Below are positions 1 through 64,000 of a DNA stretch of 64,000 nucleotides, one piece after another. A model generated the notes under the pieces. That model ran no database searches and was not told where the DNA came from. It saw only the letters and a program-made list of their open reading frames with translations. The stretch spans positions 1 to 64,000 of the forward strand of contig CAPI01000126.1 of assembly GCA_000333815.1 (NCBI GenBank), read 5' to 3'. The stretch comes from [Collinsella] massiliensis (GTDB lineage Bacteria > Actinomycetota > Coriobacteriia > Coriobacteriales > Coriobacteriaceae). Position numbers and translations under genes: made by a program. Numbering within the stretch: the stretch's first letter is position 1; every line of letters begins with the position of its first letter.

Positions 1-6
1 AATGAC

Positions 7-1359
7 TCAGAGCAGCAGGCGCTCGCAGGCGCGACAGGTGATGCGGTAGTACGCGCCCATGAGGGCGAGGGTGAAGGCGAGGGTGCCGGCTACCACGAGC
101 GCGAACGACCCGCTGCCCAGCACGAGCGCCAGGAAGGCGACGAGGATGAGGCCGAACACATCGTGGACGAGCGCGCATCCGAGCGGGGCGGCGAAGCTCA
201 GGCGCACCTGCTGGCGCAGGGAGACGCGCGCGAGCTCGCGGTCGCAGCCCAGCTCGCGCAGGGTCTCGTAGGCATGCCGCGCGTCCGCGGCGCCCGAGAG
301 CTGCTGCAGCGCGAGGATCGCCGCAGCGGTGACGAGGAACGCCGCGCCGTAGAAGATCCCGATGTAGCCGATGGGCGCGAGCGTGCTCGCGTTCTCGACC
401 ACCGCCCCCGGCGCGCGCATGCCGACGCTGAACGCGAAGCCCGCGCAGATCATGCACACGGCCGCCGCGATGAGCACGCACACGCAGGCGAGCGCGGCCG
501 AGGTGCTCGAGATGCGTGCCTCGGTCTGCCGCACGGTGAAGGGGCGCAGGCCGTCCCAGTAGCGCTCGGGCCTCCGCCGGGCGCGCTCGCCCAGCCGCCA
601 GGCGCCCGCGCGCATCACGAGCATGGTTGCCCCGAACGCGGCGAAGCCCATGGGGATGATGAAGGCGACGAAGTACATCGGCTGTACGACGCAGCTCCCC
701 CACACGACGGCGAGGAGCGGCACGGCGAGGGCGAGCTGCACGCGCGCCCCGCGCTTGCTCGCGAAGCGCATGCGCTCGGGCGCGCGCTCGGCGCTCATGA
801 GCTCGATGAGGGGGCGGCGCACCACGTCGCGCACGCATGCGGCGGAGCCGAGCGCGGTGATGGCCGCGAAGCTGCAGGCCGTCCAGACGGCGGCGCCGGT
901 GGAGAACACCGGGAGCAGCCGCCAGGGCGCGTCGAACACGAAGGCGGCGATGAGGCCGAAGGCAGGGGAGAGCACGACCCCGGCGAGGATGCCCGTCGCG
1001 AGCGCCGCCGCGCCCACGATGCCGCCCTCGAGCGCGAGGACGCACGCCACGCCGCGGCGCTCCATGCCCAGCAGTGCGTACATGCCGAACTCACGCTTGC
1101 GGCGGCGCACGATGAAGCGGTTGGCGTAGGCGACGAGGAAGATGAACACCACGACGACGAAGACGGAGAAGCCTTCGAGGACGCCGCCCATGCTCCCATA
1201 GATACCGCGCTGCTCGGGCGTGAGGTCGAGCGCGGTGAGGTAGTCGCCCGAGGCGATGAACGAATACAGCAGGCAGGCGGCGAGCGCGAGCGTGGCGAAG
1301 TAGACCGAGTAGTCGCGCAGGCTGCGCCGGACGTTCCCACGTGCGAGTTTGAGGTACAT
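7..1359 (-). CDS. FtsX-family ABC transporter permease
   Basis: The 450-residue protein is very hydrophobic, with about eight to ten membrane segments. After the second segment it carries the sequence RRRKREFGMYALLGM, typical of FtsX/MacB-type permeases of the BceB and lipoprotein-export group. The start at MYLKLARGN is preceded by GGGAG at a good distance. BceB-like permeases of antimicrobial-peptide sensing usually have about 650 residues with a large extracellular domain. Here the C-terminal segments follow each other with only a short loop, so that domain is missing. The partner ATPase should lie beyond the left edge of the window, so substrate and role (export or resistance) cannot be told. 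It is divergent from feoAB. Confidence 0.8.
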   Translation of the reverse strand: MYLKLARGNVRRSLRDYSVYFATLALAACLLYSFIASGDYLTALDLTPEQRGIYGSMGGVLEGFSVFVVVVFIFLVAYANRFIVRRRKREFGMYALLGMERRGVACVLALEGGIVGAAALATGILAGVVLSPAFGLIAAFVFDAPWRLLPVFSTGAAVWTACSFAAITALGSAACVRDVVRRPLIELMSAERAPERMRFASKRGARVQLALAVPLLAVVWGSCVVQPMYFVAFIIPMGFAAFGATMLVMRAGAWRLGERARRRPERYWDGLRPFTVRQTEARISSTSAALACVCVLIAAAVCMICAGFAFSVGMRAPGAVVENASTLAPIGYIGIFYGAAFLVTAAAILALQQLSGAADARHAYETLRELGCDRELARVSLRQQVRLSFAAPLGCALVHDVFGLILVAFLALVLGSGSFALVVAGTLAFTLALMGAYYRITCRACERLLL

Positions 1360-1575
1360 GATGCTCCCATCGGTTGGTGGCAGCGTCCATTCTCGTCCTC
1401 GCGCGCCCGGCGAGCCATCGATTTGGCTTACGCGAACGTTTCGTTTTTGTAAGGGTGTGCGCTTTCCGCCTGCGACGCTGCCGCGCCGCCCCGATACCGC
1501 TACAATCTCATACGGCCTGTGTTCACTGCGGTCAACATTTCGACCGCCCCGGAGGCGCACCAGAGGAGATTTCGC
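1360..1575. promoter_or_regulatory. Divergent intergenic region upstream of feoAB
   Basis: This 216-bp region separates the permease and feoAB, which are transcribed away from each other. A TACAAT hexamer at 1501-1506 is a plausible -10 element for feoAB, but I see no convincing -35. I could not recognise a Fur- or DtxR-type iron box by eye, although iron control would be expected for feo. Confidence 0.35.
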
Positions 1576-3936
1576 ATGAAGCTCGACGAGCTTGAGATAG
1601 GTAAGGACGCGATCATCGAGTCGGTTGAGTCGGACGATTCGTCGCTGCGCCAGCACATCTTCGATATGGGGCTCACGCCCGGCACCGAAGTGACCATGAT
1701 GAAGTACGCGCCCATGGGAGACCCGCTCGAGATCCGCCTGCGCGGCTACGAACTCACCCTGCGCCGCGCCGACGCGGCGCGCATCGCGGTCACCGACGTG
1801 CACGACGCGCACAACTGCCCGCGCAAGAACCCCGAGGCCACCGCGACCGCGCACCCGGCGCTCGGCGAGGAGCCCGCCCGCCCGCGCCGCGAGGGCGCCG
1901 CGCCGCTGCCGGAGTCCGCGCCGATCCTCTTCGCGCTCGCCGGCAACCAGAACTGCGGCAAGACGACCCTCTTCAACCAGCTCACCGGCTCGAACCAGCA
2001 CGTGGGCAACTTCCCCGGCGTCACCGTGGACCGCAAGGACGGCCAGATCAAGGGCCATCCCAATGCGACCATCACCGACCTGCCGGGCATCTACTCGCTC
2101 AGCCCCTACACGAGCGAGGAGGTCGTGAGCCGCCAGTTCATCCTCCAGAACGACCCCAGCGCGATCATCGACATCGTGGACGCCACGAACATCGAGCGCA
2201 ACCTCTACCTCACGCTCCAGCTCATGGAGCTCGACCGGCCGATGGTGCTCGCGCTCAACATGATGGACGAGCTCACGCAAAACGGCGGCACCATCGACGT
2301 GAACGCGCTCGAGGCCGCGCTCGGCATCCCCGTGGTGCCCATCGCCGCTGCCAAGAACGAGGGCATCGGCGAGCTCGTGGAGCACGCCCTGCACGTGGCG
2401 CGCTATCGCGAGCATCCCGGCCGCGTCGACTTCTGCTCGCCCGACGGCCCGGACGGCGGCGCGCTCCACCGCTGCATCCACGGCCTCATCGAGCTCATCA
2501 GCGACCACGCGGAGGCCGCGAACATCCCCGTGCGCTTCGCCGCGACCAAGCTCATCGAGGGCGACCACCTGGTCATCGAGGCGCTCGCGCTCGAGCAGAA
2601 CGAGCTCGACGCGGTGGAGCACATCATCCAGCAGATGGAGGAGGAGGCGGGCACCGACCGCATGGCGGCCCTCGCCGACATGCGCTTCAGCTTCATCGAG
2701 CGCGTCTGCGGCGCGAGCGTGGTGAAGCCGCACGAGAGCCGTGAGCACCTGCGCTCCGTGGCCGCCGACCGCATCCTCACGGGCAAGTACACCGCCATCC
2801 CGGTGTTCATCCTCATCATGGCGCTCGTGTTCTGGATCACCTTCGATGCGGTGGGGCAGCGCCTCTCCGATCTGCTCGAGCTCGGCATCGAGGCGGTCAC
2901 CGGCATGGCTGACCAGGCGCTCACGGCGTTCGGCCTCAACCCCGTGGTGCATTCGCTCGTGATCGACGGCATCTTCGCGGGCGTGGGCAGCGTGCTCTCG
3001 TTCCTGCCCATCATCGTGGTGCTGTTCCTTCTGCTCTCCATCCTCGAGGATTCCGGCTACATGGCGCGCGTGGCCTTCGTGATGGACAAGATCCTGCGCA
3101 AGCTGGGGCTTTCCGGGCGGAGCTTCGTGCCCATGCTCATCGGGTTCGGCTGCAGCGTGCCCGCCATCATGGCCACGCGGACGCTGCCCTCCGAGCACGA
3201 CCGCAAGATGACCGTCATGCTCACGCCGTTCATGAGCTGCTCGGCGAAGCTGCCGGTGTACGCGCTGTTCTCGGCCGCGTTCTTCCCCCACCATGCCGCG
3301 CTCGTGATGATCTCGCTCTACCTCATGGGCATGGTGGTGGGCGTGCTCGTGGCGCTTGTGCTCAAGGGCACGGCGTTCAAGGGCGACCCCGTGCCGTTCG
3401 TCATGGAGCTGCCCAACTACCGCCTGCCGAGCGCCAAGACGACGATCATGCTCGCGTGGGACAAGGCGAAGGGCTTCGTGACCAAGGCGTTCACCATCAT
3501 CTTCGCCGCGAGCGTGGTCATCTGGTTCCTGCAGACGTTCGATATCCGCCTCGACGTGGTGACCGACCAGGCACAGAGCATGCTCGCGATGCTCGGCACC
3601 GCCATCGCGCCCATCTTCGCGCCGCTCGGGTTCGGGAGCTGGATCGCCGCCGCGGCGATCGTGGCCGGCTTCGGCGCGAAGGAGAACGTCGCGGCGACGC
3701 TCACCGTGCTCATGGGCGGCTCGGTCGCCGCGCTCTCGACGCTCTTCACGCCGCTCACGGCCTACACGTTCCTCACGTTCGTCCTGCTCTACACGCCCTG
3801 CGTGGCGGCCGTCTCCGCCGTGCGCAACGAGCTCGGCACGCGCATGATGTTCGCCGTGGTGCTCATGCAGTGCGGCGTGGCGTGGGTCGTGGCGTTCATC
3901 GTGCACGCAATCGGGCTGATGCTCGGCTTGGCCTGA
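1576..3936 (+). CDS. feoB: Fused FeoA-FeoB ferrous iron transporter
   Basis: The 786-residue protein starts with a FeoA/SH3-like domain (about residues 1-75, MKLDELEIGK... IFDMGLTPG). A Pro/Ala/Arg-rich linker follows, then a FeoB G domain with G1 GNQNCGKTT near residue 122, TDLPGIYSLSPYTSEE (G3 and switch region) and NMMD (G4). The FeoB membrane part has two gate-like repeats, including SGYMARVAFVMDK and GFGCSVPAIMATR. FeoB takes Fe2+ across the cytoplasmic membrane and FeoA helps it; here the two are one polypeptide. The start was chosen because GAGGAGAT lies seven bases upstream, while an upstream in-frame ATG at 1519 has no ribosome site. No feoC follows. The paired palindromic terminator lies directly downstream. 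Confidence 0.95.
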   Translation: MKLDELEIGKDAIIESVESDDSSLRQHIFDMGLTPGTEVTMMKYAPMGDPLEIRLRGYELTLRRADAARIAVTDVHDAHNCPRKNPEATATAHPALGEEPARPRREGAAPLPESAPILFALAGNQNCGKTTLFNQLTGSNQHVGNFPGVTVDRKDGQIKGHPNATITDLPGIYSLSPYTSEEVVSRQFILQNDPSAIIDIVDATNIERNLYLTLQLMELDRPMVLALNMMDELTQNGGTIDVNALEAALGIPVVPIAAAKNEGIGELVEHALHVARYREHPGRVDFCSPDGPDGGALHRCIHGLIELISDHAEAANIPVRFAATKLIEGDHLVIEALALEQNELDAVEHIIQQMEEEAGTDRMAALADMRFSFIERVCGASVVKPHESREHLRSVAADRILTGKYTAIPVFILIMALVFWITFDAVGQRLSDLLELGIEAVTGMADQALTAFGLNPVVHSLVIDGIFAGVGSVLSFLPIIVVLFLLLSILEDSGYMARVAFVMDKILRKLGLSGRSFVPMLIGFGCSVPAIMATRTLPSEHDRKMTVMLTPFMSCSAKLPVYALFSAAFFPHHAALVMISLYLMGMVVGVLVALVLKGTAFKGDPVPFVMELPNYRLPSAKTTIMLAWDKAKGFVTKAFTIIFAASVVIWFLQTFDIRLDVVTDQAQSMLAMLGTAIAPIFAPLGFGSWIAAAAIVAGFGAKENVAATLTVLMGGSVAALSTLFTPLTAYTFLTFVLLYTPCVAAVSAVRNELGTRMMFAVVLMQCGVAWVVAFIVHAIGLMLGLA

Positions 3937-3943
3937 TAAAGGT

Positions 3944-3975
3944 GTGATAAAAGGTGTCAGACACCTTTTTATCAC
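3944..3975. terminator. Palindromic GGTGTCAGACACC repeat, bidirectional terminator
   Basis: GTGATAAAAGGTGTC and GACACCTTTTTATCAC form an almost perfect hairpin, with a T-run on the right arm and an A-run on the left. It lies between feoAB and the convergent hydrolase gene, so it can end transcripts from both sides. A second copy of the same sequence lies at 46417-46448, so it is a dispersed repeat and not just a local terminator. Confidence 0.8.
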
Positions 3976-3988
3976 GGGCGCGGGCGGC

Positions 3989-4522
3989 CTAGCCGAGCAC
4001 CTCCACCTGGCAGCTGCGCATCGTGGCGAGGGCGGCCTCGTGCGCCTCGGGCGTGACGCCGGCGCAGAGGGCGGGGTCGACGGAGACGGGCACCTCGGGC
4101 AGCGCGGCCTTGATGAGGAGTGCGTTCGACACCACGCAGATGTCGGTGCACACGCCCACGAGCTCGATGGATTCGATGGGTTCCTCGGCATTGCGGCGGG
4201 CGAGGTAGTGCGCGAGCGCCGTCGAGCCGAACGTGGGCTTCTCGAAGACGCGCGCCTGCCGCTCGCGCTGGAGCTCGGCGAGCGCGGGGATGAGCTCCCA
4301 GCCCGGCGTGCCCTTGATGCAGTGGGGGACGGGCAGGTGCTCGCCCTCCTGGGTGGCAAGGTAGTTTTCGCCGTGCGTGTCGAGCGTGAAGATGAGCTCG
4401 CCGTCGAACGCGCGGGCGGCGTCCACGAGCGCGGGCGCGATGGCCTGCGCCTCGGGCGTCCCGAGCGCGCCGTCGACGAAGTCGTTCTGCATATCGATCA
4501 CGATGAGATACCGGTTTGCCAT
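3989..4522 (-). CDS. Isochorismatase-like cysteine hydrolase, probable nicotinamidase
   Basis: The 177-residue protein has the catalytic triad of the cysteine hydrolase superfamily: Asp in VIDMQNDF, Lys in HCIKGTPGWEL and Cys in GVCTDICV. A metal-binding pattern D-x-H plus a later His (LDTHGENY... GEHLP) fits nicotinamidase/pyrazinamidase, which turns nicotinamide into nicotinate for NAD salvage. The HCIKGTPGWEL stretch is also usual in PncA-like proteins. I chose MANRYLI as start because GGGAGGAATC lies just upstream; a further ATG four codons earlier has no such site. Nicotinamidase is likely, but a related amidase cannot be excluded from sequence reading alone. Confidence 0.85.
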   Translation of the reverse strand: MANRYLIVIDMQNDFVDGALGTPEAQAIAPALVDAARAFDGELIFTLDTHGENYLATQEGEHLPVPHCIKGTPGWELIPALAELQRERQARVFEKPTFGSTALAHYLARRNAEEPIESIELVGVCTDICVVSNALLIKAALPEVPVSVDPALCAGVTPEAHEAALATMRSCQVEVLG

Positions 4523-4645
4523 GATTCCTCCCAAGCCGTTGAGCGATACGCGCGGCGGGTTCGCCCGTAGCGGGCGGGCTCGCTGCGGCGCATAATAATC
4601 TGGTCACGATTATGCATCAGAGCCGAGCGGATCGGAGCAGAGGGC

Positions 4646-5200
4646 ATGGCGGGTTACCAGCATATTTCGCACGGGTTCGAGCCGGTGTTCGACGAACGGT
4701 CGCGCGTGCTCGTGCTCGGGTCGTTCCCGTCGGTGCTGTCGCGCGCGAACGCGTTCTACTACGGCAACCCGCAGAACCGCTTCTGGCGCGTGATCGCCGC
4801 GTGCACGGGCGAGCCGGTGCCGCCGAACGAGGGGGAGGCGCTGCCGGGCGACGGCGGCCGCGCGACGCTCGCCGCGTCGATCGAGGCGAAGCGCGCGCTC
4901 CTGCTGCGCCACGGCATCGCGCTCTGGGACGTGATCGAGAGCTGCGACATCAAGGGGTCGAGCGACGCGAGCATCCGCAACGTGGTTCCCGCTCGCATCG
5001 AGCGGGTGACCGAGGCGGCCTCGCTGCGCGCGGTGCTATGCAACGGCGGGACGGCGGCGCGGCTGTACAAGCGCTACCTGCAGGAGCGCACGGGCATCGA
5101 GGCGCAGGCGCTCCCCTCGACGAGCCCGGCGAACGCCGCGTGGAGCTTGGAGCGCCTCACTGCGCGCTGGGGCGAGGCGCTGGGGGCGTATCTCGAGTAG
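4646..5200 (+). CDS. DNA-deoxyinosine glycosylase, UDG superfamily family 6
   Basis: The 184-residue protein matches the hypoxanthine-DNA glycosylase branch of the uracil-DNA glycosylase superfamily. It has the N-terminal LVLGSFPSVLSRANAFYYGN active-site region with Asn in the NPQNRFW stretch, and the C-terminal LPSTSPANA motif that replaces the HPSP of family 1. Such enzymes remove deaminated bases, mainly deoxyinosine from adenine, and start base excision repair. The length is usual for the family. GGAGCAGAGGG lies just upstream of the ATG. It is a single gene with no visible operon partner. Confidence 0.85.
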   Translation: MAGYQHISHGFEPVFDERSRVLVLGSFPSVLSRANAFYYGNPQNRFWRVIAACTGEPVPPNEGEALPGDGGRATLAASIEAKRALLLRHGIALWDVIESCDIKGSSDASIRNVVPARIERVTEAASLRAVLCNGGTAARLYKRYLQERTGIEAQALPSTSPANAAWSLERLTARWGEALGAYLE

Positions 5201-5628
5201 GATCGGCTCAAGGTTGGGACGGATAGCCGAGCGTTTGCTCGGCAGCGAAGCACTTATGAGTTGCGTGGGGCACCATGGTGACATTGCCCCGGACATCAGC
5301 GTCATTCTCGATTGCCCGAGCGCTTTGTATGGGATTTAGCGTGATGGATGCTTTGAACGGCAACGGCTCGAGCGCCGAATCCGAACGGAAGCTTAGTCGC
5401 TCCGAGTAGAGATGGGCTTGTGTCCGGGAAACCTGCAGGTCGGTGCGAGGTGCGGTTCGGATGTACTTGCCAGGATCGCGATTCCGTTCGGATTCGGCGT
5501 TCGAGGTATTGGGGCGCGAGCCGAAAGCGCTCAGCAATGCCCGGGAATCGTGCGAGGAAGCAACTCGCTCTACCGCATGGCCGGGCGCGCTTACCAAATC
5601 GGCCGGGGGCGGCGCGATGCTCGCGCGA
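5201..5628. other. Non-coding stretch with a 22-bp inverted repeat
   Basis: I see no convincing gene in these 428 bases. Open frames exist on both strands, but they lack ribosome sites and resemble no family. The region has an inverted repeat with arms at 5369-5390 and 5482-5503 (21 of 22 bases pair) around a 91-base loop. It could be a decayed mobile element or a structured RNA. Confidence 0.5.
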
Positions 5629-6360
5629 TTACCGCGGGAGGTGCGATGCTACGGCGCGCCAGAGCGGGTGCGGGGAGGCGACGGTGATGGCGTCGCCGCT
5701 CGCGTGTGACGGGTCGACGCCGAGCAGGGTGTCGAGTTCATCGAGCGCGCAGCCCATGCGCACGGCAGCGACGAGGCGGTCGATGGCGCGGGAGACGGGC
5801 CTTCGCCACATGCCGAGGCGCGGGGCGTGCATGAGGCGCGGGATGAGCGCGGCGTCGGTGATGACGGTGCCGCCGCACCATGCAAGCGATGCCTGGGCGC
5901 AGGCGCGAGCTGCGTCGTCGAGGACGTGCACGCCGTCTGCGCCATCCGCGCGCGCGGCACAGGCGATGCCGTAGATGCGCGTCCCCGGCATGAGGTGCCC
6001 GCGTGCGGCGAGCTGGGCGAGCGCTGCTCCGAGCTCCTGTGCCGCGAGCCCGCGGGTCGGTTCCGCGTCGTCCAGCGCATACGCCGCGACGACGGCGTCG
6101 CAGGTGGCAAGTGCTGAGGCTGGGCACACGGCGTCTTCCCCGTCCGTCACGCCCCACTCGTCCTCGCGCGAGACGTCGATGCGCAGGAGGGGAGGGTGTG
6201 CCGCCGCTTGGGGGTCCTTGCTCGAGAGGCGCGCGTAGGCAATGAGCGCCGCCCGGAAATCGTCGAGCACGAGGCCTGCAGCGGAGGCGTTTGCCGGGAG
6301 GCTCACGAGCGCGATGCGCTGCGGCGCCCGTACTGCCGTGCGTGCGTGCTCCATGCTCAT
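5629..6360 (-). CDS. Unknown protein, possible flavodoxin-fold reductase
   Basis: The 243-residue protein is soluble, with no signal peptide or membrane segment. It opens with a beta-strand-like stretch (QRIALVSLPAN) and later has CDAVVAAYALDD, GTRIYGIACA and a C-terminal LAWCGGTVI... LIPRLMHAPRLGMWRR. The last part recalls flavodoxin-like NADPH-FMN reductases of Firmicutes and Coriobacteriia, but the match is weak and no FMN-binding motif is clear. The start codon overlaps the stop of the upstream XRE gene as ATGA, so translation is coupled and the two products probably act together. I do not assign a function. Confidence 0.6.
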   Translation of the reverse strand: MSMEHARTAVRAPQRIALVSLPANASAAGLVLDDFRAALIAYARLSSKDPQAAAHPPLLRIDVSREDEWGVTDGEDAVCPASALATCDAVVAAYALDDAEPTRGLAAQELGAALAQLAARGHLMPGTRIYGIACAARADGADGVHVLDDAARACAQASLAWCGGTVITDAALIPRLMHAPRLGMWRRPVSRAIDRLVAAVRMGCALDELDTLLGVDPSHASGDAITVASPHPLWRAVASHLPR

Positions 6361-7082
6361 GCTAGCTCCGTTTCGATCTGGACCGAGTCGGCGAGGTTGC
6401 GCGCCTGGGGCCATTCCACCCCGCCGCGCACGTCGAAGGTTACGCTCACCTTCCAGCCCTCCTGCAGCTCAATGGGCTCGCGCGACGCCGGTACGGACTC
6501 ATCCGCACCGCCCGCATCCGCCGGCTCGTCGGGCACGTTGTAATCGTAGGCGGTCGTGCTGTCGGCGCTGCAGACGATATAGCGCGATGGGAACTGCTCG
6601 GTGTATCCCATGTCGACGACGAAATCGCCGAATACGCCGTTGCTCGCTACGACGGTTCCCTCGATGACGATGTAGTCCGGTGTGTTCGCGCGCACGCAGT
6701 ACAGCAGGATCAGGGCGAGGAGCACCGCGAGCGCCCCGCAGGCGATGGCGATGAGCGCGCGCCGGCGGTTGGGCGACGCGGGAGGTTCGGCGGACTCATC
6801 CGCTTCGTCCGGCACCTTCGCAACGTCGTCCGAGCTCGACGCTGCCGGCGTGGGCGCCTCGCCGCCGGCTTCGGCATCCCGCCCGATACCCAGGAGCGCG
6901 TCGAGCTCCACGCCGTAGAGCCGCGCGAGCGCGATGAGGTTGTCGGTGCCGGGGACGGACTCCCCGCACTCCCATTTCGACACCGCCTGCCGGCTCACGC
7001 CGAGCTTGCGGGCGAGGTCCTCCTGGCTGATGCCGTGCGCGCGGCGGAGCTCGTACAAGCGCTGGGCGATCGTGGTGCTCAT
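6357..7082 (-). CDS. XRE-family regulator with membrane anchor
   Basis: The N-terminal 65 residues are a helix-turn-helix of the Cro/XRE type (QRLYELRRAHGISQEDLARKLGVSRQAVSKWECG). An acidic Ala/Ser/Pro linker follows, then one membrane helix at about residues 110-132 (ALIAIACGALAVLLALILLY) and an outer domain of about 105 residues. This is the layout of a membrane-tied regulator that could sense an outside signal. GGGAG lies upstream of the ATG. It is the first gene of a two-gene operon with the 243-residue protein at its 3' end. A palindrome GCAACC-GGC-GGTTGC at 7185-7199 lies about 105 bp upstream and might be its operator. Confidence 0.85.
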   Translation of the reverse strand: MSTTIAQRLYELRRAHGISQEDLARKLGVSRQAVSKWECGESVPGTDNLIALARLYGVELDALLGIGRDAEAGGEAPTPAASSSDDVAKVPDEADESAEPPASPNRRRALIAIACGALAVLLALILLYCVRANTPDYIVIEGTVVASNGVFGDFVVDMGYTEQFPSRYIVCSADSTTAYDYNVPDEPADAGGADESVPASREPIELQEGWKVSVTFDVRGGVEWPQARNLADSVQIETELA

Positions 7083-7312
7083 GGCGGCTCCCTTCGCGTT
7101 GCCGGATGCGGTGTGCCTGGAATTGTGCAGTTCCCAGTCTAGCGATTGGTGCCGTGCCGGCCACCATCTTCGGCTGGCAATTCCGCAACCGGCGGTTGCA
7201 CGGCCTGTGAGCTGCGGATTTCAGCAGTTGCACGTGGCTCGCCCCGTGCGTGCTACCAGGCTTGCCGACGAGCCCGCCCGCCGCGGCGTTCGTCTACCCC
7301 GCCCGTGCTCGG

Positions 7313-9115
7313 CTACTCGCTGCCCAAAAACGCGCCGGACTGCCGGCTCCACAGCTGCGCGTACTCGCCCCCGGCGTCCACGAGGTCCGCGTGGCGGCCG
7401 TCCTCGACGATCTCGCCGTCGCGGATGACGACGATACGGTCGAGCGCGGCCACGGTCGAGAGCCGGTGCGCGATGACGAGCGAGGTGCGGCCGCGCATGA
7501 GGTTCTCGAGCGCGTCCTGGATGAGCTTCTCGCTCTCGGAGTCGAGCGCGCTCGTGGCCTCGTCGAGCACGAGGATTGGCGCGTCCATGAGGATGGCGCG
7601 CGCGATGGCGATGCGCTGGCGCTGCCCGCCGGAGAGCTTCACGCCGCGCTCGCCCACCTGCGTGTCGAGGCCGTGGGGGAGCCGCTCGATGAACTCGAGC
7701 GCGTTGGCCTCGCGCGCGGCGCGCAGAATCTCGTCCTCGGTGGCGTCCGGCCGGCCGTAGGCGATGTTCTCGCGCACCGTGCGGTGGAAGAGGAGCGGCT
7801 CCTGCGGCACGTATGCGATGTGCTGGCGCAGGCTCACCTGGCTCACATGGGCGATGTCCTGCCCGTCGATCAGGATGCTGCCGCCCGTGAGGTCCGCGAG
7901 GCGCAGCAAGAGGGTGGTGAGCGTCGTCTTGCCGCTGCCGGAGCGCCCGACGAGGCCCACGCGCTGGCCGGCGGGGATGTGCAGGTTGAAGTCGCGGAAC
8001 ACCGCGTCCTGGGCGCTCGCGTCCGCGTAGTGGAAATCGACGTCCACGAAGTCGATCGCGCCCGCGGGCACCTCGAGCGCGGGGGCGTCCGGATCGTCGG
8101 CCACCAGGCGCGGCTCGTCGAGCGCGACGGTGAGGTCGTGCGCTTCTCCGAAGGAGCGGTTGATCTGCTGGAACATCTGGGAGAGCATGTTGAAGCGGCC
8201 GGTGAGCGAATTGGTGTAGGTGAACATCATGACGAGCGTGCCGGCGGAGATGCCGAACCACGCGTTGCCGCCGGCGATGAACACCGCCGCGAGCCCCATC
8301 ATGCACACGATGAGCGAGCTCGTCACGGCGCCGGTCTTCACCGTGCGGCGCATGCGCTTGCTGTCCGCCGCGCGCACCTCCTGGTTCGCCTGCTCGAAGA
8401 GCCCCTGCTCGTAGGCCTCGCGACCGGCGGTCTTCACGGCGAGGATGTTCGTGATGGAATCCGAGAGCTCGCCCGAGAGGCGGTTCTGCGCCGCGCTCGC
8501 CGCCGCGTTGATGGGCAGGATCTTGCGGTAGAGCTTGAAGACGATGGCGACGTAGGCGGCGAGCACCACGACGAGGACGGCCACGAAGGCGGGGGCGAGT
8601 GGCGCGAGCATGCATATGGTGAGTACGGCGGTCGAGGCGGTGGGCAGCGCCGAGTAGGTGAAGTTGTCCATGAGCAGGCTGTAGGCGGAGATGAACTTCT
8701 GCGTGGAGCTCACGAGCGCGCCGCCGAAGCGGTTGGTGTGGAAGGTCATCGACTGGTTCGAGAGCGTGTCGAAGGCCAGGCGCCCGAGCTCGTAGCCGGC
8801 GCGGATCTCGAGCTTCGCGCAGGCGTAATCCTGCAGCTTGCTGCAGACCTGGCCGGCGATGTTCACGGCGACGAGGGCCGCGATGTAGGGGCCGAACACG
8901 GGCAGCACGTCGTTTGCGGCGACCCCGCCCGCGCCCACGCGATCGACGATCGCGCCGACGATGAACGGGTTGGCGAAGGTGAGGAAGAACACATAGCCCA
9001 GGGTCGCGGCGACATCGAGCGCGAACATGGGCAGTTGGATGCGCGTGACGCCCCAGAAGTAGTGGAGCGTGCGGCGCGTGACGGACGGTGTGCCATGCGA
9101 AGAAGGGGAGGCCAC
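7313..9115 (-). CDS. ABC exporter with fused membrane and ATPase domains
   Basis: The 600-residue protein is a type I ABC half-exporter. A six-helix membrane domain fills about residues 1-320 and an ATPase domain the rest. Visible motifs are Walker A GRSGSGKTT, Q-loop YVPQEP, signature KLSGGQRQR, Walker B ILVLDEATSALD and the H-loop IAHRLST. Such proteins work as dimers to move drugs, lipids or peptides out of the cell; the substrate is not evident. No second half-transporter is adjacent, so it is probably a homodimer. I chose the GTG start at VASPSSHG because AAAGGAG lies five bases before it; the ATG eleven codons upstream overlaps the palindrome at 9135-9148. Confidence 0.9.
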   Translation of the reverse strand: MASPSSHGTPSVTRRTLHYFWGVTRIQLPMFALDVAATLGYVFFLTFANPFIVGAIVDRVGAGGVAANDVLPVFGPYIAALVAVNIAGQVCSKLQDYACAKLEIRAGYELGRLAFDTLSNQSMTFHTNRFGGALVSSTQKFISAYSLLMDNFTYSALPTASTAVLTICMLAPLAPAFVAVLVVVLAAYVAIVFKLYRKILPINAAASAAQNRLSGELSDSITNILAVKTAGREAYEQGLFEQANQEVRAADSKRMRRTVKTGAVTSSLIVCMMGLAAVFIAGGNAWFGISAGTLVMMFTYTNSLTGRFNMLSQMFQQINRSFGEAHDLTVALDEPRLVADDPDAPALEVPAGAIDFVDVDFHYADASAQDAVFRDFNLHIPAGQRVGLVGRSGSGKTTLTTLLLRLADLTGGSILIDGQDIAHVSQVSLRQHIAYVPQEPLLFHRTVRENIAYGRPDATEDEILRAAREANALEFIERLPHGLDTQVGERGVKLSGGQRQRIAIARAILMDAPILVLDEATSALDSESEKLIQDALENLMRGRTSLVIAHRLSTVAALDRIVVIRDGEIVEDGRHADLVDAGGEYAQLWSRQSGAFLGSE

Positions 9116-9134
9116 GGGTGCTCCTTTCAGCCAA

Positions 9135-9148
9135 TTGCAACGTTGCAA
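9135..9148. promoter_or_regulatory. 14-bp perfect palindrome, putative operator of the ABC exporter
   Basis: TTGCAACGTTGCAA is a perfect palindrome 20 bp upstream of the GTG start of the ABC exporter. Its place between promoter and start suggests a repressor site, as is common for drug-export genes. No TetR or MarR gene is adjacent; the XRE regulator lies on the other side of the exporter. Confidence 0.45.
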
Positions 9149-9207
9149 ATTTACCCCAGGGGTTATTTTACATTCGTTGTAAAAACACCCCTGGGGTTAT
9201 TTGACAT
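9147..9207. repeat. Tandem pair of ATGTAAA-type palindromic repeats
   Basis: Two units lie next to each other: AAATTTACCCCAGGGG followed by TTATTTTACAT, then TGTAAAAACACCCCTGGGG followed by TTATTTGACAT. Each unit is an imperfect palindrome centred on CCCC(A/T)GGGG with ATGTAAA-like ends. The same family occurs at 46854-46955 and 58325-58355. All copies are intergenic or at a gene end. Confidence 0.75.
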
Positions 9208-9224
9208 GGAGCTTTCGTGCGCGC

Positions 9225-9253
9225 TTGACGCCCCGGCCGTCACGCGGCATACT
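9225..9253 (+). promoter_or_regulatory. Promoter of the rplJ-rplL leader
   Basis: TTGACG at 9225-9230 and CATACT at 9248-9253 are separated by exactly 17 bases, close to the sigma-70-type consensus. The predicted transcript starts near 9260 and runs through a leader of about 225 bases before rplJ, as expected for an autoregulated L10 operon. Confidence 0.7.
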
Positions 9254-9260
9254 AGTCGCT

Positions 9261-9420
9261 GGTTCACGCACGAATCCGCTGCCAGAGACAGCCGGTGCCA
9301 CGGGCTCGCCGCAAGACGCGCCCAAGGCTCAATGGGGAAACCCGCCAGCCGAGGTGGTGAGCAGATAGCTCTCATGTCTTCTCGCCCCCGTCGCTCGAAG
9401 CAGCGCGGGGGTTTTCTTTT
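9261..9420 (+). ncRNA. L10 leader, autoregulatory 5' region with attenuator
   Basis: The stretch between promoter and rplJ is GC-rich and folds readily. It ends with a hairpin CCCCCG (9385-9390) and CGGGGG (9406-9411), followed by TTTTCTTTT, an intrinsic terminator inside the leader. Position and layout match the L10 leader RNA, in which the L10-L7/L12 complex binds its own mRNA and limits expression. The terminator suggests control by attenuation. I recognise it by position and structure and did not test it with a covariance model. Confidence 0.7.
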
Positions 9421-9485
9421 CCAAGACATCCCCGCAGGTCTTAAAGCGGGTCGTGCCTGGGAAAAGCAACGAGGAGGTGTACCAG

Positions 9486-10007
9486 ATGCCACAGCAGTAC
9501 AAGATCGACAAGGTTGCCGAGATCGAGTCTCGCATCCAGGAGAGCAACGGCGTGTTCGTCGTTGGCTACAACGGTCTCACCGTGAAGCAGGCGCAGGAGC
9601 TGCGTCACCAGCTTCGCGAGGCCGGCGCCGAGATGAAGGTCTACAAGAACAACCTCACCCGTCTTGCGCTTAAGAACCAGGAGCAGCCGGAGATCGACGA
9701 GATCCTCGTCGGCCCGCTCGCCTACGTGTTCTATTCGCAGGATCCGGTGGAGCCCGCGAAGGCGCTCAAGGAGTTCGCTACGAAGTCCAAGGGCGTCCTC
9801 GAGATCAAGGGCGGTATCTCCGAGGGCAAGGCGGTTTCGGCCGAAGAGGTCAACGCTATCGCCGACCTGCCCACGAAGGATCAGCTCCTTGGTCAGATCG
9901 CTGGCCTCATCAACGGCTTCGCCCGCGATATCGCGGTCTGCGTCAACGGCGTTTCGAGCGGTCTCGCCCGTACCGTCCAGCAGATCTCGGAGCAGAAGGC
10001 TGCGTAG
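9486..10007 (+). CDS. rplJ: Large subunit ribosomal protein L10
   Basis: The 173-residue protein starts MPQQYKIDKVAEIESRIQ and contains the L10 core ([21 protein letters not shown]). L10 forms the base of the ribosomal stalk and binds L7/L12 dimers and 23S rRNA. AGGAGGTG precedes the ATG. It is followed by rplL after about 100 bases. The usual upstream genes rplK-rplA are absent, and the ABC exporter lies there instead, so this is a stand-alone stalk operon. Confidence 0.97.
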   Translation: MPQQYKIDKVAEIESRIQESNGVFVVGYNGLTVKQAQELRHQLREAGAEMKVYKNNLTRLALKNQEQPEIDEILVGPLAYVFYSQDPVEPAKALKEFATKSKGVLEIKGGISEGKAVSAEEVNAIADLPTKDQLLGQIAGLINGFARDIAVCVNGVSSGLARTVQQISEQKAA

Positions 10008-10109
10008 CGCAGCGCGCGCGGTTCTGCCGCGCACCCCGGCGCGCTCGCGTGCCGCCTGATACGTTCATTACCGTGCCCACTGGCACGGCAACCGAAAGGA
10101 TTGCTTACC

Positions 10110-10490
10110 ATGGCTAAGCTTACCAACGAAGAGATCATTGAGGCTCTTAAGGAAATGACCCTGCTCGAGGCTTCCGAGCTCGTCAAGATGATCGAGGACA
10201 CCTTTGGCGTCTCCGCTGCCGCCCCCGCCGCCGTCGTGGCCGGCCCCGCCGCTGGCGCTGCTCCCGCCGAGGAGGAGAAGTCCGAGTTCGACGTCGTGCT
10301 CGAGGGCTTCGGCGACAACAAGATCGCCGTCATCAAGGTCGTCCGTGAGCTCACCGACCTCGGCCTCAAGGACGCCAAGGCCAAGGTCGAGGCTGCTCCG
10401 ACCCCCATCCTCGAGGGTGCCAAGAAGGAGGACGCCGAGGCCGCCAAGGCGAAGCTCGAGGAGGCCGGCGCTGCCGTCTCCCTCAAGTAG
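10110..10490 (+). CDS. rplL: Large subunit ribosomal protein L7/L12
   Basis: The 126-residue acidic protein has the N-terminal dimer part ([26 protein letters not shown]), an Ala/Pro-rich hinge and the C-terminal domain ([24 protein letters not shown]) that recruits elongation factors. GAAAGGA lies upstream. A strong terminator follows at once, so rpoB is not part of this transcript, unlike the common rplKAJL-rpoBC order. Confidence 0.98.
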
Positions 10491-10534
10491 TTCGCTGCAG
10501 GCCGTGCGCCTGCGAGCTTGCGCTTGACGCCGAA

Positions 10535-10567
10535 GGGCGAGACCTGATCCGGGTCTCGCCCTTTTTT
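10535..10567 (+). terminator. Rho-independent terminator after rplL
   Basis: GGGCGAGACC and GGTCTCGCCC form a perfect ten-pair stem with loop TGATCCG-like bases, followed by six T residues. Confidence 0.92.
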
Positions 10568-10638
10568 CATGTCTGGCGGGGGAGGAGACGGCGCAGCGTC
10601 CCCGACGGAGCGGTTTTGTGTCGGATCTCGCCCGAAAG

Positions 10639-10811
10639 TGGTGGAAAAATTCAGATATGCACGATTGCGGCCGCGGATGGCGGGCGTTGCGGCTCGGGCT
10701 GCGAGACGAATCCTGGGGAAATGCGGGGAATCGGTCTGGTTTTGCGGTGCCGATCGCTTGAGCGCGCCCGTTTTGGTGCCTCCAATCGTGCATATCTGAA
10801 TTTCTCCACCA
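10639..10811. mobile_element. 173-bp inverted-repeat element, MITE-like
   Basis: Arms at 10639-10667 and 10783-10811 pair over 28 of 29 bases (TGGTGGAAAAATTCAGATAT... and its complement). The 115-bp core is GC-rich without a credible gene. Long near-identical terminal inverted repeats around a short non-coding core are the form of a miniature inverted-repeat element. I could not see a clear target-site duplication. A structured RNA or processing site between rplL and guaA is the main alternative. Confidence 0.55.
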
Positions 10812-11029
10812 TTTTTTGCGGGCGCGCATTGAAAAACTGTTCGCGCGGCGCAAAAAACAACCCTTGCCGGACTTTATGGGGAATGTCCCGCGCGCGCGAC
10901 GCGGGGGCGCATCCGTGTGTATCATGGTCAACGATGAAAACGGATGCTGGGGGTGGGTTTCGACCGCGCGCAGGCGCCTTGCGGGGCGCGCCGCGCAGCG
11001 CTTGCCCGGTACACGAGAGAGGGAGCTCC

Positions 11030-12616
11030 ATGCCGCAGAAGGTTCTCGTATTCGATTTCGGTGCACAATACGGCCAGCTCATCGCCCGCCGCGTGCGTGA
11101 CCTGCACGTCTACTCGGAGATCGTCCCGTGCGACATCACCGCGGACGAGGTGCGCGCGCTCGAGCCCTCGGCGATCATTCTGTCCGGCGGCCCGGCGTCG
11201 GTATATGCGGAGGACGCGCCGTCCATCGATCCCGGCGTCCTCGAGCTCGGCATCCCCGTGCTGGGCTTCTGCTACGGTCACCAGATCATGGCCGTGACGC
11301 TCGGCGGCGAGGTGGCTCACTCCGAGGTGGGCGAGTACGGCCCGGCGACCATCGAGCGCGAACGTGAGAGTGCGCTGTTCAACGCCACGCCGCTCACGCA
11401 GACGGTGTGGATGAGCCACCGCGATGCGGTGAGCCGCGTGCCCGAGGGCTTCACCGTGACGTCGCGCACCGAGGTCTGCCCCGTGGCGAGCATGGAGTGC
11501 CCGGAGCGCAAGCTCTACTCCACACAGTTCCATCCCGAGGTGCGCCACACGGAGTACGGCCAGCAGATCCTCTCGAACTTCCTCTTCGGCATCTGCGGGC
11601 TCGAGCCCGATTGGACGATGGACAACCTCGTGGAGTCCATGACCGCGCAGATCCGCGAGCGTGTGGGCGAGGACCGCGTGATCCTGGCGCTGTCGGGCGG
11701 CGTGGACTCGAGCGTCGTCGCGGCGCTCGGCGCGCGTGCGATCGGGCGGCAGATGACCTGCGTGTTCATCAACCACGGCCTGCTGCGCAAGGGCGAGCCG
11801 GAGCAGGTCGAGGAGGTCTTCACCAAGCAGTTCGACGTCGACTTCGTGCACGTGCACGCCGAGGAGCGCTATGCCGCGCTGCTCGACGGCGTGACCGAGC
11901 CGGAGGAGAAGCGCCGGATCATCGGCACGCAGTTCTGGAAGGAGTTCTTCGCGGTCGCGCAGGAGCTCGAGCGCGACGGCCGTCCGGTGAAGTACCTGGC
12001 ACAGGGCACGATCTATCCCGACATCATCGAGAGCGGTGCGCGCAAGACGGGCGGCAAGGCGTCGACCATCAAGAGCCACCACAACCTGATCCCGTTCCCC
12101 GAGGGCGTGCACTTCGACCTCATCGAGCCGCTCGACCACTTCTTCAAGGACGAGGTGCGCGAGCTGGGTCTGGCGCTCGGACTGCCTGAGCACATCGTGT
12201 ACCGCCAGCCGTTCCCGGGCCCGGGTCTGGCGATCCGCATCATCGGCGCGGTGAGCCCGGAGAAGCTCGAGATCCTGAAGAACGCCGACGCGATCGTGCG
12301 CGAGGAGCTGGACGCGTACAACCAGCGCCTGTTCGAGGCGACCGGCGAGCGGAACAGCGAGCACAGCTGCTGGCAGTACTTCGCCGTGCTGCCGGATATC
12401 AAGAGCGTGGGCGTGATGGGGGACGAGCGCACGTACGCGCGTCCGGTGATCCTGCGCGCCGTCGAGTCGAGCGACGCGATGACCGCCGACTGGGCGAAGC
12501 TGCCGTACGATGTGCTGGCGCGCATATCCGGTCGCATCGTGGCGGAGGTGCCAGGTGTGAACCGCGTAGCGTACGACATAACGTCGAAGCCCCCCGCGAC
12601 AATCGAGTGGGAGTAG
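11030..12616 (+). CDS. guaA: GMP synthase (glutamine-hydrolysing)
   Basis: The 528-residue enzyme makes GMP from XMP, ATP and glutamine in purine synthesis. The N-terminal glutamine amidotransferase domain has the nucleophile in GFCYGHQ near residue 81 and the QFHPEV His/Glu pair. The ATP pyrophosphatase domain has the PP-loop LALSGGVDSS near residue 222. The C-terminal dimer part ends NRVAYDITSKPPATIEWE, the standard GuaA end. The start MPQKVLVFDFGAQYGQL was chosen for its GAGAGGGAG site; the open frame runs further upstream without similarity. A terminator hairpin follows. Confidence 0.97.
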   Translation: MPQKVLVFDFGAQYGQLIARRVRDLHVYSEIVPCDITADEVRALEPSAIILSGGPASVYAEDAPSIDPGVLELGIPVLGFCYGHQIMAVTLGGEVAHSEVGEYGPATIERERESALFNATPLTQTVWMSHRDAVSRVPEGFTVTSRTEVCPVASMECPERKLYSTQFHPEVRHTEYGQQILSNFLFGICGLEPDWTMDNLVESMTAQIRERVGEDRVILALSGGVDSSVVAALGARAIGRQMTCVFINHGLLRKGEPEQVEEVFTKQFDVDFVHVHAEERYAALLDGVTEPEEKRRIIGTQFWKEFFAVAQELERDGRPVKYLAQGTIYPDIIESGARKTGGKASTIKSHHNLIPFPEGVHFDLIEPLDHFFKDEVRELGLALGLPEHIVYRQPFPGPGLAIRIIGAVSPEKLEILKNADAIVREELDAYNQRLFEATGERNSEHSCWQYFAVLPDIKSVGVMGDERTYARPVILRAVESSDAMTADWAKLPYDVLARISGRIVAEVPGVNRVAYDITSKPPATIEWE

Positions 12617-12651
12617 CGAACACACGTTCGATAATATATAATATCATCCGC

Positions 12652-12683
12652 TGAAGCCATGGCACCCCATGGCTTCACTTTTT
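12652..12683 (+). terminator. Terminator after guaA
   Basis: TGAAGCCATGG and CCATGGCTTCA form a perfect 11-pair stem with a four-base loop, followed by CTTTTT. It lies about 35 bases after the guaA stop and marks the left border of the accessory region. Confidence 0.88.
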
Positions 12684-12742
12684 GAAGAACCGGTTGCCAA
12701 GCTTGCCGTCCTCCTTGGATGCTCTCATTTTCAAATTGTTCT

Positions 12743-12788
12743 AGTTAGAGGGTATTCATTGATAATTTGCGCTAAATACCCCCTAACT
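12743..12788. promoter_or_regulatory. Inverted repeat upstream of the AAA ATPase
   Basis: AGTTAGAGGGTATT (12743-12756) and AAATACCCCCTAACT (12774-12788) pair with one mismatch around a 17-base AT-rich centre. It ends 39 bases before the GTG start of the ATPase and the surroundings are AT-rich, so promoter and operator are likely here. Confidence 0.5.
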
Positions 12789-12827
12789 CGGGTATGAATG
12801 AACAAAGAATGACTATGGAGGTGGGAA

Positions 12828-14102
12828 GTGGAGCTATTCAGGCGCGAGAACTATCTCAGAAAGATCAGGGGCTTCTATCATGATGATGAAATCATAAAGG
12901 TCATTACCGGCGTGCGGCGCTGTGGAAAATCCTGTCTCATGCAAACTGTCGCTCAAGAGCTCGTCGAGAGTGGCATCAGCTCGGCTTCCATCGTCTACTT
13001 AGATCTCGATAGTCGCAAGCTGCGGAAGGTCAAAACCGCCGACGCGCTCGAGGCTGCGATTGATGATGCTTCCGCCGACGCACCTGACGGATTGAGATAC
13101 CTATTCATTGACGAGGTTCAGAACGTGAAGGGCTACGAGGAGGTTGTAAACGCTTTTCGCACCGATGGAGGTTGGTCGATTTTCATAACCGGCTCCAATA
13201 GCTATTTGCTTTCAGGTGAGCTCATGACCAAGCTGACCGGTCGCTACATCGAGTTCGAGATGCAGACGCTCACCTTCAAGGAGTACGAGGATATGAAGGC
13301 ATTTCTCGGCAAGCCGATCGATCCCAACCCCGTGGTCGAGCTTGATGCTTATATCCTCGAGGGTGGCTTTCCCAAGGCGCTTGGATACGAGACGCTCGCT
13401 GATAAGCGAGTCTACGTTAAGTCCGTTGTTGAGGAGATTTTAGAGAAGGATGTCCGTCGCAGGGTTCAGGTTCGAAACATGTCTGTATTCAAGACGGTCA
13501 GAAGGTGCATCACGAACAACTTTGGTGCGACGACGAGCCTGACCAATATCCTTGACGATCTCGAGCGGCAAGGCATTCACATCAAGCGCGAGACACTCGA
13601 CCGCTACCTCAAGATTCTTGAGGATGCCAAGATTATCAGCAAATGCACGCGCTTCGACATGAAGTCGCGCAAGTCACTCAAAGGTGAGCAGAAATACTAT
13701 CTCGCTGACCTGAGCTTCTACTTCGCGCTGAACACGGACAACCGCATCAACTACGGGCCCGTACTCGAGAACATCGTCTATAACTACGCCCGAAGCCTGG
13801 GCTACGAGGTGAGCGTAGGGCGTATCGGCAAACTCGAGTGCGACTTCGTCATGCGGTCGCCTGAGATGGAGTACGCCTACGTGCAGGTGGCGATGACCAT
13901 CATGAACGACCGGAAGACTGAGGATCGCGAGTACTGCCCGCTCGAGCGGATACAGGACAACTGGCCCAAGTTCGTCATCACGCGCAGCGACCCCATCCAG
14001 TACCGCAGCGGCATCGTGCACGAGAACGTGACGGAGCTGATCGGGGAGGGGCGGACGTTCGGGCTGGCACAGGCGAGCGTTTCGGCGGGAGCGGACTACT
14101 AG
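12828..14102 (+). CDS. AAA_14 / DUF4143 family ATPase
   Basis: The 424-residue protein has an N-terminal ATPase domain with Walker A GVRRCGKSC near residue 28, Walker B YLFIDEVQNV near residue 92 and sensor-like FITGSNSYLL. After about residue 200 comes the C-terminal DUF4143 part, including LEDAKIISKCTRFD and a nuclease-like end (ECDFVMRSP... YVQVAMTI). Proteins of this kind are common in gut bacteria and vary greatly between strains; their function is not known. The start is GTG with GGAGGTGGGAA before it. Codon use and GC are lower than in neighbouring guaA, a sign of horizontal gain. Confidence 0.88.
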   Translation: MELFRRENYLRKIRGFYHDDEIIKVITGVRRCGKSCLMQTVAQELVESGISSASIVYLDLDSRKLRKVKTADALEAAIDDASADAPDGLRYLFIDEVQNVKGYEEVVNAFRTDGGWSIFITGSNSYLLSGELMTKLTGRYIEFEMQTLTFKEYEDMKAFLGKPIDPNPVVELDAYILEGGFPKALGYETLADKRVYVKSVVEEILEKDVRRRVQVRNMSVFKTVRRCITNNFGATTSLTNILDDLERQGIHIKRETLDRYLKILEDAKIISKCTRFDMKSRKSLKGEQKYYLADLSFYFALNTDNRINYGPVLENIVYNYARSLGYEVSVGRIGKLECDFVMRSPEMEYAYVQVAMTIMNDRKTEDREYCPLERIQDNWPKFVITRSDPIQYRSGIVHENVTELIGEGRTFGLAQASVSAGADY

Positions 14103-14343
14103 GAAGTTGCTTTTATCTGCTCGACCCGAAGGCAGAGTAGGCAAAAGTTTCTGGATGTCGCAAGAAAAATGCGCTCGAAGGTGCGCACCCGTGACCGCTA
14201 AATGATTGGGGGTTTACGGTTTCAAGTATAGGAAGCTTCTCCCACCCACTTCATTTGTCGACCATTTCGCGCGAGATGTATCGCCAATTGCGGTAAGACC
14301 CGCATGATGTGTTTCTTCCAACTGATGGTTGTCCAATCGAGTC

Positions 14344-16016
14344 TTATGACGCCACTACAGATTCATCATTCGGTGTCCCTCCCTCGGTTTCATTATCCGT
14401 GGCAAGGAGTTCTATGTCGGAAGCGAGTCGGTTCATCATGGAGGTGAGGCGTTCAACTAGCCGGGAGATATCTTTTGGGCAATCTCCTGTCAAAAGACGG
14501 CCCTTAAGTTGCTCGTACTTCCTCCCTTTTGCGTGTGCCATGCAGGCTGACCGCACCTTTTGCAGGTCGCGAAGGGGAGTAAGATCGGCATCAATCTTCA
14601 ACCTGGATAGCGTTGCTCCGAGCTTGTTGATTCCGCCCGACTGCTCTGCTGACATTAATGCGGTTTCGTCAAGATAGTCAACACAATATTTAGTCAGATT
14701 GAGAATGACGGTGTCGAACTCCTGCCTCCCGTTGCCCGACGGGATTCTGATGAGTTTTTCCATATCACTTTCGTCCGAATGCAGGGGGCGAAATAACGGG
14801 TGGCCAAACTTTGTTGTCCAAGTATTGTTCAGCTTGTCACGTGCGGCGAATAACGCGGAAACTGGCCCCAAGGGAGCATCGAACGAGCAGAGAAAGTCCT
14901 CAGCGAAAGCTGTTTCAGACACGTGCTGTTCGGTAGGAGAAATCTCGTAGGTCAGAAAGTGCCTCCTCTCGCTTTGGGGCAGGTCCCTTCCGAGATCACC
15001 GAGGTAGACCATGACACGGCTTGGGATGGTATTGTCAATTTCAACGCTCCACTGCGTTCCGCAAGACAGGCGTCTTTCTGTCACTTTGAAATGAGGGGCG
15101 TTGCGGTATCGATCGAGTACATCCGGATTAAAGTACACCGGTGTTAAATAATGCGGCGCATCGGGGTTTGTCCCAAAGTAGTTTCCAAGCTTGCTGGGGT
15201 CGCAGGAAAATCGCCTGTAGCCGCCATCTGGAAGTTCTGCCACTATGAATTCGGGGAATTGCTCCTCGGTTTCTCTGTCATAAGGCCAGATCTTGCACTC
15301 ATTAACTTTTTTGGGTGCATGATACTGCGGGCAAATAGCATCGAAAACAGGTAGTCCCGCCCCTTTGTGCTCTGATACCAGATCTTATAGTGGTAGGAAT
15401 TGCCTCGGCAATCCTCTTCACACATTGGTTCCGCTCCCATGGGGTAGCTTGTTTCTGAGGAGCGTCTGGAGTCAATAAATTGCACGTAGAGCATTTGCTT
15501 TGCTGCGATGTACCGCATGATGTAACTCGTTTTGAATCTGACTACATTATCGGCAATGTCGACGACCTTCTCCTCGCGGCCGCACTCATCAATTGCGTAG
15601 TAGCAGCCGTCCTCTCCCCGAAACAGCTCAAACAGAAAAACGAATTCCTGGTTTATGTGGAACTGTGCGGTTTCCAAAGCATGAAAGTAAACCTTCTTGA
15701 CGAGGAAATCATAGCCATCGCTTCTACCGGTTTCATAATGTATCCCTGCGCTCGTTTCGCAGAATCCGGGATTAAATCCGTCTGCATCCCGAAGCCAATC
15801 GGTTCCATCGAGGATTTTGCTTTCATACTTGGTGTCTGCCAGACATGAGAAAACAGCCGGCATGGAGTAGGGGTCGTGGCTGGTCTGGTATACGGTTGTC
15901 CACACGCTGTTAAATGGATTTGCCACAAGCTGAATGATATCGATTTGTTGGAAGTGGGACGTTTCGAGGCCGAGATTAACGGACACCCTTTCAACTTCTT
16001 CTAGCTTATCTGCCAT
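14344..16016 (-). pseudogene. Frameshifted gene of unknown function (about 556 codons)
   Basis: Two adjacent frames on the minus strand form one broken gene. The 5' part starts MADKLEEVERVSVNLG behind AGGAG and reads to WYQSTKG; the 3' part continues as AGLPVFDAICPQYHAPKKV and ends at 14344. The join lies at CCCC on the plus strand (15360-15363), that is GGGG in the mRNA. One extra G there, or a -1 slip on the A_AAG_GGG heptamer, restores one protein of about 556 residues. Translation past the join in the first frame gives a short unrelated tail ending at 15243. The protein is soluble and I recognise no domain. It is divergent from the AlbA_2 regulator and shares its operator region. Confidence 0.7.
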
Positions 16017-16100
16017 GTTGGTCTCCTGCGTTCGGTTGCCTAAATAGTTCCGTGAGCTCATCTCTGCCGATACTATTGTTTCCGCGCCGTTCCGGATGCT

Positions 16101-16155
16101 ATTCTGGACATAATCTGGACAACAATGATAGCATGTCCAGAATAATGTCCAGAAT
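16101..16155. promoter_or_regulatory. Four-box TCTGGACA operator between divergent genes
   Basis: Two direct TCTGGACA boxes (16103-16110 and 16114-16121) face two inverted boxes TGTCCAGA (16134-16141 and 16146-16153). The whole 55 bp is a palindrome-like array ending 15 bases before the ATG at 16171. It lies between the frameshifted gene and the AlbA_2 regulator, so one protein could control both. The C-terminal winged helix of the regulator makes it the natural candidate. Confidence 0.75.
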
Positions 16156-16170
16156 GGGACGGGGGCACCG

Positions 16171-17667
16171 ATGAGCGATGCGCTTGGTAGATATATCCAG
16201 GCAGGCGAGGGCATAAGCGTTGAGTTCAAGCGCTGCGGTGTCCAGCCGGGTCGGGATACGTTCGAGACCATCTGCTCGTTCGCTAACCGCCAGGGCGGCA
16301 GTATCCTCCTCGGCGTGCGCGATGACGGTGTCGTGGAAGGCGTCCCCGAAGCATCGGCGCTTTCCATCGAGCGTAACATCTCCAACGTCACGAGCAATCC
16401 GGATCTGTTCAACGTCTCCCCGTTGGTGGAGTTCGAACGGCTGCGCGACTCCGAGGGTAGGCTCGTCATACGGGTCTGGGTCCCCATGGGCCCGTCCCTC
16501 TACACGTTCAAGGGCGCCGTGTACGACCGCGTGGCGGACGCCGACGTGCGCGTGAGAGGCGATGCCCAGATCGCCTCGATGGTGACTCGCAAGCAGGGCT
16601 ACTATTCGGAGCGGACCGTGTACCCTTGGGTGACCGAGAACGATCTGGAGATTGACCTTCTCGATGCGGTCCGCGATGCGCTGCGTGCAAACGACGCCGA
16701 CCATCCGTGGCTCCCCCTCTCCGACGGCGAGCTCCTTTGCGCCGCCCGCCTCTACGGACGCGACCAGCTGACGGGGGAGCGGGGCTTCAATCTCGCCGCC
16801 GTCGCGTTGCTGGGGAAAGAAGATACGATTCTCGACGTCATGCCGCTCTACCGGACCGACGCGGTGCTTCGGCGCGTCGAGGCCGACCGCTACGACGACC
16901 GGCTTGTCTGCAGGAGCAACCTCGTCAGGGCCTACGACGAGCTCGTCGGATTCTGCGAGAAGTGGCTGCCTGACTCCTTCGTGCTCGACGGGGGGCAGCG
17001 CAAGAGCGCCCGCGACGTCATCGTCCGCGAGCTCGTGTGCAACTGCCTCATCCATCGGGAGTTCGTCAGCCCGCACATCGCCCGCATCACCATCGATGGG
17101 GAGGGCATCCGCACGGACAACGCGAGCCGCGCGCTCTTCGCCGGCCCCGTGACGCTCGAGAGCCTCGACCCCACGCCCAAGAACCCCATCATCGCTAACT
17201 TCTTCACCCAGATGGGGCGTTCGGAGGAGTTGGGGAGCGGGACGAGGAGCCTCTACAAATTCTCGAGGCTCTACACGGGGAGGGACCCCGTCTTGGAGGA
17301 CGGCGATCAGTTCACCGCGTTCGTGCCGGTGCCACCCGTTATGGCGGGTGCGGCTGGGAGCGGGGGCGACCATGATGCCGCAGCGGGCGCGGAGGGAGGC
17401 TGGGCAGTCGGCGCGCCCAGGGGGAACCGCACGCGCGAGGAGGTGGAACGGGTCGTCGATGACCTCATCGCCCGCTACGGCTCCTTCCCCGCATCGGCCG
17501 TCAGCGAGCGGGTTGTGAGCGTCGGCGAGAGGACGGTGAGGCGCTACCTCGCTGATATGGTGAGGGAAGGCAAGCTCGTTTCTGCCCCGCGCGGCAGGTC
17601 GACGACTTATCGGGCCGGTAATCCGACCGACAGCCTCGGAGGTAATCGGTGGGATCAATCTTACTAG
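16171..17667 (+). CDS. AlbA_2-domain DNA-binding regulator with HATPase_c_4 region
   Basis: The 498-residue protein has an N-terminal AlbA_2 (Schlafen-like) domain: EFKRCGVQPGRDTFETICSFANRQGG then ILLGVRDDGVVEGV. The middle part resembles the HATPase_c_4 region of this regulator class (VIRELVCNCLIHREF... ITIDGEGIRTDN). After a Gly/Ala-rich linker at about residues 390-420, a C-terminal winged-helix segment reads SVGERTVRRYLADMVREGKL. Such proteins are called putative transcriptional regulators and often sit in defence or mobile regions. An operator-like repeat array lies directly upstream, so autoregulation is likely. The start ATG has a weak GGGAC-type site. Confidence 0.85.
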   Translation: MSDALGRYIQAGEGISVEFKRCGVQPGRDTFETICSFANRQGGSILLGVRDDGVVEGVPEASALSIERNISNVTSNPDLFNVSPLVEFERLRDSEGRLVIRVWVPMGPSLYTFKGAVYDRVADADVRVRGDAQIASMVTRKQGYYSERTVYPWVTENDLEIDLLDAVRDALRANDADHPWLPLSDGELLCAARLYGRDQLTGERGFNLAAVALLGKEDTILDVMPLYRTDAVLRRVEADRYDDRLVCRSNLVRAYDELVGFCEKWLPDSFVLDGGQRKSARDVIVRELVCNCLIHREFVSPHIARITIDGEGIRTDNASRALFAGPVTLESLDPTPKNPIIANFFTQMGRSEELGSGTRSLYKFSRLYTGRDPVLEDGDQFTAFVPVPPVMAGAAGSGGDHDAAAGAEGGWAVGAPRGNRTREEVERVVDDLIARYGSFPASAVSERVVSVGERTVRRYLADMVREGKLVSAPRGRSTTYRAGNPTDSLGGNRWDQSY

Positions 17668-17996
17668 AGGTACCCATCATCCACGTGACATGCGGATTGC
17701 TTCCGGGAAGTCGCCGACCGATAAAGGGGCGCTGAATTCATTTTTGAGTTCAACTCTGGTGTTCGAGAGCCGACTGCTTTCAGTAAATGGGGAGACGGCG
17801 TCGCACCGCGTAGACGAAAGACCATGGAGCTGTACGCTTAAAGAAGAATCCGTCTGCTGCGAACTGCTTGTGGCACAGCACGGATTCGACGAGCCCGTCT
17901 CCCAACAGCCAAGTTCCCGCGAAAGCATTCCCGGTCGCTTTTTGTCCGCACTCGCTGGTATGGTTGCACTGTCAGGGTTGCATGGGAGGAGAGACG
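17668..17996 (+). other. Region upstream of the exonuclease-cas3 genes
   Basis: I see no convincing gene in these 329 bases. A 138-codon open frame starting at 17690 overlaps the exonuclease in another frame and has no ribosome site or recognisable sequence. The promoter for the exonuclease-cas3 transcript should be here, but no clear -10/-35 pair stands out. Confidence 0.5.
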
Positions 17997-18623
17997 ATGG
18001 CGCGATGGTACGAATCGGGGGACATCTCAAGCCTGCGTACGATGCCGCCGGAAAAGATCCTCTGCGTCGATGTCGAGACCACCGGGGTCGATCCTTCACA
18101 CGATGAGATCGTGCAGATCGGGGTCATCCGGGGTGACGGGGAGATTCTGGCATCCCAGTACGTACGACCAGAACGCCATACAGACTGGCCCGCAGCACAG
18201 AGGGTCCATGGCATCACCCCGGCTACCGTAGCAGATTGCCCGCCTCTGACGCATTTTGCTCGAAAGCTTCAATCTTATTTTGCGGGCGCGCACCTCGTTG
18301 TCGGATATAACGTCGGCTTCGACCTCGCCTTTCTGCGTGCTGCGGGAATCTTGCACGAGCCTGTCCCCACGTTCGATGTCATGAGGGAGTTCGCTCCCGT
18401 AGCTGGCCGTTGGGATCCGGTTCGACGGAAATACGCGTGGGTCTCCCTCGAATATTGCGCGCGTTATTACAGCTTCCATGGCCGCGCCCACGACGCGCTA
18501 GAAGATGCACGGGCAACGTTGTGGTGCTTTTGGTCAATGCTGGAGCGCGGCGGCGGATCGCCGGTTTCATCTCCTGCCCGCTCATATCTTGACATCGTCG
18601 AGCGGTTTGCGAAGCGGAGGTAG
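17997..18623 (+). CDS. DnaQ-like DEDDh 3'-5' exonuclease linked to cas3
   Basis: The 208-residue protein shows all three exonuclease motifs: CVDVETTGVDP (Exo I, Asp25 and Glu27), GYNVGFDLAFL (Exo II) and HDALEDA (Exo III, His with final Asp), as in DNA polymerase III epsilon and related proteins. It lies four bases before cas3, so it is probably co-transcribed with it. In type I-E systems DnaQ-like exonucleases can trim prespacers before Cas1-Cas2 integration, and some Cas2 proteins carry such a domain. A separate gene fits that job, which is inference here. GGGAGGAGAG precedes the chosen ATG. A start five codons earlier is possible. Confidence 0.88.
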   Translation: MARWYESGDISSLRTMPPEKILCVDVETTGVDPSHDEIVQIGVIRGDGEILASQYVRPERHTDWPAAQRVHGITPATVADCPPLTHFARKLQSYFAGAHLVVGYNVGFDLAFLRAAGILHEPVPTFDVMREFAPVAGRWDPVRRKYAWVSLEYCARYYSFHGRAHDALEDARATLWCFWSMLERGGGSPVSSPARSYLDIVERFAKRR

Positions 18624-18627
18624 CGCG

Positions 18628-21600
18628 ATGTCTTCTTCACGGCAGGGAAAGGAGAAGCCCATGGATGCGGTCGCGAAACTTTCAAGGCAGGCGCGCTCGC
18701 TTTGGGCGAAGGCAGCGCCCGACGAAGAAGAAGCGTGGCTGCCGCTCTTCATACATGCCAGTGACGCCGCGCGTACCATGGTACGGCTGTGGGATGGTTG
18801 GTTGTCGAAGAGCGCCCGGAGCCTCTTTGCGCGTCGGTGCGGCGGTAACGAGGAGCTTGCCCGCAAGTGCCTCGTCTTTCTTGCCGGTGCACATGACATC
18901 GGGAAGGCGACCCCTATCTTCCAGGTGAAACCTTGCGGACGTAGCAATGATGGGGAGCTCCAGAGCCTCTCGTGGAGGCCGGAAAAGGCGGGGCTCTATA
19001 TCGACCCAACCCTTTCATCAGCGCGTCGACCTACCCACCCCATCGCCGGTCAGGTGCTCGTCGACCGTTACCTCGAGACGGTGTTTGCTTGGCCTTTTGA
19101 GCCGGCGGATGCCCTGGGCTCGATTGTGGGGGCGCACCACGGGAACGTGCCTGAGCGACGGCGTGTCGGAGAGGCGTTTGACGATACGCGGGCGATGGGC
19201 AATACTCCCGACGCATTTGGCCAAGCATGGCGTTCCGTCCAGTTCGAACTGCTCAATTACGCTCGCAGCATGGCGCGCGTCACCGAAGCGGATGCTTTAG
19301 CGCTCAAGACGTTTTCATGGGACGCCCCAACGGAGTCGGTGGCATGTGGGCTTGTCATCATGGCGGATTGGATAGCGAGCAACCGGGATCTGTTCCCCCT
19401 CATCCCATCGCTTTCGAGCGGGAGCACGCGGGCTGATGTCCCGGCGACCTGGGATGATGCGGCACTCGAGATGCGCGCCGAGCACGCTTGGCGGACGCTG
19501 GGCCTTTCACCAAGTTGGGTCGGCGAACGGCCGAAGGCGTCTGATGAGTGGTTCCGTACCCGGTTCGGCTTGCCGGATGGTGCGGAGCCGCGTCCCATTC
19601 AGCGAACGGCGATGGAGATTGCCGAGCAGATGGAGGAACCATCTCTTTTGGTGATCGAGGCGCCCATGGGCGAGGGGAAGACCGAGGCGGCGCTTGCTGC
19701 GGCGGAGATCATGGGCGCGCGCTTCGGTTGCGGCGGGGTATGTGTGGCGCTTCCCACCATGGCGACGACGGATGCCATGTTCGGCCGTGTCCATCGTTGG
19801 CTGGAGCACATGCCGACACATGATCCTTCCAGTATTTTCCTTGCGCACGGCAAGGCGCGGCTCAACGAGGAGTATCAGGGAATCGTGCGCTCTTCCCGCA
19901 TGCGCCACATACCGAGCTCCACGGGCTTGACCGCGGAGAACGACCCCGCGGGCGATGGACTCGTCATCGTATCCGATTGGATGCAGGGGCGCAAAAAAGG
20001 CATGCTGGCGAACTTCGTGGTCTGCACCATCGATCAGGTACTCATGGGCGCGCTCGATATGCGGCATCTCGCCATGAGGCACCTCGCGCTGGCGAGCAAG
20101 GTGGTCGTTATTGATGAGTGCCATGCGTATGATAGTTACATGCAGCAATATCTACAGCGCGTCCTCGAGTGGCTCGGCGTATGGGGTTGTCCGGTTATCC
20201 TGCTTTCGGCAACGCTGCCGCCCCATGTGCGCGATGCGCTTGTCGCAGCGTATCGCGATGGTCGTGAAGCGCGGCGGGTGCCGCTCACATCTTCTGCGGA
20301 CGGCGCCAGCCTGCTTGCCTCGTTGCCCCGTGGAGGGCGTTCCCGTGCTGCGCGTGCTCGTGAAAAGCACGTGGCGCCGGCGGCAGTTGCACCATTTGCG
20401 CATGCCGGGGACGATCCCTACCCGCTCCTCACGATCGCATCTGCGTCGCGGGTGGAACAGCGAGCTTGCTCGCCTTCATCCCGGGAAGCAGTGGTGGACG
20501 TCGCACTGTTTTCTGACGGCGTCGACGAGCTCGTCTCGCTGCTTGAACGAGAGCTTAACGATGGCGGCGTGGCGGGCGTTGTGTGCGACACCGTTACCCG
20601 CGCTCAAGCAGTGTACCGAGCCGTGAGGGAGCGCTTTGGGGCGGATGAGACCGTCCTCATCCATGCGCGCTTCATGGACTTCGACCGGATGGAGAACGAG
20701 AACCGCCTCCGTAGCATGCTCGGGCCAGATGCCACACACGCCAACGGTCGGCGTCCCAAGCGCCTGATCGTGGTGGGCACGCAGGTGCTCGAGCAGTCGC
20801 TCGATATCGATTTCGATCTGCTCGTTACCGATATCGCCCCCATCGACCTCCTGTTGCAGCGCCTGGGCAGGGTTCACCGGCATGCCCGCGGTTCCGGGGA
20901 GTGTGACCGGCCCGCTCGCCTGCGGCGCGCGCGGTGTTTCGTTCGCGGCGTTGAGGGCACAGGCGAGGAGGGCCCGTCGTTCGCTACTGGCATCACGCGC
21001 GTATACGATGCCGCCTCCCTCATGGAAACACTGGCGCTGATACACCTGCGCGATCGGGCAGCAGCGGCAGAGATTTCTCTACCGGGCGATATCGCGCAGC
21101 TGGTGCACACGGCCTACTCCCCAAAGGCGGCAGCGATGATTCCCCTGAGCTGGCGACCTCGATACGAGGAGGCGTGCACCCAACGTCAACGCATGATCGA
21201 GGATAAGCAGCGGCGTGCCGAGATGTACCTGTTGCCTTCGGCCAAGCAGCTCATCTGTAACGGCAAGACGCTCACAGGCCTCTTCACTCATGCGATCGAG
21301 GATGGATCCAAGGATCGGCTGAACGAGGATGTCGGGCAGCGCGCGGTTCGTGATACCCAGGAAACCGTCGAGATGCTGCTCGTGCGCCGTGAGGGTGCTG
21401 GCGTGGGCCTGCTTCCGTGGATCGGCGACGAGCGCAGCGGGGTTGCACGTGGCGAGGAGCTGCCCACGATGTACGAGCCCGACTGGCCGCTTGCGTTCGT
21501 GCTGGCACAGTGCGCGGTGCGGCTGCCGCTCTCGCTCTGTCGTCCTCAGCAGCTCGATCAGCTCATCGAAGAGCTGGAAGACGGTTGCGAGCGGTGGGTC

Positions 21601-21750
21601 GCAGCCTGGCAGGAGGTTCCCGTACTCGCGGGTCGCCTGGTATTGGCTCTGGATGAGCGTGATGACGAGCCGGGTGCGTTCGAGGCAACGCTGCTCGATC
21701 AGCGGTTGAGATACACCAGAGAGGAAGGATTATCGACCGCTCACCGATGA
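18628..21750 (+). CDS. cas3: CRISPR-associated helicase/nuclease Cas3 (type I-E)
   Basis: The 1040-residue protein has an N-terminal HD nuclease domain (His43 in FIHASD; AGAHDIGK with His89-Asp90). A superfamily 2 helicase follows: Walker A APMGEGKTEAAL near residue 346, DECH box VVIDECHAYDSY near 494, LLSATLP near 525 and motif VI LLQRLGRVHRH near 743. Cascade recruits Cas3 to the displaced strand of the R-loop, which it nicks and degrades while moving. Length is a little above the usual 880-950. GGAGG lies seven bases before the chosen ATG; an alternative ATG at 18661 also has AAAGGAG. It follows the exonuclease and is separated from cse1 by 209 bp. Confidence 0.96.
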   Translation: MSSSRQGKEKPMDAVAKLSRQARSLWAKAAPDEEEAWLPLFIHASDAARTMVRLWDGWLSKSARSLFARRCGGNEELARKCLVFLAGAHDIGKATPIFQVKPCGRSNDGELQSLSWRPEKAGLYIDPTLSSARRPTHPIAGQVLVDRYLETVFAWPFEPADALGSIVGAHHGNVPERRRVGEAFDDTRAMGNTPDAFGQAWRSVQFELLNYARSMARVTEADALALKTFSWDAPTESVACGLVIMADWIASNRDLFPLIPSLSSGSTRADVPATWDDAALEMRAEHAWRTLGLSPSWVGERPKASDEWFRTRFGLPDGAEPRPIQRTAMEIAEQMEEPSLLVIEAPMGEGKTEAALAAAEIMGARFGCGGVCVALPTMATTDAMFGRVHRWLEHMPTHDPSSIFLAHGKARLNEEYQGIVRSSRMRHIPSSTGLTAENDPAGDGLVIVSDWMQGRKKGMLANFVVCTIDQVLMGALDMRHLAMRHLALASKVVVIDECHAYDSYMQQYLQRVLEWLGVWGCPVILLSATLPPHVRDALVAAYRDGREARRVPLTSSADGASLLASLPRGGRSRAARAREKHVAPAAVAPFAHAGDDPYPLLTIASASRVEQRACSPSSREAVVDVALFSDGVDELVSLLERELNDGGVAGVVCDTVTRAQAVYRAVRERFGADETVLIHARFMDFDRMENENRLRSMLGPDATHANGRRPKRLIVVGTQVLEQSLDIDFDLLVTDIAPIDLLLQRLGRVHRHARGSGECDRPARLRRARCFVRGVEGTGEEGPSFATGITRVYDAASLMETLALIHLRDRAAAAEISLPGDIAQLVHTAYSPKAAAMIPLSWRPRYEEACTQRQRMIEDKQRRAEMYLLPSAKQLICNGKTLTGLFTHAIEDGSKDRLNEDVGQRAVRDTQETVEMLLVRREGAGVGLLPWIGDERSGVARGEELPTMYEPDWPLAFVLAQCAVRLPLSLCRPQQLDQLIEELEDGCERWVAAWQEVPVLAGRLVLALDERDDEPGAFEATLLDQRLRYTREEGLSTAHR

Positions 21751-21764
21751 TTTATCTATTTCTC

Positions 21765-21792
21765 TTTTCAGTTTAAAAAATCGTTCTATTCT
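21765..21792 (+). promoter_or_regulatory. Possible promoter of the Cascade operon
   Basis: TTTTCA and TATTCT lie 16 bases apart in an AT-rich stretch that contrasts with its surroundings, and the palindrome ATTCTAGAAT overlaps the -10. If real, it gives a transcript with a leader of about 160 bases before cse1, which would contain the repeat-like hairpin. Confidence 0.35.
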
Positions 21793-21894
21793 AGAATCGC
21801 ACCGCGGATGCAATTTCAGTTCATCACGGAATTGCCCCGCAGGCGTGTGTTCGCCATCCGGCGAGTTGGACCTTGAAAGGAGAAGATCTCAAGG

Positions 21895-21922
21895 CTGTTC
21901 CCCACGTATGTGGGGGTTTCGA
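21895..21922 (+). ncRNA. Lone CRISPR-repeat-like hairpin in the cse1 leader
   Basis: CTGTTCCCCACG... TGGGGGTTTCGA aligns over 28 bases with the array repeat, with 15 identities including both CCCC and GGGG blocks. The stem CCCCAC/GTGGGG has six pairs and a four-base loop exactly like CCCCGC/GCGGGG of the array; the one changed pair (G-C to A-T) is compensatory. It lies 38 bases before the cse1 start. It could be a Cas6e cleavage site in the cas mRNA or part of a Cas-regulating RNA. A plain hairpin or weak terminator is possible, though only three T residues follow the stem. Confidence 0.6.
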
Positions 21923-21959
21923 AACATGAAGCTATGGTCAGTATGGAAAGGAGGAACGA

Positions 21960-23591
21960 ATGGATCAGATAACTACGAAGTACGACCTACGAACCGAGCC
22001 ATGGATTCCCGTCGAACGCATAGACGGTACCCAGGCGACCGTATCGATACGAAACGCCCTGTGCGAAGCGCATCGCATCCGGCGTATCTCGGGAGAGATC
22101 CCGGGGGAGAACATAGCGCTTCTCCGTCTGCTGCTCGCGCTCGTCTACTGCATCTACGAGATTCCTGAACACATGGGGGAGGAAGAGAAGCGGCGCATCT
22201 GGCGAGAGTTGTGGGAGGGCGGCGCGTTTCCGGCAGATCGCATAGATGGGTACCTCGTCGACTTTCCCCATGAGTTCGACCTGTTCGATGACGAGCATCC
22301 GTTCTACCAGGTTCCCCACCTTGTCTATATGGGTGGCAAAAAGGAATGCGACCCCGTGAGCGAATGCATGATCGATGTTCCCAAGCCGGAGAAGTTCCTA
22401 TTCTCCATGCGGAGCGCCGAGCACCTCGATGCCCTTCCGTTTGATCTTGCGGCGCGGTATCTCGTGGTGGCTCAGGCGCTCGATAAAGCAGGGATCAAGA
22501 CACCTGTCGAGGGCAATACGTCGGCCAAGAGCGGCAAGGCCTATGCCCCCAAGGGCGCTTTGGGCACGGGCTGGTGCGGTGCGTTGGGCGGCGTCTACCT
22601 AGAGGGAAAAAGCCTTTTCGAAACGCTTGTGCTTAACTGGGTGCTGTTTCTGAGCAACGTGTCCGTCACTGCGAGCGATGACTTCGCTCCCTGGGAGCGT
22701 GAGGTTCCGTCACCCGATACATGCCAACGCGAGCCGACCGGCCCCATCGACCTGCTTACCTGGCAGAGTCGCAGAATCCGTCTCGTGCCAGACGAGAGCG
22801 GGGCATTCGTTCGCGGCGTCATCATCAGCTACGGTGACGTGCTGGTTCCCGCGAACAAGCAGCGCTTCGAGATGATGACGGGCTGGCGGGAAAGCAAGCA
22901 GCAGCAGAAAAAACTCGGTACGGCAACCGTTCCGCTCATGCCTGCTGCCCTCGATACCGCTCGCGCGCTGTGGCGCAACCTGCCGAGCTTGTTGGCGGTT
23001 GCGGAGGAGGAGCGACTACGCCCCGGGGTCATCCGCTGGATGGGGGAGGTGCAGGACGTTCAACATGCGGATGATTGGCGGTTCAAGCTCCGCATCGTGT
23101 GCCAGGGGGTCAAATACGGCACGCAAAGCAGCGTCGTCGACGACGCCATGACCGATACGGTCGACCTGCGCGCGACGCTCATGCGCAAGGATTCCGAGGC
23201 ATTGACCAACATGCTCGAGTTGATTCGTCAGACCGACATCGCCGTCGGCGCCTTCGTGAAATTTGCCCAGAACATCGAACGCACCCAGGGCGACAGGCGT
23301 CGTTACGAGACGTTCTCAGACGCCGCCGCCCAGGCAACCAAAGACGATATGAGGGAACGCGCCTACGACGCTTTGGACGCGTTGTACCGTCGACGCATCG
23401 CGGATTTCCCCGATCGCGATGTCGCGGCATATTGCGAGGCGTGGCGCGCAGAGGCACGCGGGATTCTGAGAAAACTTGCTCAGGCATACGTTTCCCGCCG
23501 TCATATCTCGTACTTTGCAGAGCGCGATGAGGTGTCTGCAGGCAGGGCACTGATGTGGTTCGAGCGCGACCTTGCGCAGGCACTTGCATGA
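21960..23591 (+). CDS. casA: Cascade large subunit Cse1 (CasA, Cas8e)
   Basis: The 543-residue protein opens with the family start YDLRTEPWIPVERIDG and has the Cse1 regions LLRLLLALVYCIYE, DLFDDEHPFYQVP and GALGTGWCGALGG. Cse1 recognises the PAM in target DNA, holds the Cascade complex on it and recruits Cas3. Length is in the normal range of about 500-560. AAAGGAGG lies seven bases before the ATG. It is the first gene of a six- or seven-gene run in which all gaps are short or negative. Its long upstream region carries the repeat-like hairpin. Confidence 0.95.
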   Translation: MDQITTKYDLRTEPWIPVERIDGTQATVSIRNALCEAHRIRRISGEIPGENIALLRLLLALVYCIYEIPEHMGEEEKRRIWRELWEGGAFPADRIDGYLVDFPHEFDLFDDEHPFYQVPHLVYMGGKKECDPVSECMIDVPKPEKFLFSMRSAEHLDALPFDLAARYLVVAQALDKAGIKTPVEGNTSAKSGKAYAPKGALGTGWCGALGGVYLEGKSLFETLVLNWVLFLSNVSVTASDDFAPWEREVPSPDTCQREPTGPIDLLTWQSRRIRLVPDESGAFVRGVIISYGDVLVPANKQRFEMMTGWRESKQQQKKLGTATVPLMPAALDTARALWRNLPSLLAVAEEERLRPGVIRWMGEVQDVQHADDWRFKLRIVCQGVKYGTQSSVVDDAMTDTVDLRATLMRKDSEALTNMLELIRQTDIAVGAFVKFAQNIERTQGDRRRYETFSDAAAQATKDDMRERAYDALDALYRRRIADFPDRDVAAYCEAWRAEARGILRKLAQAYVSRRHISYFAERDEVSAGRALMWFERDLAQALA

Positions 23592-23606
23592 GAAAGGAGG
23601 GCGGAT

Positions 23607-24263
23607 ATGTCATCGCTCTATGAACGCGCGAACAAGGTAGCGCTGTTCGTGCAGAGAAAGATCGTCAACCTTCAACGCGCGTATGTGAATAAGGGAGCCG
23701 GTGCCGCGCAGGCTCGCGCTACGCTCGCGCGCCTGCGTCGCCTTGGAATGCCCGGGGGCGCATCTTGGATCTCTGTAGGAGAGGATTTGTTCGAAGGCAT
23801 CTGCGACCTCGGGCTATCCGGGGTGGATGAGGCCAGGGCGCTCGGGGCAATCGCGGCGTCCCTGCGACTCTATGCCTACCATCAGCAGTCCCGGACCGTT
23901 CCGATGGCAATGACGGAAGCTCCCGGAGCATCCCGCAAGCGGCGGCGTTCTTTTGGTTGGTCTTGCCGGCGCATTGAATACGACAGGGAGAAAGCGAAGG
24001 GAGTGCGCCGTCGGATGGCTGCTATCGAGAGCGCTCGCGACCTCGACGGCATCGAGCATCACATGCGCGCCCTCATCATGCTCATGCGGGATAAAGCCGT
24101 TCAGGTCGACTACTTCCTTCTCGCGTGCGACCTGTATCTCCTGCAAATCCCAAGCGCCCGCAGCGACGTGTTCATGCGCTGGTCGAAGGATTATTTCACC
24201 GCAGAACCCGACGATGCCCCTGCGGATTCAATGGCCGGCACATCCGAAAACAACCAGAACTAG
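23607..24263 (+). CDS. casB: Cascade small subunit Cse2 (CasB)
   Basis: The 218-residue, basic, helical protein lies 15 bases after cse1. It contains the usual Cse2 segments, including ARATLARLRRLGMPGG, LRLYAYHQQ and the C-terminal LLACDLYLLQIP... VFMRWSKDYF. Two Cse2 copies form the belly of Cascade and bind the displaced DNA strand. AAAGGAGG precedes the ATG. Length and position between cse1 and cas7 agree with the family. Confidence 0.93.
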   Translation: MSSLYERANKVALFVQRKIVNLQRAYVNKGAGAAQARATLARLRRLGMPGGASWISVGEDLFEGICDLGLSGVDEARALGAIAASLRLYAYHQQSRTVPMAMTEAPGASRKRRRSFGWSCRRIEYDREKAKGVRRRMAAIESARDLDGIEHHMRALIMLMRDKAVQVDYFLLACDLYLLQIPSARSDVFMRWSKDYFTAEPDDAPADSMAGTSENNQN

Positions 24264-24273
24264 GAGGTACTTC

Positions 24274-25407
24274 ATGTATCTTGATATCTATGCGTTGGAG
24301 AGCGTTCCGCCCAGCAACATCAACCGCGACGATACCGGGAGCCCCAAGACCGCCGTGTACGGCGGTGCGCTGCGCGCACGCGTCTCGAGCCAGGCTTGGA
24401 AGCGTGCCATGCGCGAGATGTTCCCGAGTCTCTTGCCCGAAGGCCAGCTCGGCGTCCGCACAAAGTTCGTCGTTCCGCTTATAGCCGAGCGCATCGCCGC
24501 CAAGCGCGAGGACCTTGCGGATCGAGCGGAGGATTTCGCCCGGGCGGTGCTGGATGCCACGGGTATCAAATCTACCGAGACCGACCGCAAGGGCACCGAT
24601 GAAGGAACGCTGGCGACGAGCTACCTGGTGTTCATCGCTAACCGCGAGCTCGATGACCTTGCCGACATCGCGATTGCCTGGGCGGATGAGGGCGTTGACC
24701 CCAAGAAGGTCGACGCGAAGGCGAAGAAGGCCGTCCAGCAGGTGTTCAAGGGGATCCAGGCGGTGGACATCGCGCTGTTCGGCCGTATGCTCGCCGACGC
24801 CACGGACCTTAACGTCGATGCGTGCGCGCAGGTTGCCCATGCCATCTCGGTCAACGAGATCTCGCAGGAGTACGACTACTTCACAGCCGTGGACGATTGC
24901 GCTTCCGATGACAACGCAGGCGCGGGGATGCTGGGCACGGTGAGCTTCAATTCCTCGACCCTTTACCGGTATGCGACCGTGAACATCGATGCGCTTGCGG
25001 AGCAGCTCGAGAGCGCCGAGGCCGCAGCGGCCGGCGTGGCTGCATTCGTCGAGGCGTTCGTCACCTCGATGCCTTCGGGCAAGCAAAACACGTTTGCGAA
25101 TCGCACCCTGCCGAATGCGGTTGCCGTCTCCTTGCGCGAGGACCAGCCGATCAACCTCGCCTCTGCTTTCGAGTGTCCCGTGTATGCCGAGCGCGACCGG
25201 TCCATCACGCAGATCGCAGCTGATCGCCTCGCCTCGTGCGCCCGCGATGTTGAGGCGGCCTATGCTCGGCCGGCGGCACAGAGCTGGCATGTTTCCTACG
25301 GCATCGATCCTGCGAGCTTGGATTATTTCGGAGCGGGCGTGTCCTTCGATGCCCTCATGGACGCAGTGCGCGCAGCCGTCGGCGCCGCGCTCGCGCCGAA
25401 GGAGTGA
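24274..25407 (+). CDS. casC: Cascade backbone protein Cas7e (Cse4, CasC)
   Basis: The 377-residue protein starts MYLDIYALESVPPSNINRDD and has the typical RARVSSQAWKRAMRE segment that binds crRNA, DVCAQVAHAISVNE-like helix and SFNSSTLYRYATVN. Six copies line the crRNA in type I-E Cascade. The chosen ATG has AGGAGG eight bases upstream; the open frame extends much further upstream only by overlap with cse2. The stop codon is three bases from the cas5 start. Confidence 0.95.
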   Translation: MYLDIYALESVPPSNINRDDTGSPKTAVYGGALRARVSSQAWKRAMREMFPSLLPEGQLGVRTKFVVPLIAERIAAKREDLADRAEDFARAVLDATGIKSTETDRKGTDEGTLATSYLVFIANRELDDLADIAIAWADEGVDPKKVDAKAKKAVQQVFKGIQAVDIALFGRMLADATDLNVDACAQVAHAISVNEISQEYDYFTAVDDCASDDNAGAGMLGTVSFNSSTLYRYATVNIDALAEQLESAEAAAAGVAAFVEAFVTSMPSGKQNTFANRTLPNAVAVSLREDQPINLASAFECPVYAERDRSITQIAADRLASCARDVEAAYARPAAQSWHVSYGIDPASLDYFGAGVSFDALMDAVRAAVGAALAPKE

Positions 25408-25409
25408 TC

Positions 25410-26150
25410 ATGTCGGTGCTTCTGCTCCGCCTTGCCGGCCCTATGCAATCGTGGGGCGACTCCTCGCGCTTCGCGCGCAGGACGACGAGGCGTGAGCCCA
25501 CGAAGAGCGGCATCGTCGGGTTGATCGCCTCCGCGCTCGGCCGGACGCGTGAAGACCCGGTCGATGATTTGGCGCAGCTTGAATTGGCCGTCCGCGTCGA
25601 GCAGCCCGGACAGCTCATGCGCGATTTCCAAACGGAGCGGCCTTTGCAGGGCAAGCCCATGCCGCTGTCCAATCGCTACTACCTAGCGGATGCATGCTTC
25701 CTGGCGGCGCTGGGAGGATCGGATGAGCTGCTGCGACGCATCGAAGCCGCGCTCAGGCTGCCTCGTCGCCCCCTATACCTGGGAAGGCGATCGTGTCCGG
25801 CTGATATGCCGCTGTGCCTGGGTATCGATTCCGATGCCGATGACGTGCGCGCAGTGCTCTCGGTGGCACCTTGGGCGGCTTCCGAGCACTATAAAGCGCG
25901 CCATTCCGGTGTGGCCTCGCTTGAGGTGGTTGCGGATGCGCGCGATGGTGAGGTTTGCGAGAGCTGGGCAGACTATCCGCTGACTTTTAGCGCTTCTGGA
26001 CGGCGTTATGCGTGCCGGCCAGTCGTTCGTTTGCGGGTGCCCAATCCGGATGTGGATGCATCCGATGCCGGGGAGCCGGTCGAGAACGCGTTTCGCTCTC
26101 GAGGTGACGAATCGGTACCCGAGCACGATCCGCTGGGATGGATGGAATGA
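25410..26150 (+). CDS. casD: Cascade protein Cas5e (CasD)
   Basis: The 246-residue protein has the Cas5e start MSVLLLRLAGPMQSWG followed by RRTTRREPTKSGIVGLIASALG, which caps the crRNA 5' handle. Later segments YLGRRSCPADMPL and the end DPLGWME also fit. GAAGGAG at 25397-25403 supports the ATG at 25410 rather than the GTG six bases earlier. Two bases separate it from the cas7 stop, so translation is probably coupled. Confidence 0.94.
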   Translation: MSVLLLRLAGPMQSWGDSSRFARRTTRREPTKSGIVGLIASALGRTREDPVDDLAQLELAVRVEQPGQLMRDFQTERPLQGKPMPLSNRYYLADACFLAALGGSDELLRRIEAALRLPRRPLYLGRRSCPADMPLCLGIDSDADDVRAVLSVAPWAASEHYKARHSGVASLEVVADARDGEVCESWADYPLTFSASGRRYACRPVVRLRVPNPDVDASDAGEPVENAFRSRGDESVPEHDPLGWME

Positions 26151-26158
26151 GGTGAACC

Positions 26159-26860
26159 ATGTACCTATCACGAGTTACCTTGAGCCTATCGCGCGTTGAT
26201 GCCATCGCGTTCGCAAGCTCGCCGTATCGGATTCACGCCGCGGTCGAGCAGGCCTTTCCGCCCCAAGCTGCGCGGACGACGGATCGAGGAAGGATCCTCT
26301 GGCGCTTGGATGAGGTACCCGGCGCCGTGGACGAGGCGTGGCTCTATGTGCTGAGCCCGGAGCGCCCCGACCTCACGCATATCTGCGAGCAGGCGGGGAT
26401 GCCGGGGAGCCCCTCATGGGTTACCAAGGCGTACGCTCCTGTGCTCGAGCGCATCGCTTCCGGGCAGCTTTGGCAGTTCAGGCTCAAGGCGAATCCGGCG
26501 CGCAAGGTGTTCGTCGATAAGGGGACGCGCGCCCGCGAAGGCGTCGTCGGAACGATCCAGGGACATGTGACCGAGGCTCAGCAGCGATCCTGGCTGCTTG
26601 ACCGTGCCGAGGCCCATGGGTTCCGCATCGCGCAAACGGAAGAGGGCTTTGATCGGCTTGTCGTGTCGCACCGGAAGCGCGAGGTGTTCAAGCGGAAGGA
26701 AGGCGTGGTCACGCTTACGACCGCCCAGTTCGATGGCGTGCTCGAGGTGACCGACGCCGAGGCGTTCCGGCATGTGCTCGGGTTCGGCCTGGGGCGTGCG
26801 CGCGGCTTCGGGTGCGGTCTCATGACGATCGCGCCCGCGGGGGAATCCTGCCATGCATGA
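26159..26860 (+). CDS. casE: crRNA endoribonuclease Cas6e (CasE)
   Basis: The 233-residue protein starts MYLSRVTLSLSR and has the family pattern YRIHAAVEQAFP near residue 23, the probable catalytic His lying in this stretch, LWQFRLKANPARK and the C-terminal glycine-rich loop GFGLGRARGFGCGLM. Cas6e cuts pre-crRNA at the 3' base of each repeat hairpin and stays bound to the crRNA 3' end. The gene follows cas5 by eight bases and overlaps cas1 by eight. Its RNA target class is the CCCC/GGGG stem, which also occurs once in the cse1 leader. Confidence 0.95.
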   Translation: MYLSRVTLSLSRVDAIAFASSPYRIHAAVEQAFPPQAARTTDRGRILWRLDEVPGAVDEAWLYVLSPERPDLTHICEQAGMPGSPSWVTKAYAPVLERIASGQLWQFRLKANPARKVFVDKGTRAREGVVGTIQGHVTEAQQRSWLLDRAEAHGFRIAQTEEGFDRLVVSHRKREVFKRKEGVVTLTTAQFDGVLEVTDAEAFRHVLGFGLGRARGFGCGLMTIAPAGESCHA

Positions 26861-27854
26861 CGGAACCGACGACACGCGCTTGAGTGACGCTGCCGCAGGG
26901 GGCGGTGCGACCCCGTCCACCGTCCCTCCCGTTCTGGCGGACCTCGTTCGCGCGGACGAGCGCATTTCGTTTCTGTATTTCGAGCACTGCGTGGTAAACC
27001 AAGCGGAGAACGCTATCGCCATCACCGACGATGAGGGAACGATACGCGTCCCGGTTGCCACGCTCGGCGTATTGATGCTGGGCCCGGGCACTACCATCTC
27101 TCATAAGGCTATGGCGACGATAGGGGAGAATGGCGCGAGCGTGGTATGGGTGGGCGAACGCGGTGTGAGGATGTATGCATCGGGACGCCCGCTCACCCAT
27201 TCGAGTCGCCTGCTCGTGCGCCAGGCCCGTCTTGTTTCGAATACGAGGACGCGCTTGGCCGTCGCGCGACGGATGTATCAGATGCGCTTCCCAGACGAGG
27301 ACGTGAGCTCTCTCGCTATGCAGCAGCTACGCGGCCGCGAAGGAGCGCGTGTGCGCAAGGTGTACGGGCACTGGTCAAAGGAGACGGGTGTCGAGTGGAA
27401 GCGGCGCGACTTCGATCCCGACGATTACGATACCGGCTCGGAGATCAACAAGGCGCTTTCTGCCGCCCACGCATGCTTATATGGAATCACCCATGCGGTC
27501 ATCGTCGCGCTGGGCTGCTCTCCCGGTTTGGGATTCGTTCATACGGGTCATGAGCGCTCGTTTGTATACGACATCGCAGACCTATATAAGGCCGAGCTTT
27601 CGATTCCCGTGGCATTTCGCACGACGGCTGCGAAGCCTGATGATATCGGTGCGGCGACGCGAAAGAATATGCGGGACGCCCTGTATGACCTTTCCATCAT
27701 GAAGCGCATGGTATCTGATATCACCCATTTGCTCATGGAAGAGGATGGGGAAGCTGATGCCGATGAATCTGACGAGCTGTGGTTGTGGGACGAGAAGCTC
27801 GGCGAGGTTGCGGCGGGCACGCTATATGCAGACGCTGCGGAGGGTGATGCGTGA
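26853..27854 (+). CDS. cas1: CRISPR integrase Cas1 (type I-E)
   Basis: The 333-residue protein has the Cas1e beta-sandwich (VATLGVLMLGPGTTISHKAMATIGENGASVVWVGE) and the helical catalytic domain. The metal ligands are Glu in QLRGREGARVRKVY, His in FVHTGHERSF and Asp in VYDIADLYKAE. With Cas2 it inserts new spacers at the leader end. The N-terminus has an extra stretch of about 25 Gly/Ala/Thr-rich residues before the conserved part. The gene overlaps cas6e by eight bases and its TGA overlaps the cas2 start. Confidence 0.96.
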   Translation: MHDGTDDTRLSDAAAGGGATPSTVPPVLADLVRADERISFLYFEHCVVNQAENAIAITDDEGTIRVPVATLGVLMLGPGTTISHKAMATIGENGASVVWVGERGVRMYASGRPLTHSSRLLVRQARLVSNTRTRLAVARRMYQMRFPDEDVSSLAMQQLRGREGARVRKVYGHWSKETGVEWKRRDFDPDDYDTGSEINKALSAAHACLYGITHAVIVALGCSPGLGFVHTGHERSFVYDIADLYKAELSIPVAFRTTAAKPDDIGAATRKNMRDALYDLSIMKRMVSDITHLLMEEDGEADADESDELWLWDEKLGEVAAGTLYADAAEGDA

Positions 27855-28213
27855 TGGTCGTGATGGTGCTGACTGCCTGTCCGACGGGCGTGCGCGGTGA
27901 TTTGACTCGATGGTTGCTTGAGATTGCTCCCGGGGTGTTTGTAGGGAGGCTGTCCGCGCGGGTGCGGACGCGGCTTTGGCTCCGTGTGTGCTCCCTCATG
28001 AAATCTGGCAGAGCGATCATGGTTTATAGCGCACGTAATGAGCAGCACCTTGAGTTCGAGGTGTTCCAACCCGACTGGAAACCGGTGGATTGCGATGGGG
28101 TGAGACTCATCAAACGTCCCGCCGGCACCGATGATGCGACGCTGATGGGGTCTTTGCCATCGGGTTGGAGCAGCGCTTCGAAGTATCGGAGGGCGCGTAA
28201 GTATCGCGGTTGA
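27854..28213 (+). CDS. cas2: CRISPR adaptor Cas2 (type I-E, CasF-like)
   Basis: The 119-residue protein matches Cas2e: MVVMVLTACPTGVRGDLTRWLLEIAPGVFVG then VRTRLWLRV and the end RARKYRG. It bridges two Cas1 dimers in the spacer-integration complex. No DnaQ domain is fused to it, but a separate DnaQ-like protein is encoded before cas3. The ATG overlaps the cas1 stop (GTGATGG). The stop codon TGA lies in the TTGACC hexamer that starts the array leader. Confidence 0.95.
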   Translation: MVVMVLTACPTGVRGDLTRWLLEIAPGVFVGRLSARVRTRLWLRVCSLMKSGRAIMVYSARNEQHLEFEVFQPDWKPVDCDGVRLIKRPAGTDDATLMGSLPSGWSSASKYRRARKYRG

Positions 28214-28281
28214 CCCAAACTTCGCTCGATATAATGAAGCGGAATACTGAGGCGCCCCGCGATGTTAGCAGGTATCGAAGT
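28214..28281 (+). promoter_or_regulatory. CRISPR leader with TATAAT promoter element
   Basis: The 68 bases between cas2 and the first repeat hold a perfect TATAAT at 28230-28235. TTGACC at 28210-28215 overlaps the cas2 stop, but the spacing of 14 is short, so the true -35 may lie a few bases upstream. Transcription would begin near 28242. The first repeats next to this side are the most uniform and the far ones the most decayed, which confirms this as the leader end. Confidence 0.7.
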
Positions 28282-31200
28282 GTGCTCCCCGCACACGCGG
28301 GGATGATCCCGGGCAGGGCTTCAGCTCTTCCATTCCTCCACCGTGCTCCCCGCACACGCGGGGATGATCCCGCCCCGAGCACCTCGGCCGCCTCTTCAAG
28401 CACGTGCTCCCCGCACACGCGGGGATGATCCCGACACGTGGTACGAGACCGGTTTCGACCGTCAGTGCTCCCCGCACACGCGGGGATGATCCCTATTCAC
28501 CGGCGATGACGTTGAACGGCTTATCGTGCTCCCCGCACACGCGGGGATGATCCCGTTGATGCGATCGACCTCGGTGTGCTCGATGGGTGCTCCCCGCACA
28601 CGCGGGGATGATCCCCTGGGGCTCAATCCACCTAATGGGCGCATATCGTGCTCCCCGCACACGCGGGGATGATCCCGAGGATTCGCGCCACCTGCGCCCA
28701 TGGGAGTTGTGCTCCCCGCACACGCGGGGATGATCCCTGCGACGGGAGGGCATGTTGACGGCACGCGAGGTGCTCCCCGCACACGCGGGGATGATCCCAC
28801 GTTCCTCATCCACTCGGGGCGGCCGAGGCCGTGCTCCCCGCACACGCGGGGATGATCCCCGGCGGTTGCCGGTGGTGTCCGTGAGGAACGCGTGCTCCCC
28901 GCACACGCGGGGATGATCCCCTGCCGCCGGGCGTGTCGCCCGAGGACATCGAGTGCTCCCCGCACACGCGGGGATGATCCCGCTCCGGTTCGCCATGTTT
29001 TTACCGTCTGAGCGTGCTCCCCGCACACGCGGGGATGATCCCCTGCGCGAGGTCGATGAGGATGCGAAAGCATGGTGCTCCCCGCACACGCGGGGATGAT
29101 CCCGCCAAGGCCGCGGAGATGCTTGCCTCGACCCGGTGCTCCCCGCACACGCGGGGATGATCCCCCGGAGATGGAGCCGCGCGACCTGCTCGCCAAGTGC
29201 TCCCCGCACACGCGGGGATGATCCCGATCGCGGATGGGACGTCGACGCCATGGCGCAGTGCTCCCCGCACACGCGGGGATGATCCTACCTTGCGACGTTC
29301 GCAAGTGGTGCCATAGCCGTGCTCCCCGCACACGCGGGGATGATCCCCGCGTGGGAGTCCCGAACCCTCCAGCTCGAACGTGCTCCCCGCACACGCGGGG
29401 ATGATCCCCGGCGGCAGTCTGCCAATCCATCGCACCGCCTGTGCTCCCCGCACACGCGGGGATGATCCCGTAGCCGGCCCGAACGACCACGTCGGCTTCG
29501 TGTGCTCCCCGCACACGCGGGGATGATCCCAACTCCTCGAACCCCTGGACGGTCTACCCCAAGTGCTCCCCGCACACGCGGGGATGATCCCAGGAACAGG
29601 GCGCCGTGGTCGCGCTCCAGCTTGTGCTCCCCGCACACGCGGGGATGATCCTTCGTCAAGCATGGTCTGTCCTTCCTATCCGTCGTGCTCCCCGCACACG
29701 CGGGGATGATCCCCAGCCGGGAACCCCAAACCATCGACCTCGAACGTGCTCCCCGCACACGCGGGGATGATCCCTCCCTATGGATGTCCTGCAGCCTGTA
29801 CATGAGGTGCTCCCCGCACACGCGGGGATGATCCCTGCAAGCACAACGGCGTGCGCGTCTACGGCTAGTGCTCCCCGCACACGCGGGGATGATCCCGGCC
29901 GTCCGCGCCCGTGGTGTTGAACTCGATGGTGCTCCCCGCACACGCGGGGATGATCCCCACGCGGGCGACGAACGACTCGCCCACGCCGAGTGCTCCCCGC
30001 ACACGCGGGGATGATCCCTACGAGTATCACGAGGGTGTAGTCGCAAAGTCGTGCTCCCCGCACACGCGGGGATGATCCCTACGAGTATCACGAGGGTGTA
30101 GTCGCAAAGTCGTGCTCCCCGCACACGCGGGGATGATCCCATCCTAGGACTCATCTCCGGTGGTGCCACCCTGTGCTCCCCGCACACGCGGGGATGATCC
30201 CAGCCCCGGGCTCGCGCCCATCATCTCCGCCTTGTGCTCCCCGCACACGCGGGGATGATCCCTCACCCACGAGCGCCCCGACAGTTGGGAGCGCGTGCTC
30301 CCCGCACACGCGGGGATGATCCGAGGAGGAGTACTACGACAAGAAGGAGGGCGCGGTGCTCCCCGCACACGCGGGGATGATCCCCTTCTTGACGAGCGTG
30401 AAAGCCTGGGCAAGAGTGCTCCCCGCACACGCGGGGATGATCCAGCGCATCGCCGAGATCTCGCCGACCTTCGGGAGTGCTCCCCGCACACGCGGGGATG
30501 ATCCCCTTCTTGACGAGCGTGAAAGCCTGGGCAAGAGGTGCTCCCCGCACACGCGGGGATGATCCCCGATCGCGCGACCTCCTCGTATCTGCTCGCTCGT
30601 GCTCCCCGCACACGCGGGGATGATCCCCTAATCCTCGGCGGAAACTGGCCGCTCGGTGAGTGCTCCCCGCACACGCGGGGATGATCCCACCATCACGCGA
30701 AAACTGCGCGAATACCACGCGTGCTCCCCGCACACGCGGGGATGATCCCAGCGCGCCCTCCTCCGGGATGTGCCGGAGCTCGTGCTCCCCGCACACGCGG
30801 GGATGATCCTCCCAGACGGGTATGCGCGATATGGGGCGCAAGGTGCTCCCCGCACACGCGGGGATGATCCCTTCACGCCGACCTCGACCTTGCCGTGCCT
30901 CCAGTGCTCCCCGCACACGCGGGGATGATCCCATGAAGGCACGTGTCATCGACGAGCGCGACGCGTGCTCCCCGCACACGCGGGGATGATCCTACACGAC
31001 CGCCGCGCGTCGTGATGCGTATATTGTGCTCCCCGCACACGCGGGGATGATCCCAGCGAAATGGAGTTGAAAGATTACTACCGTAAGTGCTCCCCGCACA
31101 CGCGGGGATGATCCTTAACGCGGGCGATGAAAATGGCCAATAAGGAGGTGCTCCCCGCACACGCGGGGATGATCCCCATAAGCAGTCGGTCGCATGCAGT

Positions 31201-33169
31201 TCGCAGACGTGCTCCCCGCACACGCGGGGATGATCCCCATGCCAGGAAGAATTCATGCCCTCCGATATAGTGCTCCCCGCACACGCGGGGATGATCCCGG
31301 TCACCGGAATCGAACGCATGGATCCGGAAAGTGCTCCCCGCACACGCGGGGATGATCCCGAGCAATCGCATTTGATTCCAGATAAAGCCGAGTGCTCCCC
31401 GCACACGCGGGGATGATCCCTACCAGGCGTTCTCGGCCGAGGCCATCATGGCGTGCTCCCCGCGCACGCGGGGATGATCCCACGTAGGGCAACGCGTTAA
31501 ATCGCTGCTAGATGTGCTCCCCGCGCACGCGGGGATGATCCCGCTCCCACGTCTCGCCGCCGTCCTCGCTCACCGTGCTCCCCGCGCACGCGGGGATGAT
31601 CCCAGCCCCTGCCGCTCCTCGTTCTCGATGTACTCGTGCTCCCCGCGCACGCGGGGATGATCCCAGGGGTGCTCCGCGATACGAGTGCTTCGTCGAGTGC
31701 TCCCCGCGCACGCGGGGATGATCCCTACATGCCCGGCTTCTGCGCATGGATGGCCGGGTGCTCCCCGCGCACGCGGGGATGATCCCACACCTCTAACGAC
31801 CGAGACATGCCGAACGAGGTGCTCCCCGCGCACGCGGGGATGATCCCTCAGCCGCCCTCACGTCGCCGCCGACGGCCTTGTGCTCCCCGCGCACGCGGGG
31901 ATGATCCCGGCAGCACGACAGCCTGAAGCGCGCGATCATGGTGCTCCCCGCGCACGCGGGGATGATCCCGCCGTGGCGGAGACGATGGGATACGGCTCCT
32001 CGTGCTCCCCGCGCACGCGGGGATGATCCCCGGTTCGACGGCGAGCCCGACTGCTTGAGGGGATGATCCCACGGCGGCGGAGATACGCGCGTACGCGGAG
32101 AGGTGCTCCCCGCGCACGCGGGGATGATCCCAGACCCGGGCTCACCCCCATCGTCTCCGCTTTGTGCTCCCCGCGCACGCGGGGATGATCCCGTGCGGAA
32201 CCGCGGCGGTCGCATCGTGAACACGTGCTCCCCGCGCACGCGGGGATGATCCACGTCTAGGTCGATGGCGAAGACGCCGCCGGACGGGTGCTCCCCGCGC
32301 ACGCGGGGATGATCCCGACGAGGTCGTTTCGCTTCTGCCCCTGCGTCCGTGCTCCCCGCACACGCGGGGATGATCCCGCTTGCGGCGCGGTCGTGACCGG
32401 GAAGACCCGGTGTTCCCCGCGCACGCGGGGATGATCCCTACACCGATAACTCAATCAGCGCAGACTACAGGTGCTCCCCGCACACGCGGGGATGATCCCG
32501 ACGTGCGCACGGCGGCGGTGACGCTCACGCTGTGCTCCCCGCACACGCGGGGATGACCCCGGTACCGACCCCGTGGGGATACGCCGTCGTGCGTGCTTCC
32601 CGCTCACGCGGGGATGATCCCCCGCCGAACCCGAACTACCCGGATGGCGAGCCGTGCTCCCCGCGCACGCGGGGATGATTCCGGGAAGTCAAGCTGGGTA
32701 ATCTCCGGGCTGTCGTGCTCCCCGCGCACGCGGGGATGATCCCATCCGCATGCCGTACCGCGAGTACGCGGCGGAGTGCTCCCCGCGCACGTGGGGATGA
32801 TCCCGCCTTGGCCACGCCGGAGTTCTTGGGGTTGGTGTGCTCCCCGCGTATGCGGGGATGATCCCGTGTTGATCTCCGTCACCTAGATGTAGGAGTCGTG
32901 CTCCCCGCTTATGCGGGGATGATCCTGGCGCGGGGACGCGCATGTACCAGAAGATCATGTGCTCCCCGCGCACGTGGGGATGATCCCACGTTGCAGAAGA
33001 CCTTGCGCTTCGTCTCTTGGTGTTCCCCGCGTATGCGGGGATGATCCGTACGACACCGAGACGGCTGAGGAGGTCGCCGAGTGCTCCCCGCGCATGCGGG
33101 AATGATCCCTTCGACTACGACATTCAGAAGGTGCACGATGAGTGCTCCCCGCGCACGCGAGGATGGTTC
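28282..33169 (+). CRISPR. Type I-E CRISPR array, 81 repeats and 80 spacers
   Basis: The repeat is 28 bases, GTGCTCCCCG then CACACGC then GGGGATGATCC, with period 61 (33-base spacers). I followed every unit: repeats 1-35 at exact 61-base steps from 28282, then 30416, 30477, 30538 and on to 32002. A truncated repeat lies at 32059-32069, and the series continues 32103 to 33142. Exceptions are a 32-base spacer at 30384, the deletion near 32059 and a 35-base spacer at 32253. Repeats 1-52 have A at position 12, repeats 53-67 mostly G, and older ones are mixed with point changes. The last repeat (33142-33169) is degenerate, as at a trailer end. Long open frames rich in HPRVCGEH across this stretch are translations of the repeats, not genes. 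Confidence 0.99.
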
Positions 33170-33201
33170 GTAAAAAAGAAAAAATGGGATGTAATCTAAA
33201 A

Positions 33202-33245
33202 AGCGCTCGAATCCCATTCCCGTTTCGGATAGGAGTTCGAGCGCT
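33202..33245. terminator. Inverted repeat after the CRISPR array
   Basis: AGCGCTCGAA and TTCGAGCGCT pair perfectly across a 24-base loop, and an overlapping AGGAG/CTCCT pairing is possible. No T-run follows on the plus strand. It may end array transcription or that of the convergent acpS gene, or both. Confidence 0.4.
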
Positions 33246-33304
33246 CCTATATTTCAGCACTGCCCACGCGTACGGAGCAACCCCTTATCGCAGCCCCGTC
33301 ACCC

Positions 33305-33721
33305 TCAAACCACCACCGCAAACGCAATCGCGAGGTCGGCTTCGTTGCTGATGCTCACTAATATATGGCGCACGCCGGCCTGCTCGCAGATGCGCGCGAG
33401 CTCGGGCGTCATCTGCACGTGGGGGCTGCCGTCGTCCGCGGCGAGCGTCTCGACCAGTCTCAAATCGAACGTGCCTGCCTCCGTCAGATGCGCGAGCGCT
33501 TTGAACACGGCTTCCTTCGCCGCGAACCTGCCCGCCAGATACGAGGCACGCCCCGCACCCCGCTCCGCGGCCCCGGCCCGCTCGCGCGCCGTGAACGTCC
33601 GCGCGGTGAACCCGTCCGCCTCGCGGTCGAGACGCCCGATCTCGCTGATAGTGACCGCGTCGACCCCGATGCCGCGGGGCGTGCCGGCTCCGTCCATGAC
33701 AACCTCGCTCGCCTCAGCCAT
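33305..33721 (-). CDS. acpS: Holo-[acyl-carrier-protein] synthase
   Basis: The protein of about 138 residues has both phosphopantetheinyl transferase motifs: GIGVDAVTISEIGRL near the start and GRFAAKEAVFKAL in the middle. AcpS moves 4'-phosphopantetheine from CoA to acyl carrier protein, making it active for fatty acid synthesis. The start is uncertain. MAEASEVV was chosen, but no clear ribosome site is seen; an inner ATG (MDGAGTPRG) nine codons later is possible. It ends the defence region and faces the array. Confidence 0.88.
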   Translation of the reverse strand: MAEASEVVMDGAGTPRGIGVDAVTISEIGRLDREADGFTARTFTARERAGAAERGAGRASYLAGRFAAKEAVFKALAHLTEAGTFDLRLVETLAADDGSPHVQMTPELARICEQAGVRHILVSISNEADLAIAFAVVV

Positions 33722-33769
33722 CCAACACATCCGACGCTATTGTACGGCGAGTGAGGCCATCCGGGCAGT

Positions 33770-34060
33770 CTAGGTGAGGATGCGCTCCCATTCGGGGTGC
33801 TTCTCGAACCAGTGCACGGCGTAGCTGCAGGTGGGACGCGCCCTCCGACCGTTGCGCTCGAGCTCGCGCGCGCATGCGTCCATGAGCTTGCCGGCCATGC
33901 CCAGCCCGCGCAGGCTCGGGTCCACGAAGGTATGGTCAATATCCACGACGCCCTTGTCGCACGCGGGGAAGGTGACCTCGGCGGCCGCCTTGCCGTCATC
34001 CCCGAGAAGGCGGATGGCGTTCTCCTCGATGGTGAACTGCGGTTCGCGCTGCTCGTCCAT
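33770..34060 (-). CDS. Small GNAT-type N-acetyltransferase (YjdJ-like)
   Basis: The 96-residue protein is a minimal GNAT fold of the YjdJ type: beta strands at the N-terminus (IRLLGDDGKAAAEVTF), VVDIDHTFVDPSLRGLGMAGKLMDA with the acetyl-CoA loop R-x-x-G-x-A/G, and the end PTCSYAVHWFEKHPEW. Family members of this size may acetylate small molecules or proteins; the substrate is unknown. The gene lies 12 bases after the glutaredoxin-like gene and is likely in one operon with it. Confidence 0.85.
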   Translation of the reverse strand: MDEQREPQFTIEENAIRLLGDDGKAAAEVTFPACDKGVVDIDHTFVDPSLRGLGMAGKLMDACARELERNGRRARPTCSYAVHWFEKHPEWERILT

Positions 34061-34072
34061 GACCGACCTCCT

Positions 34073-34384
34073 CTAGAAGATGGGGCAGGCCGCGCCGTTA
34101 TCGAGCTCCGCCTGCTCCTCGGGCGACACGCTCGGCGCCGCGCCGTCGGCGAACTCCTTGCCCAGGTACGCGATGATGTCGTCCGACTCGTACATGGGCG
34201 CGCCGTCGATGAACAGGCACGGCACCTGCGCCTTGCCGCCCACGCGTTCGAGCGTGGCGCGCGCCTCGGTGTCGGCCGTGATGTCGCGCAGCGGCAGCTC
34301 GATGTCGTGCTGGCTCATATAGAGGAGCACCTTGCGGCAGTAGGGGCAGGTCGGCATGATGTAGAGCTCGTAGGTGGTTGCCAT
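34073..34384 (-). CDS. Glutaredoxin-like protein
   Basis: The 103-residue protein has a thioredoxin fold with the CPYC active site (YIMPTCPYCRKVLLYM), the cis-Pro region GKAQVPCLFIDG and APMYESDDIIAYLGKEF, as in glutaredoxins and glutathione S-transferase N-terminal domains. It probably reduces disulfides in the cytoplasm. Actinobacteria usually lack glutathione, so the reducing partner is unclear. The end carries an unusual extra Cys (NGAACPIF). AAAGGAG precedes the ATG. Confidence 0.88.
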   Translation of the reverse strand: MATTYELYIMPTCPYCRKVLLYMSQHDIELPLRDITADTEARATLERVGGKAQVPCLFIDGAPMYESDDIIAYLGKEFADGAAPSVSPEEQAELDNGAACPIF

Positions 34385-34807
34385 GGCGGCTCCTTTCGGA
34401 ATGCGGGGCGTGGAGCGCCTCCGCTGGAGAATATGTTGCCTCTCTTGTCCCCAATTCTGCCGTTGGTAAGCACGAGGCGCGTCGAAACGGGCGGCTGCTG
34501 CCCGCAGGCTTGAGCGGCTTGCGAGATTCGTCGCGCTCTAACGCGGAAGAACCCGTTCCGGATGGGCCGTCTGCCAATTCACGTGCCTAAATTTGTCAAC
34601 TTTAGGCGCGAGGCTCCTTGCTGAGTGTGCTTCATGCGTAAAGTTGACAGTTTTGTGCCCGAAGCGTGGCATTGCGGCTCGCACACGAAGCGCCCGCCGC
34701 AGCCCACCGCCACCCCGCACCCCGCGCCCGCCCCACGCCCCCAACCCCCAGCTCAGCCTCCCAATGCGAAGACTTTGTGGAGCCTTATGGATACGCCCGC
34801 GCCCGTG
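34385..34807. other. Intergenic region with nested inverted repeats
   Basis: About 420 bases without a credible gene. GCCTAAA/TTTAGGC (34585-34607) forms a small hairpin, and the overlapping TGTCAACTTTA (34594-34604) pairs with TAAAGTTGACA (34639-34649). The two hairpins exclude each other. TTGACA inside the last arm could also be a -35 element. The usual first gene of the S10 operon, rpsJ, is not here. Confidence 0.5.
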
Positions 34808-34968
34808 TATACTACTGAAGCTGTGCCTTTATGGGGAGGATTCTGCCTCGAAGCTGCGCCGATGGGTTGCAAGGCAACGCGCGGGGGAGAACTCGAACCG
34901 GCGGCACGCATGTCAGTAGTGGTCCGCTGGGGGCGAGCGCAAGGGGTGCTCGCGGGTCCCATGACCAC
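34808..34968 (+). promoter_or_regulatory. Promoter and structured leader of rplC
   Basis: TATACT at 34808-34813 is a good -10 element with only a weak -35. The following leader of about 170 bases ends in a large hairpin: GTGGTC (34919-34924) with GACCAC (34963-34968), and inside it CGAGC (34934-34938) with GCTCG (34948-34952). It lies just before the ribosome site of rplC. This is where ribosomal operons often carry autoregulatory structure, so binding of L4 or another product is plausible but unproven. Confidence 0.45.
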
Positions 34969-34987
34969 CGAGGGTTAGGATCATTGA

Positions 34988-35608
34988 ATGATCAGCATGA
35001 TTCTCGGCCGTAAGATCGGCATGACCCAGGTGTGGGACGACGAGGATAACGTCGTTCCCGTCACGGTCATCCAGGCTGGCCCCTGCGCCGTCTCGCAGGT
35101 TAAAACCAAGGCGACCGATGGCTACGACGCCGTGCAGATCGGCTTCGGAGACATCAAGGTCAAGAACGTCAACAAGCCCATGGCTGGTCACTTCGCCAAG
35201 GCCGGCGTCGAGCCCGTGCGGTACCTCCGCGAGGTTCGCGTCGAGAACGGCGAGGACCACAAGGTCGGCGAGGTCGTGACCGTTGCCGATTTCGCCGACG
35301 TCGCCAAGGTCGATGTCATCGGCACCTCCAAGGGCAAGGGCTTCCAGGGTCGCATCAAGCGCTGGGGTCAGCGTCGCGGTCCCATGACCCACGGCTCCCA
35401 CTTCAAGCGTCACCCGGGTTCCATCGGCCAGTGCGCCTACCCCGCGCGCGTCCTCAAGGGCGTCAAGATGGCCGGTCACATGGGCAATGAGCGCGTGACC
35501 GTGAAGAACCTGACCGTTGTCCGCGTCGATGCCGACCAGAACCTCATCCTCGTGAAGGGCGCCGTCCCCGGTGCCAAGAACGGCCTGGTCGCCATCCGTA
35601 TGGCGTAA
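34988..35608 (+). CDS. rplC: Large subunit ribosomal protein L3
   Basis: The 206-residue protein starts [18 protein letters not shown] and has the long L3 loop ([30 protein letters not shown]) that reaches toward the peptidyl-transferase centre. It is the first gene of the ribosomal cluster here. In most bacteria rpsJ (S10) precedes it in the same operon, but no S10 gene lies in the 600 bases upstream. The ATG has a weak GGAT-type site. Confidence 0.97.
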
Positions 35609-35653
35609 TGCTCGATACGCTAAAGCCCACGTCATACCAAGGAGAACACGCAC

Positions 35654-36280
35654 ATGTCGAAATTTGAAGTCAAGAACAGCGAGGGTCAGAAGGTCTCTGA
35701 GGCCGACCTCGCTGCCGAGGTGTACGGCATCGAGCCGAACATCCACGTCATGCACCACATCGTGAAGTGCCAGCAGGCCTGCTGGCGCAGCGGCACCCAG
35801 TCCACCAAGGGCCGCAGCGAGGTGTCCGGCGGCGGCGCCAAGCCGTGGCGTCAGAAGGGCACCGGCCGTGCCCGCCAGGGCTCCATCCGCGCCGGCCAGT
35901 GGCGTCACGGTGGCGTCATCCACGGCCCCAAGCCGCGCCTCTACACCAAGCGCATGAACAACAAAGAGGTCAAGCTCGCCATGCGCTCCGCGCTCTCCGC
36001 GAAGCTGCGCGACGGTGAGCTCGTGCTCGTGGACGACTACGGCTTCGAGAAGCCGTCCACCAAGGCCGCCGTGGCCATGCTCAAGGCCCTCGGCATCTAC
36101 GGCAAGCGCCTCACCATCATCGTTCGCGAGGACGACATCAACGCGTTCCTCTCGTTCCGCAACATCCCCAAGACGTTCATCATCACGCCCGATGAGGCCA
36201 ACACCTACGACCTCGTCAACAACGGCGCTCTGCTGATGCCCGCCGATGTTGCCGTTCACTTCGGGGAGGTGCTTGCATAA
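35654..36280 (+). CDS. rplD: Large subunit ribosomal protein L4
   Basis: The 208-residue protein shows L4 features: QACWRSGTQSTKGRSEVSGGGAKPWRQKGTGRARQGS in the exit-tunnel loop and GVIHGPKPRLYTKRMNNK. L4 lines the peptide exit tunnel and represses its own operon in some bacteria. AGGAGA precedes the ATG. It ends one base before rplW starts. Confidence 0.97.
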   Translation: MSKFEVKNSEGQKVSEADLAAEVYGIEPNIHVMHHIVKCQQACWRSGTQSTKGRSEVSGGGAKPWRQKGTGRARQGSIRAGQWRHGGVIHGPKPRLYTKRMNNKEVKLAMRSALSAKLRDGELVLVDDYGFEKPSTKAAVAMLKALGIYGKRLTIIVREDDINAFLSFRNIPKTFIITPDEANTYDLVNNGALLMPADVAVHFGEVLA

Positions 36281-36568
36281 ATGACCGCCCACGAGATCAT
36301 CATCCGCCCGATCGTGTCCGAGCGTTCCTTCGACATGATGTCGGAGAACAAGTACACGTTCGAGGTCGCTCGCGACGCGAACAAGTACCAGATCAAGGAT
36401 GCCATCGAGGAGCTCTTCAACGTCAAGGTCACCTCGGTGAACACCATCAACGTGAAGCCCAAGACGAAGCGCGTGCGCTATGTGGCCGGCAAGACCCGCC
36501 AGTGGAAGAAGGCCATCGTCACGCTCGCCGACGGCGACTCGATCGAGATCTACGGCAACCAGGCCTAA
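36281..36568 (+). CDS. rplW: Large subunit ribosomal protein L23
   Basis: The 95-residue protein (MTAHEIIIRPIVSERSFDMM... KYTFEVARDANKYQIKDAIEELF) fits L23, which sits at the tunnel exit and docks trigger factor and SRP. It starts directly after the rplD stop. The usual C-terminal KKAIVTLADGDSIE is present. A 154-base gap with a short GCCCGC/GCGGGC hairpin separates it from rplB. Confidence 0.97.
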   Translation: MTAHEIIIRPIVSERSFDMMSENKYTFEVARDANKYQIKDAIEELFNVKVTSVNTINVKPKTKRVRYVAGKTRQWKKAIVTLADGDSIEIYGNQA

Positions 36569-36722
36569 ACCTGGCTCCGTACGCCCGCTCCGGCGGGCAT
36601 CGTATCGGGGGCTCGAAGATGGAGCCGCCCGGTACCGTGGTAATCCGGTGTCGACGCACCCGGGGGCGAACGCTCCCTATCCCTGATGCGCCGGCCAACG
36701 GAAAGAGACGAAAGGGATTGTA

Positions 36723-37553
36723 ATGGCTGTCAAACACCTCAAGCCGACCAGCGCGGGTCGCCGTTGGCAGACGGTCTCGGACTTCGCCGAGATCACCTGC
36801 ACGAAGCCCGAGAAGTCGCTTCTCGAGCCGCTGCCCAAGAAGGCCGGTCGTAACAACCAGGGTCGCATCACGACCCGTCACCAGGGCGGCGGCGTGAAGC
36901 GCCGTTACCGTCGCATCGACTTCAAGCGCAACAAGGACGGCGTGCCGGCCAAGGTCGCGACCATCGAGTACGACCCCAACCGCTCCGCCCGCATCGCCCT
37001 GCTCCACTACGTGGACGGCGAGAAGCGCTACATCCTCGCCCCCAAGGGCCTCAAGGTCGGCGACACCGTGGTGTCCGGCTCCGATGCCGACATCAAGCCC
37101 GGTAACGCCCTGCCCCTCGCGGACATCCCCGTGGGTACCCTCATCCACGCGGTCGAGTTCCAGCCCGGCAAGGGCGCCGCGATCGCCCGTTCCGCCGGCA
37201 ACTCCTGCCAGCTCATGGGCAAGGAGGGCAAGTACGCCATCCTGCGCATGCCCTCCTCGGAGATGCGCCGCGTGCTCATCACCTGCCGCGCCACAGTGGG
37301 CGAGGTCGGCAACGCCGAGCACTCCAACATCGTGATCGGTAAGGCCGGCCGCAAGCGCTACATGAACGTGCGCCCGACCGTCCGCGGTACCGTCATGAAC
37401 CCGGTCGACCACCCGCACGGCGGTGGCGAGGGCAAGAACCACACCTCTGGCCGCCCGTCCATGACCCCGTGGGGCAAGCCGACCAAGGGCTATCGCACGC
37501 GCAAGAAGAAGAAGGCTTCGAACAGCCTCATCATCCGTCGCCGCCGCAAGTAG
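36723..37553 (+). CDS. rplB: Large subunit ribosomal protein L2
   Basis: The 276-residue protein has the L2 landmarks [26 protein letters not shown] and the C-terminal [14 protein letters not shown] with the conserved His near the peptidyl-transferase centre. GAAAGGG lies before the ATG. Length is normal. Confidence 0.98.
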
Positions 37554-37582
37554 TCCGAGATACCGAGAAGGAGTAAGAACCA

Positions 37583-37843
37583 ATGAGCAGAAGTCTCAAA
37601 AAGGGGCCGTTCGTGGAAGCTCGCCTGCTCTCGCGTATCATCGCGATGAACGAGGCCGGCACGAAGGACGTCGTGAAGACGTGGTCGCGCGCGTCCACGA
37701 TCTTCCCCGAGATGGTGGGCCACACCATCGCCGTCCACGACGGGCGCAAGCACGTGCCCGTGTACATCACCGAGTCCATGGTCGGCCATAAGCTGGGCGA
37801 GTTCGCGCCCACCCGCACGTTCCGCGGTCACAAGGCCAAGTAG
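37583..37843 (+). CDS. rpsS: Small subunit ribosomal protein S19
   Basis: The 86-residue protein ([19 protein letters not shown]... [17 protein letters not shown]) is a full-length S19, which binds 16S rRNA in the head of the small subunit next to S13. GAGAAGGAG precedes it. Confidence 0.98.
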
Positions 37844-37857
37844 GGGGTTTCACGTAC

Positions 37858-38229
37858 ATGGCAACTAAAGCTACCGATACCGAGACCCGCGAGGTGCGCG
37901 CCGTCGCGAAGTACGTGCGCGTCTCGCCTTCCAAGGCTCGCCTCGTGGTCGATCTCATCCGTCGCAAGTCTGTCGAGCAGGCTTTCGACATCCTGCATTT
38001 CTGCGAGCGCGCCGTCGCCGTGGACGTGGAGAAGTGCCTCCGCTCCGCTGTGGCCAACGCCGTGAACAACAACGGCATGCGCGCCGATGACCTCGTGGTC
38101 GCCGCCGCCTACGTGGACGAGGGCCCCACGCTCAAGCGCATCCGCCCGCGCGCCAAGGGTTCCGCCTCGCGCATCCTCAAGCGCACGAGCCACATCACCA
38201 TCGTCGTCGCTCCGCGAAAGGAGGCTTAA
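37858..38229 (+). CDS. rplV: Large subunit ribosomal protein L22
   Basis: The 123-residue protein has [25 protein letters not shown] and the tunnel hairpin [20 protein letters not shown], which reaches the narrow part of the exit tunnel, near where L4 meets macrolides. It overlaps no neighbour; rpsC starts seven bases later. Confidence 0.98.
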
Positions 38230-38235
38230 CGCACT

Positions 38236-38945
38236 ATGGGTCAGAAAGTCTACCCCACCGGTTTCCGTCTCGGCATCACCGAGAACTGGCGCTCCCGTTG
38301 GTACGCCGACAAGGACTACGCCAAGACCCTCGGTAACGACCTTGAGCTCCGCAAGTACCTGGCCAAGCGCCTCCGTCGTGCCGCCGTCTCCCGCGTGGAG
38401 ATCGAGCGCGCCGGCGATAAGGTGAAGGTCATCATCTACACCGCCCGCCCCGGCATCGTGATCGGCAAGAAGGGCGCGGAGATCGACCAGATCCGCACCG
38501 AGCTCGAGAAGGTCGCTGGCGTCTCCAAGGGCCAGCTCTCCGTCGACGTCATCGAGATCAAGCGTCCCGAGCTCGACGCCGTGCTCGTCGCCCAGTCCAT
38601 CGCCGAGCAGCTCGAGGGCCGCGTGGCCTTCCGTCGCGCCATGCGCAAGGCCGTCCAGTCCGCCCGCAAGGCTGGCGCCAAGGGCATTCGTATCCAGTGC
38701 TCCGGCCGCCTCGGCGGCGCCGAGATGGGTCGCCGCGAGTGGTACCGCGAGGGTCGCGTGCCGCTGCACACCCTGCGCGCCAAGATCGACTATGGCCAGG
38801 CCACCGCGCACACCACGATGGGTTCCTGCGGCGTCAAGGTCTGGATCTACCTGGGCGAGAAGCTTCCCGGCCAGCCCGTTCCGAACCCGGCGCTCGAGGG
38901 CTCCTCGCGTCCGCGCCGTCGTAACTCCGAGAGGAGGGGTCAGTA

Positions 38946-38946
<1 letters not shown>
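38236..38946 (+). CDS. rpsC: Small subunit ribosomal protein S3
   Basis: The 236-residue protein starts [28 protein letters not shown] and has the KH domain motif [18 protein letters not shown] and the C-terminal [28 protein letters not shown]3 helps form the mRNA entry channel. Its TAG stop overlaps the GTG start of rplP (TAGTG), so translation is coupled. Confidence 0.98.
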
Positions 38947-39374
<428 letters not shown>

Positions 39375-39590
39375 ATGAAGCCCGCAGAGATTCGTGCGCT
39401 TTCCGACGAGCAGCTCGTCGAAAAGCTGAAGGAAGGTCGAGCCGAGCTCTTCAACCTTCGTTTCCAGATGGCCACGAGCCAGCTCGACAACACCGCTCGC
39501 GTCAAGACCGTGAAGAAGGACATCGCGCGCATTCTCACCGAGCAGCGCGCCCGCGAGATCGCGGCCGAGAAGTCCGCTGCGGCAGAGTAG
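39375..39590 (+). CDS. rpmC: Large subunit ribosomal protein L29
   Basis: The 71-residue protein ([37 protein letters not shown]) is a typical helical L29 at the tunnel exit next to L23. It has a short Ala/Glu-rich tail. There is no gap to rplP. Confidence 0.96.
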
Positions 39591-39606
39591 AGCTTGAGGA
39601 GATAAG

Positions 39607-39870
39607 ATGAGCGATACTACGCGTAACACGCGCAAGGTCCGTACCGGCACGGTCGTCTCCATCTCGGGCAACAAGACCATCGTTGTCCAGACCCTGGAGC
39701 GCAAGCGTCACCCCAAGTACGGCAAGATGATGACCAGCACCAAGAAGCTTCATGCACATGATGAGGAGTGCACCGCCGGCGTGGGCGATACGGTTCGCGT
39801 CATGGAGACCCGTCCTCTGTCCAAGATGAAGCGCTGGCGTCTCGTTGAGATCATCGAGCGCGCCAAGTAG
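39607..39870 (+). CDS. rpsQ: Small subunit ribosomal protein S17
   Basis: The 87-residue protein has [33 protein letters not shown], typical of S17, an early 16S rRNA binder. GAGGAGAT precedes the ATG. The next 100 bases hold a strong hairpin, and then rplN begins. Confidence 0.97.
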
Positions 39871-39897
39871 GCTGCATTGATTGTTCACCCGGCGATG

Positions 39898-39940
39898 TGC
39901 GCTGCGTGACGGGGAGTCACCCCGCGGCATGCGCAGCGCA
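39898..39940 (+). promoter_or_regulatory. Hairpin between rpsQ and rplN
   Basis: TGCGCTGCG/CGCAGCGCA with an inner CGGGG/CCCCG forms a long stem in the 102-base gap between the S10-type and spc-type parts of the cluster. No T-run follows, so it is more likely a processing, attenuation or repressor site than a terminator. Confidence 0.45.
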
Positions 39941-39972
39941 CCTCTCGTCGGCCTAGGTTCGGAGGAACTACC

Positions 39973-40341
39973 ATGATTCAAATGCAAACCATGCTCAACG
40001 TCGCCGATAACTCCGGTGCGCGCAAGGTTCGCTGCATCAAGGTGCTCGGTGGCTCCAAGCGCCGCTATGCAGGAATCGGCGACGTTATCGTGGCTGCCGT
40101 GCAGGAGGCCACGCCCGGCGCCAACGTCAAGAAGAAGGACGTTGTGAAGTGCGTCGTCGTGCGCACGGTGAAGGAGGTCCGCCGCAAGGACGGCTCCTAC
40201 ATCCGCTTCGACGACAACGCCTGCGTCGTCATCAACAACGACGGTTCGCCCGTGGGCACCCGTATCTTCGGGCCCGTGGCGCGCGAGCTGCGTGACAAGA
40301 AGTACATGAAGATCGTCTCGCTTGCTCCCGAGACCCTGTAA
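39973..40341 (+). CDS. rplN: Large subunit ribosomal protein L14
   Basis: The 122-residue protein is a canonical L14 ([37 protein letters not shown]... [22 protein letters not shown]). It contacts 16S rRNA at an intersubunit bridge. In other bacteria it opens the spc operon. GGAGGAA precedes the ATG. Confidence 0.98.
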
Positions 40342-40359
40342 AGAGAGGAGAGAACGCAT

Positions 40360-40686
40360 ATGCCTAAGATGCAGATCAAGACGGGCGACACCGTCAAGAT
40401 TCTCTCCGGCAAGGATCGCGGCAAGCAGGGCACCGTTCTGCGCGCGTACCCCGCCGAGGGCAAGATCAAGGTCGAGGGCGTGGCCATCGTGAAGAAGGCC
40501 GTCAAGCCCAACCAGCAGAACCAGCAGGGCGGCATCGTGCCGCAGGAGGCCAAGATCGACGCCTCCAACGCGATGCTCGTGTGCCCCAAGTGCGGCGCGG
40601 CGACCCGCGTCGGCCATAAGCAGGGCGAGCTCGACGGTCACAAGACCTCGATCCGCGTCTGCAAGAAGTGCGGCGCCGAGTTCTAA
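40360..40686 (+). CDS. rplX: Large subunit ribosomal protein L24
   Basis: The 108-residue protein has the KOW motif [40 protein letters not shown] and a C-terminal [12 protein letters not shown]... CKKCGAEF with two Cys pairs, a possible zinc site. L24 starts 50S assembly. A strong terminator follows at once, and the next expected gene, rplE, lies 17.7 kb away. Confidence 0.97.
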
Positions 40687-40708
40687 ACGACGCGCTCACC
40701 ACGCATTG

Positions 40709-40755
40709 AAAGACCCCGGAAAGCTCCGATATCGGATGCCTTCCGGGGTCTTTTG
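40709..40755 (+). terminator. Terminator after rplX
   Basis: AAGACCCCGGAA and TTCCGGGGTCTT pair perfectly around an inner CCGATATCGG palindrome, followed by TTTT. The A-rich left side also allows function on the minus strand for rpiB, which converges here. It ends the first half of the split ribosomal cluster. Confidence 0.9.
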
Positions 40756-40811
40756 CGTTTGATCGCGTAGCCGAGCGTGGGGAAGAAAACGGTTGGGAGA
40801 TGCGCGCCGGG

Positions 40812-41273
40812 TTAGCGATCGGTCGAAAGGTTCTGAGTCTCCTCGATCTCTGCGATCATGTCGATGCGACGTTGGTGGCGGCCGCCCTGGAACTCGGCGC
40901 CGAGCCACTCATCGACGATCATCTTGGCAAGCTCGGGGCCGACGACGCGCGCGCCGAAGGCGATGATGTTCGTGTTGTTGTGCTCGCGGCTCAGCTTGGC
41001 CGAATAGGGCTCCGAGCACACGCAGGCCCGAATGCCGTGCACCTTGTTGGCAGCGAGGCTGATGCCCACGCCTGTGCCGCAGATGAGCACGCCGAGGTCC
41101 ACGTCGCCCGATGCGACGGCCTTGCCCACCGCATAGCCGGAGATGGGGTAATCGAAGCGCTCGGTGCTGTTGGTGCCGAAGTCGACCACCTCGTGCCCCT
41201 GCTGCTCCAGGTGCTCCTTAATGATGTTCTTGAGCTCGACGGCCACATGGTCGTTGCCGATACCGATTTTCAT
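40812..41273 (-). CDS. rpiB: Ribose 5-phosphate isomerase B (RpiB/LacAB family)
   Basis: The 153-residue protein starts MKIGIGNDHVAVELKNIIKEH and has the family motifs GHEVVDFGTNS, DYPISGYAVGKAVASGDVDLGVLICGTGVG with the catalytic Cys, and CSEPYSAKLSREHNNTNI. It interconverts ribose 5-phosphate and ribulose 5-phosphate; some relatives act on allose 6-phosphate or galactose 6-phosphate. AAAGGA precedes the ATG. It is read after rpe on the same strand, 60 bases apart, as one sugar-phosphate operon. Confidence 0.92.
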   Translation of the reverse strand: MKIGIGNDHVAVELKNIIKEHLEQQGHEVVDFGTNSTERFDYPISGYAVGKAVASGDVDLGVLICGTGVGISLAANKVHGIRACVCSEPYSAKLSREHNNTNIIAFGARVVGPELAKMIVDEWLGAEFQGGRHQRRIDMIAEIEETQNLSTDR

Positions 41274-41333
41274 GGTGGTTCCTTTCACTGTAGGTACCCT
41301 ACCTAACCTGCGGGCTGCTGGAAGGCAGCTCGC

Positions 41334-41981
41334 CTATGCATGAAGCGCCCGAAGGGCCTTGATGCTCTGCGCGTAATCGCCTTTCCCGAAGAGCGCGCTC
41401 GTGCCCAGGATGAAGCCATCGGCTCCCAGGCCGGAGAGCTCGGCGATGCGCTCCGGGCTGCACGCCCCGTCCACGGTGAGCGTGAAGCCGTAGCGGTGCT
41501 TGAGCTCGGCGAGGCGGGCGATCTTATCCTTCGTGAACTCGATGAACGCCTGGCCGGCGAAGCCCGGGCTCACGGTCATGACCATGACGTAATCCACGAC
41601 GTTGAGCAGCTCCTCGATAGAGGGGATTGAGGTATCGGGATTGATGGCGATGCCGGCCTTCGCCCCGCCGTCGCGGATGGCGGCGAGGGTCTTCACGCAG
41701 TAGCGCTCAGATTCGGGATGGATGTAGATGAGGTCGACGCCCGCATCGAGGAACAGGTTTATCGAGCGCGCGGGGTGCTCGATCATGAGGTGGCAGTCGA
41801 TAGGCTTCTCCGTGGCGCTGCGCACCGCCTTGATGTCCATGAGGCCCATGGCGATATTGGGCACGAACGACCCATCCATCACGTCGCAGTGGAACATATC
41901 GGCGCCGGCCGCGTCGAGCTCCTGAACCTCGGAGCGCAGGTTCCCGTAATCGGCGCACATCATGCTCGGGCAGAGTAACAT
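41334..41981 (-). CDS. rpe: Ribulose-phosphate 3-epimerase family protein
   Basis: The 215-residue TIM barrel has the metal-binding and catalytic pattern of the family: LCPSMMCADYGNL, FHCDVMDGSFVPNIAMG, IDCHLMIEHP, VMVMTVSPGFAGQAF and LTVDGACSPERI. It interconverts ribulose 5-phosphate and xylulose 5-phosphate; close relatives (AlsE) act on allulose 6-phosphate. The nearby PTS and sugar isomerase leave the hexose version open. AAAGGA precedes the chosen ATG. It shares an AT-rich divergent promoter region with the isomerase gene. Confidence 0.9.
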   Translation of the reverse strand: MLLCPSMMCADYGNLRSEVQELDAAGADMFHCDVMDGSFVPNIAMGLMDIKAVRSATEKPIDCHLMIEHPARSINLFLDAGVDLIYIHPESERYCVKTLAAIRDGGAKAGIAINPDTSIPSIEELLNVVDYVMVMTVSPGFAGQAFIEFTKDKIARLAELKHRYGFTLTVDGACSPERIAELSGLGADGFILGTSALFGKGDYAQSIKALRALHA

Positions 41982-42041
41982 GGCACGCTTCCTTTCTCTA
42001 TGTTCGGGTGAACGGTAGAAAATCGTCGCTGAACGGTACAT

Positions 42042-42291
42042 GGCTTCATAGAAAACTAGATTATTTCAATTAAATTCAAATCCTCCAATAATCAAGCATC
42101 CAATAAAACAGCAGGTAAATAAGGGTAGTCATGGGAGCATGTCATCCCTTACCTCAAAATTTTATGACAATTCTTAAAAAACTGTGGCAAATTTTGAAAA
42201 AACTTGGAATACAATGAGTGCCGAAAGCCGGCGTGATGAACGCGGTAATCGCGGTCGCGTGCAGAGCGCCTGAACATGAGGAGGGCTCGAA
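42042..42291. promoter_or_regulatory. AT-rich divergent control region
   Basis: This 250-bp stretch is strikingly AT-rich for the genome and lies between rpe (minus) and the isomerase (plus). TACAAT near 42211 is a possible -10 for the plus direction. CAAAATTT near 42157 and AAATTTTG near 42190 are inverted and could bind the DeoR-type regulator encoded at 45031. Confidence 0.45.
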
Positions 42292-43230
42292 TTGAAACTG
42301 GCCACGCAAATCAACTCGTATTTCCGCTCGGGAGACAAAAACCTCGATCGCGTGTTCGCGCAATTCGAGGAGGTCGGGCTTACCCATGTCGATCTGAACT
42401 ATCCGGAGCATGTGGGTGAGACCCCGGCGGAGCAAATGAAGCAGCTGCTCGAATCGCATGGCCTCAAGCTCAACGGGGTGGCCTTGCGCTTTCGCGGCGA
42501 TTTCATCAACGGTGAGCTGGGGAACGCGGATCCGAGCATCGCGGGCAAGGCACTGCGGCTCTGCCGCGAGGCGTGCGACTACTGCCGTGCCGTGGGCGGC
42601 GATACCGTCACCATCTGGCTGGGGTTCGACGGGTTCGACTACAGCTTCCAGATCGACTACACCCGCGTGTGGAACCAGCTCGTCAACGCATATCGCACCG
42701 TGTGCGACTATGCGCCCGACCTCAAGATCAGCATCGAGTACAAGCCGTATGAGGAGCGCTCCTACGCGTTCATCGACAGCATGGGCATCGCAGGCATGAT
42801 GCTCGCCGAGGTCGACCGCCCCAACCTGGGCGTCACCCTCGACTACTGCCACATGCTCATGAAGCACGAGAACCCCGCCATGGCATGCGACATCTTCGGC
42901 GGCCGCGGCAAGCTCTTCGGCGTGCACCTCAACGACGGCTACGGCGTCATGGACGACGGCCTCATGATCGGGACGGCATCGCCCATGAAGACGCTCGAAT
43001 TCATCTACTACCTCAAGAAGCACAGCTACGACAGCGCGATCTACTTCGACACGTTCCCCACCATCGAGGATGCCGAGGAGGAGTGCGCCCAGAACATCGC
43101 GATGATCGGCATGCTCGACCGCGCGCTCGATGCGGTGGGGCTCGATGAGGTGCAGTGCGTCATCGACGCGAACAGCGGGATCGAGGCGGCCAAGCTCATG
43201 CGACGCCTCCTGTGCGCCTGCACGGAGTAA
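42292..43230 (+). CDS. Sugar phosphate isomerase/epimerase (xylose isomerase-like TIM barrel)
   Basis: The 312-residue protein has a TIM-barrel isomerase pattern: DLNYPEH, GDTVTIWLGFDGFDYSF, LKISIEYKPYEERSYAF with a metal-binding Glu, LGVTLDYCHMLMKHENP with Asp and His, and LFGVHLNDGYG with His. This matches the AP endonuclease 2 / xylose isomerase-like group (ketose 3-epimerases, rhamnose and hydroxypyruvate isomerases). The exact sugar is unknown. It starts with TTG behind GAGGAGG. It is followed by PTS genes, so it probably acts on a sugar or its phosphate taken up by that system. Confidence 0.85.
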   Translation: MKLATQINSYFRSGDKNLDRVFAQFEEVGLTHVDLNYPEHVGETPAEQMKQLLESHGLKLNGVALRFRGDFINGELGNADPSIAGKALRLCREACDYCRAVGGDTVTIWLGFDGFDYSFQIDYTRVWNQLVNAYRTVCDYAPDLKISIEYKPYEERSYAFIDSMGIAGMMLAEVDRPNLGVTLDYCHMLMKHENPAMACDIFGGRGKLFGVHLNDGYGVMDDGLMIGTASPMKTLEFIYYLKKHSYDSAIYFDTFPTIEDAEEECAQNIAMIGMLDRALDAVGLDEVQCVIDANSGIEAAKLMRRLLCACTE

Positions 43231-43420
43231 CCACCCTGCCTGGGGGCGTATCCCCTAGGCATCATCTCACCAGTTCAGTCACAATCGGAACCGGCTCTCA
43301 TTCCCGAGCCGGATCCGTGGCGCATCCGTCGGGGCGAACCCACATGCCCCTGCGGATGGAAAAGAGGGGGCCGGGCGCAGGGAGCCGTCCGGTCGCGATA
43401 AAGAAGGGAAGGGAGCCCTT

Positions 43421-44800
43421 ATGGCAAAACGCGATTGGGATGCTACGGCTCGCGGCATTCTCGATGCCGTGGGTGGGCCCGAGAACATCTCGGGTCTGAC
43501 GCACTGCGCGACGCGCCTGCGTCTCAACCTGAAGGACGATTCGAAGTGCGATGACGCGACGGTCAAAGAGGTCGATGGCGTCATCAACACCGTCAATTCC
43601 GCCGGCCAGTATCAGATCCTCATCGGCACCGAGGTGCCGAAGCTCTACGAGTAGTTCGAGCCGCTCGTCAAGGGGACGAACACCCAGGTCTCCACGACCT
43701 CGGGATCGAGCGACGAGGGTGTGATCAGCAAGATCTTCGGTGCCGTCTCGGGCATCTTCGCGCCGCTGCTTCCCGCCATGGCGGGCTCCGGTATCCTGCG
43801 CGGCATCCTAATCCTGCTCACGCAGCTCGGCGTGATCACCGAGGGTTCGGGTACCTATGTGATCTGGTACACCCTCTCGATGAGCGTGTTCTACTTCCTG
43901 CCGGTGCTTCTGGCGTTCTCGGCGGGCAAGCGCTTCGGGGCGAGCCCGTACCTTTCGGCGCTTATCGGCGCGTGCCTGCTCTACCCGGATTTCATCAACC
44001 TCATGGGCGAGATCGGCAACGGTGCGACCACCGATTTCTTCGGGATCCCCGTCGTGCTCATGAACTATAACTCCACGGTCGTCCCGGCGATCCTTGCCGT
44101 GTGGGCGTACTCGTTCCTCTACAAGTTCCTGGACGATAAGATCCCCGAGACTCTCAAGCTCGTGGTGCTTCCTGCCGTCTCGCTCATCATCATGGTGCCG
44201 CTTACCATGATGATCATCGGCCCCATCGGCGTGTATGCTGGCGAGGGCGTCGCGTTCGTGGTCAACTGGGTCATCGATAGGAGCTCCGTACTCGCGGGCA
44301 TCCTCGTGGGCGGCGGCTGGTCGGTGCTCGTCTCCATGGGCATCCACTGGGCCGTGAACCCCATCATGATCAACAACATCGCCCAGAACACCTTCGACTA
44401 CATCTGCCCGTTCACCTTCGCGTGCAACTTCGGCGTGATCGGCGTCGCCCTCGGCGTGTTCCTGAAGGCGCGTAACCAGAAGCTCAAGAGCTTTGCCGCA
44501 TCCGGCGTGGTCACCATCGCGCTTTCGGCCATCATCGAGCCGACGCTCTTCGGCATGCTCGTCAAGAACAAGAAGCTCTGGGGCGCTCAGATCATCGCGG
44601 GCGCTGCGGGCGGCGCGTTCTGCGGACTCACCCATGTGGTCTGCACGGCGTTCGTGTTCGGTTCGGTGACGACGTTCCCGGCCTTCGTGAGCCCGGATGC
44701 GATGAACTTCGTCTACGCGATGATCGCCATGCTTATCTCGACGGTGGTCGGCGCGGTGCTCGGCTTCATCTTCACCGGTCGCGATGACCAGCTCGCGTAA
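43421..44800 (+). pseudogene. PTS sugar transporter EIIBC, split by an in-frame TAG
   Basis: Codons 1-77 form an EIIB domain (GGPENISGLTHCATRLRLNL, with the phosphorylated Cys) ending TEVPKLYE and a TAG at 43652-43654. The same frame continues after it as FEPLVKGTNTQVSTTSG and then a full EIIC domain with about ten membrane segments (FAPLLPAMAGSGILRGILILLTQLG... IIEPTLFGMLVK) of the glucose/beta-glucoside group. A CAG-to-TAG change would explain the break. The EIIC part could restart at GTG 43721 behind GAGG, so split function is possible. EIIA is encoded at 45838. Confidence 0.8.
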
Positions 44801-44879
44801 GCATGCGCGCTAACCGGCTTGCGCGCGCGGCGTGGATTCGCGCGGTGAGACGGACATAAGCTGGGAAAGCGAAATGCGA

Positions 44880-44922
44880 GCGGCCGTCGGCATGCCAAGA
44901 AGGGTTGCATGCCGGCGGCCGC
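44880..44922. terminator. Hairpin between EIIBC and the DeoR gene
   Basis: GCGGCCGTCGGCATGC and GCATGCCGGCGGCCGC pair over 15 of 16 bases with an 11-base loop. It lacks a T-run, so it may act as a weak terminator or mRNA stabiliser after the EIIBC reading frame. Confidence 0.4.
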
Positions 44923-45030
44923 GAGCGTAGGCGGCGCGGTGCGCGTCGAGGGGATCGGCATCGGTTGCCCGTCGAGCCGCTCGTGGGACGATGACGCTAC
45001 AATAGGGCGAGGATTCCACAAGGAGGCACG

Positions 45031-45774
45031 ATGATTCCCTACGAACGCCAGCAGCTGGTGCTGCAGCATCTCAGTGAGTCGGATCTGTTGAAGATCGAGG
45101 ACCTTCAGGAGCTGCTGCCCGATACCTCGGTATCGACGCTCCGGCGCGACCTCAAGGAGCTCGAGAAGCAGGGGCGCGTCGAGATGCTGGCCGGCGGGGC
45201 GGTGCGCCTGAACGCGGTCTCGCACGAGCTGGGCGTCATGGTCACCGGCGCGCTCCACGCGGCCGAGAAGGAACGCATGGCGCAGCGCGCGCTCGAAGAG
45301 GTCTCCGACGGCGATACCGTGTACCTCGACTCGGGAACGAGCTGCACGGCGCTCCTGCGCCACCTCATCGACCGCGACGTCACGATCTACACGGCGAACG
45401 GCAGCGCGTGCTACATCACGGGCGACATGCGGGCGCAGGTCATCATCATCGGCGGAGCGTACAACCCGCGGACGCTGTCCATGACCGGCCCCATCACCGA
45501 GGGCATCCTGAAGGACCTCTACTTCGATAAGGCGTTCCTGGGTGTCAACGCGGTGAGCATCGACCGCGGCGTCACGAACCCGAGCCATGACGAGGCGATC
45601 AAGAAGCAGCTGGTCAAGGAGAATTCGAACCGTACGTACATCCTGTGCGACAGCAGCAAGTTCCATCGCGTCTCGAATGTCCGCGTCTTCGGCCTTGACG
45701 GGCTTTCGATCATCTCGGAAACCGGGGACGACCAGCTTGGGAGATACGTCGAGATTCTAACCCCCGATAACTAG
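45031..45774 (+). CDS. DeoR/GlpR-family transcriptional regulator
   Basis: The 247-residue protein has the DeoR helix-turn-helix (ERQQLVLQHLSESDLLKIEDLQELLPDTSVSTLRRDLKELEKQG) and the sugar-phosphate binding C-terminal domain: DGDTVYLDSGTSCTALLRHL, VTIYTANGSA, KAFLGVNAVSIDRGVTNPSHDEA, YILCDSSKF. Such proteins usually repress sugar operons until the phosphorylated sugar appears. AGGAGGCACG precedes the ATG. Its place between EIIBC and EIIA makes this PTS and the isomerase the likely targets. Confidence 0.92.
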   Translation: MIPYERQQLVLQHLSESDLLKIEDLQELLPDTSVSTLRRDLKELEKQGRVEMLAGGAVRLNAVSHELGVMVTGALHAAEKERMAQRALEEVSDGDTVYLDSGTSCTALLRHLIDRDVTIYTANGSACYITGDMRAQVIIIGGAYNPRTLSMTGPITEGILKDLYFDKAFLGVNAVSIDRGVTNPSHDEAIKKQLVKENSNRTYILCDSSKFHRVSNVRVFGLDGLSIISETGDDQLGRYVEILTPDN

Positions 45775-45837
45775 GCGGCGGAATCGCAGGCATCGCACAG
45801 CCCGTCCGCTCGCCAGAACCGTTCAAAGGAGTGCCGT

Positions 45838-46353
45838 ATGGGTTTGTTTGATGTGTTCAAGAAGAAAGAGGCCTCGAAGCAGACTGCGGGCGAGACGTGG
45901 CCGGTCGTGCTCAAGGCCCCCGTATCAGGCCGCGTAATCGCCATGGCCGACATCCCGGATCCCGTGTTCAGCACCGAGGTGCTCGGCAAGGGGTGCGCCA
46001 TCTGGCCGGAATCCACCGTGGTGTATGCGCCGTGCGCGGGGACCGTCTCGGTGGTTATGGGCCATGCCGTGGGTTTGACGTCGGACGATGGGGTCGAGGT
46101 GCTCGTGCACGTCGGCGTGGATACCGTCGATATGGAAGGCAAGGGATTCACGGGCCACGTGGCGGAGGGTGCGAAGGTGAAGGCGGGCGACGCCCTGCTC
46201 TCGTTCGATCGCGACGCCATCGCGGCGGCCGGGCATCCGGATTGCGTGGTGGTCGCCGTCTCGAACACCGCCGAGTTTTCGGACGTGTCGCCCATCCCCG
46301 CTGCCGAAGATGTGGTCGAGGCGGGCGCGCCGCTCATCTCCGTGTCCAAGTAA
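45838..46353 (+). CDS. PTS EIIA component, glucose type
   Basis: The 171-residue protein is a stand-alone EIIA-Glc-type domain: LKAPVSGRVIAMADIPDPVFSTEVLGKGCAIWPE, VYAPCAGTVSVVMGHAVGL and VLVHVGVDTVDMEGKGF with the phosphorylated His. It passes phosphate from HPr to the EIIB Cys. GGAGTG precedes the ATG. Since the EIIBC protein here lacks an EIIA domain, this is its natural partner, in one unit with the DeoR regulator. Confidence 0.92.
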   Translation: MGLFDVFKKKEASKQTAGETWPVVLKAPVSGRVIAMADIPDPVFSTEVLGKGCAIWPESTVVYAPCAGTVSVVMGHAVGLTSDDGVEVLVHVGVDTVDMEGKGFTGHVAEGAKVKAGDALLSFDRDAIAAAGHPDCVVVAVSNTAEFSDVSPIPAAEDVVEAGAPLISVSK

Positions 46354-46376
46354 CGGCAAGATCATAGAGCTGATTG

Positions 46377-46413
46377 AAGCCCGGGAGTTCGCACGTCGAG
46401 CCCCCGGGCTTTG
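46377..46413 (+). terminator. Terminator after EIIA
   Basis: AAGCCCGGG and CCCGGGCTT form a nine-pair stem with a 17-base loop, then TTG. It is followed at once by the dispersed palindromic repeat, which could add to termination. Confidence 0.7.
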
Positions 46414-46416
46414 TGA

Positions 46417-46448
46417 TGATAAAATGGTGTCAGACACCTTTTTATCAC
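46417..46448. repeat. Second copy of the GGTGTCAGACACC palindromic repeat
   Basis: TGATAAAATGGTGTC and GACACCTTTTTATCA are the arms, with one change from the copy at 3944-3975. It lies between the EIIA terminator and ridA, 19 bases before the ridA start. Confidence 0.8.
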
Positions 46449-46466
46449 GTGGGAAAGGGGAGCGAT

Positions 46467-46844
46467 ATGGGCAAGCAGGCGATCATCGCGGCGAAGGCAC
46501 CGGCAGCGCTGGGGCCATATTCCTCGGCAGTGCGCGCGGGGGACACGCTGTACCTCTCGGGGCAGCTCGGCATCGACCCTGCGACGGGTGAGCTCGCCGA
46601 GGGCGTGGAGGCGCAGGCGCGCCAGGCCATGCAGAACATCGCGGCGGTGCTCGAGGAGGCGGGTGCGAGCTTCGACGACGTGGTGAAGATGACGGTGCTC
46701 CTCGCCGACATCGACGATTTCGCCGCGGTAAACGAGGTGTATGGCAGCTTCCTCGCCGCGCCGTATCCCGCGCGGAGCGCCTTCCAGGTGGCGGCGATCC
46801 CCAAGGGCGCGCTCGTGGAGATCGAGGCCATCGCGGTGCTCTAG
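46467..46844 (+). CDS. ridA: RidA family reactive intermediate deaminase (first copy)
   Basis: The 125-residue protein has the RidA pattern: [53 protein letters not shown] and [24 protein letters not shown] with the conserved Arg and Glu of the active site. RidA hydrolyses reactive 2-aminoacrylate and related enamines formed by PLP enzymes. GAAAGGGGAG precedes the ATG. A second copy at 54979 has the same length and high similarity. Confidence 0.94.
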
Positions 46845-46853
46845 CCCGGCCGC

Positions 46854-46955
46854 ATGTAAATTTACCCCAGCGACTTTTTTACATCCCACGTCGCCCCATC
46901 CGATTGAGGCGTTTTCGTCGCACAATGTAAAAAAGTCGCTGGGGTAAATTTACAT
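46854..46955. repeat. Large ATGTAAA-type inverted repeat at a gene end
   Basis: Arms at 46854-46884 and 46925-46955 are perfect 31-base inverted copies (ATGTAAATTTACCCC... TTTTTTACAT) around a 40-base spacer. Each arm also has ATGTAAA and TTTACAT ends. The right arm contains the stop codon of the pseudouridine synthase. It separates the convergent ridA and synthase genes and may terminate both. Confidence 0.8.
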
Positions 46956-47663
46956 GCGCGGGAAGAGCTCGAGCATGCGGGCGGGTACGGGGGCGACGAT
47001 GCGCACCGGCTCGCCGGAGACGGGGTCGGTGAATGCGAGCTCGTGCGCGTGCAGCATGAGGCCGCGCGAATCAGGCGCGCCGTAGAGCGCATCGCCTAGC
47101 AGGGGGAAGCCGGCGTGCGCAAGGTGCACGCGAATCTGGTGCTTGCGCCCGGTGTGGAGCTGCACGTCGAGCAGCGTGAGCCAGCGGCCATCGACGCGCC
47201 GCCGGTCGAGCGCGGCTGCATGCGTGTGCGCCGCCTTGCCGGTCTTGCTCACGCGCATGCGCCGCGCATCGTGGCGGTCGCGGCCGATCGGCCAGGTGAG
47301 CGAGCGCTCGTCCCAGGGGATCTTCCCGCACGCGATGGCGAGGTAGCGCTTCGAGATGGAACGTTCGGCGATGAGCCGGTCGTAGGTGCCCTGCGTGCGC
47401 TTGCAGAGGGAGAAGAGCACGATGCCGCTCGTATCGCGGTCGAGCCGTTGGAGTGCCTGGAGCTCGTCTGCCTGGGCGGGGGAGACGCCGGGGATGCTCC
47501 CGCCGCGGATGCGCTCGGCCATGAGCCCGGTGAGCGTCGGGGCCCCGGTACCGTCCCCGTGCACGATGATGCCCGCGGGCTTGTCGACCGCGAGCAGCGT
47601 CCCGGACACGTAGAGCACGGCGGCAGAGTCCGTCGGCTCGCCTGTTGATCCCAAGTGCGCCAC
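46950..47663 (-). CDS. RluA-family pseudouridine synthase
   Basis: The 237-residue protein has the RluA motifs LLAVDKPAGIIVHGDG, LQALQRLDRDTSGIVLFS with the catalytic Asp, KRYLAIACG and LLDVQLHTGRKHQIRVHLAHAGFPLLGDALYG. It makes pseudouridine in rRNA or tRNA; an N-terminal S4 domain is absent, so the exact site is unclear. The GTG start lies one base from the stop of the upstream U32 peptidase gene, so translation is coupled. The stop codon lies in the palindromic repeat arm. Confidence 0.9.
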   Translation of the reverse strand: MAHLGSTGEPTDSAAVLYVSGTLLAVDKPAGIIVHGDGTGAPTLTGLMAERIRGGSIPGVSPAQADELQALQRLDRDTSGIVLFSLCKRTQGTYDRLIAERSISKRYLAIACGKIPWDERSLTWPIGRDRHDARRMRVSKTGKAAHTHAAALDRRRVDGRWLTLLDVQLHTGRKHQIRVHLAHAGFPLLGDALYGAPDSRGLMLHAHELAFTDPVSGEPVRIVAPVPARMLELFPRM

Positions 47664-47664
47664 C

Positions 47665-50157
47665 TTACTCGACCTCGGCGAAGAGGCAGCCCGAGCTCGC
47701 GCCCTTCTGCCGTGCGGGCGGTCGGCGCCCGGCGAGCGCGGCGTCGAGGGAACGGCGTGCGCGAGCCACCTGGGCGGCGAGCTCATCGGTGGAAAGCAGG
47801 GTGCCGTCGACCAGGAAGCGCGACACGCCGGCAGCGATGAGCTGCGGCAGCTGCGGGGTGTAATCGAGCGCGTACGCATCGTAGAGGTGCGAGCGGCCGT
47901 GGAGGTCGGTGCGCACGGGGAGCAGCTTGTCGTCGATGTTGTGCAGCACGAGGTTGCGGCGGCGCAGGGCGCAGCGCGCGCAATCGTGGATGCAGGCGTC
48001 GGCGACCTGCAGGATGCAGTGCTCACTCGTCATGACGCGCGGCTTGCCGAACACCATGACGCCGAGCGGGATGTCCGTCTTGGGCGCGAGGCGCTCGATC
48101 TCGGCAAGCGAGAGCTCGGGCGAGAGCCAGGCGGCCTGCGCGCCCGCCTGAGCGAGGAACGCGAGGCAGGCGGCGTTGTGCGTGGGAATGCAGGAGCGGA
48201 GCTCGGCCGCAGCGCCGCGCTGGGCGGCGAGGGCGAGTTCGGAGATGGTGCCCACGGCGACGGGTGCCTCCGGTGCGACCCAGGGGTCGAGGCGCTCGTG
48301 GTCGCGCTCGCGGCACACCTCGTCGAGGATGGGGATGATGCCCAGCTCGGCGGCATCTTCGGGAGCGAGCCCCTCCGCCAGGAGGTCGTCCACGGCTATG
48401 TAGACGCGTTCCGCGCCGGCCTCGCGTGCGGCCTGGGCGCCCGCGCGGGTGGTCGCGATGGCGCAGAGGATGGTCGGGCGCTCCGCCGCCGCGCCCGTGG
48501 CGGCGAGCTCCGTGGGAGCACCCACGCCCGTCGCCAGGTCGAGCCTCTCCAGCTCCTTCGCCCGCTGCTCATACGGCCGCAAGATGGCCCCCTCAAGCGC
48601 GGCGCATGCCTCGGCGCGCACGGCATGCACGGCGGAGAAGCCCATGCCGCACCCCTCGTCGAGCTCGACCGCGCACGACGCCATCTCGAACGGCGTCGAA
48701 CCCATGCGGCCCACGTGCTCGGCCAGATCGTCGCGGCTCACCGCGCGCGTCCGCGCTGGCTCCACGGTGAAGCCCTCGGCGGCAGCGGCAAGCGAGGGGT
48801 CGTCGCAGCAGGCGAGCTCGACGCGGAACGGCTCGCCCAGGCGCGCCCGCACGCGCACGTCCACCATGCGCTTGCGTGGGACGGCGCGCTTGAGCACGGC
48901 GTCGGCGCGATCGATCGCCTCCTGGCTGCGGATGACGCGCACGCGCCAGCCCACCTCAACCGGCCGCGGCACCTCGACCTCGAGGAGCTCGCCTGTACGC
49001 GCGTCGCGGCGGGCGAGCGTGGTGAGGAACGTGTCCGGGTGGGCGTCGTCGCGCAGCTCGAGCAAATCGCCGGTGCCCACGGGCGCATCGAGGGCGAGGC
49101 GGGCGGTGCCGGCCGGCCCCTTGATCTGGGCACGCATGCGCTCGCCCTTCGTGAGCGGCTCGCGCGCGGTGAAGGCCGTCACGCGCCCCACGACCTCGCC
49201 GCGGTTGTTCGACCGCTCGTAGCTCATCATGTCGTCGTCCGAGCGCCCGTCCTGGTAGGCATGGGTGAAATCGCGGTTGAAGCAGCGCTTGAGCTGCCGC
49301 TGCCGCGCGGCGCGCTCCTCGGCGCCCACCGCGCGCCCGGCGAGCACGTCGTCGAGCTCGCGGCGGTAGGCGTCCGTCACCGCGAAGACGTAGTCGGCCG
49401 CCTTCATGCGCCCCTCGAGCTTGAGGGCTGCGGCGCCCGCATCGACGAGCCGCGGGAGCAGCTCGGTGGTGTTCGTGTCGCGCGGGCAGAGCGGTCGCCC
49501 GCGCCCGGGGGCGGAGATCACGCGCCCGTTCTCGTCCAAGAGCTCGTAGGGGAGGCGGCAGGGCTGCGCACACATGCCGCGGTTCGCCGAGCGCCCCGCC
49601 TGGCAGAAGCTCGAGAGCAGGCAGATGCCCGAGTAGCTGAAGCAGATGGAGCCGTGGGCGAAGACCTCGAGGTCGATGCCCGGGCACGCGGCGTGGATCT
49701 GCGCGATCTCGTCGATGGAGAGCTCGCGCGAGAGCGTCACGCGGTCGGCGCCCGCGGCCTCGCACCAGGCCGTTCCGCGCGCGTCGTGGATGTTCGCTTG
49801 GGTTGAGATATGCGTCTCGATGCCCGGCATGAGCCGGCGCACCTCGGCGAAGAGGCCCCAGTCCTGGATGATGAAGGCGTCCGCCCCGAGCTGCGAGCAA
49901 TGGCGCACGAGCTCGAGGGCGTCTGTCATCTCGCGATCCTTGATGACGATGTTGATGGTCACGTACACGCGCGCGCCCGCGAGGTGCGCGGTTCGGCACG
50001 CCTCGGCGAAGGCGTCGTCGGTGAAGTTCTGCGCCTTGCGGCGCGCGTTGAACGCGCCCATGCCGAGGTAGATGGCATCGGCTCCGGCGGCGAGCGCGGC
50101 GGCGAAGGGCGCCGGGCCGCCTGCGGGCGCGAGGAGCTCGGGGGAGCGGGTGGGCAT
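47665..50157 (-). CDS. U32 family peptidase, RlhA-like
   Basis: The 830-residue protein starts MPTRSPELLAPAGGPAPFAAALAAGADAIYLGM and has the U32 signature ELSIDEIAQIHAACPGIDLEVFAHGSICFSYSGICLLS, plus a cysteine-rich region GRSANRGMCAQPCRLPYEL. The middle part matches the DUF3656-type extension found in RlhA, which hydroxylates a cytidine of 23S rRNA, and a final Cys cluster reads CIHDCARCALRRR. Protease activity is doubtful for such members; an RNA-modifying role fits the coupled pseudouridine synthase gene. AAAGGA lies nine bases before the chosen ATG. Confidence 0.88.
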   Translation of the reverse strand: MPTRSPELLAPAGGPAPFAAALAAGADAIYLGMGAFNARRKAQNFTDDAFAEACRTAHLAGARVYVTINIVIKDREMTDALELVRHCSQLGADAFIIQDWGLFAEVRRLMPGIETHISTQANIHDARGTAWCEAAGADRVTLSRELSIDEIAQIHAACPGIDLEVFAHGSICFSYSGICLLSSFCQAGRSANRGMCAQPCRLPYELLDENGRVISAPGRGRPLCPRDTNTTELLPRLVDAGAAALKLEGRMKAADYVFAVTDAYRRELDDVLAGRAVGAEERAARQRQLKRCFNRDFTHAYQDGRSDDDMMSYERSNNRGEVVGRVTAFTAREPLTKGERMRAQIKGPAGTARLALDAPVGTGDLLELRDDAHPDTFLTTLARRDARTGELLEVEVPRPVEVGWRVRVIRSQEAIDRADAVLKRAVPRKRMVDVRVRARLGEPFRVELACCDDPSLAAAAEGFTVEPARTRAVSRDDLAEHVGRMGSTPFEMASCAVELDEGCGMGFSAVHAVRAEACAALEGAILRPYEQRAKELERLDLATGVGAPTELAATGAAAERPTILCAIATTRAGAQAAREAGAERVYIAVDDLLAEGLAPEDAAELGIIPILDEVCRERDHERLDPWVAPEAPVAVGTISELALAAQRGAAAELRSCIPTHNAACLAFLAQAGAQAAWLSPELSLAEIERLAPKTDIPLGVMVFGKPRVMTSEHCILQVADACIHDCARCALRRRNLVLHNIDDKLLPVRTDLHGRSHLYDAYALDYTPQLPQLIAAGVSRFLVDGTLLSTDELAAQVARARRSLDAALAGRRPPARQKGASSGCLFAEVE

Positions 50158-50275
50158 GCTCGGGGTTCCTTTCGGCATACGACGTGACCCAAGGCGCGCC
50201 GCGGTGCGTGCGCGACGGCTCATCGAGCGGCGCTATGGCCCGCAGTTCACGCGCTTGGGGTGGAACAACCCATTG

Positions 50276-50782
50276 TCACACACTTTGAATGCGAAAATCG
50301 CAACGCGCGCCGCCCTCCATAAGCGTTTCGGTTCGGGTGAGCTCAAGGCACGGGCAGAGGCCGCGGAACAGGTAGGGGTCGCGACGGCAGGAGAGCAGGG
50401 TGCCCAGGTGCTCGAGGCCCAGGCGCCGGTACATCTCGGCGAACTCGCAGCGGACGGCGTCCATCGCGAGCGTCCCCGCCTCCTCGTCGAGCTCGATGCG
50501 GCCCCACTCCATGGCGTCTCCCGCCGAGAAGCGGGGGATCGCGACGTCGTGGTAGTACGCGAGCGGGGACGTCCCCTCGGGAACCTCGGCGGCGAGTGCC
50601 TCGCCCGCGGCTGTCCCCAGCTCCGCCACGGCCTCCTCGACGATGGCGTCGGCGCGCTCGCGGCCGAGCTCACGGACGAACGCCTCATAGATCGGGGCGA
50701 TGGCGCGTGCCTCGATCTCGCGGCGGACGATGAGCGGGACATCCTCGGGGCTAGGCCGGGTGGGATTCGCGTCCTTGGACAT
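50276..50782 (-). CDS. L-2-amino-thiazoline-4-carboxylic acid hydrolase family protein
   Basis: The 168-residue protein has the family C-terminal pattern VRCEFAEMYRRLGLEHLGTLLSCRRDPYLFRGLCPCLELTRTETLMEGGARCDFR. Known members open the ring of 2-aminothiazoline-4-carboxylate on the way to cysteine. AAGGAG precedes MSKDANPTRP; the open frame extends upstream without similarity. Its closeness to two C-S lyase-type enzymes suggests a sulfur amino-acid role. Confidence 0.85.
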   Translation of the reverse strand: MSKDANPTRPSPEDVPLIVRREIEARAIAPIYEAFVRELGRERADAIVEEAVAELGTAAGEALAAEVPEGTSPLAYYHDVAIPRFSAGDAMEWGRIELDEEAGTLAMDAVRCEFAEMYRRLGLEHLGTLLSCRRDPYLFRGLCPCLELTRTETLMEGGARCDFRIQSV

Positions 50783-51026
50783 GGTGCACTCCTTCGCTGC
50801 TTCCGGTGGGCTTCGGTAGCAACAATCTACACCAACCGATAGGATTCCTGCCGCTTGCCGTACGCGGCGGCGAATGTCGCGCGCGCCGCCGCGAGCGCAT
50901 GACCAACTTCTTCGGCTAGTTTCCCTCCGTTCCGGCGTACACTTCAAAGTGCTTTGCGCGCGGAGGGCGCGACGACCGGGGTCAACCCGAGCGTCGGATG
51001 AAAGCCGAAATGGGAAGGGAATGATC

Positions 51027-52238
51027 ATGAAGTACGATTTCACGTCGATTCTGAACCGCCATGGGCAGGATTCCCTTGCCGTCGACGGGCTCGGTCAGAG
51101 GCCCGGCATGACGCCGGAGCCCCCGCAGGAGGGGTTCGACTTCATTCCCATGTGGGTCGCCGACATGAACTTCCCCGTGGTGCCCACCATCCAGGAGGCC
51201 ATCATCGAACGCGCGAAGCAGCCGCATTTTGGCTATTTCGCACCGCGCGATGAGTACTTCGACGAGATCATCAAGTGGCACGAGACGCGCAACGGCGTCG
51301 AGGGGCTCACCAAGGAGTGCATCGGTTACGAGAACGGCGTGCTCGGCGGCGTGGTCTCCACGCTCAAGTCGTTCATGCAGCCGGGCGACGCCGTGCTGCT
51401 CCACAGCCCCACGTACATCGGCTTCACGGGCTGCATCGAGAACGCGGGCTTCAAGATCGTGCACTCGCCGCTCGTGCTCGACGAGAACGGCACGTGGCGC
51501 ATGGACTTCGAGGACATGGAGAAGAAGCTCGCCGAGAACAACATCCATGCCGCGGTGTTCTGCTCGCCGCACAACCCCACCGGCCGCGTGTGGGAGCGCG
51601 AGGAGATCGAGCAGGCGATGGAGCTCTACAAGAAGTACGACTGCGTCGTCGTGTCCGACGAGATCTGGTCTGACATCATCATGCCCGGACACAAGCACAT
51701 CCCCACGCAGTCCGTCTCCGAGGACGCCCGCAACCGCACTGTGGCGCTCTACGCGCCGTCGAAGACGTTCAACCTCGCCGGCCTCGTGGGCAGCTACCAC
51801 ATCATCTACAACAAGTACCTGCGCGACCGCGAGACCGCGACGGCCTCGAAGGCGCATTACAACGACATGAACGTGCTCTCCATGCACGCGCTCATCGGCG
51901 CCTACAAGCCCGAGGGCTACGAGTGGGTGGACGAGCTCTGCGAGGTGCTGGGCAAGAACGTCGACTACGCGTACGACTACATCACCGAGCACTTCAAGGG
52001 CGTCACGCTCTCCAAGCCCGAGGGCACCTACATGCTCTTCCTCGACTGCACCGAATGGCTCGAGGAACACGGTCGCGACATCGCCTGGCTGCAGAAGGCT
52101 GGCTGGAACGTGGGCGTGGGCTGGCAGGACGGCCGCCCGTTCCACGGCCCCAACGCGATTCGCATGAACCTCGCCGTGCCGTTCTCGCGCGTGCAGGAGG
52201 CGTTCGATCGCCTGGACAAGTACGTGTTCAACGCATAG
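51027..52238 (+). CDS. MalY/PatB-type PLP aminotransferase, probable C-S lyase (first copy)
   Basis: The 403-residue protein is a class I/II PLP enzyme of the MalY/PatB group: FIPMWVADMNFPVVPTIQEAI near the start, CSPHNPTGRVWEREEI, VVSDEIWSDIIMPG and the PLP Lys in YAPSKTFNLAGLVGS. Members split cystathionine or cysteine into ammonia, pyruvate and a thiol. GGGAAGGGA supports ATG 51027 over the ATG six bases earlier. An MFS carrier and a second paralogue follow, so they may form one uptake and breakdown unit. Confidence 0.93.
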   Translation: MKYDFTSILNRHGQDSLAVDGLGQRPGMTPEPPQEGFDFIPMWVADMNFPVVPTIQEAIIERAKQPHFGYFAPRDEYFDEIIKWHETRNGVEGLTKECIGYENGVLGGVVSTLKSFMQPGDAVLLHSPTYIGFTGCIENAGFKIVHSPLVLDENGTWRMDFEDMEKKLAENNIHAAVFCSPHNPTGRVWEREEIEQAMELYKKYDCVVVSDEIWSDIIMPGHKHIPTQSVSEDARNRTVALYAPSKTFNLAGLVGSYHIIYNKYLRDRETATASKAHYNDMNVLSMHALIGAYKPEGYEWVDELCEVLGKNVDYAYDYITEHFKGVTLSKPEGTYMLFLDCTEWLEEHGRDIAWLQKAGWNVGVGWQDGRPFHGPNAIRMNLAVPFSRVQEAFDRLDKYVFNA

Positions 52239-52372
52239 GCCGCGTGCGGTTCCGCTCATCCTGGTAAATCTGCCGTTCGCGATAAATAATAAAAAATTAT
52301 TAGAAATTCTCACCAGTTTTGATAAATTCTCTCTAGGGAGGCTATTCCTTGGTACGCGAAGGGAGAATTTTC
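52239..52372 (+). promoter_or_regulatory. AT-rich promoter region of the MFS transporter
   Basis: The 134 bases between the first C-S lyase and the carrier are AT-rich and include AATAATAAAAAATTATTA, a perfect palindrome-like stretch near 52285, and two ATTCTC boxes. A regulator site for the DauR-type protein encoded at 56332 is plausible. Confidence 0.4.
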
Positions 52373-53596
52373 ATGGCTTCAGGGAGAAATTGGAAACTTA
52401 TAGTAGGCACCATCATAGCGACGTGCCTGTCGGGGGCGACGGTGATTTACTCTCCGGCGGTCGCGAGCGTCCAGTCCACGTTCAACGTCGCGCCCGACGT
52501 GCTCTCGAGCATGTTGAGCCTTGCTGCCATCGCAAACTTGGTGGGCGCCCTGGTGGCGGGCTTGCTGCAGCGCTTCATTGCTCAGCGGGTCGTCATCATC
52601 CTCGCGGCTGCCCTCGCCCTTGTGGGTGCAGCCCCGTTGTTCATCAGCAACAGCTTCACTGTGGTGTACGTGGCGCTCATGACCTGCAACGTCGGCATGG
52701 GCATCATGGGCGCGACCTCACAGTCCTATATCAGCCTGCACTTTGACGGCGATCAGCGCGGCGAGGTCATGGCATGGCGCACGAGTGCGCAGGGATTGTC
52801 GAATGTCGCCCTTTCTGCAGGGGCAGGCGTATTGACGGCAATTACCTGGTACTACTGCTTCGGTCTCTACTTCGTCTTCGCGGTCTCGCTTCTTGCGGCG
52901 GTCATCCTGCTTCCGAGCGAGCCGCCGTTCCATAAGGAAGAGAAGAAGGCGGAGAAGGCGGCGGGCGCGCCTGTCAACGTGCAGGAGCACGGCAGGAAGC
53001 TCACGTCGTGGACGACCATCATGTTCCTGCTCCTCATCACGGCGACCACGTTCCTCGAGTGCGGCATCTACAACTACATCTCCATACACGCTGAGGCGAA
53101 CAATCTGGGTGGTTCGGTCGCAGCGGGCATGACCATCTCCGCCTATCAGGCTGGCCTCATCGTCTCCGGTATCCTTGCGCCCTTCGTGTTCAAGATGGCC
53201 AAGCAGCGGACGCTCATTGTGGCCTATACGCTCGATCTCATCGGCTACGTGCTCATCTTCATCGCGCCTACCGCCATCGTCCTGTTCATCGGCGCCTTCC
53301 TGTGCGGCATGACATATGGTATCGCGACGACGCGCATCGGCGTGCTGGTCGCAGAGAGCGTGCGTCCCAGCCAGATTCCCACGGTCTTCAGTCTCTTTCA
53401 GGTTTTCGGTGCCGGCGGCTATATCGTGGGAGCGCCGATCTTCAGTGCCATCACGGGCATGATGCCGGGTTTGATGTCCTCGAACGTCTACCTGATCGGC
53501 ATCGTATTCGCAGCGTGCATCATCGCGGTCGTGCTGTTCACCGGCATCGAGCGTCGGGCAGTTCTGCCTGTGGCGAACGCGGCGGAGGCAGCATAG
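52373..53596 (+). CDS. Major facilitator superfamily transporter
   Basis: The 407-residue protein has about twelve membrane segments in two sets of six, split by a charged loop of about 35 residues (PFHKEEKKAEKAAGAPVNVQEHGRK). The first half has AIANLVGALVAGLLQRF and the N-terminus is SGATVIYSPAVASVQSTF. It carries a small molecule by proton or ion coupling; the substrate is unknown. Lying between two C-S lyase genes it may import a sulfur amino acid or peptide. GAAGGGAG precedes the chosen ATG; a TTG eight codons earlier has none. Confidence 0.9.
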   Translation: MASGRNWKLIVGTIIATCLSGATVIYSPAVASVQSTFNVAPDVLSSMLSLAAIANLVGALVAGLLQRFIAQRVVIILAAALALVGAAPLFISNSFTVVYVALMTCNVGMGIMGATSQSYISLHFDGDQRGEVMAWRTSAQGLSNVALSAGAGVLTAITWYYCFGLYFVFAVSLLAAVILLPSEPPFHKEEKKAEKAAGAPVNVQEHGRKLTSWTTIMFLLLITATTFLECGIYNYISIHAEANNLGGSVAAGMTISAYQAGLIVSGILAPFVFKMAKQRTLIVAYTLDLIGYVLIFIAPTAIVLFIGAFLCGMTYGIATTRIGVLVAESVRPSQIPTVFSLFQVFGAGGYIVGAPIFSAITGMMPGLMSSNVYLIGIVFAACIIAVVLFTGIERRAVLPVANAAEAA

Positions 53597-53684
53597 TTCG
53601 CGGGCAGTCCCGCATAGCAGACGGCGCGCTTGCAGCTATTGGTTTGCTCTACAGAGGATGCATAGATCTTAGAAAGGACGCATC

Positions 53685-54896
53685 ATGGAATACACGAAGG
53701 ACTATTTCGACCAGGTCACGGATCGCACGGGCACGCACTGCGCGAAGTATGACTCTATGGGGATGTTCTTCCCCGGCGACGATCTCGTTCCTATGTGGAT
53801 TGCGGATATGGAATTCCGTTGCCCGCAGGAGCTCATCGAAGCCGTTCGCAAGCGTACGGAGTGCGGCATCTACGGTTACCCCGAGCTGAGCGGGACGGCA
53901 TATCATCACTTTGTAGTCGACTGGCAGCGCGAGCGCAATGGCATCGAGTATGCCGAGGATGACGTCTTCTTCGGCGAGAGCGCACTCACCGGCGTGAAGC
54001 TCGCCATCCATGCGCTGGCCAAGGAGGGCGAGGAAGTGCTCATGTTCCTGCCCACCTACAGCTACTTCCATAAGTACGTGGTCAACATGGGCCGTGTGCC
54101 TGTGATGCCGCATCTCGTCCACGACGAGAACGGCTACAGCATCGACTTCGACGCACTCGACGCGACGCTTGCCGAGCATGACATCAAGCTGCTCATCTTC
54201 TGCAGCCCGTTCAACCCGGTCGGGCGCGTGTGGACGGAGGAGGAGCTTACCAAGCTCATCACCATCTGTCAGAAGCACGGTGTGCCGATCGTCTCCGACG
54301 AGGTGCACAGCGACTTCATCATGCCAGGGCACACGTTCATCCCGACGGCGGCGGTCGCGCGCAAGCTCGGGTATGACCAGAACGTCATCACGACGTCCTC
54401 GATCTCCAAGACCTTCAACTGCGCCGGCATCAACGCGGGTTACTACATCATCCATGGCGAGGAAATGAAGGCAAAGATCGCCGCGTCCGCGACGTTCTTC
54501 GACGCGAGTGAGATGCTGGGCGGTTTCAGCTACCTCGCGCTCGAGCAGGTCTACACCGAGAACGGCGGCAAGTACGTCGACGCGCTCTGCAGCTACGTAT
54601 ATGACAATTACCGCTACCTGTGCGACCGTCTCGCCGCCCTGCCCTTCGCGGACGATATTGTGGTGAGCGATATGCAGGGCACGTACCTCGCTTGGATTCA
54701 GTTCAAGAACTATGGAGAAGCCGAGCGCCTTACCTATGAGTTCTGCAAGCACGGTGTCGCGCTCGAAGACGACGAGGAGTTCTTCGAGGACGAAGGCCAT
54801 TTCATCCGCTTTAACCTTGCGGCGCCGCGCTCCGTCATTGAGCAGGCTGTGGAGCGCACTGAGGCGTGCCTGAAGGCGCTCTATTCTGCGGCGTAG
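53685..54896 (+). CDS. MalY/PatB-type PLP aminotransferase, probable C-S lyase (second copy)
   Basis: The 403-residue paralogue has LVPMWIADMEFRCPQELIEAV, FCSPFNPVGRVWTEEEL, IVSDEVHSDFIMPGHTFIP and the PLP Lys in SSISKTFNCAGINAG. It has the same length as the first copy but is clearly diverged, so the substrates may differ. AAAGGACGC precedes the ATG. ridA follows closely, which fits an enzyme that makes 2-aminoacrylate during beta-elimination. Confidence 0.93.
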   Translation: MEYTKDYFDQVTDRTGTHCAKYDSMGMFFPGDDLVPMWIADMEFRCPQELIEAVRKRTECGIYGYPELSGTAYHHFVVDWQRERNGIEYAEDDVFFGESALTGVKLAIHALAKEGEEVLMFLPTYSYFHKYVVNMGRVPVMPHLVHDENGYSIDFDALDATLAEHDIKLLIFCSPFNPVGRVWTEEELTKLITICQKHGVPIVSDEVHSDFIMPGHTFIPTAAVARKLGYDQNVITTSSISKTFNCAGINAGYYIIHGEEMKAKIAASATFFDASEMLGGFSYLALEQVYTENGGKYVDALCSYVYDNYRYLCDRLAALPFADDIVVSDMQGTYLAWIQFKNYGEAERLTYEFCKHGVALEDDEEFFEDEGHFIRFNLAAPRSVIEQAVERTEACLKALYSAA

Positions 54897-54978
54897 GCGC
54901 TCGCAGGTAACATCACGACACCCATGGGCGGTGGCCGCGTAGCTTCTGGCCGCCGCCTCCGACTTGAAAGGAATGACT

Positions 54979-55356
54979 GTGGACAAGACCGTTCTCAATA
55001 CCGACCAGGCTCCGGCGGCGATCGGGCCGTATTCCCAGGGCGTCGCCGCGGGCGAGCTGGTCTACCTCTCCGGACAGCTCGGCATCGATCCCTCGACCGG
55101 CACGATGCCGGAGGGCGTGGTCGCCCAGGCGGAGCAGTCCATCAAGAACATCGCCGCGATCCTCGCCACGCGCGGGCTCACGCTCACCAATGTGGTGAAA
55201 ACGACGATCTACCTCGCGGACATCGCTGACTTCGCCGCCGTAAACGACGTGTACGCCCAAGCGTTCAGCGAGCCGTATCCCGCACGCAGTGCGTTTGCGG
55301 TCGCGAACCTCCCCATGCAGGGGCTCGTCGAGATCGAGGTTGTCGCTGCGGCGTAA
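54979..55356 (+). CDS. ridA: RidA family reactive intermediate deaminase (second copy)
   Basis: The 125-residue protein reads [40 protein letters not shown] and ends NLPMQGLVEIEVVAAA, with the RidA Arg (PARSAF) and Glu. AAAGGA has proper spacing to the GTG at 54979 and is too close to the ATG at 54973, so I chose GTG; this also gives the same length as the first copy. It probably clears 2-aminoacrylate made by the C-S lyases just upstream. Confidence 0.93.
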   Translation: MDKTVLNTDQAPAAIGPYSQGVAAGELVYLSGQLGIDPSTGTMPEGVVAQAEQSIKNIAAILATRGLTLTNVVKTTIYLADIADFAAVNDVYAQAFSEPYPARSAFAVANLPMQGLVEIEVVAAA

Positions 55357-55443
55357 GGTGAGACAATCGTATTCCGTCGTCAGGCGGGCGCCGGCATCAT
55401 GTCTCCTGTCGGCGCCCGCTCGTGGCAGAAGGGAAGGGTGAGT

Positions 55444-56226
55444 ATGAAGGTCGGCGATGTTAAAGCAATCGTGTTCTCGGGTGCAGGGACCACGCGCGCG
55501 GCGGCGGAGCGCATGGGTGCGGCGTTCGGATTGCCCTTCAAGCTCTGCGACATCACGCCGCAGGGAGCGAACGCTCCAGACTTCGGGATGGGGGAACTCG
55601 CCATCTTCGCTGTCCCTGCGTTCGGTGGGCGCGTCCCCGCTCCGGCGCTCGAGCGCATCGCTGCCTGTACGGGCGACGAGACGCCTGCTGTGCTCATGGT
55701 GACATACGGCAACCGTGCCGTAGACGATACGTTCCTGGAGCTCGCGGATACGGTCGCGGAGCACGGGTTCGTGCCCGTCGCGGGCGTCGCTGTCGTTGCG
55801 CACCACTCGCTCATGACGAACGTCGCAATTGGGCGTCCCGATGAGGAGGATTTCCAGGTCGTTGACAGCGTCGCGCGCGACGTGCTCGCCAAACTCGCTG
55901 CCGTTTCCCGCGCAGGGGAGGCGGAACTTCGTGAGATTCCCGGTTCGCGCCCGTATACGCCCTACGGTGGCGTTCCCTTCAAGGCACAGGCGGACGAGAG
56001 CCTGTGCACAGCATGTGGCGCCTGTGCTGCCCAGTGTCCCGTCGGTGCCATCGACGCGGGGAACCCTAGTCAGACCGATGCGGACGCGTGCATCTCCTGT
56101 ACCCGCTGCATCGCAGCGTGCCCTGTCCAGGCGCGCGCACTCTCCGGGGGAGACATGCTCGAGAGCGCCCGCGCAGGGTTTGCCGCTCAGTTTGGGGAGC
56201 CCAAGGAATCCTATGCACTGATATAG
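55444..56226 (+). CDS. Flavodoxin-ferredoxin fusion protein (EFR1-like)
   Basis: The 260-residue protein has an N-terminal flavodoxin-like domain (KAIVFSGAGTTRAAAERMGAAFG, with FAVPAFGGRVPA) and a C-terminal domain with two [4Fe-4S] clusters: CTACGACAAQCPVGAI and CISCTRCIAACPVQA. Such proteins pass electrons, but the partner is unknown. The FMN loop of the first domain (SGAGTTRAAA) is close to the usual SGTGNT form. GAAGGGTGAG precedes the ATG. It is read with ridA and the regulator. Confidence 0.9.
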   Translation: MKVGDVKAIVFSGAGTTRAAAERMGAAFGLPFKLCDITPQGANAPDFGMGELAIFAVPAFGGRVPAPALERIAACTGDETPAVLMVTYGNRAVDDTFLELADTVAEHGFVPVAGVAVVAHHSLMTNVAIGRPDEEDFQVVDSVARDVLAKLAAVSRAGEAELREIPGSRPYTPYGGVPFKAQADESLCTACGACAAQCPVGAIDAGNPSQTDADACISCTRCIAACPVQARALSGGDMLESARAGFAAQFGEPKESYALI

Positions 56227-56331
56227 GGTGTTTCCTGCGTTTTACATGGTATTGTTGATTCAGGGCGAGCGAACCGGCCACGCCACGCGCTCGCCCAAGT
56301 GGCATCTCATCCGTACGGGAGTTAATCGACT

Positions 56332-57000
56332 ATGGCGCTGACCGTGCACAAGATCGAAGACGTTTTCACCCTCGCCGATTTCATCAGCGACGGGCTTGGC
56401 GAGTTCGCCGAGGTCGTCGTTCACGACGCACGGGATTTCGAGTCGTCGATCGTCTACATTCGAAACGGCCATCTCTCTGGGCGCAAGGTGGGCGACGGCG
56501 CGACTGACGCCGCGCTCAAGCTAATTAAAGAAGGCGACACGACGACGTGCGGGTACGTCGTGGGCGTTGCGGCGAAGTCGGCGCAGGGAAGGCGATTCAG
56601 ATCTTCCACCCTGTTCATACACGATGAGCATGGGCGGCTGATCGGCCTTCTGTGCGTCAATATCGACGTCACGATTGTTGAGACACTGGTTGGCATGCTG
56701 TCGAAGTTTATTCCCGACTATGCAAGCGGCTCGCCCGGTGAAGACCATCGTGATCTTGAGGAGACGCTTCAGGGCGACCCCGCCGAGACGACGCGCCGCA
56801 TGGTGCGCTCGGTTCTGTCGAAGTATCCTTTGCCGCCGTCGAGCTTTTCGAGCGCGCAGAAGCATGAGGCGATCCTTTCGATGTATAGCGAGGGTGTGTT
56901 CCTCATGAAAGGCGCCGTTTCCATCGTGGCTGAGGAATGCGGTATGTCGGTCGCGACGGTCTATCGCTATCTCGAGAAGGCGCGCAGCGAGAACGAGTAG
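56332..57000 (+). CDS. DauR/YheO-family regulator (PAS-like and helix-turn-helix)
   Basis: The 222-residue protein has the YheO PAS-like domain (LGEFAEVVVHDARDFESSIVYIRNGHLSGRKVGD and RRFRSSTLFIHDEHGRLIGLLCVN) and the DauR helix-turn-helix at the end (KHEAILSMYSEGVFLMKGAVSIVAEECGMSVATVYRYLEKAR). Known relatives control D-amino-acid or cysteine breakdown genes. Its place after the C-S lyase, RidA and redox genes makes that operon its probable target. The ATG has a weak GGGAG site 12 bases upstream. Confidence 0.9.
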   Translation: MALTVHKIEDVFTLADFISDGLGEFAEVVVHDARDFESSIVYIRNGHLSGRKVGDGATDAALKLIKEGDTTTCGYVVGVAAKSAQGRRFRSSTLFIHDEHGRLIGLLCVNIDVTIVETLVGMLSKFIPDYASGSPGEDHRDLEETLQGDPAETTRRMVRSVLSKYPLPPSSFSSAQKHEAILSMYSEGVFLMKGAVSIVAEECGMSVATVYRYLEKARSENE

Positions 57001-57095
57001 TGACCCGGTGCCGTGGCGACTCCGCCCGGGGATCGGGCGTTTTCCGCCGAGACGACGCCGGTCTTTTGAGTTCGCTCATCTAAGGAGGCTTTGCC

Positions 57096-58094
57096 ATGGC
57101 ATATCCCGTCTTCGACCTGCATTGCGATACCGCGACGATGCTCTCGCTGCGAAACGTGCCGGCGGACGTCGTCATGGCGGCCGGCGTGCCCGAGGCCCTC
57201 ATTCCCGCCGCCGGCCAGGACCTGGCGGCAAGCTCGCTTGCGGTGTCGGCGGCGGCAGCCGACGGCGTCCCTTGGCTGCAGTGCTTCGCCTGCTTCATCC
57301 CCGACGGCTTGGATGCGGAGCAGGGGGTGGGCTTCTGGCACTGCGTCTCCACCTACCTCGACGAGCAGGTTCGCGCGCATCCGGATGCGCTCGCTGCCGT
57401 GCGAAGCGGCGCGGATGCCCGTGCGGCGATCGCGGCGGGCAAGCTCGGCGTGGTGAAGACCATCGAGAACGCACGCCTCTTCGCCGACGACCTCGAATGG
57501 GTGCACCGCTGCGCGCAGGAGGGCGTGTGCATGGCGTCGCTCAGCTGGAACGCCCGAGGTCCGCTCGCGAGCGGGCACGACGACGAGGGCGCGGGGCTCA
57601 CGCCGGTGGGACGGGACGCCGTGCGCCGCATGGAAGCGGAGCGCATGGTGCTCGACGTGTCGCACCTGAACGACGCCTGCTTCGACGAGGTCGCTCGCAT
57701 CGCCCAGCGCCCGTTCGTGGCGAGCCACTCCAATGCCCGCGCGGTGTGCGGCCACCCGCGCAACCTCACGGATGCGCAGTTCTGCGAGATTCGCGACCGC
57801 GGCGGCATCGTCGGGCTCAACTACTGCTGCGATTTCCTCGTGGACGACCCGCAGGCGGCGGAACCTACCTACGACGACGTGTGCGCCCACATCGAGCACT
57901 GGCTCGACCTGGGCGGCGAGCGCGTGGTGGCGCTGGGCAGCGATTTCGACGGCTGCGAGACCCCGTCGTGGTTGGCGGACGCCTCGAGGCTCGGACCGTT
58001 CCAGGAGCGGCTGACGAAGCGCTTCGGCGCGCAGCTGTGCGAGGCGCTGTGCGGCGGCAACGCGCTCGCGTTCTTCGAAGCGAACGCGTGGTAG
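57096..58094 (+). CDS. Membrane dipeptidase family protein (peptidase M19)
   Basis: The 332-residue protein has M19 zinc-site motifs: FDLHCDTATML at the start, TIENARLF with the bridging Glu, LDVSHLND, FVASHSNARAVCGHPRNLTD and ALGSDFDGCE. Family members split dipeptides, some with D-residues, and Cys-Gly. No signal peptide is present, so it acts in the cytoplasm. AAGGAGG precedes the ATG. In this setting a role in feeding Cys-containing dipeptides to the C-S lyases is attractive but inferred. Confidence 0.92.
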   Translation: MAYPVFDLHCDTATMLSLRNVPADVVMAAGVPEALIPAAGQDLAASSLAVSAAAADGVPWLQCFACFIPDGLDAEQGVGFWHCVSTYLDEQVRAHPDALAAVRSGADARAAIAAGKLGVVKTIENARLFADDLEWVHRCAQEGVCMASLSWNARGPLASGHDDEGAGLTPVGRDAVRRMEAERMVLDVSHLNDACFDEVARIAQRPFVASHSNARAVCGHPRNLTDAQFCEIRDRGGIVGLNYCCDFLVDDPQAAEPTYDDVCAHIEHWLDLGGERVVALGSDFDGCETPSWLADASRLGPFQERLTKRFGAQLCEALCGGNALAFFEANAW

Positions 58095-58396
58095 GCGGCG
58101 CGGCGGGGGGCAGGCACACCGCTCCCGCTCGCCCTCACCTCGTGCTCGCGCGCTGCAAATATGGAAATCCGCAGCCAGTGCGGGTTTCCGCAAGTTTCTC
58201 TGGCAATTCCGCCCGCATGCGCGTATCATACCGACTCGTATTGCCCGGCTCCTGCCGGAGATTTGTCGTGCCGCGAGAAGCCAAGCGCGCGCACGGCGCG
58301 GCAGGAGGCACGAGGACAACCGCTATGTAAAATAACCCCTGGGGTGTTTTTACATGGAAGGCCACGCCCCGTGCTTAAAACCCCAAAGGAGTGAAG
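58095..58396. other. Intergenic region before rplE
   Basis: Three hundred bases without a gene separate the dipeptidase from rplE and must carry a promoter for the second half of the ribosomal cluster. ATCATACCGACTCGTATTG near 58225 is a plausible region, but I see no clear -10/-35 pair. The ATGTAAA-type repeat lies inside it at 58325. Confidence 0.5.
58325..58355. repeat. ATGTAAA-type palindromic repeat before rplE
   Basis: ATGTAAAATAACCCC and GGGGTGTTTTTACAT form an imperfect 31-base palindrome of the same family as 9147-9207. It marks the right border of the 17.7-kb block inside the ribosomal cluster. Confidence 0.8.
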
Positions 58397-58954
58397 ATGG
58401 CTGAAGAGAAGTACGTGCCCCGTCTCAAGACCAAGTACCAGAACGAGGTGCGCCAGCAGCTGCAGGACAAGTTCCAGTACAAGAACGTCATGCAGATCCC
58501 CAAGATCGAGAAGATCGTCGTGAACATGGGCGTCGGCGAGGCCGCGACCGATTCCAAGGCCATCGACGGTGCCGTGCGCGACCTGCGCGCCATCACCGGC
58601 CAGCAGCCCATGATCACCCGCGCCCGCAAGTCCATCGCGTCCTTCCGCCTGCGTGCCGGCATGCCCATCGGCGCCAAGGTCACCCTCCGCGGCGACCGCA
58701 TGTGGGAGTTCCTGGATCGCCTCACCGCCATCGCGATCCCGCGCATCCGCGACTTCCGCGGCATCGACCCCAAGAGCTTCGACGGCCGTGGCAACTTCTC
58801 CATGGGCGTGACCGAGCAGCTCATCTTCCCGGAGATCGACTTCGACTCCGTCGACCGCACCCGCGGCATGGACATCACCATCGTTACCACCGCGAACACC
58901 GATGAAGAGGGCCGCGCCCTCCTCGACGGGTTCGGCTTCCCGTTCAAGAAGTAG
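58397..58954 (+). CDS. rplE: Large subunit ribosomal protein L5
   Basis: The 185-residue protein ([49 protein letters not shown]) is a canonical L5, which binds 5S rRNA. AAAGGAG precedes the ATG at 58397; a GTG six bases earlier overlaps that site. It starts the second half of the spc cluster, far from rplX. Confidence 0.98.
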
Positions 58955-59032
58955 TTTTTGCCTCGCGCACGCGGCGGCGGGTAGGTGCCCGTCGCCGCGC
59001 GGGGCTATGGATACCTTACGTTAGGAGGAAAT

Positions 59033-59218
59033 GTGGCTAAGACATCGATGATCGTCAAGCAGCAGCGCAAGCAGAAGTTCTCGACGCGCGAGTACACCCG
59101 TTGCCAGCGTTGCGGTCGCCCGCACTCGGTCTACCGCAAGTTCGGCCTGTGCCGTGTGTGCTTCCGCGAGCTGGCGCTCCGCGGCGAGCTTCCCGGCATC
59201 AAGAAGGCCAGCTGGTAA
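59033..59218 (+). CDS. rpsZ: Small subunit ribosomal protein S14, zinc type
   Basis: The 61-residue protein is the short S14 form with a zinc ribbon: [24 protein letters not shown]. It starts with GTG behind TTAGGAGGAAAT. The zinc type is usual in Gram-positive bacteria; a Cys-free paralogue, if present, would lie elsewhere in the genome. Confidence 0.97.
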
Positions 59219-59337
59219 GTCACTGCCAGCGTCGGGGATTTGCAGCCCCGGCAGGGAAGAACGTGCATGCAGGCTCGTCCGCTATGGGTGGGCGAGAACC
59301 GGTCGCACGAGTTCATCTAGAACGAAGGAGAATCTGC

Positions 59338-59736
59338 ATGAACCTCACTGACCCGATCGCAGACATGCTTACGCGTATCCGTAACGCGAACGCTGCGAAC
59401 AAGGCCGCCGTCTCCATGCCGAGCTCGAAGAAGCTCGTCGAGATCGCGCGCGTCCTCTTCGAGGAGGGTTACATCGAGGGCTACACGGTCGAGGACACCG
59501 TGCCCCAGAAGACCCTCCACATCACGCTCAAGTACGGCCCCAAGAAGCAGAAGGTCATCTCCGGCATCCGCCGCATCTCGAAGCCCGGCCTGCGCAAGTA
59601 CGCCGGTGTCGCCGACCTTCCCCGCGTCCGCGGTGGTCTTGGTACCGCCATCGTTTCCACCAGCCACGGCGTCATGGCCGACCGCGACTGCCGCAAGGCG
59701 GGCGTGGGCGGCGAGATCGTCGCGTACGTGTGGTAA
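59338..59736 (+). CDS. rpsH: Small subunit ribosomal protein S8
   Basis: The 132-residue protein starts [33 protein letters not shown] and ends [10 protein letters not shown], the standard S8. In E. coli S8 represses the spc operon. GAAGGAGAAT precedes the ATG. The 119 bases before it contain no gene. Confidence 0.98.
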
Positions 59737-59768
59737 GCGCTTAGGCGAGTAGAAGGAAGGAGAACACC

Positions 59769-60305
59769 GTGTCCCGTATCGGTAAGAAGCCTGTCCAGAT
59801 TCCCGCCGGAGTCGAAGTGGCAGTCGACGGCTCGCATGTGACCGTCAAGGGTCCCCAGGGCCAGCTCGAGCTCGATGTCTACAACAAGCTCGACGTGACC
59901 GTCGAGGATGGCGTGCTCACCGTGAGCCGCCCCGACGATGAGCGCGAGACCCGTGCCCGCCACGGCCTCACCCGCGCCCTCATCCAGAACATGGTCACCG
60001 GCGTGTCCGAGGGCTACACCAAGGCGCTCGAGCTCGCGGGCGTCGGCTACCGCGTCCAGCTCAAGGGCACCTCGCTCGAGCTCTCGCTCGGCTATTCGCA
60101 CCCCGTGATCTACGACGCGCCCGCCGGCATCACCTTCGAGGTGCCCGACAACACGCACATCAACGTGAAGGGCATCGATAAGCAGCAGGTCGGCCAGGTC
60201 GCGGCCGAGATCCGCGGCAAGCGTCCGCCGGAGCCCTACAAGGGCAAGGGTATCCACTACGTCGGCGAGCACATCCGTCGCAAGCTCGGTAAGGCCGCCA
60301 AGTAG
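59769..60305 (+). CDS. rplF: Large subunit ribosomal protein L6
   Basis: The 178-residue protein ([32 protein letters not shown]; end [24 protein letters not shown]) is a full-length L6 near the sarcin-ricin loop. It starts with GTG behind AAGGAGAA. Confidence 0.98.
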
Positions 60306-60371
60306 TAAGACCCGCCCGGACAAGTCCCGCACCCCGTTAGGTGCGGGCGAGGATTCTCAAGGAGATTTCAC

Positions 60372-60734
60372 ATGGACAAGAATAAAGCGAAAGCTGCAGG
60401 CCTTGCGCGCCGTAAGCGTCGCGTCCGCGGCAAGATCTTCGGCACCCCCGAGCGTCCGCGCCTGCGCGTGACCCGTACGAACGCCAACATCTACGCGGCG
60501 ATCATCGACGACACCAAGGGCCACACCCTCGTCTCCGCCTCCACGCTCGAGGCCGAGTTCAAGGGCACCCACACGTCGAACAAGGAGGCCGCCGAGAAGG
60601 TGGGCGAGCTCATCGGCAAGCGCGCCATCGAGGCTGGCATCACCGCCGTTCGTTTCGACCGTGGCGGCCGCATCTACCATGGCCGCGTGAAGGCCCTCGC
60701 CGACGGCGCCCGTGCCGCCGGCCTCGAGTTCTAG
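60372..60734 (+). CDS. rplR: Large subunit ribosomal protein L18
   Basis: The 120-residue protein ([47 protein letters not shown]; end [15 protein letters not shown]) is L18, which binds 5S rRNA with L5. AAGGAGAT precedes the ATG. A small hairpin lies in the 66-base gap to rplF. Confidence 0.98.
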
Positions 60735-60745
60735 GAGGTTAGAGC

Positions 60746-61276
60746 ATGGCTCGTAATCGTGACAACAAGCAGCGCGAGGCCTCCGAGTTCGAGGAGCGCG
60801 TCGTCTTCATCAACCGCGTCGCCAAGACCGTCAAGGGCGGCCGTCGCATGTCGCTCGTGGCGCTCGTCGTCGTCGGCGACGGCAAGGGCAACGTCGGCCT
60901 GGGCATGGGCAAGTCGGCCGAGGTGCCGCTGGCCATCTCCAAGGCTTCGCTCGACGCGAAGAAGCACATGTTCCATGTGCCCGTGACCGACGAGGGCACC
61001 ATCCCGCACGAGGTCATCGGCCACTTCGGTGCCGGCCGCATCATCATCAAGCCCGCTGTCGAGGGTACCGGCGTCATCGCCGGCGGCGCGGTGCGCCCCC
61101 TTTTCGAGCTTGCCGGCATCAAGAACGTGCTGTCCAAGTCGCTCGGCACCGACAACGGCCTCAACATCATCAAGGCCGCTGCCGAGGGCCTGAAGGAGCT
61201 CTCGAGCCCTGAGGACGTCGCTGCCCGCCGCGGCCTCACCGTCTCCGAGATGTTCGTTGGCAAGAAGGAGCGTTAA
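60746..61276 (+). CDS. rpsE: Small subunit ribosomal protein S5
   Basis: The 176-residue protein has the S5 N-domain ([50 protein letters not shown]) and the C-domain. S5 is part of the decoding-accuracy region. TAGGAGG overlaps the rplR stop, so translation is probably coupled. Confidence 0.98.
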
Positions 61277-61278
61277 GC

Positions 61279-61461
61279 ATGGCAGATACCATCAAGGTCA
61301 AGCAGGTCCGCAGCACCAACGGTGCCAAGCAGGACCAGGTCAGGACCATCAAGGCCCTGGGCCTCGGGAAGATCAACCGTGTTCACGAGCTTCCCGACAA
61401 CGCATCTGTCCGCGGAATGATCTTCAAGGTCAAGCACCTTGTTGAGATTGTAGAGGAGTAG
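61279..61461 (+). CDS. rpmD: Large subunit ribosomal protein L30
   Basis: The 60-residue protein ([39 protein letters not shown]) is a normal L30. It starts two bases after the S5 stop and ends two bases before rplO. Confidence 0.97.
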
Positions 61462-61463
61462 CA

Positions 61464-61913
61464 ATGCAGCTTCATGACCTCACCCCGCAAGAGGGGTCGA
61501 CGCATCGCCGCAAGCGCATCGGTCGCGGCAACTCCTCTGGTCACGGCACCACGGCGGGTCGCGGCCAGAAGGGTCAGCTTTCCCGTTCCGGCGGCGGCAA
61601 GGGTTCGGGCTTCGAGGGCGGTCAGACCCCGCTCGCGATGCGCCTGCCCAAGCTCCCGGGTTTCCGTAACCCGCGCCGCATCGAGTTCGCGCCCGTGAAC
61701 ATCGCCCGCCTCGACGAGAAGTTCGAGGACGGTGCGGTGATCGACGGCGCCGCGCTCAAGGCAGCCGGCATCATCAAGAAGGAATTCCAGCCCGTCAAGA
61801 TCCTTGCTGAGGGCGAGACCAGCAAGAAGTTCACCGTCCGCGTGGACAAGGTTTCCGCTGCCGCCAAGGCCAAGATCGAGGCGGCCGGAGGGTCGGTCGA
61901 GCTCCCGTGCTAA
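61464..61913 (+). CDS. rplO: Large subunit ribosomal protein L15
   Basis: The 149-residue protein starts [38 protein letters not shown] and has the Gly-rich L15 region [24 protein letters not shown] precedes the ATG. Its last seven bases overlap the secY start. Confidence 0.98.
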
Positions 61914-63175
61914 CTGGCCTGAAGAACGCGTTCCGGGTCAAGGACCTTCGGGATAAGATTCTCTTCACCATAGCGATGCTCGTGCTGTACCGTATCGGTG
62001 CACACGTCCCTGTGCCCGGCGTCCCCTTCCAGGGGATGGCGGGCCTTTTCCCCACCGAGGGCGCTATGGGGTTGCTGACGCTTTTCTCCGGCGGCGCGCT
62101 GAGCTATGTGTCGGTGTTCTCGCTCGGCATCATGCCCTACATCACGAGCTCCATCATCCTGCAGCTCCTGCAGAGCGTGATTCCGAGCCTGCACGAGCTT
62201 GCCCGCGAGGGCGAGGTCGGCCAGCAGAAGATCACCCAGTATTCTCGCTACCTCACGCTCGGCCTCTCCATCCTGAACGCGATCGGTTACCTGTTCCTCT
62301 TCAAGAGCTACGGCATCAGCTTCGCGAACGCCGACGCTCCCGAGATCATCTTCGACATCATGGTCGTCGGCACGCTCGTCGCGGGCTCCATGCTCATCAT
62401 GTGGATCGGTGAGCTCATCACCCAGCGCGGTATCGGCAACGGCATGTCGCTCATCATCTTCGCGAACATCATGTCCGGCCTGCCGCAGGCGATCTTCGCC
62501 TCACTCGACGGTGACGTGATGGGTACCGTCGTGACGATCGTGGCCGTCGTGGTCGTGCTCGTCGTGATCCCGTTCATCGTGTTCCTGGAGCGCGGCCAGC
62601 GCCGCATCCCGGTGAGCTACGCCAAGCGCGTGGTGGGTCGCCGCGTCATGGGCGGCCAGTCCACCTACCTGCCCATCAAGGTGAACACCGCGGGCGTCGT
62701 GCCGATCATCTTCGCGAGCGCCCTGCTCTACTTCCCGGCGCAGCTCGCCGTGTTCTTCCCCGGCATCAACTGGGTGATGGCCGTGGCGAACGCGCTCGCG
62801 CAGGGCTGGATCAACTGGATCCTCAACGTGGTCCTCATCGTGTTCTTCGCGTACTTCTACACCTCCATGGTGTTCAACCCGGACGAGACGGCCGACCAGC
62901 TCAAGCGCCAGGGCGGCTTCATTCCGGGCGTGCGCCCCGGTCGCGCCACCGCGGCCTACATCAAGAACGTGCTCAACAAGATCACGTTGCCGAGCGCCGT
63001 GTTCCTCGCGCTCATCGCCATCGTGCCTTCGATCGTGTTCTCGGCGACGGGCAACCAGCTCATCCAATCCTTCGGTGGCACCTCGGTGCTCATCATGGTG
63101 GGCGTGGTGCTCGATACCGTCGACAAGCTCGAGGGTCAGTTGAAGACCTATAATTACGACGGGTTCTTCAAGTAA
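61907..63175 (+). CDS. secY: Preprotein translocase subunit SecY
   Basis: The 422-residue membrane protein has ten helices and SecY signatures: [74 protein letters not shown] and the end [15 protein letters not shown]. It forms the protein-conducting channel with SecE. It starts with GTG inside the rplO gene end, so it is translationally coupled to ribosomal proteins. A terminator follows. Confidence 0.98.
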
Positions 63176-63186
63176 GTTCTTGCAGG

Positions 63187-63214
63187 AGCCCCCGTGCTGA
63201 GCGCGGGGGCTTTT
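63187..63214 (+). terminator. Terminator between secY and adk
   Basis: GCCCCCG and CGGGGGC form a seven-pair GC stem with loop TGCTGAGCG, followed by TTTT. It suggests that adk-map are only partly read from the ribosomal transcript. Confidence 0.85.
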
Positions 63215-63241
63215 GCTCATACTATGGGAGAGGAGACTCCT

Positions 63242-63868
63242 ATGAACATCGTACTTCTGGGAGCGCCCGGTGCGGGCAAGGGCACCATGGCCCAGCGCCT
63301 CGTGGCCGACTACGGCGTGGCGCACATCTCCACCGGCGACCTGCTGCGCGCTGCCGTGAAGGGCGGCACGGAGCTGGGCGTCCAGGCGAAGCAGTACATG
63401 GACGCCGGCGAGCTCGTGCCCGACCAGCTCGTCATCGACCTCGTGAAGGAGCGCCTCGCTGCCGACGATGCGCAGAAGGGCTTCATCCTCGACGGCTTCC
63501 CGCGTAACACCGTGCAGGCCGTGACCCTCGATTCCGAGCTCTCCGCGCTCGGTCGCACCATCGACGCGGCGCTGCTCATCGACGTCGCGCCCGAGGTCAT
63601 CATCGAGCGCCTCTCCGCGCGCCGCACCTGCCGCGCCTGCGGCTACACCGGCACCGCGGCCGACGCCGTGTGCCCGAACTGCGGTGGCGAGATGTACCAG
63701 CGCGATGACGACAAGCCGGAGACCATCCAGAACCGTCTCGACGTCTACGAGACCGCCACGAGCCCGCTCGTCGAGTACTACCGCGGCCAGGGCCTCCTCA
63801 AGAGCGTCGACGGTGCCCGTTCCATCGACGAGGTCTACGCCGACGTCAAGGAAGCGCTCGGTCTATGA
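63242..63868 (+). CDS. adk: Adenylate kinase
   Basis: The 208-residue enzyme interconverts ATP plus AMP and two ADP. It has the P-loop LLGAPGAGKGT, the AMP-binding HISTGDLLRAAVK, GFILDGFPRN and a zinc-type LID with CRACGYTG... CPNCGGEM. GAGAGGAGA precedes the ATG. Its TGA overlaps the map start (ATGA). Confidence 0.98.
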   Translation: MNIVLLGAPGAGKGTMAQRLVADYGVAHISTGDLLRAAVKGGTELGVQAKQYMDAGELVPDQLVIDLVKERLAADDAQKGFILDGFPRNTVQAVTLDSELSALGRTIDAALLIDVAPEVIIERLSARRTCRACGYTGTAADAVCPNCGGEMYQRDDDKPETIQNRLDVYETATSPLVEYYRGQGLLKSVDGARSIDEVYADVKEALGL

Positions 63869-64000
63869 TCAAGATCAAGGAGCCTTTTGAGATCGAGGAG
63901 ATGAAGAAGGCGGGCGCGCTCTCCAAGATGGCGCTCCGCCACGTGGGCGCCATGGTGCGCCCCGGCGTCTCCACGTTCGAGCTCGACCAGCTCGCCGAGC
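63865..64000 (+). CDS. map: Methionine aminopeptidase, 5' part (runs off the window)
   Basis: Forty-five codons are visible: IKIKEPFEIEEMKKAGALSKMALRHVGAMVRPGVSTFELDQLAE, the N-terminus of a type I methionine aminopeptidase, which removes the start Met from new proteins. The start overlaps the adk stop, the normal order adk-map. The metal site lies beyond the window. Confidence 0.93.
   Translation, partial: MIKIKEPFEIEEMKKAGALSKMALRHVGAMVRPGVSTFELDQLAE

Follow-up and report, generated by a model that had tools for sequence, protein, structure and literature searches.

A degenerate mini-CRISPR between cas3 and cse1 is predicted to guide type I-E Cascade to its own promoter region

A 209-bp gap separates cas3 from cse1

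We analysed a 64,000-nt stretch of [Collinsella] massiliensis DNA (contig CAPI01000126.1, positions 1 to 64,000; hereafter the window) that carries a type I-E CRISPR-Cas locus. On its plus strand, cas3 (18505–21750; Pfam Cas3 domains) forms the upstream border of a 209-bp gap (21751–21959), which ends at cse1 (casA/cas8e; 21960–23591; PF09481, E = 1.1e-91), the first gene of the operon that we predict to be repressed. The ribosome-binding site of cse1, AAAGGAGG, is a Shine-Dalgarno match (21947–21954, plus strand). Further along the same strand follow cas6e (26159–26860; PF08798, E = 1e-59), encoding the predicted processing nuclease, and the main CRISPR array (28282–33108), which comprises 79 repeats of GTGCTCCCCGCACACGCGGGGATGATCC and close variants, with base 29 mostly C. 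Some repeat-spacer units within the array are duplicated (30356–30416 and 30477–30537; 29990–30050 and 30051–30111).

A conserved repeat-like hairpin lies upstream of cse1

The initial annotation had singled out a lone hairpin resembling a CRISPR repeat in this gap, at 21895–21922 on the plus strand, here termed psiR2. Read directly from the window, psiR2 is CTGTT-CCCCAC-GTAT-GTGGGG-GTTTCGA, and a direct count against the array repeat, GTGCT-CCCCGC-ACAC-GCGGGG-ATGATCC, recovers both the 28-base element and the 15 identities (15/28) given for it. Its six-pair stem (21900–21905 with 21910–21915), its four-base loop (21906–21909) and the single pair altered relative to the array repeat, a compensatory change from G-C to A-T, were likewise borne out. 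A genome-wide search with the stem pattern TCCCCRYNNNNRYGGGG returned 80 forward matches, namely the 79 array repeats and 21895–21922, leaving psiR2 as the sole off-array match in the whole genome. To that extent the hairpin is indeed alone; within the gap it is not, as a second, degenerate repeat is present at 21845–21872.

Comparison of cse1 upstream regions revealed the hairpin in nearly every related genome having a cas3-cse1 gap, including relatives whose Cse1 is only about 40–70% identical, and its absence where cas3 runs on into cse1. In Coriobacteriia, psiR2 stands 33–71 bases upstream of cse1. The covariation proposed as a check on the stem is found in relatives: among 26 aligned hairpins, 99.4% of stem cells are paired, double changes occur at four stem pairs, and the switch pair is A-U in 16 sequences and G-C in 10, compared with at most 60% pairing in slid registers. 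The seven bases 3' of the stem (columns 22–28), which form the handle in a true repeat, show no conservation across the aligned relatives. Rfam returned no match within 1 kb around psiR2, and no terminator-like site was found in the psiR2 region.

A second, degenerate repeat delimits a short spacer

Reading upstream of psiR2 across species, we recognised a first repeat, psiR1, at 21845–21872 (plus strand). Its sequence, GTGTG-TTCGCC-ATCC-GGCGAG-TTGGACC, has the exact geometry of a repeat, with a flank of five bases (21845–21849), a stem of six pairs (21850–21855 with 21860–21865), a loop of four bases (21856–21859) and a handle of seven (21866–21872; base 29 is 21873). The remnant of a second repeat had previously been sought in a CCCCGCAGGCGTG stretch at about 21834; this sequence is present in the window but missing from relatives, and the element at 21845–21872 is the actual first repeat. 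Both hairpins appear in the predicted fold, whether the whole leader or each element alone is folded.

The first repeat is more decayed than the second, and in several other loci its stem is weak, shorter or shifted. Double changes are seen at all six psiR1 pairs among 12 loci of fixed geometry, for which the pairing percentage is inflated because these loci were picked for fitting geometry. The psiR1 handle reads TTGGACC in the window, and the form TGnnCC is common to psiR1 across loci. With the handle retained in psiR1 and the stem in psiR2, both parts needed by a mature guide RNA are therefore kept. The roles look reversed in Collinsella sp. BA40 (L033, about 9870–9945), where psiR1 is well kept with an intact ATGATCC handle and psiR2 is degenerate. 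In the window, an out-of-frame 107-codon reading frame (21845–22168, plus strand) starts at psiR1, crosses the hairpin and enters cse1; it is without a ribosome-binding site and probably arose by chance.

Between the two repeats lies a 22-nt spacer (21873–21894, plus strand), whose guide proper starts at 21874 and reads TGAAAGGAGAAGATCTCAAGG. Nearly all loci have spacers of 21–22 nt (20–21 nt if the repeat is taken as 29 nt), and two Collinsella loci (L018 and L022, the latter Collinsella tanakaei) have full-length spacers of 33–34 nt, with a target match that is still seed-only. Type I-E Cas6e cuts at the base of the repeat stem. Such cutting would yield a mature, crRNA-like RNA of 50 nt (21866–21915, plus strand) composed of an 8-nt handle, a 21-nt guide and a 21-nt 3' stem-loop piece. 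Cleavage after 21915 in psiR2 stays a predicted step, since this cut would form the 3' end of the guide RNA. The unit is present in at least 29 related species or loci of Coriobacteriia and Bifidobacterium; at locus L008, which has a cas3-cse1 gap, none was found.

The guide matches a PAM-flanked site in its own gap

We compared each guide, from repeat position 30 onward, with the rest of its gap on both strands and without imposing a PAM. Ten seed positions (1–5 and 7–11) were scored; positions 6, 12 and 13 were left unscored. The best site of the window guide runs on the minus strand from 21770 downward and agrees at 10/10 scored positions, next to an AAC PAM; TGAAA-x-GAGAA is identical, and mismatches fall at position 6, at position 12 and further on. 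The target thus delimited, in the promoter-like region of cse1, spans 21760–21773 (minus strand), with the PAM at 21771–21773 and the seed-matched protospacer at 21770–21760; at a full length of 21 nt, the protospacer would extend to 21750. Seed plus PAM, AAYTGAAANGAGAA, occurs once in the 2.33-Mb genome, at this target, in a pattern search. In trials with shuffled guides, 0.015% equalled the window score next to an AAN PAM.

In all 29 loci, the guide has a match within its own cas3-cse1 gap, on the minus strand and with an AAC or AAT PAM. In the unconstrained search, 27 of the 29 best sites were of this kind. One apparent exception (L017) has an equal-scoring AAC site; the other, most likely L032, gives 10/10 with AAT on direct scanning. 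Scanned directly, L020 and L023 also score 10/10 each, with AAC and AAT PAMs, respectively. The mean seed score over the 29 loci, which share kinship and do not count as independent events, is 9.17/10; when guides were permuted among loci 100,000 times, the mean never exceeded 6.45. The own guide is the joint best for its own gap in 28/29. Guides and targets change together: the guides of L015 and the window differ at scored positions 4, 7 and 10, and all three differences are matched in the targets.

A CreR-like guide had been entertained in the initial annotation, albeit with the guide downstream of the hairpin. That option was right in kind and misplaced: the guide lies upstream, between the hairpin and psiR1, and neither a conserved handle nor a conserved guide turned up in the downstream bases 21923–21955.

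Degenerate repeats flanking a single spacer are what a decayed array would be expected to leave behind. Covariation in the psiR1 and psiR2 stems, the guide-target match in every species and the lack of a terminator-like site argue against a functionless remnant of a dying array, as they do against a chance hairpin or a terminator or attenuator, and we regard readings of this kind as improbable in the extreme.

Mismatches and PAM follow the rules of Cascade binding

Across the 29 loci, guide positions 1, 2, 4, 5, 7 and 8 are nearly invariant in their match to the target, and mismatches occur at position 6 in 20/29 and at position 12 in 18/29. Because positions 6 and 12 were both unscored, their freedom is what an unconstrained base would show; the informative contrast is position 13, which is kept, with mismatches in 4/29 loci, though it too was unscored. 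Cascade flips out every sixth base, which positions 6 and 12 fit. For CreA of a haloarchaeon, seed positions 1–5 and 7–11 are experimentally required and 6 and 12 are free (PMC8501985), a rule equal to the cross-species mismatch pattern of the guide in the cas3-cse1 gap.

We also inspected array repeats for a PAM preference. Base 29 of the type I-E repeat derives from the PAM, and in array repeats it is C in 770 cases, T in 108, G in 45 and A in 6. An array-wide BLAST search of phage records returned few real protospacers, of which two held up: window spacer 28798–28830 agrees at 29/33 bases with the endolysin gene of Eggerthella phage PMBT5, and a Collinsella spacer matches a phage related to PMBT5 at 28/32 bases, each with an AAC PAM. 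Array base 29 and these two phage protospacers lend independent support to AAC as the probable PAM. Terminase-based phage retrieval yielded only one phage. The phage records MT835722.1, MT838183.1 and JX006077.1 match the type I-E array in several places and are perhaps phage-borne or mis-binned CRISPR arrays.

The target adjoins promoter-like elements in two layouts

In Coriobacteriia, the target is positioned upstream of the mini-array and often adjoins a -10-like element, which makes the unit part of the leader of its predicted target operon. The window's own cse1 promoter was not clearly recognised by a consensus promoter scan, and the window has no good -10 element at the offset typical of most relatives. 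We infer a promoter at the window target; in Bifidobacterium, the predicted promoter is clear. There, seven loci (L017, L019, L021, L027, L028, L030 and L036) have the opposite order, with the mini-array upstream of the targeted promoter. Their PAM overlaps a -35 box that resembles TTGACA, and 24 bases on, in 7/7, a -10-like box starts.

These layouts bear on the reading favoured by the initial annotation, in which the hairpin, without any guide function, serves as an independent site of Cas6e cleavage in the leader of the cse1 mRNA and confers post-transcriptional negative feedback. Such a site would suit an element that is the best conserved of the gap, no longer has its 3' handle and, in Coriobacteriia, stands 33–71 bases ahead of cse1. 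It would leave unexplained psiR1 and its handle, the fixed spacer length, the PAM and the guide-promoter match in every species. The Bifidobacterium unit precedes the promoter and is not part of the mRNA leader of cse1. With a second repeat and a guide present, mRNA cleavage is the weaker of the two options, and on its own we consider it very unlikely.

Nor do we give much credence to a CreTA module, in which the guide would repress a small toxin hidden in the gap and so render the cell dependent on Cascade. The mini-array shares the anatomy and seed rule of CreTA, and the type I-E CreTA of Citrobacter rodentium occupies the same cas3-casA gap (PMC12055562). However, apart from cse1 itself, no open frame with a good ribosome-binding site lies between target and cse1, which argues against a protein toxin, and close relatives have merely about 27–34 bases between the target PAM and psiR1, leaving little room for one. 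A toxic RNA without an open frame in the gap is compatible with the sequence; overall, we judge a CreTA module highly improbable.

A predicted self-limiting loop

The psiR1-spacer-psiR2 unit is thus, in all likelihood, a CreR-type degenerate two-repeat mini-CRISPR, processed by Cas6e from the operon leader and guiding Cascade to repress its own promoter. As we envisage it from the sequence, the leader with the mini-array would be transcribed from the cse1 promoter, and Cas6e would cut at the base of both stems to release the 50-nt RNA. Cascade would load this RNA, bind the AAC-flanked site in the promoter region via the 11-nt partial match and block transcription; a match confined to the 11-nt seed would be too short to license Cas3. 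Since guide and Cascade would come from one transcript, the loop would be self-limiting, and diversion of Cascade by array crRNAs or anti-CRISPRs should relax it. Spacers no longer than 24 bp are known from a type I-B system to repress without interference (PMC10989794). A bolder version, which we put forward tentatively and consider rather doubtful, holds that a single Cas6e event in the leader both frees the repressing guide and removes the 5' end of the mRNA. Transcriptional and post-transcriptional feedback would then be combined and would read operon output molecule by molecule; tuning would come from the shortened guide, with which Cascade should be smaller and non-cleaving.

Relation to known guide-based regulators

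Shmakov (2023) is said to report mini-array units of this kind, as reportedly does the primary CreR paper (Cell Host Microbe 2023), type I-E included. In type II systems, tracr-L and scaRNA are natural guides whose partial complementarity lets a Cas effector repress transcription, tracr-L acting on the cas promoter (cited in PMC10651486 and PMC9458426). Those systems employ the single protein Cas9 and a tracrRNA-derived guide, whereas the mini-array is proposed to use Cascade and two degenerate repeats.

CreR mini-arrays have been described for type I and V-A systems (reviewed in PMC12737573, PMC12948488). The unit resembles CreR and crlRNA in being a degenerate mini-CRISPR beside cas genes, with a guide partly complementary to a cas promoter and predicted autorepression by Cascade (PMC12737573, PMC12948488). 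Two cas-linked, repeat-like elements surround one spacer in the 29 loci; a PAM-flanked partial match of the guide to the cas promoter region is found in 29/29, the window promoter being a presumed one; and no toxin gene is coupled, in that no candidate open frame has a good ribosome-binding site. We therefore view it as a well-supported unit of the CreR kind. Set against CreR and crlRNA as described in these reviews, it lies in the mRNA leader of the targeted operon and has a 21–22-nt spacer; this leader-embedded layout and the short guide are its distinctive traits.

CreTA has a psiR1-psiS-psiR2 anatomy with psiR1 more degenerate than psiR2 (PMC9458426), and its modules are known from haloarchaea (type I-B) and from C. 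rodentium (type I-E), the latter in the cas3-casA gap (PMC12055562). The mini-array shares with CreTA this anatomy, the more degenerate psiR1, the seed rule and the gap used in C. rodentium (PMC9458426, PMC8501985, PMC12055562). It differs from CreTA in that no toxin gene was found and cse1 is what follows the promoter on the downstream side of the target. Racr or solitary repeat units are RNA anti-CRISPRs, carried by mobile elements as single repeats and inhibiting Cas proteins; like psiR2, they place a repeat-like hairpin outside an array (PMC10651486). The unit studied here belongs to the host's cas operon and comprises two repeats plus a guide; this second repeat, the guide and the position between cas3 and cse1 rule out a Racr or solitary repeat unit.

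Should the proposed function hold, gut Coriobacteriia and Bifidobacterium would have, in their type I-E systems, a built-in guide restraining Cascade. This would account for the conserved cas3-cse1 gap and predict the way in which cas expression would rise in the presence of anti-CRISPRs or many crRNAs. The cross-species pattern would then be a natural record of what Cascade needs for binding without destroying: an AAY PAM, bases 1–5 and 7–11, no set base at 6 or 12 and, in many cases, a guide of 20–22 nt. The two layouts, in the leader in Coriobacteriia and upstream of the promoter in Bifidobacterium, permit a direct comparison of whether guide supply from the repressed promoter alters regulation.

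In Bifidobacterium catulorum (L020, about 9200–10000), the mini-array and its target (10/10, AAC) are present, yet two small open frames lie between promoter and cse1. One of them encodes a DUF2442 protein, and both are possible cargo genes under control of the guide.
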